A stretch of 40,275 bases of DNA from an uncultured Bacilli bacterium (GTDB lineage Bacteria > Bacillota_I > Bacilli_A > RF39 > UBA660): assembly GCA_944363595.1 (NCBI GenBank), contig CALVUN010000044.1, positions 1 to 40,275 of the forward strand, in the 5' to 3' direction. Position numbers and translations under genes: made by a program. Below, piece by piece: positions 1-40,275 of this stretch (its first letter is position 1; each line of letters starts with the position of its first letter). The notes under the pieces are model-generated. The model ran no database searches. It was not told where the DNA came from and worked only from the letters and a program-made list of their open reading frames with translations.

Positions 1-108
1 GTAGCCTTAGCAGGCATTAGTCGTAAACTATTAACTATCATCTACTATATTCTTAAAGAAGATAGAGATTATATTAGATACGACAATATTAAAGACAACA
101 GAAACTAA
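1..108 (+). CDS. IS110-family transposase, C-terminal end (partial)
   Basis: The first 108 bases are an open frame of 35 residues ending in TAA. It contains the segment Ala-Gly-Ile-Ser-Arg-Lys-Leu-Leu-Thr-Ile-Ile-Tyr-Tyr-Ile-Leu-Lys, followed by a charged tail. This resembles the end of IS110/IS116/IS902-type transposases, where an A/S-R-K-L-L helix precedes a short basic tail. Most of the protein, including its DEDD and Ser-containing domains, would lie left of the window. No inverted repeats are visible, and IS110 elements usually lack them. The assignment rests on a short stretch, so it is a probable rather than a certain family call. Confidence 0.6.
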   Translation, partial: VALAGISRKLLTIIYYILKEDRDYIRYDNIKDNRN

Positions 109-256
109 AAATTTTCAAAAATTTGAACCTTTTAGTTGTTTTTGTCATGCAATAATTTTAATAAATTTCTATTTTCAAACTTTTTCATAAAATCTACTAA
201 AAAGTACTTGACTTATTTATAGTTGTCTTTTTGATAAAGATTCATTTAGTAATTTA

Positions 257-286
257 AGTATACTATACTAAACGTTTGTTTGTCAA
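257..286 (-). promoter_or_regulatory. Leftward promoter with AAACGTTT core (copy 1 of 3)
   Basis: On the minus strand TTGACA (281-286) is followed after 18 bases by TATACT (257-262). The spacer holds the palindrome AAACGTTT (270-277). The promoter points towards the transposase 3' end and no minus-strand gene is visible before the window edge. The same TTGACAAACAAACGTTT core stands upstream of the PFOR gene and, with one change, at 33551-33593. The rest of the 109-405 stretch is AT-rich and holds no gene that I can support. A transposon insertion may have separated this promoter from its gene. Confidence 0.5.
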
Positions 287-385
287 TGTTTTTTTCATGT
301 ATGATTCTTCTTAATCAGTGGATATAATAATTTGAGTTGTTATTTTACAATTATGAGTACCAAAAGAAGTTTATAGCATATAAAA

Positions 386-405
386 TATCACATAAAAATG
401 TGATA
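386..405 (-). terminator. Terminator of the 406-816 gene
   Basis: TATCACA (386-392) and TGTGATA (399-405) form a 7-bp stem with a 6-base loop directly after the stop codon of the minus-strand gene. On the minus strand the stem is followed by TTTTATA, a weak T tract. Confidence 0.55.
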
Positions 406-816
406 CTACCTACTTTTTGGTTTTGATAAGTTTGATGTTAGTAATTGTAATGTTTGTTTTTTAGCTTCTTCCATAATATAATTTATTTTTTCTTCTTCTT
501 TTTCAGATTTCATAACGGTATTGATGTCAAATTGGATCAAGTCTTCTGTTTCTACTACATGATATAATTGGGGATTATGTACTAGTCCAGATGCATCATA
601 GAAGTGTTCACCATTTTTGACAATAACATGGCTATTATCTGAATTAGTGTATAATATTGTATTAGGAAAGACACTTTCAAGCATTTTTGCATAATAATAG
701 CATAAGCCACTTGTGAAAATAAGACTTGGTTCATCATTAAAAAATTGGGCATATTTTTGGCGACATACTTCATTAAATAATTGAATGTAAGTTAAGATAT
801 ATTTTGGTTCATCCAT
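406..816 (-). CDS. Small hypothetical protein, possible transglutaminase/cysteine-peptidase-like fold
   Basis: This 136-residue protein has no signal peptide or membrane segment and I do not recognise a named family. Three blocks are spaced like a Cys-His-Asp catalytic triad: Gly-Leu-Cys-Tyr-Tyr-Tyr-Ala near residue 38, Ser-His-Val-Ile-Val near 63 and Tyr-Asp-Ala-Ser-Gly near 75. The same order occurs in transglutaminase-like and papain-like proteins, so a small cysteine peptidase or amidase fold is a reasonable guess, not an established function. The start is fixed by AAAGGAGAAT just upstream. It is a single-gene unit with its own promoter (836-863) and terminator (386-405). Confidence 0.6.
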   Translation of the reverse strand: MDEPKYILTYIQLFNEVCRQKYAQFFNDEPSLIFTSGLCYYYAKMLESVFPNTILYTNSDNSHVIVKNGEHFYDASGLVHNPQLYHVVETEDLIQFDINTVMKSEKEEEKINYIMEEAKKQTLQLLTSNLSKPKSR

Positions 817-835
817 ATTATTCTCCTTTGTCTTT

Positions 836-863
836 ATTATACTATATAATCATTGGTTGGCAA
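836..863 (-). promoter_or_regulatory. Promoter of the 406-816 gene
   Basis: On the minus strand TTGCCA (858-863) and TATAAT (836-841) are separated by 16 bases, about 20 bases upstream of the start codon. Confidence 0.5.
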
Positions 864-901
864 CATTTATTTGGTATTTTTGACAGTTTTGTGTAAAGAA
901 A

Positions 902-926
902 AATAATATGGTTAATTCATATTATT
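902..926 (-). terminator. parC terminator
   Basis: AATAATATG (902-910) and CATATTATT (918-926) form a 9-bp stem with a 7-base loop that overlaps the parC stop codon. On the minus strand it is followed by TTTCTTT. Confidence 0.7.
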
Positions 927-3450
927 TATCTATATTATTTAAAAGATCGTCAATAGTCATAATTTGATCATCTATCTCTTTTAGTGATTTTTCTTTAGAT
1001 GTAGAGATGGGAATATTTTTTTCATTTTCGGGTGTTTCTTTTTGATAAAAGTTTTCTTTATCTATAAGTGTTGCTACTTTATATGTATCTAGAATGTGAT
1101 CTTTTACCATATATGATCCATTGCTATAGCGATCCATAATTGGTAATTCATTTAATTTGATAATTTTATTTTCTTTACTAGTTATTATACCAACTTGATT
1201 TTTAGTGTTTTCGATAAAGACATTCATAATTTTACTTGGATTACTTTTTATTTCTTTCATAAGAAGTAGTCCACGGTTAGCTCTAGTACCTATTTCAAAC
1301 TCACTTAATTTGATCCTTTTTCCAGTTCCTTTGTCCATAAGAATGGAAATGTATTCATTTTGACTACTAAATAATAATCCTTTAGCTACTTCATCATTTT
1401 TGAGGTTAATGGCTTTTACACCAGAACCTTTTAGTCCTATTGGAGATACTTCATCAATATTATACCATAGTCCATATCCTTTTTTAGTTGCGACAAAGAC
1501 GTTGTTTTGGTTACTATATGTAACGCTTACTACTTCATCATTTGTTTTTAAATTCATCATTTTAATGGGTTTAGAATATCTTTGAACTTTAAATTCACTT
1601 AATTTTGTTCTTTTTATCATACCATTTTTGCTAAAACTTGTTATATATAGTTCATCATCAAAGTTATAAACAGGCATAGCACTGATAACTTTTTCACCAC
1701 TTGTAATAGGAATAATGTTACTAATGTGTTTTCCTAATTCTTTCCATTTTCCTTCTGGTAATTCATAGACAGGAAGATATAAATAATTTCCTAAATTGGT
1801 GAATATTAAAAGGGTATCTAGGGTATTTAAACTATAAATTCCTATAACGTAATCATTTTCTTTTAAACCTGTTTCTTCACTGTTTGATGAGTTATAACTT
1901 CGTAATGATACGCGTTTTACATATCCTTCTTTGGTTAAAACAACTACAACATCTTCTTTAGGCAACATAACTGTTGTATCAATTTTTAATTCTTCTACTT
2001 CGGCTTGAATGGTTGTTCTTCTTGGGTTACCATATTCTTTTTTGATGCGACGTAGTTCTTCTTTGATGACACTTTTTAAATTTTCTTCGTTGCTTAGGAT
2101 GCTTTCTAAATATTTGATGATTTTGAGAAGATTTTCTTTTTCGGTTTCTAACTCAATCATATCGGTATTGGTTAGGCGATATAATCTTAAGTCTACAATG
2201 GCTGTTGCTTGTTCTTCAGTGAATGTGAATTTGATGACTAGATTTTCAATGGCGTCCGCTCTATTCTTGGATGATCTTATGGTTGATATTACTTTATCTA
2301 AAATAGATATAGCTTTAATTAGTCCTTCGACGATGTGAAATCTCTTTTGGGCATGATCTAAGTCAAATTGGCTACGTTTATAAACAATTTCTTTTTGGTG
2401 GGCAATATAGGCATCTAATATGCCTAAAATACCTAAAAGACGTGGTCTTCTTTTATCGATTACGATCATGTTGAAATTGTATGATATTTGTAATTCGGTA
2501 TTTTTATATAGATAATTTAAAATATTTTGGGCGTTAGCTTCTTTTTTTAAATCAATAGTTATTTGTAAGCCTTCTTTATCGGATTCATCACGTACTTCGA
2601 CGATGCCATCTATTTTTTTATCAATTCTGATTTCATCAATTTTTTTGACTAAAAGGGCTTTATTAACTTCATAGGGAATGGCTTTAATTACTATTTTATT
2701 TTTTTCTATTTTGGCATCTGATTTGATAATTACTTTGCCTTTACCTGTTTCATAGGCTTTTTTTATACCATCTATACCACAGCAAATGGCTCCGGTAGGG
2801 AAATCTGGTCCTTTGATGTAATTCATGATGGTATCTAAGCGACAATTAGGATTATCAATACGATAGATGGTGGCATCGATTACTTCACTTAGGTTATGAG
2901 GAGGAATATTGGTAGCATAACCTGCTGATATTCCTGTTGTTCCATTTACAAGTAAATTTGGAAAGCGACTTGGTAAAACGGTTGGTTCTAAAATTGTATC
3001 ATCGTAGTTAGGTGCCATAACTACTGTATCTTTATCAATATCACGTAGCATTTCATTAGCTATTTTGGATAGTCTTGCTTCTGTATAACGTGATGCTGCT
3101 GGTGGATCACCGTCGATGGAACCGTTGTTACCTTGCATGTCCACTAGTGGTTCACGCATTTTCCAATCTTGACTTAATCTGACTATAGCGTCATAGATGG
3201 AAGAGTCACCATGAGGATGATATTTGGCCATGACATTACCGACAGCATTGGCACTTTTTTTATGATCTTTGTCATATGTGTTTTTTTCTTTATACATGGA
3301 AAATAGGATTCTTCTTTGAACGGGTTTTAAGCCATCTCTTACATCGGGTATAGCTCGATCTTGAATGATGTATTTGGAATATTTTCCGAAACGCTCACCC
3401 ATTATTTCTTCTAAAGAGTAATCTGATATTCTTTGTGTTATGTTTTCCAT
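922..3450 (-). CDS. parC: DNA topoisomerase IV subunit A (ParC)
   Basis: ParC is the DNA-cutting subunit of topoisomerase IV, which unlinks daughter chromosomes together with ParE. The 842-residue protein carries the type IIA breakage-reunion domain: Gly-Leu-Lys-Pro-Val-Gln-Arg-Arg near residue 40, the quinolone-determining stretch His-Pro-His-Gly-Asp-Ser-Ser (78-84), and the active tyrosine Tyr122 in Ser-Arg-Tyr-Thr-Glu. Gly-Asn-Asn-Gly-Ser-Ile-Asp and Asn-Tyr-Asp-Asp-Thr resemble staphylococcal GrlA more than GyrA, so I call it ParC, although GyrA is possible. The C-terminal part has six-bladed beta-pinwheel-like repeats. The start at 3450 is preceded by GGTGAT; a 15-residue upstream extension is open but has no ribosome site. 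No parE lies next to it in this window, although the two genes are usually paired. Confidence 0.88.
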   Translation of the reverse strand: MENITQRISDYSLEEIMGERFGKYSKYIIQDRAIPDVRDGLKPVQRRILFSMYKEKNTYDKDHKKSANAVGNVMAKYHPHGDSSIYDAIVRLSQDWKMREPLVDMQGNNGSIDGDPPAASRYTEARLSKIANEMLRDIDKDTVVMAPNYDDTILEPTVLPSRFPNLLVNGTTGISAGYATNIPPHNLSEVIDATIYRIDNPNCRLDTIMNYIKGPDFPTGAICCGIDGIKKAYETGKGKVIIKSDAKIEKNKIVIKAIPYEVNKALLVKKIDEIRIDKKIDGIVEVRDESDKEGLQITIDLKKEANAQNILNYLYKNTELQISYNFNMIVIDKRRPRLLGILGILDAYIAHQKEIVYKRSQFDLDHAQKRFHIVEGLIKAISILDKVISTIRSSKNRADAIENLVIKFTFTEEQATAIVDLRLYRLTNTDMIELETEKENLLKIIKYLESILSNEENLKSVIKEELRRIKKEYGNPRRTTIQAEVEELKIDTTVMLPKEDVVVVLTKEGYVKRVSLRSYNSSNSEETGLKENDYVIGIYSLNTLDTLLIFTNLGNYLYLPVYELPEGKWKELGKHISNIIPITSGEKVISAMPVYNFDDELYITSFSKNGMIKRTKLSEFKVQRYSKPIKMMNLKTNDEVVSVTYSNQNNVFVATKKGYGLWYNIDEVSPIGLKGSGVKAINLKNDEVAKGLLFSSQNEYISILMDKGTGKRIKLSEFEIGTRANRGLLLMKEIKSNPSKIMNVFIENTKNQVGIITSKENKIIKLNELPIMDRYSNGSYMVKDHILDTYKVATLIDKENFYQKETPENEKNIPISTSKEKSLKEIDDQIMTIDDLLNNIDK

Positions 3451-3466
3451 TTTTATCACCATAGTA

Positions 3467-3519
3467 ATTTTATCATATTTTACTTGTCTTAACAAGTTTT
3501 ATTGACATTATTTTGTCAA
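3467..3519 (-). promoter_or_regulatory. Probable parC promoter and upstream inverted repeat
   Basis: On the minus strand TTGTTA (3490-3495) and TAAAAT (3467-3472) are 17 bases apart. This would start the transcript almost at the GGTGAT ribosome site. Just upstream, TTGACA (3502-3507) and TGTCAA (3514-3519) make a perfect 6-bp inverted repeat that reads as a -35 hexamer on both strands. The pairing of boxes is tentative. Confidence 0.35.
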
Positions 3520-3554
3520 AAGAAATGGTTATTTTATATGGTTTTGGGGGATTT

Positions 3555-3592
3555 AAAAAAGTATGTTTTGGTTAATTTAAACATACTTTTTA
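3555..3592 (-). terminator. truA terminator
   Basis: AGTATGTTT (3560-3568) pairs with AAACATACT (3579-3587). On the minus strand the stem ends in a run of T (complement of 3555-3560). It overlaps the truA stop codon. Confidence 0.75.
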
Positions 3593-4330
3593 GTAAAAGA
3601 CATTTTTGAGATATAAGCCTTCGGGATTAGCTGTTTTACCCGCTTTTGTTCTATCTTGTGCTTTTAAGATATCGATTATTTCTTCACTTTTGCGTTTTCC
3701 TTCACCTACTTCAATTAAAAGACCAACCATATTTCTTACCATATATCTTAGAAAACCGGTTCCTACAAAAGTTAATGTTATTTTATTTACATTTTTTAGA
3801 TCTCTTGTTAAATTGGTTTGCGATATTGTTCTTTCATAGTCTTCTTTTTCTTCATCTACTTTTGTAAATGATTTGAAGTTATGAGTTCCTTCTAAGTATT
3901 TTAGAGCTCTTTCCATTTCTACTACATCTAATTTTTTATTATATTGATATACGTAATTGCGTTCAATGGGATTATATTCTCCTAAATTGATAATATAAAT
4001 ATATTCTTTACCTATTGAATTGAATCTTGCATGGAAATCGTCATCGACTTTACTTATTTTTTTTATGTACACATCTTCGGGTAAGAGTGAATTTAAGCCA
4101 TGTCTTAATTTTTCTTCTGTTATTTCCATTTCTAAATCGAAATGGGCTGTTTGATTTAAGGCATGAACCCCAGCATCTGTCCTACCTGAAGAATGAATAT
4201 CTACTTTGTTATTGTTGTTTATTTGTTTTAATGCTTTTTCTATTTCACCTTGGACAGTACGTACTTTTGGTTGTTTTTGATATCCTTTAAAGTTACTCCC
4301 ATCATAAGAAAAGGACATTAGATAACGCAT
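3590..4330 (-). CDS. truA: tRNA pseudouridine(38-40) synthase TruA
   Basis: TruA isomerises uridines 38-40 in the anticodon arm of tRNAs. The 246-residue product matches the usual length. It begins with Ser-Tyr-Asp-Gly-Ser-Asn-Phe-Lys-Gly-Tyr-Gln and has the catalytic aspartate Asp52 in Gly-Arg-Thr-Asp-Ala-Gly-Val-His-Ala. A late Phe-Leu-Arg-Tyr-Met-Val-Arg-Asn-Met-Val block is also typical of the family. I start at 4330, after AGAAGGCG. The frame stays open for 31 more codons upstream and would add a lysine-rich hydrophobic segment, but that extension has no homologous counterpart in TruA and no ribosome site. The nearest upstream gene, at 4483, is about 150 bases away, so co-transcription is possible but not shown. 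Confidence 0.93.
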   Translation of the reverse strand: MRYLMSFSYDGSNFKGYQKQPKVRTVQGEIEKALKQINNNNKVDIHSSGRTDAGVHALNQTAHFDLEMEITEEKLRHGLNSLLPEDVYIKKISKVDDDFHARFNSIGKEYIYIINLGEYNPIERNYVYQYNKKLDVVEMERALKYLEGTHNFKSFTKVDEEKEDYERTISQTNLTRDLKNVNKITLTFVGTGFLRYMVRNMVGLLIEVGEGKRKSEEIIDILKAQDRTKAGKTANPEGLYLKNVFY

Positions 4331-4482
4331 TTTTTCGCCTTCTTTCTTGTGTAAATGTTGATATAAAAGGATTATAACATTTAACACTACTAATATTTTA
4401 ACAATTTTTTTCTTTTTATTCAATATATATTTGTTTCTTTAGTATGGAAGTTTATGTTAATTTTAGTATTTATGAGAGTATT

Positions 4483-5541
4483 TTAAGCACTTCTTAAGTG
4501 ATATTGATTTAATGATGGTATTTCTTCATCTAAATAGAGTCCGATTTTTCTATCTTCAATATTTTGTAATAATTCTTCATTGGTTATAAGAATAAAATTA
4601 TTTTGGGCATAATTAAAGCTATAGTGTTTATCTTGATAAGAGAAGAGTATAAAATGTTCTTTATGATTATAAAAGTTATTTATATATAAGTTACTTATGG
4701 ATATATCATAGTTGGGAAAGTATTTATCAAATATTTCTTGGTAGATAATACTTAATTCAATTGGTCTTATATCTCTTACTGGTAGTATTGATTGGGTTTG
4801 ACTAAGAATTTCTTCTAAGATTTCATCATTTGAATTATTTATTTTCTTTAGGGTATTATCGAGTATGACATCGCTATATTCTTCGGAAATGTATCCGATT
4901 TTTTTATCTAGTTTATGGTCATCATTATATGATCCAAATGATGTTGTTTTCATATTGGCTTGAATGTAGGGTATATCTTCCATTATGTCAGTAATTATAA
5001 TGGTATTGTTAATGTTTATTTTGTTGCCTAATCTTCCTGCTTCATTTATGGTTATTATTTCACATGATATATTCATTATTCGGCATAAATAATAATATAG
5101 TTTACAAAGAGAGATATTGGTTATTTTTTTATTGGTTATGGCTCCCCATATGTTATTGATGGTACTTAAGTTGGTTAAACTGAAATCTTCGTTTTTTTCG
5201 GGATATGAATTTATGTCATAACCTAATTCTTTTCCTAAATATATGTATATCGCACGAGCTTTTTCTAATTTTGTTAACTGAGGATCAATTTGGTCAATGG
5301 CATGGTCAATAAGACTTTGTCCTAATTTGAATGTTTGGTAGTCAATATAGATATAACCTGGACGTTTTTCAATGGTTTCGGCATAGTAATAGTCTTGTCC
5401 ATTTTCTAAGAAATATTTTATTACTTCTTGGTTGGGATTGGTTATGTCTAAATTAATGTATTTGATTGTCGATATTTTTTTTAGCTTTTCAATATCTTCC
5501 ATTGTCTTTATATTTATCACGATAGGCTCGTTACTGTTCAT
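4483..5541 (-). CDS. Transglutaminase-like domain protein, probably non-catalytic
   Basis: This is a 352-residue soluble protein with no signal peptide. Residues about 90-210 look like a transglutaminase-like core: a helix with Lys-Ala-Arg-Ala-Ile-Tyr-Ile-Tyr-Leu, then Ser-Leu-Cys-Lys-Leu-Tyr-Tyr-Tyr-Leu-Cys at the usual nucleophile position, then an Asn-Thr-Ile-Ile-Ile-Thr-Asp strand. In active family members that strand normally carries a histidine (His-x-Trp or His-x-Val). Here I see no histidine, so the triad looks incomplete and the domain may only bind. The C-terminal 130 residues are unrecognised. The start is set by GGTGAT. It sits alone between truA and two secreted proteins. Function unknown. 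Confidence 0.6.
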   Translation of the reverse strand: MNSNEPIVINIKTMEDIEKLKKISTIKYINLDITNPNQEVIKYFLENGQDYYYAETIEKRPGYIYIDYQTFKLGQSLIDHAIDQIDPQLTKLEKARAIYIYLGKELGYDINSYPEKNEDFSLTNLSTINNIWGAITNKKITNISLCKLYYYLCRIMNISCEIITINEAGRLGNKININNTIIITDIMEDIPYIQANMKTTSFGSYNDDHKLDKKIGYISEEYSDVILDNTLKKINNSNDEILEEILSQTQSILPVRDIRPIELSIIYQEIFDKYFPNYDISISNLYINNFYNHKEHFILFSYQDKHYSFNYAQNNFILITNEELLQNIEDRKIGLYLDEEIPSLNQYHLRSA

Positions 5542-5573
5542 ATTATCACCATAATAATTATACTATAAATTAT

Positions 5574-5605
5574 GAAAAAAATAAACATATTATACAATAT
5601 GTTTA
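5574..5605 (-). terminator. Terminator after the secreted-protein pair
   Basis: AAACATATT (5583-5591) and AATATGTTT (5596-5604) form a 9-bp stem with a 4-base loop. On the minus strand it is followed by ATTTTTTT. It closes the 6737-5620 operon. Confidence 0.75.
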
Positions 5606-5619
5606 CTCATTTGTTAATT

Positions 5620-6168
5620 TTACTCAAGAGTACCTTTACTATAAGCACTAGCACTTAAATGGCCCTCGAATGATTTACCCATTACTTCATTACCCGCTTT
5701 TGTGCCATCTAGCCAAAGATATAAAGTGAAAATGGTATCACTAGTGGTTACTTCATAATCTTCAACAATATTAATGACATCGCCTTCATTTATATTAGCA
5801 AAATTTCCTGTTTGATATGGGGTATTTTCACCATTACGATATACTTCCCAATTTAAGGCTTCACTTCTTAATTCTAATGGTAAGGTATCTATTGTTAAAC
5901 TTATAGTGGCTAATCCATTTACAGATGTTTGGCTTTTGCGAATGGTAACAGAAGTGTTGATACCTACATCTTTATTGGCTGAAGGAATTAATTCTCCTTG
6001 AACATCTTCTCCTTTATTATAAATGATATCTAATTTACCACTGGCTATTAAGTCTTCATTAGATGATTCTCTTGTCGATACAAACCAAGCAAACGTGATG
6101 CCAAATGTTACAAGCATTATGGTTAAGACACCAACGATAGCTACTGAGTTATCGATAAATTTTCTCAT
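5620..6168 (-). CDS. Secreted TasA/camelysin-like protein with SipW-type leader (paralogue B)
   Basis: The 182-residue product starts with two basic residues and a hydrophobic stretch ending in Phe-Ala-Trp-Phe, the (Y/F)-A-W-F signature of TasA/CalY-type precursors cleaved by SipW-like signal peptidases. The mature part is rich in beta-strand residues, as in fibre-forming TasA-like proteins. Near the end, Tyr-Leu-Trp-Leu-Asp-Gly, an Asn-Glu-Val-Met-Gly-Lys and Ser-Phe-Glu-Gly repeat the pattern seen in the neighbouring gene. It starts 8 bases after that gene's stop, with AGGTGA in between, so the two form an operon. No SipW peptidase or sortase gene is visible here. A surface or matrix fibre subunit is inferred; no such role is proven. 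Confidence 0.6.
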   Translation of the reverse strand: MRKFIDNSVAIVGVLTIMLVTFGITFAWFVSTRESSNEDLIASGKLDIIYNKGEDVQGELIPSANKDVGINTSVTIRKSQTSVNGLATISLTIDTLPLELRSEALNWEVYRNGENTPYQTGNFANINEGDVINIVEDYEVTTSDTIFTLYLWLDGTKAGNEVMGKSFEGHLSASAYSKGTLE

Positions 6169-6176
6169 TATTTCAC

Positions 6177-6737
6177 CTACTTTTTAATTGCACTTGCTAT
6201 TTTTATCTGAGCTTTAAATTCTTTACCCATCAATTCGTTTTGACTGACACCGGTTTCTGCTAACCAAACACGTAATTCGTAATTATATGTTGTTCCTATG
6301 GTTATGTTTGTTTGTTCTTTAATAATTAAGGTTTCGTTATCACCAATAGTTGCACCAGTACCACTGGCAATTACTTGATTATTTTCTAATAATTGATATT
6401 TGAAATCATTAATTTTTAAAGCATCATCAATAGTTATATTGGTTAGCATTATTTGAACAGCTACTTGATAACCGTTTAAGTTATTTCCCGCAAGTACAGA
6501 AAATTGATTTCGACTGGCTTTTTCTTCTACTTCTTCATCAGTAATTGGGACACCTGTTACAGTATTGATGTAGTCATCTTGAGTATAAGTTACTGTTACA
6601 TCATCACTAGCGGTAGTTGTTTGGAAGTTTGTTCCTCCATTGGATAAACTGTACCACGCAAAAGATGCACCTAGTGAAACCATTACTAGGATGATGACAG
6701 TTAATGTTAGAATGACCATTAATTTTTTAAACTCCAT
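6177..6737 (-). CDS. Secreted TasA/camelysin-like protein with SipW-type leader (paralogue A)
   Basis: This 186-residue protein is the first gene of a two-gene operon. Its N-terminus is a hydrophobic leader ending in Ser-Phe-Ala-Trp-Tyr-Ser, close to the A-W-F/Y leader of SipW-dependent TasA-type proteins. The C-terminal block Leu-Arg-Val-Trp-Leu-Ala-Glu, then Asn-Glu-Leu-Met-Gly-Lys-Glu-Phe-Lys matches the downstream paralogue. The region between is strand-rich with many Thr, Asn and Ile and few cysteines. The start is set by GAGGTGA, and a good promoter lies at 6768-6796. A surface-exposed fibre or minor pilin-like role is inferred from leader and composition; I cannot name a substrate or partner. 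Confidence 0.6.
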   Translation of the reverse strand: MEFKKLMVILTLTVIILVMVSLGASFAWYSLSNGGTNFQTTTASDDVTVTYTQDDYINTVTGVPITDEEVEEKASRNQFSVLAGNNLNGYQVAVQIMLTNITIDDALKINDFKYQLLENNQVIASGTGATIGDNETLIIKEQTNITIGTTYNYELRVWLAETGVSQNELMGKEFKAQIKIASAIKK

Positions 6738-6767
6738 AGTGTCACCTCGTTACGATATCTTACTATT

Positions 6768-6796
6768 AGAATACCACAAAAATGAAATAATATCAA
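6768..6796 (-). promoter_or_regulatory. Promoter of the secreted-protein pair
   Basis: On the minus strand TTGATA (6791-6796) and TATTCT (6768-6773) are separated by exactly 17 bases, with a TG dinucleotide near the -10 box. Confidence 0.55.
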
Positions 6797-6847
6797 TTAA
6801 TTTTATTTGGCTTTTGATTATTTTTTACTTTTTATGTCTAAAATATG

Positions 6848-6876
6848 AAAAAAACATACTTAATCAGTATGATTTT
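6848..6876 (-). terminator. gap terminator
   Basis: On the minus strand CATACT and AGTATG enclose a 5-base loop, followed by TTTTTTT (complement of 6848-6854). The hairpin overlaps the gap stop codon. Confidence 0.8.
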
Positions 6877-7885
6877 AATCTTTAGCCATTAATTTGGCTG
6901 CCGTTCTTACCATTTGATATGAATAACCCATTTCGTTATCGTACCATGCTACTACTTTAATTAATTGTTTGCCATCTACTTCAACAATTTTGGTTAATAA
7001 TCCATCAACTGTAGCACCATAAGTACTTGAAATGATATCTGATGAGACAATTGGATCTTCTGTATAGTTTAATGTTTCATTTTGATGATTTTTAAAAGCA
7101 TTATTTATGTCGTCAACTGTAACAACCTTTTTTAATTCTAAACTTAGATCTATTAATGATCCATCAGAAACAGGAACACGAATTGCTCCTCCATCTAATT
7201 TTCCTTTTAGGTTTGGTAAAACTAAACCTATGGCTTTAGCCGCCCCAGTCGATGTTGGTACAATATTCATGGCACAAGCACGTCCTCTTCTTTCTTTGAT
7301 ATCTTTTTTATGAGCAACATCAAGCGTTGCTTGATCATTTGTATATGCATGAATTGTGGTCATAAAACCTTTTTCAATACCGAACTCATCATCGAGTACT
7401 TTTAATACGGGTGCTAGGCAATTAGTAGTACATGATGCCGCTGAAATTATTTGTTCATCATTAGTTAATATGTTATCATTAACATTATAAACTATTGTTT
7501 TTAAGTCTCCTTTAGCGGGAGCAGAAATAATTACTTTTTTAGCACCTGCGTCAATGTGAGCTTTTGCTTTTTCCTCACTAGTGAATTTTCCAGTACATTC
7601 AAAAACAATGTCTATATCTAAATCACTCCATGGCAAATTATGAGGATCTATCTCACTATAGATTTGAATTGGGCGTTCATTAACGATAATATGACTCTCA
7701 TCATTGGTTATGCTATCTTTTTGATATACACGATGATTAGTATCATATTTAAGTAAATATGCTAATTGTTTGGCATCAGTTAAATCATTAATAGCAATTA
7801 CTTCAAAGCGAGGGTCTTCCTCCATTATTCTAAATACTAGGCGACCAATACGGCCAAAGCCATTAATTGCAACTTTTATTTTCAT
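6875..7885 (-). CDS. gap: Glyceraldehyde-3-phosphate dehydrogenase
   Basis: GAPDH oxidises glyceraldehyde 3-phosphate to 1,3-bisphosphoglycerate with NAD in glycolysis. The 336-residue protein has the NAD-binding Asn-Gly-Phe-Gly-Arg-Ile-Gly-Arg (8-15), the active cysteine Cys152 in Ser-Cys-Thr-Thr-Asn-Cys, and its partner His179. The C-terminal Trp-Tyr-Asp-Asn-Glu-Met-Gly-Tyr-Ser block is intact. The start at 7885 follows a full AGGAGG; the open 10-codon upstream extension is ignored. It is a monocistronic unit between its own promoter and terminator, and no other glycolytic gene is in the window. Confidence 0.97.
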   Translation of the reverse strand: MKIKVAINGFGRIGRLVFRIMEEDPRFEVIAINDLTDAKQLAYLLKYDTNHRVYQKDSITNDESHIIVNERPIQIYSEIDPHNLPWSDLDIDIVFECTGKFTSEEKAKAHIDAGAKKVIISAPAKGDLKTIVYNVNDNILTNDEQIISAASCTTNCLAPVLKVLDDEFGIEKGFMTTIHAYTNDQATLDVAHKKDIKERRGRACAMNIVPTSTGAAKAIGLVLPNLKGKLDGGAIRVPVSDGSLIDLSLELKKVVTVDDINNAFKNHQNETLNYTEDPIVSSDIISSTYGATVDGLLTKIVEVDGKQLIKVVAWYDNEMGYSYQMVRTAAKLMAKD

Positions 7886-7905
7886 TTTTATCCTCCTATA
7901 ATTAT

Positions 7906-7933
7906 ATTGTACCATTTTTTCTTTTTATTACAA
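7906..7933 (-). promoter_or_regulatory. gap promoter
   Basis: On the minus strand TTGTAA (7928-7933) and TACAAT (7906-7911) are 16 bases apart, about 20 bases upstream of the start codon. Confidence 0.5.
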
Positions 7934-7958
7934 TATTTTATTTTAAATTTGACAGTAT

Positions 7959-7985
7959 AAAAGACCGGAAAATATCTTTCCAGTC
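7959..7985 (-). terminator. Terminator of the holin-like gene
   Basis: GACCGGAAA (7963-7971) pairs with TTTCCAGTC (7977-7985) with one C-A mismatch and a 5-base loop. On the minus strand it is followed by TTTTATA. The T tract is short. Confidence 0.55.
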
Positions 7986-8043
7986 CATTCTATCATATTA
8001 AATTATTAATATGACATTAGTATTATATACACTTTTATTTTTT

Positions 8044-8400
8044 TTATTCATTTTCTAATGTATTTTTTTCATTTTTACTTAAATTTAATTGCTTATCATC
8101 TAAACTCGTCGGTTTATAATTAATGATATTTTGATTTTTCAATAAACTATATATACTTGGTGCCCCTATAAAGGAAAAGACACTAATCCAAATACCATCG
8201 ATGATGTTTGTTTTAAAAAAAGTAATAGAAAATGGTATTCCAATTAAAAATGATAAAAGAAAGTTTAGAAGAAAAATATGTTCATCTTTATTAATGAAAC
8301 TTAATGTTTTTAATTTTTGAATCATAGCCATAACAATGACACTGATGGTCGTAGCCATTAATAGACAATTTAGTAATTCATTAGTAACTTCAATACTAAT
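8044..8400 (-). CDS. Orphan holin-like small membrane protein, probable ATT start
   Basis: The protein has a first hydrophobic helix, a short basic loop, then two more hydrophobic segments and a charged Lys/Asn/Glu tail. The block Phe-Ile-Gly-Ala-Pro-Ser-Ile-Tyr-Ser-Leu-Leu-Lys and the overall layout resemble small phage holins. The first in-frame ATG is at 8358 (104 residues), but it has no ribosome site. A perfect AGGAGG lies 7 bases upstream of an in-frame ATT at 8398-8400, right after an in-frame stop. This adds Ile-Ser-Ile-Glu-Val-Thr-Asn-Glu-Leu-Leu to the N-terminus (118 residues). No ATG, GTG or TTG lies in frame between. There is no endolysin or other phage gene nearby. Holin-like activity is inferred from layout only. 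Confidence 0.55.
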   Translation of the reverse strand: MSIEVTNELLNCLLMATTISVIVMAMIQKLKTLSFINKDEHIFLLNFLLSFLIGIPFSITFFKTNIIDGIWISVFSFIGAPSIYSLLKNQNIINYKPTSLDDKQLNLSKNEKNTLENE

Positions 8401-8526
8401 ATTATCTCCTCCTTATGTGAATGGTAATTATGGAATTAAATTAGTAATATGTTTTTTTATGTATTTAATATGTAATTTTCAAATGTTTGAATAATAATTA
8501 TTTGTTAATGATGTTATCCATAATAA

Positions 8527-8569
8527 AACCACTTTTAATATTTTATATGTTAAATATTAGAAAGTGGTT
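8527..8569 (-). terminator. PFOR terminator
   Basis: AACCACTTT (8527-8535) pairs with AAAGTGGTT (8561-8569), extended by an inner AATATTT/AAATATT stem. The minus-strand T tract after it is modest (TTTTATT). Confidence 0.7.
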
Positions 8570-8585
8570 ATTAAAATCAACTAAC

Positions 8586-11500
8586 TTATTTATCATTAAG
8601 TATAAGTTTTTGATAGTATTCATAACGGTTAATTGCCCATTGTTTTTGTTTTTCTAAAATTTCACTAGCATGATCTGGATTGACTTTTTTTAGATTTGCA
8701 TATCTATTTTCAGTCATTAGAAAGTCGTCATATAAGTCAAAGTCAACATCTTTACTATCTAGGGTAAAGCTATTAGTGTCGGGATTAGATCTAAATGTTA
8801 TGAAATAACCTGATTTTGTGGCTAACATAGCATTATCAAGGCTATGTTCCATGCCTGTTTTGATTCCATGTTCAATACATGGTGCATAGGCAATGACTAA
8901 TGATGGTCCTTTGTGTTCAGCTGCTTCTTTTAATACTTTTAAGTATTGTTCTGGATTGTAACCAATGTTAGTTGTAGCTACATAAACATGTGGATAACAC
9001 ATGGCAATGCGTGCTAAATCTTTTTTATAGTTTGTTTTTCCTTTAGCTGTAAATGAAGCAATTGATCCTAAATTACTTGATTTTGATGATTGGCCTCCCG
9101 TATTAGAGTATACTTCAGTATCTAAAACTAAAATATTTATATTGTTATTAGTTGATAAAACGTGATCTAAGCCACCATAACCTATATCGTAAGCAAAGCC
9201 ATCTCCTCCTACAACCCAAATACTTTTGGCAGGAATATAATCTTTTAATTCATTAAGATATGGATGTTTTTGATAATCTATTTCTTTTTGGATTTCACTT
9301 GTTATTTGAAAATTGTCTTTATTTTCTAGCCATTTAGTAAATATATCCTTATCTTTTGATAAATTTTCTTCCATATATTTTTGTATTTTTTCTCGTTTTA
9401 AGTTAATTCCTAGAGTTATTCCTAATCCAAATTCTGAATTATCTTCGAATAGAGAACTAGCCCAAGGAACACTATATGGTGTGCTTGGTGCAGCAGCTCC
9501 ATATATTGATGAACAACCAGTAGCATTAGCAATGAAAAGGTTATTGTTAAATACTTGGGTTAAGTTTTTTAAATATGCTGTTTCTCCACATCCAGCACAG
9601 GCACCAGAAAATTCAAATTTAGGCATTATAAAACTAGTGTTTTTTACATTTTGAACAGGTGCTTTAAAATCTTGATTTTGATTATTTTCCATTAAATAGT
9701 TAAATGTGTCTTCGGTAAATGTATCTTTATTATAAGGTTGCATTGTCAAGGCTTTTTTTCCTTGTTTACCTGGGCAAATGTTGGCACATAGTCCACAGCC
9801 AGTACAGTCTTGATAAGATACACCTATTGCGAATTTTTTGTCTTTAGGAAACAAAGATGGAATGCTCGGTACTGTTTCGTCTTTGGCATCTAGGATAAAA
9901 GGCCTGATAACAGCATGAGGACATACAAAGGCACATTTATTACACTCTATGCAATTTTCTTTATTCCAACATGGAACATTTTCGGCAATCTCCCTTTTTT
10001 CATATTTGGTAGATCCTGCTTCAAAAATACCATTTCTTTTTTCGATAAAAGCACTTACAGGTAGACTATCACCCTGAAGATGATTAATCATTTCATCAAA
10101 ACTATAATTGTTATTTTCATTTATTTCTAATTTAGACCATTTTTTATCTATTTTTACTTCTTTTAATATATCAAATGATGCATCAACAATATTGTTATTT
10201 ATTTCAACAACTTTGTTACCTTTCTTAGCAAAACGTGTTTCATTATTTTTTTTCATAATCTTTTTAACTTTATCTTCACTTAAAATATTTATTATTTTAA
10301 AAATACATACTTCCATACAAGTGCTTATTTTATTTTTTAAACCTAATTTATTGGCAACATTATATGCATCAACAATATATAATTTTAGTTTTTTATCTAT
10401 TAATTGTTTTTTTACTTTATTTGGTAGTGTTTTAGTTAATTCTTTTTCACTCATACTAGTATTTAATATAACTGTTCCTTTTTCTTTTATTTTGCTTAAC
10501 ATATCATATTTGTAGATGTAACTATCTTTTGTTATTACAATTAAACTTGGATTATCAACATAATATGTGCTTCTTATTGGTTCTTTATTAATTCTTATAT
10601 GGCTTCTTGTTACACCACCACTTTTTTTGGAATCATATTGAAAATAACCTTGCACGAAATTGTTGGTATTATCTCCTATAATTTTAATAATATCCTTGCA
10701 AGTTGAAACCATACCATCAGATCCATAACCATATATTAGGAATTCAGTCATTTTGTTTGGAATTTTAAAATTCTCATCATATGGAATACTTAAATTAGTT
10801 ACATCATCATTAATTCCAACAGTAAAATTATGATGTTTTTTTGGTGATGATAGAAATTCATATATACCTTTAATCATTGCAGGAGTTGTATTCTTTGATG
10901 ATAATCCATATCTTCCTCCAATGATGTCTATTTTTGTATCTTTTAAGCTTGAAACAATATCTAAATATAATGGTTCCCCTTGTGAACCGGCTTCTTTGGT
11001 GCGGTCTAGAACAGCAATTCTTTTAGTTGTTGCGGGAATAACTCTTTTTAGATGTCCTTCACTAAATGGGCGATAAAGATGTACTTCAATAAGACCATAG
11101 TGTTTTCCTTGACTATTCAAATAATCGATAGTTTCCTTGATTGTTTCACATACTGATCCCATTGCTATTATGAGATCCGTAGCTTTGGCATCGCCATAAT
11201 AGTTAAAAGGTTTATAATTGGTTCCAGCAATTTTATTTATTTTTTGCATGTAATTGTTTACGACAGTAATAGCTCTTGTATAATATTGATTTCGGCTTTC
11301 TGTATTTTGAAAATAGATATCATCATTTTGATTAGTACCTCTAGTATTGGGGTTACTGTTACTCATGGCTCTTTTTTGAAATTTTTCTAAGCTTTTAAAG
11401 TTAATTAAATTTTTTATGTCGTCAGCTTTTACAAGGGGAATTTTATCAATTTCATGGCTAGTTCTAAAGCCATCAAAAAAATGGATAAATGGCAATGATG

Positions 11501-11984
11501 ATTCGATTGCTGATAAATGGGCAACCATAGCCATATGATATGCTTCAGTTGGAGATGATGCAGATAATAAACACACTCCTGTTTGTCTTGTAGCATAAAT
11601 ATCTTGATGGTCACCAAATATACTTAGGGCATGAGTGGAAAGACTACGAGCAGCAACATGAATTACTGCTGGTAACATTTCACCAGCTAGTTTATAGAGA
11701 GATGGTATCATTAGAAGTAGTCCTTGGCTTGCTGTAAATGTGGTAGCAAGTATACCTGACTCTAATGCACCATGAACGACGGCAATGGCACCGGCTTCTG
11801 ATTGCATTTCTGTTACCTTAATGGTATTATTGAAAAAATTTTTTTCTCCTTCACTGCTCATAACATCAACTTTTTCAGCAATGGGAGAGGCAGGAGTAAT
11901 GGGATATATTCCGCATATTTCACTAAATTTATATGCTACACGTGCTACAGCTGTGTTAGCATCCATGGTTAAATATTTATTCAT
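8586..11984 (-). CDS. nifJ: Pyruvate:ferredoxin (flavodoxin) oxidoreductase
   Basis: This 1132-residue single-chain enzyme converts pyruvate and CoA to acetyl-CoA and CO2 and passes electrons to ferredoxin or flavodoxin, the hallmark of anaerobic pyruvate use. Domain order is standard: an N-terminal pyrimidine-binding domain with Tyr-Pro-Ile-Thr-Pro-Ala-Ser, a Gly-Asp-His-Gln-Asp stretch, a two-cluster ferredoxin domain with Cys-Ile-Glu-Cys-Asn-Lys-Cys and Cys-Thr-Gly-Cys-Gly-Leu-Cys motifs, and a C-terminal thiamine-diphosphate domain with Gly-Gly-Asp-Gly-Phe-Ala-Tyr-Asp and Asn-Thr-Gly-Gly-Gln. It is slightly shorter than the usual 1170-1200 residues. GGTGAT precedes the start. A strong promoter with a palindromic operator lies about 115 bases upstream, so expression is probably repressor-controlled. 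Confidence 0.96.
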   Translation of the reverse strand: MNKYLTMDANTAVARVAYKFSEICGIYPITPASPIAEKVDVMSSEGEKNFFNNTIKVTEMQSEAGAIAVVHGALESGILATTFTASQGLLLMIPSLYKLAGEMLPAVIHVAARSLSTHALSIFGDHQDIYATRQTGVCLLSASSPTEAYHMAMVAHLSAIESSLPFIHFFDGFRTSHEIDKIPLVKADDIKNLINFKSLEKFQKRAMSNSNPNTRGTNQNDDIYFQNTESRNQYYTRAITVVNNYMQKINKIAGTNYKPFNYYGDAKATDLIIAMGSVCETIKETIDYLNSQGKHYGLIEVHLYRPFSEGHLKRVIPATTKRIAVLDRTKEAGSQGEPLYLDIVSSLKDTKIDIIGGRYGLSSKNTTPAMIKGIYEFLSSPKKHHNFTVGINDDVTNLSIPYDENFKIPNKMTEFLIYGYGSDGMVSTCKDIIKIIGDNTNNFVQGYFQYDSKKSGGVTRSHIRINKEPIRSTYYVDNPSLIVITKDSYIYKYDMLSKIKEKGTVILNTSMSEKELTKTLPNKVKKQLIDKKLKLYIVDAYNVANKLGLKNKISTCMEVCIFKIINILSEDKVKKIMKKNNETRFAKKGNKVVEINNNIVDASFDILKEVKIDKKWSKLEINENNNYSFDEMINHLQGDSLPVSAFIEKRNGIFEAGSTKYEKREIAENVPCWNKENCIECNKCAFVCPHAVIRPFILDAKDETVPSIPSLFPKDKKFAIGVSYQDCTGCGLCANICPGKQGKKALTMQPYNKDTFTEDTFNYLMENNQNQDFKAPVQNVKNTSFIMPKFEFSGACAGCGETAYLKNLTQVFNNNLFIANATGCSSIYGAAAPSTPYSVPWASSLFEDNSEFGLGITLGINLKREKIQKYMEENLSKDKDIFTKWLENKDNFQITSEIQKEIDYQKHPYLNELKDYIPAKSIWVVGGDGFAYDIGYGGLDHVLSTNNNINILVLDTEVYSNTGGQSSKSSNLGSIASFTAKGKTNYKKDLARIAMCYPHVYVATTNIGYNPEQYLKVLKEAAEHKGPSLVIAYAPCIEHGIKTGMEHSLDNAMLATKSGYFITFRSNPDTNSFTLDSKDVDFDLYDDFLMTENRYANLKKVNPDHASEILEKQKQWAINRYEYYQKLILNDK

Positions 11985-12107
11985 TTTTTTATCACCTATT
12001 CCTTATTATTAATTATAATTCTTTTTATTTGAAAAGGCAATTGCTTTTAAATAATTAAATTTGATTTATTTAAAAATGAAAGAGATTAAATTCTTTTTCA
12101 TAATTAA

Positions 12108-12136
12108 ACAATAGCATACAAACGTTTGTTTGTCAA
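12108..12136 (-). promoter_or_regulatory. PFOR promoter with ACAAACGTTTGT operator (copy 2 of 3)
   Basis: On the minus strand TTGACA (12131-12136) and TATTGT (12108-12113) are exactly 17 bases apart. The spacer contains the perfect 12-bp palindrome ACAAACGTTTGT (12118-12129). A palindrome inside the spacer is a classical place for a repressor such as a TetR-family protein. It is the only one of three similar sites that clearly faces a gene. Confidence 0.7.
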
Positions 12137-12197
12137 TATTTTTTTGTTTAAAAAATATTTTTTTATAATTTTCTATTTTTTTTGATAATAATAATTA

Positions 12198-12231
12198 AAG
12201 GATTGCTCTATTTAATTAGGTTGCAATCCTT
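12198..12231. terminator. Terminator of the 12256-12702 gene
   Basis: AAGGATTGC (12198-12206) and GCAATCCTT (12223-12231) form a perfect 9-bp stem with a 16-base loop. The minus strand continues TTTAATTATT. It separates the hypothetical gene from the PFOR promoter. Confidence 0.7.
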
Positions 12232-12255
12232 AGCTTAATAATTTGTATTTTCTTG

Positions 12256-12702
12256 TTATTTGGGTATTTTCTTCCTTGTCTGTTTTTTTATATCTATATT
12301 TTGATAATTTGTTAAACTTTTAGATATATAATAATATATTTTAATAATTTCATCTTGATTATCACACGATATGTTAATGATATAACCTGAATATTTTTTA
12401 CCATGCATTTTAAATTTTGAATCATTACTTATGTATTCATTTGTAATTTTATATTCATTTAAAGCACTTTTATATTCTTTTCTATGCCATTTTCTGTTAT
12501 TAAATATTATGATATTAAATTCTAGTTGACTATTTTCTTCTATTTGTATGATTTTGGATATATTAATTAAACTTATTTCTTGATTATTTAACTTAAATGT
12601 TAAATCTTCACTTGGTTCGTTTACTTTTAATGTTGTACAAAATAGGGAACTGTTTTGACTATTGTTATAAAATTTTACAAAATATGTTTTTTGATTTGAC
12701 AT
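12256..12702 (-). CDS. Hypothetical protein
   Basis: This 148-residue protein has no signal peptide, membrane helix or motif I recognise. It is rich in Asn, Ile, Lys and Ser and looks beta-rich, with a basic C-terminal tail (Lys-Lys-Gln-Thr-Arg-Lys-Lys). The start is supported by AAAGGAGG seven to eight bases upstream. It stands between the lipoprotein terminator and a strong terminator of its own, so it is probably transcribed singly. Confidence 0.6.
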   Translation of the reverse strand: MSNQKTYFVKFYNNSQNSSLFCTTLKVNEPSEDLTFKLNNQEISLINISKIIQIEENSQLEFNIIIFNNRKWHRKEYKSALNEYKITNEYISNDSKFKMHGKKYSGYIINISCDNQDEIIKIYYYISKSLTNYQNIDIKKQTRKKIPK

Positions 12703-12742
12703 CTTGTGTCCTCCTTTTCTTGTATATTATAACATAACCTAT

Positions 12743-12774
12743 AAAAAAAGATCTAACTATTTACATGTTAGACC
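12743..12774 (-). terminator. Terminator of the lipoprotein gene
   Basis: GATCTAAC (12750-12757) pairs with GTTAGACC (12767-12774), with a G-T pair. The minus strand then reads TTTTTTTA. The hairpin overlaps the lipoprotein stop codon. Confidence 0.75.
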
Positions 12775-13308
12775 TTGTTCTTCGAATGTATTTCTTGTTG
12801 TTTTTAAACTTTTATTGATATTGAATGCTGCTAAATTGGTTTCATCCATTTTAGTGACGTCAATTTCATAGACAACTTTATATCGTTCTTCATTATTTGT
12901 TTCTACATGACTTGTGAATCCATCATAATCTTGATATGTATTTAAACGATTTTCATGAGTTTCACGTATTCCTGATAAATCTAAAATCATATCAGTTGTG
13001 CCATCGATTAAATCGTCAGTTTTTTCTTCTACTTTGCCATCGATGATGCCATTGTTATCGTCGTTGGTATCTTCAGTTGTACCATCAGTACCTGTTCCAA
13101 CACCATCAGTTTGACTATTGTTACTGTAGTCATATGTTATTGTTACATATTTTACATCATCATCTTGATATTCAATATCATATGTAATGTCTGCGATTAA
13201 GCCATTACTATCTGTATTTTCAGTACAAGTTAGTGTCATATTATTGGCATTATTATCACACCCGGTAATTAACAGTATCATACATCCAAAAAGGGCTATT
13301 TTTTTCAT
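12757..13308 (-). CDS. Lipoprotein of unknown function
   Basis: The 183-residue product has a signal peptide ending in the lipobox Leu-Ile-Thr-Gly-Cys, so it should be lipid-anchored outside the membrane. After the anchor come a strand-rich part with an early cysteine (Leu-Thr-Cys-Thr), a low-complexity Asp/Thr/Gly/Asn segment at about 67-95, and a C-terminal domain ending in Leu-Thr-Cys-Lys. The neighbouring gene at 13372 shares the layout: a Cys-Thr near the start, the Asp-x-Thr-Lys-x-Asp block near the end, and a final Cys-Lys. The two are probably diverged paralogues, with the end cysteines possibly pairing. A strong AGGAGG supports the start. The layout recalls YehR/DUF1307-type lipoproteins, but I cannot confirm that. 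Confidence 0.7.
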   Translation of the reverse strand: MKKIALFGCMILLITGCDNNANNMTLTCTENTDSNGLIADITYDIEYQDDDVKYVTITYDYSNNSQTDGVGTGTDGTTEDTNDDNNGIIDGKVEEKTDDLIDGTTDMILDLSGIRETHENRLNTYQDYDGFTSHVETNNEERYKVVYEIDVTKMDETNLAAFNINKSLKTTRNTFEEQGLTCK

Positions 13309-13371
13309 TTTTTACCTCCTCTTTTATTAATATTACCAAGATTGTATTGTTTATTATGCCAATTTTTGACA

Positions 13372-13821
13372 TTATTTACATATTAAATTATCAAAACTTT
13401 GGAGATATTCTTTTTGCGTTGAAATGTTTTTTTGGGTTTTAAACAAAGTACTAACCTCATCATCAAGCTTTGTGGGATCTATAGTTAATAAATAGTAATA
13501 TTCATTGGCATTATTAGTAAGGACTTGGGTTTCAACAGAATATTTTTCTTTATATTCTTGATTTTCGTTTTCTATAATCCAAATTAAGTTTGCTAAATTG
13601 GTCCTTTCGTCACTATTTTGGGCTTTATATCTTTTAGTTATTTCTGTTTTTGTTATTTGACCTTTTTCATTATAGTAAAAGCGATATTTTTGTTCTTTTA
13701 ATAAACCTTTAGTTTGGGTTGTGCATACATAAACTTGTTTGGAATTATTTATAATTAGAATAGTTATTATTATCATTAATATTATAATTATGATGGCTAC
13801 AATTATTTTTTTCTTTGGCAT
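13372..13821 (-). CDS. Membrane-anchored paralogue of the adjacent lipoprotein
   Basis: This 149-residue protein has a short Lys-rich N-terminus and one strongly hydrophobic Ile-rich helix (about residues 6-25), with no lipobox, so it should be an N-terminally anchored extracellular protein. Its outer domain begins with Val-Tyr-Val-Cys-Thr and ends in Leu-Ile-Cys-Lys. In between it has Leu-Thr-Ile-Asp-Pro-Thr-Lys-Leu-Asp-Asp, which lines up with Glu-Ile-Asp-Val-Thr-Lys-Met-Asp-Glu of the lipoprotein downstream. AAGGAG precedes the start. Function unknown. Confidence 0.65.
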   Translation of the reverse strand: MPKKKIIVAIIIIILMIIITILIINNSKQVYVCTTQTKGLLKEQKYRFYYNEKGQITKTEITKRYKAQNSDERTNLANLIWIIENENQEYKEKYSVETQVLTNNANEYYYLLTIDPTKLDDEVSTLFKTQKNISTQKEYLQSFDNLICK

Positions 13822-13843
13822 AATTTTCTCCTTAATAATAAAA

Positions 13844-13870
13844 GATAATCAAAATTATTATCTGATTATC
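13844..13870 (-). terminator. Terminator of the XRE regulator gene
   Basis: GATAATC (13844-13850) and GATTATC (13864-13870) form a 7-bp stem with a 13-base loop over the stop codon. The minus strand then reads TTTTATTATT. Confidence 0.5.
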
Positions 13871-14219
13871 TGATTTTTTTATTCATTAGTGTGATAAACC
13901 TTTTAACGTCTTTTAACATTTTGTTATAAAGATTAGGATAATGACGCATTTCTTGAATTAATTCAATATCTTCTTTAGATACAGAACCGATGTATTCATT
14001 TGTGGCTTCATTAACAACAGGTACTTCTCTTCCTAATAAGAAATCAGTTGATGTTCCAAAAATATCCGCTAGTAACGAAAATGTTTCTAGGCTTGGTGTT
14101 CTTGTACCGTTTTCATATCCACAGATAGAAACTTTTGTTACACCGATTAAATCCCCTAATTCTTGTTGTGACATGTTTTTTTCAATTCTTAGATCCTTAA
14201 TCCTTTTTCCAATTAACAT
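13866..14219 (-). CDS. XRE-family (Cro/cI-type) transcriptional regulator
   Basis: The 117-residue protein has an N-terminal helix-turn-helix: Ile-Gly-Lys-Arg-Ile-Lys-Asp-Leu-Arg, Ser-Gln-Gln-Glu-Leu-Gly-Asp-Leu and Ile-Cys-Gly-Tyr-Glu-Asn-Gly-Thr-Arg-Thr-Pro, then Asp-Phe-Leu-Leu-Gly-Arg. The C-terminal 50 residues are a helical extension of unknown role, perhaps for dimerisation. GAGGG lies upstream of the start. It is monocistronic between two terminators, so the sequence does not tell which genes it controls. A target such as the ssb operator palindrome at 14733-14758 is conceivable but unsupported. Confidence 0.88.
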   Translation of the reverse strand: MLIGKRIKDLRIEKNMSQQELGDLIGVTKVSICGYENGTRTPSLETFSLLADIFGTSTDFLLGREVPVVNEATNEYIGSVSKEDIELIQEMRHYPNLYNKMLKDVKRFITLMNKKIR

Positions 14220-14342
14220 TTCTTTCCCTCTTTCTTAATTTTATTTACCCATTATTTGCTCGACAAGTTTATTTTATTATATATTACATTAAAATAGTTT
14301 ATTATTAACTAACAAGTAATTATTCGCTAATTTTTTTTGCAG

Positions 14343-14369
14343 AAAAAGATAAGTTTGTTGCTTATCTTT
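14343..14369 (-). terminator. ssb terminator
   Basis: AAAGATAAG (14345-14353) and CTTATCTTT (14361-14369) form a perfect 9-bp stem with a 7-base loop. The minus strand then reads TTCTGC, so the T tract continues only from the stem. Confidence 0.65.
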
Positions 14370-14370
14370 G

Positions 14371-14721
14371 TTATTTTGTGGTTGGTCGTTCTTTATTTTT
14401 ATTACTACTTGATAGAAATGTTACTTTTTCGGCGACTATTTCAGTTTTCTTTTTTCTAGTACCATCTTCATTTTCTATTAGTCTTGTCTGAACACGTCCT
14501 TTAACTCCCAACATATCGCCAACTTTACAATATTCTGTCGTATTCTCCGCTATTCCGGCCCATAATGTACAATCTAAGAAATCAGTATCATATTCCCCAT
14601 CTTGATTTTTATAGGTTCTTGGTACAGCTAATGTTATATTTGTAATTTTTCGACCTGTTTCGGTTAAATGTAATTCAGGATCTTTAACTAAACGACCAAC
14701 AATAACAATTTGATTTAACAT
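14371..14721 (-). CDS. ssb: Single-stranded DNA-binding protein, short form without acidic tip
   Basis: The 116-residue product is a single OB-fold SSB: Leu-Asn-Gln-Ile-Val-Ile-Val-Gly-Arg-Leu-Val-Lys-Asp-Pro-Glu at the start, Phe-Leu-Asp-Cys-Thr-Leu-Trp, and Gly-Asp-Met-Leu-Gly-Val-Lys-Gly-Arg-Val-Gln. Normal SSB ends in an acidic tip (Asp-Asp-Ile/Leu-Pro-Phe) that recruits repair proteins; this one ends in basic Arg-Pro-Thr-Thr-Lys. It is not next to rpsF-rpsR, where the housekeeping ssb of Firmicutes usually lies. It is therefore probably a secondary SSB, of the SsbB type used in DNA uptake, or one acquired from a mobile element. AAAGGAGG supports the start. Confidence 0.9.
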   Translation of the reverse strand: MLNQIVIVGRLVKDPELHLTETGRKITNITLAVPRTYKNQDGEYDTDFLDCTLWAGIAENTTEYCKVGDMLGVKGRVQTRLIENEDGTRKKKTEIVAEKVTFLSSSNKNKERPTTK

Positions 14722-14732
14722 ATTTTTCCTCC

Positions 14733-14771
14733 TTTCGCCTACATATTAACAAGCGAAAAGAGATTAGTCAA
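14733..14771 (-). promoter_or_regulatory. ssb promoter with inverted repeat across the -10 box
   Basis: On the minus strand TTGACT (14766-14771) and TAATAT (14743-14748) are exactly 17 bases apart. TTTCGC (14733-14738) and GCGAAA (14753-14758) form an inverted repeat that brackets the -10 box, a usual place for a repressor operator. The same repeat lies just before the AAAGGAGG ribosome site. Confidence 0.6.
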
Positions 14772-14895
14772 AATGCAGTTTGTGATTTTCTAGTATTTAT
14801 TTATTGTTTAAATTTTTATTTTTGTATATTTAATAATAGTTGTATCTTTATTTTAGATATTTATGCTCTTTTTTTTTAAAATTTTAGTATTTTTT

Positions 14896-16176
14896 TTATT
14901 TTTGAATATTTTCACTGAATGATTGAGCAATGGCTTTTGCATAATTATCAATATTGGATGTTATTAAATCTAATTCATCAGGATTAGTTAGATAACCTAG
15001 TTCTAATAAATATGTTTCGACGCCAATGTTACTGTTATAGTATGGATTTACACCGACTTCTTCTTCGTTTGAATCGTCGACATATGCTCCAGTTAATATG
15101 CCACCAGTTTCTCTTATCATATATAAATAATTTGAATTGGTTGTAACGTTATAAGGAACATAATCTTTTTCTTCATAACCTGCAAGTGCATTTTCAACTT
15201 CTGATTCAGTAAAGTTATGTGTATAAACACCAGGGTTTACGCGGTAGAGACGATTGGTTGATGTTTCGATACCTGTATCATTTGTAATATTTTCAACTAA
15301 GCTATTTGCTAAATCATAGTTGATATTATTAGCAGTATAAATTTCTAATCCTCTGACACTTTCATAGCTGTTACTATTAAAATGAAGTGATATTGCATAT
15401 TTTGATTTTACTTCTTGAGGAATAACTGCACGACCGTGTTCGTTATATTCTTCCATGATTTCGTTTTCAGTATATTCACCATCTGTTCTTGTTAATTTTA
15501 CGGTAAATCCTTCTTCTTCAAGGGCTTTTTTGGTTGCTTCGGCAATTTGCATTGTTAATTCTTCTTCGCTTACATCTCCAACAACGGCACCACTATCCAT
15601 TCCACCATGACCGGGATCAATTGTTATGTCATATACTTCTTCATTGTCTTTTTTTTCTGTTACATTAAACATCATAGTTGGATAATCATTATTTGAATTT
15701 ATTTCTATTTTGTTATTATTTTCATGAAGAGTGTAATAAGTTACTTCATCATATTCAGTTTGATTATCAAGAGCATAATATACTTCTTTGTTTTCTTCAT
15801 CATCTTCTTCTGGAGCATATATGGCTTTTATAAAGAGATAATATGTTCCTCTTTCTAAATCTTCTAAATTAAAACCATTGTTTATTTCTTCTTTGTTGAT
15901 ATTAAATGTTATATTAGTAACATCTTGATCATAATCTATTTTGATGTCTTTAAATTCACCATTATATAGTGTCAAAACAATATCTTCAAAATTGGCATCT
16001 TCAATATTGAATCTTCCTTCTAAATCAAAATGGCTACCATAAACATAATAGTTATCAATAGTAACTTTTTCCTTTGCTGTTTCTAAAATAGGTATTTCTT
16101 CATTTTTATTTGTTATATATATATAAGCAAAAACTCCTATGGCTATTATAAAAATTAATATTAGTACTTTTTTCAT
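14896..16176 (-). CDS. N-acetylmuramoyl-L-alanine amidase (Amidase_3), membrane-anchored
   Basis: Amidase_3 enzymes cut the bond between muramic acid and the peptide stem of peptidoglycan. The 426-residue protein begins with one hydrophobic anchor (about 3-22), followed by an acidic strand-rich domain of unknown role (about 35-180). The catalytic domain starts at Asp-Ile-Thr-Ile-Asp-Pro-Gly-His-Gly-Gly. The zinc ligands are expected at that His, at Glu in Glu-Glu-Glu-Leu-Thr and at His in Ser-Leu-His-Phe-Asn-Ser. The catalytic Glu lies in Leu-Glu-Leu-Gly-Tyr-Leu-Thr-Asn. Its ATG shares the A of the sufB TAA stop and its AGGAGG lies inside the last sufB codons, so it is translationally coupled to sufB. 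A role in spore cortex or cell separation is possible (CwlD is of this family) but not shown. Confidence 0.9.
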   Translation of the reverse strand: MKKVLILIFIIAIGVFAYIYITNKNEEIPILETAKEKVTIDNYYVYGSHFDLEGRFNIEDANFEDIVLTLYNGEFKDIKIDYDQDVTNITFNINKEEINNGFNLEDLERGTYYLFIKAIYAPEEDDEENKEVYYALDNQTEYDEVTYYTLHENNNKIEINSNNDYPTMMFNVTEKKDNEEVYDITIDPGHGGMDSGAVVGDVSEEELTMQIAEATKKALEEEGFTVKLTRTDGEYTENEIMEEYNEHGRAVIPQEVKSKYAISLHFNSNSYESVRGLEIYTANNINYDLANSLVENITNDTGIETSTNRLYRVNPGVYTHNFTESEVENALAGYEEKDYVPYNVTTNSNYLYMIRETGGILTGAYVDDSNEEEVGVNPYYNSNIGVETYLLELGYLTNPDELDLITSNIDNYAKAIAQSFSENIQK

Positions 16177-17486
16177 TAATGACCTCCTATGTTTATTTTT
16201 AATAAACGATTTAATTCAACAGCATATTCCATCGGTAATTCTTCTCTAAAGGCATTGATAAAACCTAATATTATTAATTCTTTGGCTTGGTCTTCATCAA
16301 TACCACGACTCATAAGGTAGAAAAGTTTATCTTCACCTATTTTGGATACTGTTGCTTCGTGTTCTAAAAATGATGTGTTATTGTCAACAATATTAGTGGG
16401 TATTGTGTCACTTTTAGATAGTTTATCTAATATTAGTGTATCACATTTAACACTGGCGGTTGAATTTGTTGCCTTTTTAGTAATATGGACAGTGCCTCGA
16501 TAGGTGGCATTTCCACCATTAGATGCAATTGACTTGGATACAATATTACTTTTAGTGTATGGGGCTAGGTGGATCATTTTTGCTCCGGTATCCTGTATTT
16601 GTCCAGCTCCAGCAGCAGCGACAGTAATACAATTCCCTCTTGCGTATGGTCCATTTAAAATACAACATGGATATTTCATATTGGTTTTGCTTCCAACATT
16701 ACCGTCTATCCATTCCATTAGTCCTCCTTCTTCAACAATTGCTCTTTTAGTGACTAAATTATATACATCGTTAGACCAATTTTGGATAGTTGTATAACGA
16801 CATTTAGCATTCTTACCGACATATATTTCAACAACAGCAGCATGTAGGGCATCTTCTGTATATGTTTTCGCAGTGCAACCTTCAATATAATGTAAATCGC
16901 TATCTTCATCGACAATGATTAGAGTTCTCTCAAATTGTCCCATATTTTTGCTATTAATGCGAAAATAACTTTGTAAGGGGCGATCTAATTTGGTATGGGG
17001 AGGAATATAAATAAATGTTCCACCACTCCAAACGGCACCATTTAGGGCAGTAAATTTATTTTCATTATATTTTACTAATTTGTTAAAATATTTTTTAAAT
17101 AAATCTGGATATTTTTGTAAGGCAGTGTCAGTATCTAGAAAAATTACATTTTTTTCTTCTAATTCTTTAATCATATTATGGTAAATTACTTCACTATCAT
17201 ATTGTGCACCAATACCATCTAGATATTTTTGTTCTGCTTTAATTACACCTAAATCGTCAAAAGTTTGACGGACATTTTGGGATATGTCATTCCAATTATT
17301 TGTCAATTTTTCTTCTCTTTTTTTGTAATATGTTATACTATCGTAATCAATATTTATTTCAGGACCAAAAGATGGATTTGGTTGTTTTTGAAATGATTCT
17401 AAACTTTTAAGACGAAAGTCTAACATCCATTTTGGTTCTTTTTTTATTTTAGATATTTCTTGTACTACTTTGGTAGTTAGTTTCAT
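16176..17486 (-). CDS. sufB: Fe-S cluster assembly scaffold SufB
   Basis: SufB is the scaffold subunit of the SufBCD complex, where [Fe-S] clusters are built from sulfur delivered by SufS/SufU. The 436-residue protein (usual about 465) has [10 protein letters not shown], the Glu-Gly-Cys-Thr-Ala motif, the beta-helix core and the C-terminal His-Glu-Ala-Thr-Val-Ser-Lys-Ile and Phe-Tyr-Leu-Met-Ser-Arg-Gly block. Only the extreme N-terminus looks shortened. It is separated from sufU by about 240 bases including a strong terminator and has its own promoter. The rest of the suf genes lie upstream as one operon. GGAGG precedes the start. Confidence 0.95.
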
Positions 17487-17504
17487 ATGACCTCCATTTC
17501 ATCA

Positions 17505-17558
17505 AAGATATTAATATATCTTCTAACAATATTATACTATTTATAAAGAAAAAGTAAA
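17505..17558 (-). promoter_or_regulatory. sufB promoter with start-site inverted repeat
   Basis: On the minus strand TTTACT (17553-17558) and TATAAT (17531-17536) are 16 bases apart. AAGATAT (17505-17511) and ATATCTT (17516-17522) make a perfect 7-bp inverted repeat with a 4-base centre at about +3 to +20 of the expected transcript. It may be an operator or a 5' hairpin. The remaining 17559-17690 stretch is AT-rich and I see no gene in it. Confidence 0.5.
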
Positions 17559-17692
17559 TTATTTTAAGTAAATTTTAATTATTAAGATTATATTTATAAT
17601 TTTATATTGGGGAATAAAAAGTTACTAATTTTTAATTTTTAAAGTTAAATAGTAGTTATTTTTTAATTTTAGTATCTATTATTAAGCAAATT

Positions 17693-17737
17693 AAAAAACC
17701 TAAAAGTTACTACATAATGTAGTTTAATTTTTAGGTT
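17693..17737 (-). terminator. Terminator of the sufCDSU operon
   Basis: CCTAAAA (17699-17705) pairs with TTTTAGG (17729-17735), and the inner arms ACTACAT (17709-17715) and ATGTAGT (17717-17723) extend the hairpin. The minus strand then reads TTTTTT. It overlaps the end of sufU and cuts sufB off from the upstream suf genes. Confidence 0.8.
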
Positions 17738-18167
17738 CTTCTTTTTTTAGATATTCTTTTAATACTTCTTCAATACCATTTATCGATAAAGTTGCACATT
17801 TTTTTCTTGATGGTTGTTTATATATATCATTATATACAATAGCATCTTTTAATTTTTCTTCATTATATGGTTCTTCGTTGATCATATTTTGATAATTTTT
17901 GATAATATCCAATGCTTCAGGTATACTTTTACCTATTAGGTTTTGAATCATTATTGATGTTGAAGATATACTAATAACACAGGCTTCTCCTTCGAATTTG
18001 ATATCTTCAATGATGTTATCTTTAATTTTTATATATAAATCTAGGTTGTCAATACATGATACGTTATTGGAGTTGTGCTTGATATAATCATTACTTTGGG
18101 GAATTCCTCGATTAAAGGGATGTTCATAATTATCTAAAATAATAGTTCGACGTATATTTTGATCCAT
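17724..18167 (-). CDS. sufU: Sulfur-transfer protein SufU
   Basis: SufU is the zinc-containing partner that takes persulfide sulfur from SufS in Gram-positive SUF systems. In this 147-residue protein the three conserved cysteines are Cys38 (Ser-Cys-Ile-Asp), Cys63 (Glu-Ala-Cys-Val-Ile-Ser) and Cys124 (Lys-Lys-Cys-Ala-Thr-Leu), with Asp40 as the fourth zinc ligand. The family usually has Cys-Gly-Asp at the first site; here the glycine is isoleucine. I start at ATG 18167, because the upstream GTG (18174-18176) is part of the GGTGAT ribosome site. It follows sufS by 9 bases. Confidence 0.93.
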   Translation of the reverse strand: MDQNIRRTIILDNYEHPFNRGIPQSNDYIKHNSNNVSCIDNLDLYIKIKDNIIEDIKFEGEACVISISSTSIMIQNLIGKSIPEALDIIKNYQNMINEEPYNEEKLKDAIVYNDIYKQPSRKKCATLSINGIEEVLKEYLKKEEPKN

Positions 18168-18176
18168 TTTTATCAC

Positions 18177-19373
18177 CTACAATATTTCTTTCCATATGTT
18201 TTTACTATTTTTTAAAACATTAATTAATAAATCGATTTCTTCTTTATTATTATAGAAACTTAGACTAATACGACATGTATTATTTATTTTTAAGGCATCA
18301 CTTAAAATTTTGGCACAATGAGAACCTGCTCGTACACAAATGTGGTACTTATCTAAATATATGGCTGTATCTTGGGCAAAAACACCTTTTAGATTGAATG
18401 CTACGGTTGTCCCTATGGTATTTGGGTTATATATTTCAACGAAATCTAGTTTTTTTAATTCTTCGACAAGATATGTTTTTAATTCATGTTCATATTTTTC
18501 TATCTTCGAAATACCTATATTATTTATGTATTCAATAGCAGCATTGAACCCTATAACTCCCTCGATATTAGGAGTGCCCGCTTCGAATCTTGTGGGTACT
18601 TCTCTTAATTCATAATAGCCTTCTTTGGTAAACATTGCGTTCATACCACCGCCATAATTTTGAGGGATGGTTTCTTCTAATAAATTAAATTTTCCATATA
18701 AAAATCCAATACCTGTTGGTCCATACATTTTATGAGCAGATGCTACTAGGAAATCGATATTCCAATCTGTAACATCAATTTTTTTATGAGCAATGCTTTG
18801 AGCGGCATCAACAACCATGTAAATATTTTTTTGATGAGCTAATTCACTTATTTCTTTTATTGGTCTTATATCCCCAATTACATTAGTGATATGAGCAAGT
18901 GAAATGACTTTGGTTTTGGGTGTTATAGCTTTTTTAACATTTTCGATTGTTACATTGTAATTTTCATCTAGTTCAATATATTTTACTTTAATACCTATTT
19001 GTTTTGCTATAACAAACCATGGTAAAATGTTTGATGCATGTTCACTCACTGTTATTAGTACTTCATCGTCTTTTTGTAATTTATGAGCAAAAAAACCAAA
19101 AATAATATAATTCATACTTTGAGTAGAACCACTGGTAAAGACAATTTCACTATCTTCATTGGCATTAATTAGTTCTTTTATTTTGTGCCTTGTTCCTTCA
19201 TATATGTTATCAACTTTAGCACTTATGGCATAGTCACCACGATGGGCATTGGCAGTATAATGATCATAATATTCTATAATTGCTTCTTTGACTTGATATG
19301 GCTTTAGAGTTGTGGCACCATTATCAAAATATATTATATCATCTTTTAACATAGGGAAATCTTCACGATTCAT
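18177..19373 (-). CDS. sufS: Cysteine desulfurase SufS
   Basis: SufS removes sulfur from cysteine as an enzyme-bound persulfide and hands it to SufU for cluster assembly. The 398-residue protein is full length for a class II (group II NifS-like) enzyme. Key residues are Lys215 in Ser-Ala-His-Lys-Met-Tyr, which binds pyridoxal phosphate, and the catalytic Cys353 in Arg-Ala-Gly-Ser-His-Cys-Ala. The His112 region Ser-Glu-His-Ala-Ser-Asn is also present. It starts 4 bases after sufD and sits in the sufC-D-S-U operon. Confidence 0.96.
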   Translation of the reverse strand: MNREDFPMLKDDIIYFDNGATTLKPYQVKEAIIEYYDHYTANAHRGDYAISAKVDNIYEGTRHKIKELINANEDSEIVFTSGSTQSMNYIIFGFFAHKLQKDDEVLITVSEHASNILPWFVIAKQIGIKVKYIELDENYNVTIENVKKAITPKTKVISLAHITNVIGDIRPIKEISELAHQKNIYMVVDAAQSIAHKKIDVTDWNIDFLVASAHKMYGPTGIGFLYGKFNLLEETIPQNYGGGMNAMFTKEGYYELREVPTRFEAGTPNIEGVIGFNAAIEYINNIGISKIEKYEHELKTYLVEELKKLDFVEIYNPNTIGTTVAFNLKGVFAQDTAIYLDKYHICVRAGSHCAKILSDALKINNTCRISLSFYNNKEEIDLLINVLKNSKNIWKEIL

Positions 19374-19377
19374 TTTT

Positions 19378-20139
19378 TCACCTCCAATACTTATTTATTA
19401 TTTCAAATATTTTGGCTCGACCTTCCATATCTAAATTTAAGTTAGAAAATAAATAGCCTTTTACAAGTAATTTAATTGTATCATTATAGTTGATACCTCT
19501 TGTCATTAAATAAAATATTTCATCGTGAGAAAAGCGACCAATAATGGATCCATGACGAGCTTCAACATCATTTTCATCTATATACATATTAGGATGGATA
19601 GCACTTTGGGTATCATTTAGGGTTATAACTCTTGTATCTTGATTTAGGATACATCCTTTATTTCCTTTAGGTAAAATGCTATCAACAATAAACTCTATTT
19701 GGCCATTATTAAGGGTGATTGATTTATTATAAATATCACTATAAGTGTTTTGATGAAAGTGATTAATTTTGATATGGTGTTTATCTTTACCAATACTGAT
19801 ACTTGAAAAATGATAGTTAATATGGGCTTTTTCTTCTTGTAAATTAATGTTAATTTCTTCATTAGTACTTTTATTATTATAAAATTTATATAAAGTAATT
19901 AAAGTATTTTGACATAGATTGTATGTATTTTTAATTATTATGTTTTCGTTAGTAGAATATTCAAATATTTTTACATATATATCTTTGGCAAAATTATATG
20001 TGAGATTAATATTATTACACTTTTGATATTCTATTTGGTAATTGCCACTTTGATGGAATGTTATGGTATTATTTTTTATTGTTAGGGCTTGATTGTGAAA
20101 ATTAGCAACTTGGTTATTAACTACTAATATGTTATTCAT
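19378..20139 (-). CDS. sufD: Fe-S cluster assembly protein SufD, short form
   Basis: SufD pairs with SufB in the SufBC2D complex. This protein has only 253 residues, against about 420-440 in typical SufD. It lacks the N-terminal helical domain but keeps the beta-helix core and the C-terminal signature Asp-Val-Glu-Ala-Arg-His-Gly-Ser and Phe-Tyr-Leu-Met-Thr-Arg-Gly. There are no internal stops, and its start overlaps the end of sufC by 8 bases, so the short form looks native rather than a pseudogene. Sequence divergence from SufB is strong, consistent with a reduced scaffold subunit. Confidence 0.85.
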   Translation of the reverse strand: MNNILVVNNQVANFHNQALTIKNNTITFHQSGNYQIEYQKCNNINLTYNFAKDIYVKIFEYSTNENIIIKNTYNLCQNTLITLYKFYNNKSTNEEININLQEEKAHINYHFSSISIGKDKHHIKINHFHQNTYSDIYNKSITLNNGQIEFIVDSILPKGNKGCILNQDTRVITLNDTQSAIHPNMYIDENDVEARHGSIIGRFSHDEIFYLMTRGINYNDTIKLLVKGYLFSNLNLDMEGRAKIFEIINKYWR

Positions 20140-20923
20140 GCTGCGCCTCTTTGGTAATAATATTAGCCTTATTATCTATTTTACTATTATCTATATATTT
20201 ATTATAACCATTGGTAAAAATATCTTTGGCAAGGGAATAGTCACCTGTTTTAATGATTCTTCCATTAGATAAAATATGGACATAATCTGGTTTTAAAATT
20301 TCTAATAACATAGGATAATGGGTAATAATTATAATTGATGTTTCTTTGTTTTCTTTTAAATAATCTTTGATATTTTGAGCAACAATTTTAAGGCTATCTA
20401 CATCTAACCCAGAATCTAGTTCGTCCATAATTATTAGTGACGGTTTTAATAATTTTATTTGAAGAACTTCATTTTTCTTTTTTTCGCCACCTGAAAAGCC
20501 TATATTTAAAGGACGGTGAATTAATTCTTTATCCATTTGTAATTCTTCTGTAGCTTTTTCGCATTTTAAAATGAAGTCATATAGGCCAATATATTTATTA
20601 GCATGTGCTGACATGGCTGTTCGTAGAAAATCTTGATTAGATACGCCATCTATTTCCATTGGATATTGCATAGCAAGAAAGATACCTAAACGACTTCGTT
20701 CATCTGTGGTTAGATCTTTAATACTTTTATTATTAAAAATGATATCACCACTAGTGATTTGATAATTATTATCGCCCATGATAACATGAGATAGTGTTGA
20801 TTTTCCAACACCGTTTGGACCCATAATAACATGGATCTTTCCTTCTTCAATATTTAAGTTAAAATCTTTTAATATTTCTTTATTTTCAACTTTTACATTT
20901 AATTTTTTTATTGTAAGACGCAT
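20132..20923 (-). CDS. sufC: SUF system ATPase SufC
   Basis: SufC is the ABC-type ATPase that drives conformational changes of SufBD during cluster assembly. The 263-residue protein has Walker A Gly-Pro-Asn-Gly-Val-Gly-Lys-Ser-Thr, the signature Phe-Ser-Gly-Gly-Glu-Lys-Lys-Lys-Asn-Glu, and Walker B Leu-Ile-Ile-Met-Asp-Glu followed by Leu-Asp-Ser-Gly-Leu-Asp. It is the first gene of sufCDSU. A TATAAT box lies at 20948-20953 on the minus strand, but its -35 region is weak. AAAGGATG precedes the start. Confidence 0.96.
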   Translation of the reverse strand: MRLTIKKLNVKVENKEILKDFNLNIEEGKIHVIMGPNGVGKSTLSHVIMGDNNYQITSGDIIFNNKSIKDLTTDERSRLGIFLAMQYPMEIDGVSNQDFLRTAMSAHANKYIGLYDFILKCEKATEELQMDKELIHRPLNIGFSGGEKKKNEVLQIKLLKPSLIIMDELDSGLDVDSLKIVAQNIKDYLKENKETSIIIITHYPMLLEILKPDYVHILSNGRIIKTGDYSLAKDIFTNGYNKYIDNSKIDNKANIITKEAQHE

Positions 20924-20975
20924 ATTTCACATCCTTTCTGTTTTTTTATTATAGCACTTTTTTAGTTATTTTAAA

Positions 20976-21006
20976 AGAAAAAACTATGTCTAAATTTTGC
21001 ATAGTT
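20976..21006 (-). terminator. Sigma factor gene terminator
   Basis: AACTATG (20982-20988) and CATAGTT (21000-21006) form a 7-bp stem with an 11-base loop. The minus strand then reads TTTTTC. It separates the sigma gene from sufC. Confidence 0.7.
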
Positions 21007-22159
21007 ATCTTCTTATATATATTGATAATTGTTCGTTGCCAATTTTTAATTTTCGTAATGCTTTACTTTCAATTTGTCTTATTCTTTCTCTTGTTACATT
21101 TAATTTTTTAGCTATTTCCGCTAATGTGAGAGGTTTTTCACCTTGTAATCCATAGCGTAATTGTATTATTTCCATTTCTCTTGGATTCAACACTTCTAAA
21201 ATAGACATTAGTTCTTCTCTCATTATAGGAATAATACTTTCATCTTCTACAGAAATGCTTTCGTTATCAGCAATGAAGTCTGATAGTGTGGTTTCTGAAT
21301 CTTCATTATTTTTAGATCCAACTGGGGCGTCAATTGAAATAAATTGATTATTTATATATATTTGTGCAGATTTAATTTTTTCAACAGAAGTATTAAGGAA
21401 TTTTGCTAATTGTTCATCTGTTAAGTTTTGTCCTTTTAATTCATATTCGTTTTTAATCTTTTTAATTTTTTTTATTATTTCAGTCATATAAGTGGGAATA
21501 CGAATTATTCTAGAATTGTTATTCATATAACGTTCTATTGATTGACGTATCCACCATGTTGCATAAGTTGATAATTTGAAACCTTTTTTAACGTCAAAAC
21601 GGTCTATTGCTTCCATTAGACCTATATTTCCTTCTTGGATTAAATCTAATAATGATGCATCGTATGTTTTATATTTATTAGCAATAGTTACAACCCAGCG
21701 AAGATTATGATTACATATTTTTTCTTTGGTCTCTTTAATTATTTTATTTAATTTTAGAATTTGTGTTTTTAATTCTTTTATTTCTTGTGAATTACGACTA
21801 TTATTAATTGTATTTGTAATTTGTTTTATTTGATTATTGCAGTCTTCTATTCTTTCAAATAAGTTCTTTTCTTCTTCGGAAGTTAATAAGGGAACACTAA
21901 TTATTTCTTTTAAATACATTCTTATTGAATCATTACTGTAATGGTCTTCTTGAATGTCTATACTTGAATTATCAAGATTTATCTCCATTAAAAAGGAATC
22001 TTTTTCTAGTTCTTCGATTGGTAGTTGTCCTATTATTTTGTTCATTGTATCTAAACCATATTGTTTGACAAATTCATTATATGTTTCTTTACTTGATTTA
22101 GTTGTATCATTAATTTCTAATATAAATTCATCTAATATATTTTTTAGATTTATAGACAT
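21005..22159 (-). CDS. RpoD-like sigma-70 factor
   Basis: This 384-residue protein has the full RpoD layout. Region 1.2 (Asp-Ser-Ile-Arg-Met-Tyr-Leu-Lys-Glu-Ile), region 2 (Asp-Leu-Ile-Gln-Glu-Gly-Asn-Ile-Gly-Leu and Tyr-Ala-Thr-Trp-Trp-Ile-Arg-Gln), region 3, and the -35 binding helix (Val-Thr-Arg-Glu-Arg-Ile-Arg-Gln-Ile-Glu) are all present. It departs from the housekeeping consensus in places: Ser-Ile-Glu-Arg-Tyr-Met-Asn-Asn-Asn-Ser instead of Ala-Ile-Thr-Arg-Ala-Ile-Ala-Asp-Gln-Ala, and Asn-Leu-Arg-Trp-Val-Val. No dnaG is next to it. It may be the primary sigma of a divergent lineage or a group 2 paralogue. The start at 22159 follows GGAAGTGAT. Confidence 0.85.
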   Translation of the reverse strand: MSINLKNILDEFILEINDTTKSSKETYNEFVKQYGLDTMNKIIGQLPIEELEKDSFLMEINLDNSSIDIQEDHYSNDSIRMYLKEIISVPLLTSEEEKNLFERIEDCNNQIKQITNTINNSRNSQEIKELKTQILKLNKIIKETKEKICNHNLRWVVTIANKYKTYDASLLDLIQEGNIGLMEAIDRFDVKKGFKLSTYATWWIRQSIERYMNNNSRIIRIPTYMTEIIKKIKKIKNEYELKGQNLTDEQLAKFLNTSVEKIKSAQIYINNQFISIDAPVGSKNNEDSETTLSDFIADNESISVEDESIIPIMREELMSILEVLNPREMEIIQLRYGLQGEKPLTLAEIAKKLNVTRERIRQIESKALRKLKIGNEQLSIYIRR

Positions 22160-22284
22160 GATTATCACTTCCTTTAATAATATGTTTAAAAATATATGAC
22201 AGGTCTGTATTTTATCATATTATAAATCGTTTGTCAAACTTAGATAAGTAAACAATAATTTATGATTATTATATTAATTTTTCA

Positions 22285-22310
22285 TTAAAAAAACAGTAAT
22301 ATTACTGTTT
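22285..22310 (-). terminator. Terminator of the arylsulfotransferase-like gene
   Basis: The perfect 20-bp palindrome AAACAGTAATATTACTGTTT (22291-22310) is followed on the minus strand by further T residues (complement of 22287-22290). It touches the stop codon. Confidence 0.75.
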
Positions 22311-23584
22311 TAGAAGTTTACGTATTTGTCAGTTTTATATAAGTTTTCACCTGATTTAATGTAAATGGAATATTTACCATTTAGTCCATTATTGTTAATG
22401 TAGAATGGTGTAGTTGTTATTTCATAGACTTTCTTTCCTAAGAATTTGTCTAAAATTAGATATGTTTCTTCTTCAAAATTGCCATTTACAACAAGACGAT
22501 CATGTTCTTTAGTTAATTGTAAATTTAGTTTATCGTCAATATCTTGATAGTTTAATACGGCAATTGACTTGTTGCTTGTAGGTGTTTCTTTATTATGGCC
22601 AAAACGAACAGATTTTACTTGGCGATAATGAGCATTTTGATATATGTTAATTGGCATTACATAATCATTATATGAGTTTTCAACAGAAACTGTGGATTTC
22701 TCATTGTTCTCAGTATTTATATTTATGTTTTTTTGATTATTACTAATTGTAATTATTTGATTATTGTAAGATAGATGTTGCCAATTTTCGTTTTCAATGG
22801 AATATCTATTGACAATATTGCCATTTTGACGATCTATTTCTAAAATATTACTATCACTTAGTGCTAAAATATTATTATCTTTTAAAGTTGCTAATCCTAA
22901 ATAACCATCTTCTAGAGTGTATTCATAATATATTTTTCCTAAAAAATCAATTTCGACGATACCAGTTCTGGATAATTCATTAATTGAACGATCACTACTT
23001 AGAATGAGGTGATTATTTTCTAGTAAAGTTATACTTCCTGTATAATTAGGAAGATACCATCTAATGTTATTATTATTATCATATGCATATAGATAGTTTT
23101 CTGCGGATACAAAAATAAATTCATCATTGTTAGGAAGGCTCTGATTATTAATTTCTATTGGTGGTATTTCATCAGTTTTTATATTTAATATTTTCTCTTC
23201 ATTATTTGTTTCAATTATTACTTTATTTTCATAATTTGGGTATAATCCATATATTGGTAAGTAATGAATAGTATCTTCTTCATAAACGTGGGTTAGATTA
23301 GGATTATTATTTGAATCTAAAATTGTTACTTTTACTTCTGTACTTTCTTCAGTTGTAAATGCTACGATCGCGGTTAAAGGAGAATTATTATATGGATTTA
23401 TAATTACATTGGGATTTTCAAGAGAGTAACCGTATGCATTTATTTCTTTCTCCAATATAGCTTGATTCTCTATTGGGTCAATTGCTACTTTAACAGAATC
23501 TTTAGCACTGATAGATAAATAGCCAATAACAGAAACTGTTACAATAAATATTATTAATATAATTAGAATAATTATTTTTTTCAT
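22310..23584 (-). CDS. Membrane-anchored arylsulfotransferase-like protein
   Basis: The 424-residue product starts with one Ile-rich membrane anchor. Residues about 45-120 resemble the N-terminal domain of bacterial aryl-sulfate sulfotransferase: Asn-Pro-Asn-Val-Ile-Ile-Asn-Pro-Tyr, Ser-Pro-Leu-Thr-Ala-Ile-Val-Ala-Phe, and Tyr-Leu-Pro-Ile-Tyr-Gly-Leu-Tyr-Pro. A propeller-like repeat part follows, with Tyr-Leu-Tyr-Ala-Tyr-Asp-Asn and similar blades. The protein is much shorter than usual (about 550-600 residues), and I cannot place the catalytic histidines. It may be a reduced enzyme or a beta-propeller protein that only shares the fold. The ribosome site is weak. It is divergent from agrB. 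Confidence 0.7.
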   Translation of the reverse strand: MKKIIILIILIIFIVTVSVIGYLSISAKDSVKVAIDPIENQAILEKEINAYGYSLENPNVIINPYNNSPLTAIVAFTTEESTEVKVTILDSNNNPNLTHVYEEDTIHYLPIYGLYPNYENKVIIETNNEEKILNIKTDEIPPIEINNQSLPNNDEFIFVSAENYLYAYDNNNNIRWYLPNYTGSITLLENNHLILSSDRSINELSRTGIVEIDFLGKIYYEYTLEDGYLGLATLKDNNILALSDSNILEIDRQNGNIVNRYSIENENWQHLSYNNQIITISNNQKNININTENNEKSTVSVENSYNDYVMPINIYQNAHYRQVKSVRFGHNKETPTSNKSIAVLNYQDIDDKLNLQLTKEHDRLVVNGNFEEETYLILDKFLGKKVYEITTTPFYINNNGLNGKYSIYIKSGENLYKTDKYVNF

Positions 23585-23660
23585 ATTAAACAACTCTTTC
23601 TTTAATAATTATACTATATTTTACATATTTTGCAAATTCCTTTTTTTGACAAAGTGTTTT

Positions 23661-23689
23661 TTGACTTTTTAAACGTAATTTATTATTAA
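23661..23689 (+). promoter_or_regulatory. agrBD promoter
   Basis: TTGACT (23661-23666) and TATTAA (23684-23689) are exactly 17 bases apart, about 108 bases upstream of agrB. The long leader has three TTTTGAC blocks (23644-23650, 23659-23665 and 23703-23709) that could be part of control by AgrA. Their 15- and 44-base spacing does not match the usual 21-22-base LytTR repeat. Confidence 0.45.
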
Positions 23690-23796
23690 TTAATAGTTTA
23701 TATTTTGACGTTAATGGGCTTGTTTTCTGAAAGGAATAGTTTTTTTTATTTATTTTTTTAATACGGTTTTATAATTTTTAACGTAGGTGAAAAAAT

Positions 23797-24408
23797 ATGA
23801 AAAGAAAATTTTTAGATAGCTCCTTAGCTTTAATTAGGAAAAATAATCCTTCAATTAGTGATGTCAAGTTAGATGAGATTGCTTATGGATTAGAGGGCAT
23901 TTATCTGACAATGACTAAAACAATTATAATTTTTGCTTTAGCTTTGATATTAGGAATTGTAAAAGAGGTTCTTTTATTGCTGGTATTGTATAATGTAATA
24001 CGATCTACGGCTTTTGGTTTACACGCTACTAAAAGTGTATATTGTCTCATATCATCTACAACTTTATTCGTTGGTGGTGTATTTATTTGTGAAATGATAC
24101 AAATTATTTTGCCAATTAAAATTGCTATCGCAATATTTTGTGTTATTTGTCTTTTTAAATATGCTCCTGCAGATACGGAAAAAAGACCTATTATTAATCC
24201 TAAAAAAAGGAAAAGGCTAAAAATTATAAGCACAATATCAGGAATTATATTTACTTTTCTAATTATAATTTTTAATGACCATATCATTAGTAATTATTTA
24301 TTAGTTGCAATGATTTATTCGGTTGTTATGATTCATCCTTATGTTTATAAATTTTTTCATCTTTCATATGACAACTATAAAAAATATGAAGTTGTCAACA
24401 ACCTATAA
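23797..24408 (+). CDS. agrB: Accessory gene regulator protein B (AgrB)
   Basis: AgrB is the membrane cysteine peptidase that cleaves the C-terminal tail of AgrD and forms the thiolactone ring of the autoinducing peptide. The 203-residue protein has several hydrophobic segments. The catalytic motif is Arg-Ser-Thr-Ala-Phe-Gly-Leu-His-Ala-Thr, with His76 and Cys83 matching the His77/Cys84 pair of Staphylococcus aureus. AGGTGA precedes the start. It is followed 23 bases later by agrD on the same strand, while agrA and the kinases face it from the opposite strand. In the canonical order agrBDCA all genes share one strand, so this arrangement is rearranged. Confidence 0.94.
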   Translation: MKRKFLDSSLALIRKNNPSISDVKLDEIAYGLEGIYLTMTKTIIIFALALILGIVKEVLLLLVLYNVIRSTAFGLHATKSVYCLISSTTLFVGGVFICEMIQIILPIKIAIAIFCVICLFKYAPADTEKRPIINPKKRKRLKIISTISGIIFTFLIIIFNDHIISNYLLVAMIYSVVMIHPYVYKFFHLSYDNYKKYEVVNNL

Positions 24409-24431
24409 TAGATTTAAAGGAGGTAAGAAAT

Positions 24432-24554
24432 ATGGGAAAATTAGCTGCAATTTTAGCTGCAATTGGTTCTGCTGCTGCATCTATGGGTACTCAAGCATGC
24501 TGGTTTTTAATTGTTGATGAACCAAAAATGCCAAGAAGTTTAATTGAAAAATAA
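24432..24554 (+). CDS. agrD: AgrD autoinducing peptide precursor
   Basis: This small gene of 40 codons lies just after agrB with a perfect AGGAGG (24419-24424). Its layout is that of AgrD: an amphipathic, Ala-rich N-terminal helix (residues 2-18), a core Thr-Gln-Ala-Cys-Trp-Phe-Leu-Ile-Val with Cys23, and an acidic tail Asp-Glu-Pro-Lys-Met-Pro-Arg-Ser-Leu-Ile. The tail is the recognition part for AgrB. If cleavage falls before Asp29 the ring would be six residues (Cys-Trp-Phe-Leu-Ile-Val), one more than in S. aureus; if it falls before Val28 it would be five. The hydrophobic ring is typical of clostridial peptides. No other gene of this sort lies near. Confidence 0.94.
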   Translation: MGKLAAILAAIGSAAASMGTQACWFLIVDEPKMPRSLIEK

Positions 24555-24603
24555 TTAATATACTTATTTACTACAACTATTATTTTATAATAAAATGCGA
24601 AAG

Positions 24604-24645
24604 AAAAATCTATATAATTAGCAACAAATTATATAGATTTTTTTT
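24604..24645. terminator. Bidirectional terminator between agrBD and agrC
   Basis: AAATCTATATAATT (24606-24619) and AATTATATAGATTT (24627-24640) form a perfect 14-bp stem with T runs on both strands. It separates the convergent agrBD and agrA-agrC transcripts. Any read-through would give antisense RNA into the other unit. Confidence 0.85.
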
Positions 24646-25948
24646 ATTTTTTATGTTTTATGGTTAATATTTGGACATAAACATTTTGACGTATTTCTCT
24701 TCTTTGAACAAACATATTATTACTGTTTATGATATTTTTTACAAGCATTAAACCATGACCGCGTTTTTTTCCTTTAGTTGAAAATATTTCATTTCCTACA
24801 TCAGGATCTATTTCACCATCAAAAGAATTGGTAATAATTATTTTAACATCATCTTTTTCCTTATACACTTCAATTCCCATACTCTTACTTTTAGATATAG
24901 TACTTGCTTCAATGGCATTATCTAAGTATACACCAACAATTCTTCCCAACTGTTTAAAGTTATTTGGAGATAAATTATTTAAAAGTGAATTTTTAATTTT
25001 AGGTGAAATACTAATTGTAATATTAATACCTTTATTTTCTGCCTCTGAGGCTTTAAAATAAAACAATGCTTTCAGTCCATTTGATGGTAAATATTGAAAT
25101 TTAGCATAATAAGCTTGATTAATTGTAATATTTTCATCTAACAGACTATCTATATATTTAATAATATTTTGTTTGTTTTCTTGATCTATTATTTTTGACT
25201 TTATAGTTAATAATTGATTTTTATTTTCGTGATGTTGAATACGTTGCTTTTCAATTTCTACTTCATATGTTTTCATAAAATCTAATAATTTATCATATTC
25301 AAATTTTAGTTTATTATTTTCTAATGTCTGCCTTATTACCATAATGAGTGATACAAAAAAGAATATCATAATTATTAATGATGATATAAACTCTTGATTT
25401 ATTTGAAATCTGTTTGAAAATTTATAAAAAAAGTATATTATACATATAAATGTTAAAACAGATAATATAACAATTTTTATTGTATTTTCAATTTCAGCAT
25501 CAATAATTTTTCTTAATTTTTCATTTAAAATTAAACTAATTATTACTACTATAGCATTTGATATAAAATTACCTAATAAACTTCCTGCTAAGTTATTATA
25601 AAAAAGTTCTTTAGGAATTCTAAAAATTATTGTTATTGTAAAAATAATAAGCAATTCTATTACAACCATAATTATAGCATAAATAAAAGTTATAAATATA
25701 GATTTTTTATAATTTAACTTATATAGATATTTAAAAATAATCATATAAATTATAAATCCTAGCATTGTTTTTAATACTTCTGTTGAAATCTTATATATTA
25801 TTATGTAACTAAAAATCATTATTAATGTAAAAATTACTAATTTTTTCTTATTAACTTTTATTTTTTCATTTAAAACATTTTTTCCAAAAAAAATGGGAGC
25901 TATTACCAAAAATGTTCCACTTAGTATTTCACTTACATATCTTAACAT
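24644..25948 (-). CDS. agrC: AgrC-type sensor histidine kinase (intact copy)
   Basis: This 434-residue protein is a membrane receptor kinase of the AgrC (HPK10, GHKL) type, expected to sense the AgrD peptide. About six membrane segments fill residues 8-205, with a linker Leu-Leu-Asp-Phe-Met-Lys-Thr-Tyr-Glu. The phosphorylated histidine is in His-His-Glu-Asn-Lys-Asn-Gln-Leu (239-246). The ATP-binding module has the N box Tyr-Leu-Asp-Asn-Ala-Ile-Glu-Ala (341-348) and a G box Lys-Arg-Gly-His-Gly-Leu (395-400). The start at 25948 follows GAGGG. It is closely related to the kinase upstream, which is frameshifted, and both are read with agrA. About 170 gene-free bases lie between the two kinase genes. 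Confidence 0.9.
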   Translation of the reverse strand: MLRYVSEILSGTFLVIAPIFFGKNVLNEKIKVNKKKLVIFTLIMIFSYIIIYKISTEVLKTMLGFIIYMIIFKYLYKLNYKKSIFITFIYAIIMVVIELLIIFTITIIFRIPKELFYNNLAGSLLGNFISNAIVVIISLILNEKLRKIIDAEIENTIKIVILSVLTFICIIYFFYKFSNRFQINQEFISSLIIMIFFFVSLIMVIRQTLENNKLKFEYDKLLDFMKTYEVEIEKQRIQHHENKNQLLTIKSKIIDQENKQNIIKYIDSLLDENITINQAYYAKFQYLPSNGLKALFYFKASEAENKGINITISISPKIKNSLLNNLSPNNFKQLGRIVGVYLDNAIEASTISKSKSMGIEVYKEKDDVKIIITNSFDGEIDPDVGNEIFSTKGKKRGHGLMLVKNIINSNNMFVQRREIRQNVYVQILTIKHKK

Positions 25949-26118
25949 TATTATTCCCTCTTTCAAACGTGTTATATTCAATTTTTACTTTAATTATATA
26001 ATTTAAACAATATATTATATTTTATTTTTGTAAATATAATATAACAAAAGAGACTTTTTTATTAATTTATCGATAAATATTATATCATATATTATATTCT
26101 TTTAATATGTTTTTTAAA

Positions 26119-27425
26119 TTATTTTTCTTTTATAAGAAGTGTTTGTATGTATAAATCTTTTGAAATTTTTCTTTTTTGAATAAATATTTTATTATTATTA
26201 TTAATTATCTCTTTTACTAATAATAACCCATGTCCTCTATTTTTTCCTTTTGTTGAAAAAATTTTATTTCCAATATTTAGATCAATTTCTCCATTAAATG
26301 AATTTGTTATAATAAATTTTATATTTCCATCTATTACATATATTTCGATAGACATAGATTTTTTTTTGATAATTCACTTGCTTCGATGGCATTATCTAAA
26401 TAAACGCCTAAAATTCTACCAAGTTGTTTAAAATAATATGTATCAATTTTTTTTAGAAATGATTTTTCTACTTTTGATGATATATTTACCGTAACACTTA
26501 TTCCTCTATTTTCAGCTTCAGATACTTTAAAATAAAATAATGCTTTTATTCCATTACTTGGCAAATATCTAAATTTAGAATATTGTTCTTTTTTTACATC
26601 TTTATCATCTTTTAATATACTATTAATATATTTTATAATTTCTTCATTTTTTTCCTCATCAATAATTTTTGCTTTAATTGATAGTAATTGATTTTTATTT
26701 TCATGGTGATAAATTCTTTGATTATGTATTTCTTTTTCATATATCTTCATATATTCTAATAATTTATCATATTCTATATGCATCTTATTGTTCTCAATTT
26801 TTTGTTTGAATACACAATATAATAATATTAATAAAAATACAATAATTAATATCCAATTAATATATTCTTCTTGTATAATTAACTTTTTAAATATTTTATA
26901 AAAAAAATAAATTATGCAAAGCAATGTGATTAAAATTAAAATTTTTTTTATATTTTTTTCTTTTTTATTAATAATATTCTTGAATTTTTTACTGATCAAT
27001 AATGAAATTAATATAACTATTATATTACATAATAAATTACCATATGTTGTAGCTAGAAATAAATTATAAGAATTTTTTTCAGTCATTTTAAATATAAATA
27101 AAATTTTTAACATAATTGAATAAGTAATAATAGTAATTGTTGAAAAAATAAATGTAATAAAAAATACTTTTTCATTTTTTAACTTAAAAACATTTTTTAA
27201 AATTATTATAAAAATTATTAAGCTTATTATAGTTTTAAATATTCCATCTAGACACAGATAAACTAGGATATATAAACATATCATAGTTATTATTAAAATA
27301 ATTAGTTTTCTCTTATTTTTGATGATACTTTCATCTAAGATAATTAAGCCAAATAAAATGGGAGTAATTACCATAATTATCCCATTTACTATATTAATAA
27401 ATATACTATTTAAATTGTTTAACAT
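26119..27425 (-). pseudogene. Second AgrC-type kinase, split by a frameshift
   Basis: This gene encodes a near duplicate of the kinase downstream. Frame one (27425 to 26334) gives the membrane part, the histidine motif His-His-Glu-Asn-Lys-Asn-Gln-Leu and the N box Tyr-Leu-Asp-Asn-Ala-Ile-Glu-Ala, then leaves the frame after Ser-Lys-Lys and stops. A second frame (26355 to 26119) gives the missing end, with the G box Asn-Arg-Gly-His-Gly-Leu. The break lies in nine A residues (26359-26367 on this strand). Ten or seven would restore a protein of about 435 residues whose joint (Ser-Lys-Lys-Lys-Ser-Met) lines up with the intact copy. Its ATG overlaps the end of agrA by 20 bases, so translation is coupled. 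As read, the product cannot bind ATP. It could be decay, phase variation, slippage rescue or a sequencing error. Confidence 0.85.
26359..26367 (-). repeat. Nine-A homopolymer at the frameshift of the second agrC
   Basis: Nine consecutive T residues on the plus strand read as A9 in the coding strand. The reading frames of the two kinase halves differ by one base on either side of it. Poly-A tracts of this length are known sites for replication slippage and for RNA polymerase slippage in AT-rich bacteria. Confidence 0.9.
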
Positions 27426-28131
27426 GTTCTTTTAGGCCTTTCTTACGTCTAGATGATACTAAATATATTTCGACGCCATTAGAGAATGTTATTTTATTTT
27501 CAACAAAACTTACTTTTAGTATTTTTTGAACATTAACAATACATGATTTATGGGTCTGGTAAAATCTTTGATCTAACATTTTACTTATTTCATGTAATGG
27601 TTTGTTTACTTCAATTTTGAAACCACTTTCTAATGTTATAATACATTTTTTAGTCATTTGTAACTTTTCGATATAGATAATATCATCGAGTGCAATTTGA
27701 TAATCAATATGATAAGTTGTAAATGTCATAAACTTAGTCTCATTAATAGCATTTAAGGCTATTTTTATTGTTTCACACAATCTTTCTTTACAAAAATGTT
27801 GTTTTTCAATAAAATCTAATGGCATTAGTCTTGAAAAAATAACATCATCTTTATATTTGCGATGATTAGTTATGAAAATGATAATACTTTTCCAATCATT
27901 TTCTCTAATCATAGAGCCAATTTCTAAACCTGAGACATCTCCTACTTCAATATCTAAAATATAGATATTAAGACCTTCTTTATTTCTTATTTTTTGTTCT
28001 AAATTTTCATTATATTCATTAAATCGATGAATACGATAAGCTACATCTTTTAACAATGGTGATTGGTTAATTGTGTTACTTATCATTTCTATATCTTTGT
28101 CTTTATCTTCATAAATGATGAAATTTAGCAT
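27406..28131 (-). CDS. agrA: AgrA-type response regulator (receiver plus LytTR)
   Basis: This 241-residue protein has a receiver domain with the phosphorylation site Asp60 (Tyr-Ile-Leu-Asp-Ile-Glu) and a conserved Asp9. Residues about 138-240 form a LytTR DNA-binding domain with Ile-Ile-Tyr-Ile-Glu, Gln-Thr-His-Lys-Ser-Cys-Ile-Val-Asn and Ser-Arg-Arg-Lys-Lys-Gly-Leu. LytTR regulators of the AgrA class bind pairs of 9-bp direct repeats and activate agr promoters. It is the first gene of agrA-agrC2-agrC1, and its end overlaps the next start. Upstream on the minus strand TATAAT (28168-28173) lacks a good -35 box, as expected for an activator-dependent promoter. The call is by family; its targets are unknown. 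Confidence 0.92.
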   Translation of the reverse strand: MLNFIIYEDKDKDIEMISNTINQSPLLKDVAYRIHRFNEYNENLEQKIRNKEGLNIYILDIEVGDVSGLEIGSMIRENDWKSIIIFITNHRKYKDDVIFSRLMPLDFIEKQHFCKERLCETIKIALNAINETKFMTFTTYHIDYQIALDDIIYIEKLQMTKKCIITLESGFKIEVNKPLHEISKMLDQRFYQTHKSCIVNVQKILKVSFVENKITFSNGVEIYLVSSRRKKGLKEHVKQFK

Positions 28132-28288
28132 AATTATTACTCCTCTTTCCTTACTGTTACAATTAATATTATATCATTAATTTGGAGATTTTGTTTATTT
28201 TGTGTTAATTTTTTGTCATTTTTTATGCGAATGATACGTTTGGTTCTTTCAACGTTTAAATGTTTACGTAAAGTAAATTTATTTTTGG

Positions 28289-29623
28289 TTATTTTGTTAC
28301 CAAATCAATAGCAGTTTGTAACTGATTGTCGTTTTCCTCAGTTGGATTATCATAGTATGATTCATTTAATTCTACGTAATTTGTTGGTTCAACACCTGTT
28401 TCATTAATCCAATTGCCATCTGGTGTTAACCATTTTTGTACGGTATATTTAATCATACTGCCATCCCCTAAGTCCATTGTTTGTTGAACGGTTCCTTTAC
28501 CATACGTGTTGGTTCCAACAACATATCCTCCATAACTTTCTTTAATGGCTGATGCTAAAATTTCAGATGCAGATGCAGAATTGCCATTAGTCAATATGGC
28601 AATTGGATAATCTTTACCATTTTTATTAGTAGCTTTTTTCTGTTTAGTACCTGATGATCCTTCAAGTTGGTAAATAATATCTCCTTTGTTAAGTAACATA
28701 TTTGCTATATCTGTTACAGTTGATAGATAGCCACCACCATTATTACGTACATCAATAATTAAGCTATCAATATTATCTTTTTCTAATTCATTTAATTTAT
28801 CTTTAAATTGATCTGCCGTTATTGATGAGAAAATGGATATTTGAAGATAACCTACTTTTTTGTTATTTCTTTCATATGTTTTGCTAAAAACAGAAGGTAC
28901 TTCTACTTTAGTACGTGTAATAGTTATTTCTTTTTCTTCATCATTTCTCGTAATTGTTAATTTTATTTTATTATTTTTACTATTTTTGACATATTCTGAT
29001 ACATCACTACTTGTTTTATCTGTATAATCTTCACCATCTACTTTTGTAATAATATCATCAACTTTTAAACCTGCTTTGTCGGCAGGACCATCCTGGAAAA
29101 CTTCTGCGACAACAATTTGATTATCATTATTCATACCAACAGTACAACCTATTCCTTCATACGTTCCTTCGACAGTTTCTAAAAATTCGGAAGTACTATC
29201 ACTATCACTATAACTCGTATAATAGTCGCCAACACTAGATACCATTCCATTGATGGCACTGTCGATTAATTCATCTTTATCTAAATCACCATAATAATTA
29301 TCAACAATGGCATAATAAGTATCAGCAATTTTATCTAAATCATCACTGAAAAAGACTGATCTACCATTATTGAATATTTTAACAAAAGAAAAACAAGTGA
29401 AAAAGCCTAAACCAAGAGAAAAAATTGTTATGATTATTACTTCTTTAAATGTATAGTTATTATCTTCTTCTTTAGCTAAAATATTTATTTTTTGGAGTTT
29501 TTCTTTTATTTTACTTATTTTTTTGTTTTTATGATCATTCTTCTTTGCTTTTTCTTTTTTTTCCTTTGCTTTATTTGACTTTTCTTTATTTTTTATTGAT
29601 TTATCTTTTTTATTTGACGTCAT
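28289..29623 (-). CDS. ctpA: C-terminal processing protease, S41 family (CtpA/CtpB-like)
   Basis: S41 proteases trim C-termini of exported proteins and, in spore formers, CtpB cuts SpoIVFA to activate sigma-K. The 444-residue protein has a long Lys-rich cytoplasmic tail (1-55), one membrane segment (61-83), a PDZ domain (about 150-235) and a peptidase domain. Catalytic residues fit Ser351 in Asn-Ser-Ala-Ser-Ala-Ser-Glu and Lys376 in Thr-Tyr-Gly-Lys-Gly-Thr-Val-Gln, 25 residues apart as in the family. The substrate is not evident. GGTGAT precedes the start. It diverges from the ger operon, and a near-consensus promoter at 29649-29677 drives it. Confidence 0.95.
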   Translation of the reverse strand: MTSNKKDKSIKNKEKSNKAKEKKEKAKKNDHKNKKISKIKEKLQKINILAKEEDNNYTFKEVIIITIFSLGLGFFTCFSFVKIFNNGRSVFFSDDLDKIADTYYAIVDNYYGDLDKDELIDSAINGMVSSVGDYYTSYSDSDSTSEFLETVEGTYEGIGCTVGMNNDNQIVVAEVFQDGPADKAGLKVDDIITKVDGEDYTDKTSSDVSEYVKNSKNNKIKLTITRNDEEKEITITRTKVEVPSVFSKTYERNNKKVGYLQISIFSSITADQFKDKLNELEKDNIDSLIIDVRNNGGGYLSTVTDIANMLLNKGDIIYQLEGSSGTKQKKATNKNGKDYPIAILTNGNSASASEILASAIKESYGGYVVGTNTYGKGTVQQTMDLGDGSMIKYTVQKWLTPDGNWINETGVEPTNYVELNESYYDNPTEENDNQLQTAIDLVTK

Positions 29624-29648
29624 GATATCACCATCCTCATTATGTTTT

Positions 29649-29690
29649 ATTATATCATGTATGCTTTAAAATGTAAATTAAGTAAAGCAT
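29649..29690 (-). promoter_or_regulatory. ctpA promoter with inverted repeat over the -35 box
   Basis: On the minus strand TTTACA (29672-29677) and TATAAT (29649-29654) are exactly 17 bases apart, about 26 bases upstream of the start. ATGCTTTA (29661-29668) and TAAAGCAT (29683-29690) form a perfect 8-bp inverted repeat that encloses the -35 hexamer, so a regulator is likely. It ends just before the sigma-G -35 box of the ger operon. Confidence 0.6.
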
Positions 29691-29719
29691 GAATATTTGT
29701 TTATTTTTTTTACATAATA
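29691..29719 (+). promoter_or_regulatory. Sigma-G-type promoter of the ger operon
   Basis: GAATA (29691-29695) and CATAATA (29713-29719) are separated by 17 bases. The sigma-G consensus in Bacillus is GHATR, 17-18 bases, CATWHTA; every position fits. Transcription would start near 29726, leaving a short leader with GAGGTGA before the ATG at 29743. An upstream in-frame ATG at 29689 lies before this promoter and can be discounted. Confidence 0.65.
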
Positions 29720-29742
29720 ATTATGATTATGAGGTGACTAAT

Positions 29743-31194
29743 ATGTTAAAAGATAGCGATATGATTGTAAATAAATTAAAAAAAGAAACTAATAATAATG
29801 GGGACATTATTTATAGAGTTAAATATATTAATAAGCAAAAATTATATGTTATTTATAATGAGCCTTTATGTTCATCGGAAATGATTAGTAATTTTATTAT
29901 TAGAAGTTTGGATTTTATAGACAATAAGTATAAACGTAAAGTTGATATTGTCAGTGTTATTAAGAATGATATTAATAATTTTAAGGTTAAAGAAATTACA
30001 ACTTATGAAGATTTGTGTTTTTATTTACATAATGCTTTTACAATTATTTTAGTTGATGGTTATGATACAGCTTTAGCCATGGAAAATAAGGGAGCTTTGT
30101 CAAGAGGAATTGATAAACCTACAACAGAGAGCACACTTAGAGGGCCAATGGATGCTTTTGTGGAAAATATACAAATTAATTTGGGATTAATTCGTAGAAG
30201 GCTTAAAGATAATAAACTTTGGAGTAAAGAGTATTTTTTAGGCAGGTATACTAAGACCAAAACTAATGTTTTATATATAGATGGTATTGCTAAAAAAGAA
30301 ATTGTCGATAAAGTTGATAAATTGATTAAAAAGATTGATATTGATGGTGTTATTAATTTGGGAACAATTAAGAATTTTATTCAGAAAGAAAATAAATCGG
30401 CTTTTCCTACGATAATAACAACTGAAAGACCTGATCATGTTTGTCAAGCTTTATTAAAGGGAAAAATTGCTATTTTAATGGATAATTGTCCATTTGTCTT
30501 AATCTTGCCTACTTTTTTTAATGATTTTTTCTTATCACTTGAAGATGATTCTAACCAAAGTATTAATATTTCTTTTACACGTATAATTAGATACATTGCT
30601 TTTTTTATAACTGTTTTGACACCAGGAATATATATTGCTATTACTACTTATAATCAGGAAATGTTACCAACAGAACTTTTGATAAGTTTTGCAGGGCAAA
30701 GAAGCTCAGTTCCTTTTCCCGCATTTTTTGAAGCTCTTTTAATGACATTGTCTTTTGAAATTTTGAGGGAAAGTGACCTTAGAATACCTAGTACTTCTAG
30801 TAGTGCTTTATCAATTGTTGGAGCATTAATTTTGGGAGAAGCTGCCGTTAATGCTGGAATTGTATCTCCTATTATGATTATTGTTGTATCTATTACGATG
30901 ATTTCTTCTTTGTTATTTATTGAACCTGACTTTATTAATGGAATTAGATGGTGGCGTTTATTTTTTATGTTAGGTGGTAGCTTTATGGGAATTATTGGTA
31001 TTGTTTTAGTATTTATTACTTTTATGATTAAGATTGCTAGTATTAAATCTTTTGGCAAACCATATTTAATGCCTTTTGTCCCAACTTCAATTGATGGATT
31101 AAAAAATAGTGTTATTAAATTTCCTTTAAAATATTTGAATAGGAGAGAAAAATATTTATCTAGTAATACTTATCGAATGGGGGATGATGAGTAA
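29743..31194 (+). CDS. gerKA: Spore germination receptor subunit A (GerA family)
   Basis: This 483-residue protein is the A subunit of a GerA-type germinant receptor in the inner spore membrane. A soluble N-terminal half holds Thr-Glu-Ser-Thr-Leu-Arg-Gly-Pro near residue 130, a family hallmark. A membrane half follows with Pro-Phe-Pro-Ala-Phe-Phe-Glu-Ala, Ile-Pro-Ser-Thr-Ser-Ser-Ser-Ala-Leu-Ser-Ile-Val-Gly-Ala-Leu and Gly-Glu-Ala-Ala-Val. GAGGTGA precedes the start. It is first of an operon A-C-B with overlapping ends. Which germinant it senses cannot be told; gerKA is used as a family label only. Confidence 0.95.
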   Translation: MLKDSDMIVNKLKKETNNNGDIIYRVKYINKQKLYVIYNEPLCSSEMISNFIIRSLDFIDNKYKRKVDIVSVIKNDINNFKVKEITTYEDLCFYLHNAFTIILVDGYDTALAMENKGALSRGIDKPTTESTLRGPMDAFVENIQINLGLIRRRLKDNKLWSKEYFLGRYTKTKTNVLYIDGIAKKEIVDKVDKLIKKIDIDGVINLGTIKNFIQKENKSAFPTIITTERPDHVCQALLKGKIAILMDNCPFVLILPTFFNDFFLSLEDDSNQSINISFTRIIRYIAFFITVLTPGIYIAITTYNQEMLPTELLISFAGQRSSVPFPAFFEALLMTLSFEILRESDLRIPSTSSSALSIVGALILGEAAVNAGIVSPIMIIVVSITMISSLLFIEPDFINGIRWWRLFFMLGGSFMGIIGIVLVFITFMIKIASIKSFGKPYLMPFVPTSIDGLKNSVIKFPLKYLNRREKYLSSNTYRMGDDE

Positions 31195-32378
31195 TGAAAA
31201 AGTTATTGATTTTAGTTGTCTCTTTGTTATGCCTTAGTGGTTGTTTTAATTATCGTGAACTTAATGATCTTGCAATTATGACAGCAGTGGCGATCGATCG
31301 AACAGATGATGGATTTGAACTTACATTGCAAGTAGTTAATCCAAAAAAACAACAAGATTCCTCTAATGCTAGTCAGCCTGATTTTATAGTTTATACTACT
31401 AAAGGAGAATCATTACAAAAGGCTTTTAGAGAAGTTGTCAATACTGCCCCTAAAAGGTTATATGCTGCTCATTTGCAATTATTGGTATTAAGTGAGGAAG
31501 TTGCTACTAATTATATTGATGAAATTGTTGACTTTTTCTTTAGGGAACCTGAGGTTAGAGATGAATTTCAAGTAATGGTAGCTAAAGGGGAAAAGGCAAA
31601 GGATAAATTAACTATTATGACTCCTTTGACAACTTTATCTTCAATGGATATTTTTAATACACTTGATAGTAATAAAAAATATTTAGGTTCGGTTACTAGT
31701 ATTACTTTTAATGATTTTATGCATGCTTATCTTGATCCAAATACAGAGATTGTTTTACCTGTTTTAGAAGTTATAGGGAATAGTGAAGAAGGGAATAGTC
31801 AAGAAAATTTGGAAACTTCTACTTCACTAGCTAATCTTAAACTTTCTTCTATGGCTATTTTTAAAGATAATAAATTGGTTGAGATATTGGATGAAAATGA
31901 TAGTATTAACCTTAATATGTTACTAGGAGAATTAAATGAGACAATTGTTCAATATGAATGTGGTGATGATGAATATGCGGCCTTTGAAATTATATCTTTA
32001 AATAGTGAACTGGAAGTTGATCCTGACAAAAATAAGGCTACTTTTTCTATCGCAGGACACGCTAGTGTTAATGAGGTGCAATGTCCTCTTAATCTTAGGG
32101 AAATTGATGTAGGAAATGAGATGCGCGATAATCTTAATAAATCAATGAAAGAATCTCTTTTAAAAACCATTAACTTGATAAGAGATGATTACAATACAGA
32201 TGTTTTTGGTATAAGAGATAGTTTTTATAAGTATTATCCTAATGATTATAAGGAATATGCTGATAAATGGTACGATTTGTTTTTTCCTAATTTGGATATC
32301 GATGTTGATGTTAATATTAAATTATATGAAAAGGGAAATATTTTAGGAGGAACAGAATATGATAAAAGAGAAAATTAA
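31194..32378 (+). CDS. gerKC: Spore germination receptor subunit C, lipoprotein (GerAC family)
   Basis: The 394-residue product has a signal peptide ending in the lipobox Leu-Ser-Gly-Cys, followed by Phe-Asn-Tyr-Arg-Glu-Leu-Asn-Asp, the usual start of mature GerAC-type proteins (Cys-Trp/Phe-x-x-Arg-Glu-Leu). The C-terminal domain has the Asp-Tyr-Lys-Glu-Tyr-Ala-Asp-Lys-Trp-Tyr-Asp pattern typical of the family. Its ATG overlaps the stop of the A subunit (TAATG), which implies translational coupling. The subunit is thought to sit on the outer face of the inner spore membrane next to A and B. Confidence 0.95.
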   Translation: MKKLLILVVSLLCLSGCFNYRELNDLAIMTAVAIDRTDDGFELTLQVVNPKKQQDSSNASQPDFIVYTTKGESLQKAFREVVNTAPKRLYAAHLQLLVLSEEVATNYIDEIVDFFFREPEVRDEFQVMVAKGEKAKDKLTIMTPLTTLSSMDIFNTLDSNKKYLGSVTSITFNDFMHAYLDPNTEIVLPVLEVIGNSEEGNSQENLETSTSLANLKLSSMAIFKDNKLVEILDENDSINLNMLLGELNETIVQYECGDDEYAAFEIISLNSELEVDPDKNKATFSIAGHASVNEVQCPLNLREIDVGNEMRDNLNKSMKESLLKTINLIRDDYNTDVFGIRDSFYKYYPNDYKEYADKWYDLFFPNLDIDVDVNIKLYEKGNILGGTEYDKREN

Positions 32379-33450
32379 TTCTTTACAACTCTCTAGTTTT
32401 ATTGTTAGTTCTATAATTGCTTCTTTAACTGGAATTGGTATTTATATTGCAACTGAAGTAGCAGTAATTGATGCATGGATTAGTGTAATTATAAGTTCTA
32501 TTATGGGTATAATACCTTTGATAATGATTATTTTTTTGTTTAGTTTTGAACCAAATAAAACAATAATAGAAAAGATTAATTTTATTTTTGGTAATTTTTG
32601 GGGATTTATTATTAATTTTTTAATTACAGTGATTGTCTTTATTATTGCGGCGACTGATTTATTTAATATTGCTAATTTTTTGATTACACAGTTTTTGTCA
32701 GAAACGCCATTGCTTTTTATTTGTTTATTGTTTTGTGGTGTTAGTTTTTATGCTATTTCTAAGGGATTTGAAACTATTTCGCGTGTCAATTTATTTTTTG
32801 TGGGAATATTAATAGTTATTTTTATTATTTTTATTGGCTCTCTTATTCCACAGATTCAAATTGAAAATTATATGCCTATATTGGTTAATGGGATTAAAAA
32901 ACCTATAATAGGAGGATTTTTAGTTATGTTAGCTAATATTGTACCTATTTTTTTAATATTAATATTTCCTAAAAATGGCGTCGTGGATAAAAAGAAACTT
33001 AATTTATATTTGACTATTTTCTATATTATTGCAATCATATGTGCTATTGCATCAATGATGATAATTGTTGGGATACTAGGTGAATATTTGATTAAATCAT
33101 ATCAATATCCAGAATATGCTGTTCTTAAGAAAATTTCTTTGTTTGGTTTTATTGATAGAATTGAGAATTTGTTATCTTTACAGTGGATACTTAGTTGTTT
33201 TTCATTACTTACTTTATGTATATATTTTATAAGTAGTGGAATTAAAAAAGTAAAAAATAGTAAATTAGTTCCTATTATAGTAATTGGTATTATTATTACT
33301 ATGGTTTTAGTAATATTTAAAAGTAATACATATTTTAATTTTTATATTCTTAATATTTATCCTTATATATTACTTGGACTTTTTTCTTTATTTGTTATTG
33401 TTGTAATTGGTGCCTTGGTAAAAAAGAAAAAGAAGAAGAAGAAAAATTAA
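32359..33450 (+). CDS. gerKB: Spore germination receptor subunit B (GerAB family permease-like)
   Basis: The B subunit is an APC-type, amino-acid-permease-like membrane protein that is thought to bind the germinant. The 363-residue protein has about ten hydrophobic segments and starts with Ile-Asn-Ser-Leu-Gln-Leu-Ser-Ser-Phe, as in the family. Its start (after AGGAGG) lies 20 bases inside the gerKC end. The last eight residues are Lys-Lys-Lys-Lys-Lys-Lys-Lys-Asn, an unusually basic tail encoded by an A/G-only stretch. The gene order A-C-B differs from the A-B-C of Bacillus gerA but occurs in gerK-like operons. Confidence 0.94.
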   Translation: MIKEKINSLQLSSFIVSSIIASLTGIGIYIATEVAVIDAWISVIISSIMGIIPLIMIIFLFSFEPNKTIIEKINFIFGNFWGFIINFLITVIVFIIAATDLFNIANFLITQFLSETPLLFICLLFCGVSFYAISKGFETISRVNLFFVGILIVIFIIFIGSLIPQIQIENYMPILVNGIKKPIIGGFLVMLANIVPIFLILIFPKNGVVDKKKLNLYLTIFYIIAIICAIASMMIIVGILGEYLIKSYQYPEYAVLKKISLFGFIDRIENLLSLQWILSCFSLLTLCIYFISSGIKKVKNSKLVPIIVIGIIITMVLVIFKSNTYFNFYILNIYPYILLGLFSLFVIVVIGALVKKKKKKKKN

Positions 33451-33550
33451 AGGTATATAGAAGGGAGTAATTATTTTTTATTTATCAATCTTTTATAATA
33501 TGGTTGTCTTTTAATATATGCTCTATGTTACAAAACCTCACTGCATATTA

Positions 33551-33593
33551 AGTATACTATGTCAAACATTTGTTTGTCAATATAAATGTTTGA
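33551..33593 (-). promoter_or_regulatory. Leftward promoter with operator-like repeat (copy 3 of 3)
   Basis: On the minus strand TTGACA (33575-33580) and TATACT (33551-33556) are 18 bases apart. TCAAACATTT (33562-33571) and AAATGTTTGA (33584-33593) form a perfect 10-bp inverted repeat around the -35 hexamer. Reading leftward it meets only the end of gerKB on the opposite strand, so it either makes a small or antisense RNA or is a relic. Apart from this and the rpsI terminator, the gap 33451-33703 holds nothing I can name. Confidence 0.5.
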
Positions 33594-33652
33594 TTTTTTA
33601 TTTTTTTGTTGGCTACCGACAAGATTTGAGTAGTTTTCACAAATACATAAAA

Positions 33653-33685
33653 AAAGAAACCTTGAAATATCAATAATTTCAAGGC
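33653..33685 (-). terminator. rpsI terminator
   Basis: CCTTGAAAT (33660-33668) and ATTTCAAGG (33676-33684) form a 9-bp stem with a 7-base loop. The minus strand continues TTTCTTTTTTT. Confidence 0.85.
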
Positions 33686-33703
33686 TTTATAAATGTTTTT
33701 TAA

Positions 33704-34120
33704 TTATCTCTTACTGAATTGTGGTGCACGACGTGCAGCTTTAAGACCATATTTTTTACGTTCTTTCTTACGTGGATCACGAGTAATGAAACCATTTGCT
33801 TTTAATATTTTACGATATGAATCTTCTTTACCTTCATTGGCTTCATCCATTTGTAATAATGCTCTAGTAATTCCTAATCTAATTGCTCCAGTTTGTCCGG
33901 TGAAGCCTCCTCCTCTGACATTGGCAGTAACATCAAATGTTTCTTCATTATTAGTAACTACTAGTGGTTGTTTTAAATCCATTACTAAGACAGCATATGG
34001 CATATATTCGTTAACGTCAACCCCATTAACAGTTATTTTACCAGTACCAGGAGTTAATGTTACACGCGCAACAGAGCTTTTTCTTCTTCCTGTTCCATAA
34101 TATTTTTTAGTTTCGGCCAT
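33704..34120 (-). CDS. rpsI: 30S ribosomal protein S9
   Basis: This 138-residue protein is S9 of the small subunit, whose basic C-terminal tail reaches the P-site tRNA. Family marks are [13 protein letters not shown] at the start, Val-Arg-Gly-Gly-Gly-Phe-Thr-Gly-Gln in the middle, and [12 protein letters not shown] to Gln-Phe-Ser-Lys-Arg at the end. It overlaps rplM by one base (TAATG), with AGGAGG inside the rplM end, in the usual rplM-rpsI order. Confidence 0.98.
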
Positions 34121-34560
34121 TATTTAGTACCTCCTACTTTGATTTCTTTTGGTTTTTGAGCCATATGTGGATGTTCTGCTCCTTCATAGACAAATAATTT
34201 TTTATACATTTGTCTACCTAAACGGTTATGTGGTAACATACCTTTAACGGCTCTTTCAAGCATTTCTACTGGATATTTTTCTTTCATTGTTTTAGCATTT
34301 CGTTCTCTTAATCCTCCAACGTATCTACTATGATCGTAATACATTTTGTCATTTAATTTGTTTCCTGTTAATAATACTTCTTTAGCATTGATAATAATTA
34401 CATAGTCGCCACAATCGACATGAGGAGTATATGTTACTTTATGTTTTCCTCTTAATAATGTGGCTGCTTTACTAGCTACGCGTCCTAAGGCAATGTCTTT
34501 AGCATCAATGACATACCAATTACGTGTAACTGTCTCTTTAGCTTGCATAAATGTCTTCAT
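34120..34560 (-). CDS. rplM: 50S ribosomal protein L13
   Basis: L13 is an early assembly protein of the large subunit. The 146-residue product has Trp-Tyr-Val-Ile-Asp-Ala-Lys, Leu-Gly-Arg-Val-Ala-Ser, Gly-Asp-Tyr-Val-Ile-Ile-Ile-Asn-Ala and Met-Leu-Pro-His-Asn-Arg-Leu-Gly-Arg, all family hallmarks. It heads rplM-rpsI and is preceded by AAGGAGAG, a structured leader and a strong promoter, so autogenous control of the pair is likely. Confidence 0.98.
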
Positions 34561-34593
34561 TATTTCTCTCCTTTTTTTATTTTTTAATATTGC

Positions 34594-34640
34594 TATATCT
34601 TACTTCCAAAGTGTTCCCAATACTTTGGCCATCAGATATA
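34594..34640 (-). ncRNA. L13-type ribosomal protein leader
   Basis: In the leader of rplM, TATATCT (34594-34600) pairs with AGATATA (34634-34640), and inside it CCAAAGT (34606-34612) pairs with ACTTTGG (34622-34628), leaving 5-base internal loops on each side and a 9-base apical loop. Two stacked 7-bp stems in this place fit a ribosomal protein L13 leader (the Rfam L13 leader family), through which L13 would repress its own operon. The structure is seen; the family assignment is by position and not tested. Confidence 0.6.
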
Positions 34641-34656
34641 AAATGTACCGATTATG

Positions 34657-34685
34657 ATTTTACTAGAATTTTGGGCTTTTGTCAA
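34657..34685 (-). promoter_or_regulatory. rplM-rpsI promoter
   Basis: On the minus strand TTGACA (34680-34685) and TAAAAT (34657-34662) are exactly 17 bases apart. The transcript would begin about 10 bases before the L13 leader stem. Confidence 0.75.
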
Positions 34686-34720
34686 GGAAATTTAAGTATT
34701 TTTCTCGGTAAAATATTTAT

Positions 34721-34750
34721 TTGTAATTAGGTATTTTTAATCTTTATACT
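34721..34750 (+). promoter_or_regulatory. Promoter of the DUF6512 gene
   Basis: TTGTAA (34721-34726) and TATACT (34745-34750) are 18 bases apart, 24 bases upstream of the start codon. Confidence 0.4.
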
Positions 34751-34774
34751 CCATATATTAATAGTGGTGATAGA

Positions 34775-35323
34775 ATGAATTTGAAGAAAGTTACATTAAT
34801 AAGTATTATAGTTATTTTTTTACTATCTTTTCCTAGCCATTTTATGTTTGATCTGTTTCCAAATGTCTTAGTATCATTTTTCTTTCCTGTAAATGAAAGT
34901 ATATGGGAACATATGAAAATATTATATACTTCTATTTTACTTGGAAATGTTATTAAATATGTTTTATTAAAGTATTATCATATTTCTTTTAATAATTTTT
35001 CTTTATCTTTAGTTGTTAGCTGTTTTTCTTCAATTATTATTTATTTACTTATTTATATTCCTCTTTATGTTATTTTGGGAGAAAATATGTTTATTTCTAT
35101 TATATTAATGTTACTAGTATATATAATTGTGGAAATATTTAGTTATTTTATATTACGTTTTAAAAAGATTAGATATATTAATGATTTTGGATATGTTCTT
35201 ATTGTTCTTGGGTATGTTATTTTTATTTATTTTACTTATAAACCTATTTATAATTTTCTTTTTTATGATACTTTGAATGATTGCTATGGTATTAGTGAGG
35301 AAATAAATGAAAAAAATAGATAG
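34775..35323 (+). CDS. DUF6512-type membrane protein
   Basis: This 182-residue protein has five or six hydrophobic helices. The stretch Phe-Phe-Pro-Val-Asn-Glu-Ser-Ile-Trp-Glu-His-Met-Lys, between the first two helices, is the hallmark of the DUF6512 family, whose function is not known. GGTGAT precedes the start. It is transcribed alone and converges with ftsEX at a shared terminator, so the context gives no hint. Confidence 0.75.
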   Translation: MNLKKVTLISIIVIFLLSFPSHFMFDLFPNVLVSFFFPVNESIWEHMKILYTSILLGNVIKYVLLKYYHISFNNFSLSLVVSCFSSIIIYLLIYIPLYVILGENMFISIILMLLVYIIVEIFSYFILRFKKIRYINDFGYVLIVLGYVIFIYFTYKPIYNFLFYDTLNDCYGISEEINEKNR

Positions 35324-35340
35324 TGATTATCTATTTTTTA
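35311..35340. terminator. Bidirectional terminator between the DUF6512 gene and ftsX
   Basis: AAATAGATA and TATCTATTT (within 35314-35337) form a 9-bp stem with runs of A before and T after, so it works on both strands. It overlaps the end of the DUF6512 gene and reaches the ftsX stop codon. Confidence 0.8.
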
Positions 35341-36240
35341 TGCTTTTAGGTATTTTCTAACAGCACGCCAGCTACCGAACATACCTACTAACATACCTAT
35401 ACCTAATAATAATAGGGATGCTAAGTAAACGAATGGATATGGCTCGATTAATTCGGCTAAACTTGATGAGAAGAGTTTGCCATCAAAGAAATCGTAAAGA
35501 CTGATATAACCATATATCATAATTATGATTGGAATAATTGAACCTATAATACCTAAGAATAATCCTTCTAGAATAAATGGTACTTTTATGGATATATTCG
35601 ATGCTCCTACTAGGCGCATAATTTCGATTTCTGTTCTTCTAGAGAAAATGGCTAATTTTATGGTATTAGATATTAGGAATGCAGTTACTATAATTAGGGC
35701 TATAACTGCTCCTATGGCTATTTTTTCAACGACTTTGAAAACTGTGATTAATTGATCAACAATATCTTCGCCATAGTTAACGTTATTTACTTTATCTAAT
35801 TTTTTGATATCTTCGGCATTTTGCTTAATTTTTTCAACATCTTTTACTTTTAGCATAAAACTATCTAGAAGGGGATTGGTATCATCTGTCCAACCATCAA
35901 CAATAGTACTAAATATTTCATTTTCATTTTTGGCTTCTTCTGCTGATTCTTGCTTTGATTTGAAGATTAGGCTTTCGACATTGCCTGTATTTCTTATGCT
36001 TTGTTCAATGCGATCTCGGTCTTCTTCGGTGGCATCACTATCTAAAAAGATAACAATGGTTACATCTTGACGTATGGACTCCGCAAAATTTTCAACATTA
36101 TATGATATGATAATTGATGTGGCAACGACCACTAATGTTATTGTTATACATGATATTGAGGCTAGGGATAGGGAGAAGTTTCGAACGACTCCTTTAATGG
36201 CATCACGAAAATATCTTTTAATAGTTCTTAATGCTTTCAT
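35338..36240 (-). CDS. ftsX: Cell division/sporulation ABC transporter permease FtsX
   Basis: FtsX is the membrane partner of FtsE; in Firmicutes the complex activates cell-wall hydrolases outside the membrane. The 300-residue protein has the expected layout of one N-terminal helix, an extracellular loop domain (about 45-165) and three more C-terminal helices with the MacB-like Arg-Arg-Thr-Glu-Ile-Glu-Ile-Met-Arg-Leu-Val-Gly-Ala-Ser motif. Its start lies 23 bases inside the ftsE end, with GAGGAC as ribosome site. Confidence 0.95.
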   Translation of the reverse strand: MKALRTIKRYFRDAIKGVVRNFSLSLASISCITITLVVVATSIIISYNVENFAESIRQDVTIVIFLDSDATEEDRDRIEQSIRNTGNVESLIFKSKQESAEEAKNENEIFSTIVDGWTDDTNPLLDSFMLKVKDVEKIKQNAEDIKKLDKVNNVNYGEDIVDQLITVFKVVEKIAIGAVIALIIVTAFLISNTIKLAIFSRRTEIEIMRLVGASNISIKVPFILEGLFLGIIGSIIPIIIMIYGYISLYDFFDGKLFSSSLAELIEPYPFVYLASLLLLGIGMLVGMFGSWRAVRKYLKA

Positions 36241-36922
36241 GATAATATTGTCCTCTTTCGTAATCTTTAACTAGTTTGCCTTCTTCAATAACAATAACAC
36301 GTTTTTGCATGCGATTAACTATATCACGATCATGGGTAGCCATAATGACAGTGGTACCCATACGGTTGATATTGTCTAATACTTTCATTATTTCCATACT
36401 AGTATCAGGATCAAGATTTCCTGTTGGTTCGTCACATATTAGTAATTTTGGTTTATTAACAATGGCTCTAGCAATTACTACACGTTGTTGTTCTCCACCT
36501 GATAGTTGATTGGGATATTGTCTTACTTTATGTTTTAGACCTACTAAATCTAAAACTTGCATAACTCTTTTTTGTATTTCGTTTTTATCACAACCAAATA
36601 CTTCCATGGCAAAAGCAACATTTTCAAAGACTGTTAATTTAGGTAATAATTTAAAATCTTGGAAAACGACGCCAATTTTTCTTCTTAAAATATATACTTT
36701 ACGATCTTTTAGTTTGGCAACGTTAATACCCCCAATGATGATGGAACCTTTTTCAGGTTTCTCAGCACGGTATAACATCTTAATAAGAGTACTTTTCCCA
36801 GAGCCGGATGCCCCAATGATAAAGACAAATTCGCCTTTTTTAATACTTAAATTAAAATCATACAAGGCAACTACACCATTTTTGTACGTTTTTTGGACAT
36901 CTGCAATTCTAATTAATTCCAT
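36218..36922 (-). CDS. ftsE: Cell division ATP-binding protein FtsE
   Basis: FtsE is the ATPase that powers FtsX. The 234-residue protein has Walker A Gly-Ala-Ser-Gly-Ser-Gly-Lys-Ser-Thr, the signature Leu-Ser-Gly-Gly-Glu-Gln-Gln-Arg and Walker B Leu-Leu-Ile-Cys-Asp-Glu-Pro-Thr-Gly-Asn-Leu-Asp. The Val-Phe-Gln-Asp-Phe-Lys-Leu-Leu Q-loop is characteristic of FtsE. The start at 36922 follows AGGTGG; the frame is open for four more codons upstream. A TATAAT lies further upstream, without a clear -35 box. Confidence 0.96.
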   Translation of the reverse strand: MELIRIADVQKTYKNGVVALYDFNLSIKKGEFVFIIGASGSGKSTLIKMLYRAEKPEKGSIIIGGINVAKLKDRKVYILRRKIGVVFQDFKLLPKLTVFENVAFAMEVFGCDKNEIQKRVMQVLDLVGLKHKVRQYPNQLSGGEQQRVVIARAIVNKPKLLICDEPTGNLDPDTSMEIMKVLDNINRMGTTVIMATHDRDIVNRMQKRVIVIEEGKLVKDYERGQYYHESIKNY

Positions 36923-37030
36923 AATACATACCACCTTTTTGACTACTTAACATTATATCATATTATTATTTTTTTTAATATAGTTTTTCTTTATTTTCCA
37001 TATTTTTCTACAATTATTAATATTATTATA

Positions 37031-37063
37031 AAAAGATAAATAATTGTTATAATTATTTATCTT
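37031..37063 (-). terminator. Terminator of the prfB-yitT operon
   Basis: AAGATAAATAATT (37033-37045) and AATTATTTATCTT (37051-37063) form a perfect 13-bp stem with a 5-base loop at the second yitT stop. The minus strand then reads TTTTATAAT. Confidence 0.8.
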
Positions 37064-37952
37064 ATGATCCTCCTTCTACTTCATAAGCATCTGTGATAAG
37101 AAAGAAGGCTTGAGGATCTAATTCTTGAATTACTTCTTTTACGATAAAATATTCTTTGGTGGGAATAACACTCATAATGGTTTTTTGTTTTTGGTTTTTA
37201 TATCCACCTTGGGAATTTATGATAACCGCACTATGATGGAGTTTATTAATTATGAATTCTTTAATTATTTCTTCTTTTTCTGTTATGATATAGAATGTTT
37301 TGCTATCGGATATTCCTAGGAGAATACGATCAGTAAAATAACTCATTATTAGATTGGTTATGATAGCATATAAAAGATTGGGGATACCAAAGATAAAGCT
37401 TCCTAAGATGACAATAGTTGAATTTATTATTAAATTGGCTTTTCCTAAAGATATTTTTAGATATTTATGCATTATTTGGGCAAACACGATTAATCCTCCA
37501 TTGGTAAAACCTGTTTTTAGGATTAGACCATTACCTATTCCTGTTAATACACCACCATATATCATAAGTAGAAGAATACTTGTATTTCCTATATCTATAT
37601 AATTACTTATAAAAGCTGTACCTTCAACAAAAATAGGAAAGAGAATACTTCCTACTAGAGTTTTTTTAGTTGTATGCCATTCTAAGAAGAGGAAACTTAT
37701 TATAATAGCTATAAGAGATACAATACCAATGGTTATACTTGGGTTTATGTTAATTAATTCACGAAAGATAATGCTTATACCTGATGCTCCTCCAGTGACA
37801 ATGTTATATGGGGAATAAAAAATATTGAAAGCTAGGGAGATAAGAAACAAGCCTACTATAAAACTTGTATATTTTAGTGTTATATTTTGATTAGTTATTT
37901 TGTCGATTATTTCTTGGGTATTTAATTTGGAATTATGATTAAATATTTTCAT
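37062..37952 (-). CDS. YitT family membrane protein (second copy)
   Basis: The 296-residue protein has an N-terminal membrane domain of five to six helices with Asn-Ile-Val-Thr-Gly-Gly-Ala-Ser-Gly-Ile and Thr-Gly-Phe-Thr-Asn-Gly-Gly. A soluble C-terminal DUF2179 domain follows, ending in Phe-Phe-Leu-Ile-Thr-Asp-Ala-Tyr-Glu-Val. These are marks of the YitT/YpjC/YqfU family, whose function is unknown. It overlaps the first copy by 14 bases and has a weaker ribosome site (GAGGAA). Confidence 0.92.
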   Translation of the reverse strand: MKIFNHNSKLNTQEIIDKITNQNITLKYTSFIVGLFLISLAFNIFYSPYNIVTGGASGISIIFRELININPSITIGIVSLIAIIISFLFLEWHTTKKTLVGSILFPIFVEGTAFISNYIDIGNTSILLLMIYGGVLTGIGNGLILKTGFTNGGLIVFAQIMHKYLKISLGKANLIINSTIVILGSFIFGIPNLLYAIITNLIMSYFTDRILLGISDSKTFYIITEKEEIIKEFIINKLHHSAVIINSQGGYKNQKQKTIMSVIPTKEYFIVKEVIQELDPQAFFLITDAYEVEGGS

Positions 37953-38841
37953 CTGGTAATTCCTCTCTATGACTTACTTCGTAAGCATCACAAACTAGGA
38001 AAAAGATATTGGGATCTATTTCTTTTAATCCTTCTTTAACGACAAAATATAGACTTGTTGGTACTACTCCTAGCATTAGAGTTTGTTTTTCATTACTATA
38101 ACCTCCACGGGCTTTTATTATTGTTACACCACCATTCATGATTGATAATAGGAATTCTCTTACTTCTTTGTCTTTTTCTGTAACGATGTAAAAGGCTTTA
38201 CTTTGGGATATTCCTAGAATTACTTTATCAGTAAGAATACTTATTATATATAATACGATAAAACCATATAAGACGATTTCCCAAGAAAAGACTAGTTTAG
38301 CGGATATTACAACTATTCCATCTACAATTAACATGGACTTACCAAGTGATACTTTGCTATATTTTGCAACTATTTGGTTGATAATATCGGTTCCTCCAGT
38401 GGTGAATCCTGTTTTAAAAATTATGCCATAGCCAATACCTGATATGACGGCTCCAAAAATGGCTATTACAAGTAATTCTACACCTTCTAAGGGAATATAT
38501 GGTACGATATATTCTGTAAGAGTTACAAAAACGGGAAATATTAATGAACCAACAATGGAGCTTTTAGTTGTTTCCCAGCCTAAAACGAAATAGCTAATTA
38601 CAAGTAAACTAATATTGGCTATTAAAATAAAAAGTGAGGGATTAATACCGAATTGATTTACCACGATCGATAAGCCACTTATACCAAAACAGACAATATT
38701 ATATTGTAAGAAAAAAACATTAAAGGCGAACGCTACGATAAAGCAGCCTATAAATAGTAGCATGTATCTTTTTAATAAATCTTTTTTAGCTATTTTTTGT
38801 AATATTTGATCAATATTAGTCCTTTTTTTGAAAAAAAACAT
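37939..38841 (-). CDS. YitT family membrane protein (first copy)
   Basis: The 300-residue protein matches its neighbour along the whole length: Asn-Ile-Val-Cys-Phe-Gly-Ile-Ser-Gly-Leu, Thr-Gly-Phe-Thr-Thr-Gly-Gly-Thr-Asp-Ile-Ile and a C-terminal DUF2179 domain ending in Phe-Phe-Leu-Val-Cys-Asp-Ala-Tyr-Glu-Val. Its ATG is two bases after the prfB stop, and its AGGAGAGG ribosome site lies inside the last prfB codons. This gives a tightly coupled prfB-yitT-yitT operon. A tandem duplication is the simplest origin. Confidence 0.92.
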   Translation of the reverse strand: MFFFKKRTNIDQILQKIAKKDLLKRYMLLFIGCFIVAFAFNVFFLQYNIVCFGISGLSIVVNQFGINPSLFILIANISLLVISYFVLGWETTKSSIVGSLIFPVFVTLTEYIVPYIPLEGVELLVIAIFGAVISGIGYGIIFKTGFTTGGTDIINQIVAKYSKVSLGKSMLIVDGIVVISAKLVFSWEIVLYGFIVLYIISILTDKVILGISQSKAFYIVTEKDKEVREFLLSIMNGGVTIIKARGGYSNEKQTLMLGVVPTSLYFVVKEGLKEIDPNIFFLVCDAYEVSHREELPDENI

Positions 38842-38843
38842 TT

Positions 38844-39939
38844 TTAACCTCTCCTTATTCCTTTAATTATTAATTCGTCTAAATTGCCATCTAATATTTT
38901 ATTTACATCACTTGTCTCATAACCACTTTCATTATCTTTAACAAGGGTATATGGACACATGACATAACTTCTTTTACCTGAACCAAAACTAATACTTTTT
39001 TGTCCTTCAGTTAGTTTGGTTAGCTCTTTATTTTGTTTTTCTATTTCTAAATTATATAATTTATTTTTGAGAATTTCAATAGCTTTTTCTTTATTTTGAA
39101 TTTGACTTCGTTCATTTTGACAGGTAACAACAATTCCTGTGGGAATATGAGTTATGCGAACAGCACTATCTGTAGTATTGACACTCTGTCCTCCAGCACC
39201 ACTACTGCGGTAAACATCTATACGAAGATCTTTATCATTAATTTCTATATCTATATTATTAGATAATTCGGGAATTACTTCAACTGAGGCAAATGATGTA
39301 TGTCTTCTTTTATTGGCATCAAAGGGACTAATACGAACAAGGCGGTGGACACCTTTTTCGTGTTTAAGGTATCCATAAGCATAGGGACCTTTAACATTTA
39401 TTAGTACACTTTTAATTCCTACTTCTTCACCTGGTTGCTCATCTAATTTAGTAACTTCATAGCCTTCTTTGTGTAAATATCTCGTGTACATACGATACAA
39501 CATATTTGCCCAATCGCAACTTTCTGTTCCTCCGGCACCTGCATGTATTTCTAAGAAACAATTTTCTTTATCATATTGTCCATTTAGATATGTCATAAGT
39601 TTTAAATGTTCAACATTATTTTCTAATTTTTGATAATTATCTTTAGTTATGTTATATAGATCTTCATCTTCCTCTAGTAAAAGTAATTTTAATATTTCAA
39701 TATTTTCTTCTATTTCTTTTTGACATTCATTTATTGGTGTAATTATATTTTTTAAACTACTTAATTCTTTAATTAATTTTTCGCTTTCATCTTTATTATC
39801 CCAAAACGTACTTTGATTCATTTGATTTTGAATTTCTTTTAATCTTTTTTGTTTTTGGTCACAGTCAAAGATACCTCCATATAGTATCTATTTCTTTGAA
39901 TAAGTCTTCATATTTTGTTAATAATTCTTTTATTTGCAT
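38844..39939 (-). CDS. prfB: Peptide chain release factor 2 with programmed +1 frameshift
   Basis: RF2 ends translation at UGA and UAA. The gene begins at ATG 39939 (after AGGTGAT) and reads 24 codons to an in-frame TGA at 39865-39867. Translation continues in the +1 frame from GAC at 39864-39866 to 38844, making a product of about 364 residues. The site is the classical CTT-TGA-C with a GGAGG upstream. Key RF2 marks are the Ser-Pro-Phe tripeptide in Arg-Ile-Ser-Pro-Phe-Asp, which reads the stop codon, and Gly-Gly-Gln-Ser-Val-Asn, which triggers hydrolysis. A TATAAT lies upstream near 39964-39969. Confidence 0.97.
39864..39879 (-). promoter_or_regulatory. prfB autoregulatory +1 frameshift signal
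   Basis: On the minus strand the site reads TGGAGGTATCTTTGAC. The GGAGG acts as an internal Shine-Dalgarno, CTT is the slippery codon, and TGA is the RF2-dependent stop. Low RF2 favours the frameshift and so raises RF2 synthesis. Confidence 0.95.
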
Positions 39940-39977
39940 TTGTTTATCACCTATATACATTATAACTTATAATATTA

Positions 39978-40010
39978 AAAAAGAAAAGTAACTTGGTTAA
40001 AGTTACTTTA
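39978..40010 (-). terminator. Terminator of the surface-protein gene
   Basis: AAAGTAACTT (39985-39994) and AAGTTACTTT (40000-40009) form a perfect 10-bp stem with a 5-base loop. The minus strand continues TTCTTTTTT. Confidence 0.85.
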
Positions 40011-40013
40011 TAG

Positions 40014-40275
40014 TTAATCAACCACCCATGGATCATTCATAGTTCCACTACCGGACATCTGTACGCTAGATGTGAGAGAAACCACGGGCCGCACGCCGTC
40101 AGTAATGTACACATAGCGACCACCGATGGCACCATCGCCGCCCACGCGCCACACATACGCATAGCCAACACGGAAAAAAGACGGGCTCATAGTCAAATAA
40201 TATTGACCGGTGTATAAATAATATCCATTATTGCTAGTACCATACTTTCCTCCTGCCATTGCTACTTCATCTGCT
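40014..40275 (-). CDS. Surface protein, C-terminal end (partial), GC-rich tail
   Basis: The frame is open from the right edge to 40014 and gives 87 residues. It contains Ala-Asp-Glu-Val-Ala-Met-Ala-Gly-Gly near the edge, then Tyr-Tyr-Leu-Tyr-Thr-Gly-Gln and Leu-Thr-Met-Ser-Pro. The end is Gly-Val-Arg-Pro-Val-Val-Ser-Leu, then Gly-Ser-Gly-Thr-Met-Asn-Asp-Pro-Trp-Val-Val-Asp. I have seen this pattern, with the Gly-Val-Arg-Pro-Val-Val end, in large exported proteins of uncultured gut Bacilli, often with prepilin-like leaders. The end looks like a C-type-lectin-like fold, but that is an impression. The last third is compositionally unlike the window: of 100 bases at 40081-40180, 60 are G or C and only 9 are A on the coding strand. 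The gene's start lies outside. Confidence 0.7.
   Translation of the reverse strand, partial: ADEVAMAGGKYGTSNNGYYLYTGQYYLTMSPSFFRVGYAYVWRVGGDGAIGGRYVYITDGVRPVVSLTSSVQMSGSGTMNDPWVVD

Follow-up and report, generated by a model that had tools for sequence, protein, structure and literature searches.

Frameshifts in the agr quorum-sensing operon are well described in Staphylococcus aureus, where they were found in 5.7% of operons and agrC carried the most different ones; A-run changes included, they are common, mostly recent and short-lived, and the A-run sites recur (PMC8768832). In agrA, the sole response regulator gene, poly(A) variants silence or delay signalling, some of them reversibly, and reversion was shown experimentally (Traber and Novick 2006, cited in PMC6686034). 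Outside agr, tracts of nine A or nine T serve as transcriptional slippage sites in Thermus dnaX and in IS elements, and were identified via homologue conservation or by experiment (PMC1088944). The GeneTack survey expects indel mutation or sequencing error behind singleton frameshifts (orphan genes excepted), whereas among clustered ones it expects programmed events and phase variation as well (PMC3711429).

Here we describe a frameshifted agrC paralogue in a window of 40,275 nucleotides, the whole of contig C44 of an uncultured Bacilli genome (1.25 Mb, 83 contigs, 91.6% complete, 26.6% GC). Its public relatives are metagenome assemblies of uncultured Bacilli and 'Erysipelotrichaceae', from whose nature we took the genome itself to be a metagenome assembly. 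Genome-wide counts rest on stretches covering about 0.90 of the 1.25 Mb. The agr locus is complete, with agrB and agrD on the plus strand and agrA, agrC2 and agrC1, in that order, on the minus strand (Table 1); agrB, agrD, an AgrC-type kinase and a LytTR AgrA adjoin one another, as expected of an agr quorum-sensing locus. A tandem second agrC, agrC2 lies between agrA and agrC1, and its start is overlapped by the last 20 bases of agrA. The start codon of agrC1 is a TTG at 25981, with an ATG inside the gene near 25948. An Rfam search of the agr locus gave zero matches. Adjoining the locus is a row of three genes (29689-33450) that by eye resembles a GerA/GerC/GerB-like spore germinant receptor operon; the sister species has the row as well, and G019 shares at least the first two of its genes.

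Table 1. Features of the agr locus, in positions of the window.
Feature	Position	Strand	Details
agrB, peptide-processing membrane protease, intact	23797..24408	+	Pfam PF04647 AgrB, E=1.4e-33
agrD, cyclic autoinducing peptide precursor, intact	24432..24554	+	NCBIfam TIGR04223 quorum_AgrD, 25.7 bits vs cut-off 19
agrC1, histidine kinase receptor, intact	24644..25981	-	PF14501 GHKL, 35.9 bits vs cut-off 22
agrC2 C-terminal part	26119..26355	-	78 aa from ATG; rest of ATP-binding domain with G box
A9 tract at agrC2 frame break	26359..26367	-	exactly nine A
A_AAA_AAA heptamer	26367-26361	-	
agrC2 N-terminal part	26334..27425	-	363 aa, ends ...LDNAIEASELSKKNLCLSKYM; stop 8 codons past the A-run
agrA, LytTR response regulator, intact	27406..28131	-	PF04397 LytTR + PF00072

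As the first-pass annotation had proposed, agrC2 is written in two halves that lie one frame apart and meet at the A9 tract, where the zero-frame codons read TCA AAA AAA AAT. Either one added A or a -1 ribosomal shift yields S-K-K-K-S-M-S-I-E, in register with S-K-S-K-S-M-G-I-E of AgrC1 and S-K-E-K-S-M-S-I-E of the same-genus AgrC2, which bears out the Ser-Lys-x-Lys-Ser-Met join with the intact kinase that had been predicted. The predicted position of the switch also held. Sensor transmembrane region, phospho-acceptor region and N box (DNAIEAS, residues 344-350) all lie upstream of the tract, and the G box, STKGKNRGHGLLLV, follows it in the other frame, so that the product as written does not combine the two boxes. 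Because the break falls between them, the main product would lack an ATP-binding site. The C-terminal part is in the -1 frame with 0 internal stops, its frame stays open for a few codons upstream of the ATG, and it is 60% identical to AgrC1 351-435. Neither half alone gave a Pfam domain match. Read through, AgrC2 matched HATPase_c over residues 334-416, spanning the join, at 19.5 bits (below the curated cut-off of 26.4), and the NCBIfam staphylococcal AgrC model over 35-428 at 46.8 bits (far below the equivalog cut-off of 500). An A-run within a gene is as such unremarkable at 26.6% GC. The coincidence of frame break and A9 nonetheless exceeds chance: runs of nine are rare inside sense coding sequence, with 11 internal cases vs 164 of A8 and 586 of A7 in 0.90 Mb, and no other homopolymer of at least 7 was seen to split a gene. 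Internal A9 is avoided in the genes of this genome, as in many bacteria (PMC1088944).

In a tree of 32 sequences, AgrC1 of this genome grouped with AgrC1 of the same-genus genome G001 (99/98 support), and the two AgrC2 copies grouped likewise (99/96), which makes the duplication older than the divergence of the two species sampled. End branches measured 0.53 and 0.54 for the C2 copies vs 0.27 and 0.31 for the C1 copies; judged by these lengths, the rate of agrC2 is roughly double that of agrC1 in either species. Within the kinase region, identity is 84% before the site and 81% after it for the C1 pair, and 62% and 53% for the C2 pair. The agrC2 of G001 (L021:14165-15304) has lost ~57 sensor residues in frame, its kinase end being complete and in frame. 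The fast evolution of AgrC2, together with this different lesion in the sister orthologue, fits relaxed constraint. Downstream of the break, 79 aligned agrC2 codons are in register with the orthologue, and differences fall at 0.32/0.23/0.44 at codon positions 1/2/3, like those of the upstream part. This coding periodicity and the lack of stops indicate that the downstream stretch was read as protein in its own frame until recently, if it is not still so read via slippage, and point to a recent break. Additional stops, which at first pass had been named as the mark of a gene simply dead, number 0 downstream in this genome; agrC2 would thus be recently broken, polymorphic, leaky or mis-assembled.

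Tandem agrC duplication has arisen repeatedly in the family, since the side-by-side copies of G200 and of MAG.282 group in the tree each with its own partner. Tandem agrC locations were noted at L113 (two copies), L101 (two copies), G060:C5, G386:C21 and G110:C13. In G023, an AgrC homologue beside an intact agrA (L023:3748-4521) has a missing or degraded N-terminal sensor half (upstream stops, matching frame). A public-genome scan by alignment yielded four relatives, all metagenome assemblies; a scan with AgrC2 alone, using patterns that are poorly conserved, returned nothing, and viral contigs held neither the A9 tract nor relatives.

We consider it probable that agrC2 carries a recent slippage indel in a dispensable tandem paralogue under relaxed constraint, perhaps leaky or revertible. 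agrC was duplicated in tandem before the two sampled species separated; agrC2 would be under weaker constraint than agrC1, and a one-base length change, probably by replication slippage, would recently have hit the A-run in the lysine-rich S-K-x-K linker of agrC2. The position of the break exactly at the A9, with both flanks otherwise intact, supports such an indel. The main product would be a shortened receptor that retains sensor, phospho-acceptor histidine and N box; without a G box it should not autophosphorylate, and intact AgrC1 and AgrA would keep the system running. DNA and RNA polymerases can both slip on A9, which is also in phase for -1 ribosomal slippage, so a minor fraction of full-length product and an occasional reversion are likely as a by-product; some slipped AgrC2 is likely on general grounds. 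The lack of a second lesion is also what a maintained, revertible or recoded gene would show.

An assembly or sequencing error, with one base dropped from a gene that is whole in the organism itself, seems rather unlikely to us. The fragmentation of the assembly into 83 contigs and the perfectly open downstream frame speak for it, as does an artefact found elsewhere in the same assembly, in which runs of 13-17 A or T overwrite unique bases, with length kept in the three compared. In tsaD (L046:2255-2268) the relative reads TTATTTTGCTTATCAAAAAGG and this genome TTATTAAAAAAAAAAAAAAGG, gaining an in-frame stop; in uppS (L050:16102-16118) T17 overwrites SGRRE-type residues; and the third run lies in the leader upstream of topA (L098:3663-3676). 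These runs are possibly unknown bases written as A, and they affect the reading of any long A/T tract in this genome. A broad protein comparison around all A9 runs proved too noisy, so runs of at least 10 were compared at the DNA level instead; further artefact-like A/T runs were seen at L079:150-166 and L091:117-132. Such runs do not, however, explain a missing base, because they keep their length and are longer than A9; several also lie near contig ends, whereas the agrC2 tract is interior and one base short. An overwritten A-run was thus rejected as the simple cause.

The notion of a homopolymer-prone assembly was rejected by a census of homopolymers and split genes. At ORF junctions, 13 homopolymers of at least 7 were found in 0.90 Mb; the A9 of the window is the only one at which the split-gene screen found a gene truly split, and the others, read singly, look like normal gene termini, overlapping genes or ORFs on the antisense strand. 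Among 306 genes conserved in 0.72 Mb of the same-genus genome, a single case looked split, and there the two genes are 97% identical with differences only at the N-terminus. The screen caught an in-silico one-base deletion in 275 of 288 genes (95%). The conserved genes contain 283 intact runs of 7-9 A (223 A7, 57 A8 and 3 A9), with no homopolymer frameshift among them, which argues against a lost base in agrC2. agrC2 itself was missed by the conserved-gene screen because its best match is a paralogue.

Evolved phase variation, in which tract length would flip in the population and turn AgrC2 on and off, we hold to be improbable. The tract sits at the site of the frame change, A9 is long enough for slippage and otherwise avoided in the genes of this genome, further decay of agrC2 was not seen, and the reversible switching of S. 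aureus agr by agrA poly(A) changes (PMC6686034) offers a precedent. However, the tract is not kept in orthologues: an A9 at the S-K-x-K site is absent from about 30 other AgrC genes, among them the same-genus agrC2 orthologue, which reads TCAAAAGAAAAGTCAATG / AAAAGAAAAG at the site and has no long A-run. The linker is A-rich in many AgrC genes, with a run of usually 4 and at most 8 outside this gene. In addition, the faster-evolving copy alone is affected, and, with one genome per species, no length variants are known. Of the earlier suggestion that the tract is a natural slippage site that could switch quorum sensing ON and OFF, the slippage origin is plausible, but ON/OFF switching is without positive support, the tract being absent from the orthologue.

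Regular recoding would produce full-length as well as short AgrC2, by transcriptional slippage on the A9 or by a -1 shift on the A_AAA_AAA heptamer. By sequence inspection the heptamer is in the correct phase for a -1 ribosomal frameshift, and nine A's slip efficiently at transcription in Thermus dnaX (PMC1088944). Yet no stimulatory RNA structure was found downstream of the tract (z = -0.07) and no Shine-Dalgarno-like stretch upstream of it by inspection, the tract is not conserved, and leakiness by itself is not programming. We find recoding quite improbable, and programmed use of the A9 is not supported. An equally slim chance is given to a tunable receptor, in which A9 slippage would mix full-length and kinase-dead AgrC2 in each cell and, through heterodimerisation with AgrC1 or sequestration of peptide, set the quorum threshold, with heritable shifts via tract length.

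Selection of the truncated AgrC2 as a decoy or dominant-negative partner of AgrC1 is very improbable: the truncated form keeps the sensor and phospho-acceptor (DHp) region, but until recently the downstream stretch was evolving as protein in its proper frame, and in the sister species it is part of the sensor that is gone and the kinase end that is retained, the reverse of what a decoy would look like. Peptide titration by the truncated receptor and inactive heterodimers with the intact kinase, both raised by the first-pass annotation, found no positive support, and a built-in on/off switch, a programmed switch or a decoy receptor is unsupported.

By analogy, a recent slippage indel in agrC2 would work like the agr frameshifts of S. 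aureus, with a spare receptor copy added. As in the S. aureus agrA variants (PMC6686034), a one-base A-run change shifts the frame of an agr regulatory gene. Unlike agrA, which has no spare, agrC2 is a spare paralogue beside an intact agrC1, and is known from one genome; compared with the convergent S. aureus frameshifts (PMC8768832), it comes from a different lineage and host niche. Its tract equals the Thermus dnaX and IS sites (PMC1088944) in length and is likewise followed soon by a stop in one frame, but conservation of the agrC2 tract was tested and is absent. The agrC2 frameshift is, as far as tested, a singleton. For now the case consists of a single frameshifted paralogue, seen in a single metagenome assembly. 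If real, it carries the pattern of slippage-prone agr genes beyond staphylococci, into uncultured gut Bacilli that have tandem receptors, and is a clean example of a decaying agr receptor duplicate; if the tract varied among cells, a quorum-sensing receptor would be under phase variation.

Separately, we observed a genus-specific, multi-copy intergenic element in which a Shine-Dalgarno-like stretch is followed by a short ORF (e.g. MQKLNFKSLTYCILGGGV) ending in G9-G12. Many copies have a terminator-like hairpin, ACTACAAAG...CTTTGTAGTTTTTT, after the G-run, and most copies with enough downstream sequence are followed by an ORF whose start is secretion-signal-like, MKKYYLLLLLIITLAG..YGTYAMFTS, and whose product resembles a surface protein of the TasA/camelysin type. 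The copy on L085 had no Rfam match. A strict pattern found 8 copies in this genome (four G9, four G10), 6 in G001 and 0 in 38 other genomes. Copies lie at L040:4173, L043:3329, L085:8672, L039:119(-), L050:183(-) and L061:133(-) in this genome, and at L142:6634, L146:11739 and 17227, L152:14661(-), L157:8798, L163:6655(-), L166:1661(-) and others in G001. This element is a better candidate for phase variation or attenuation than the A9 of agrC2.
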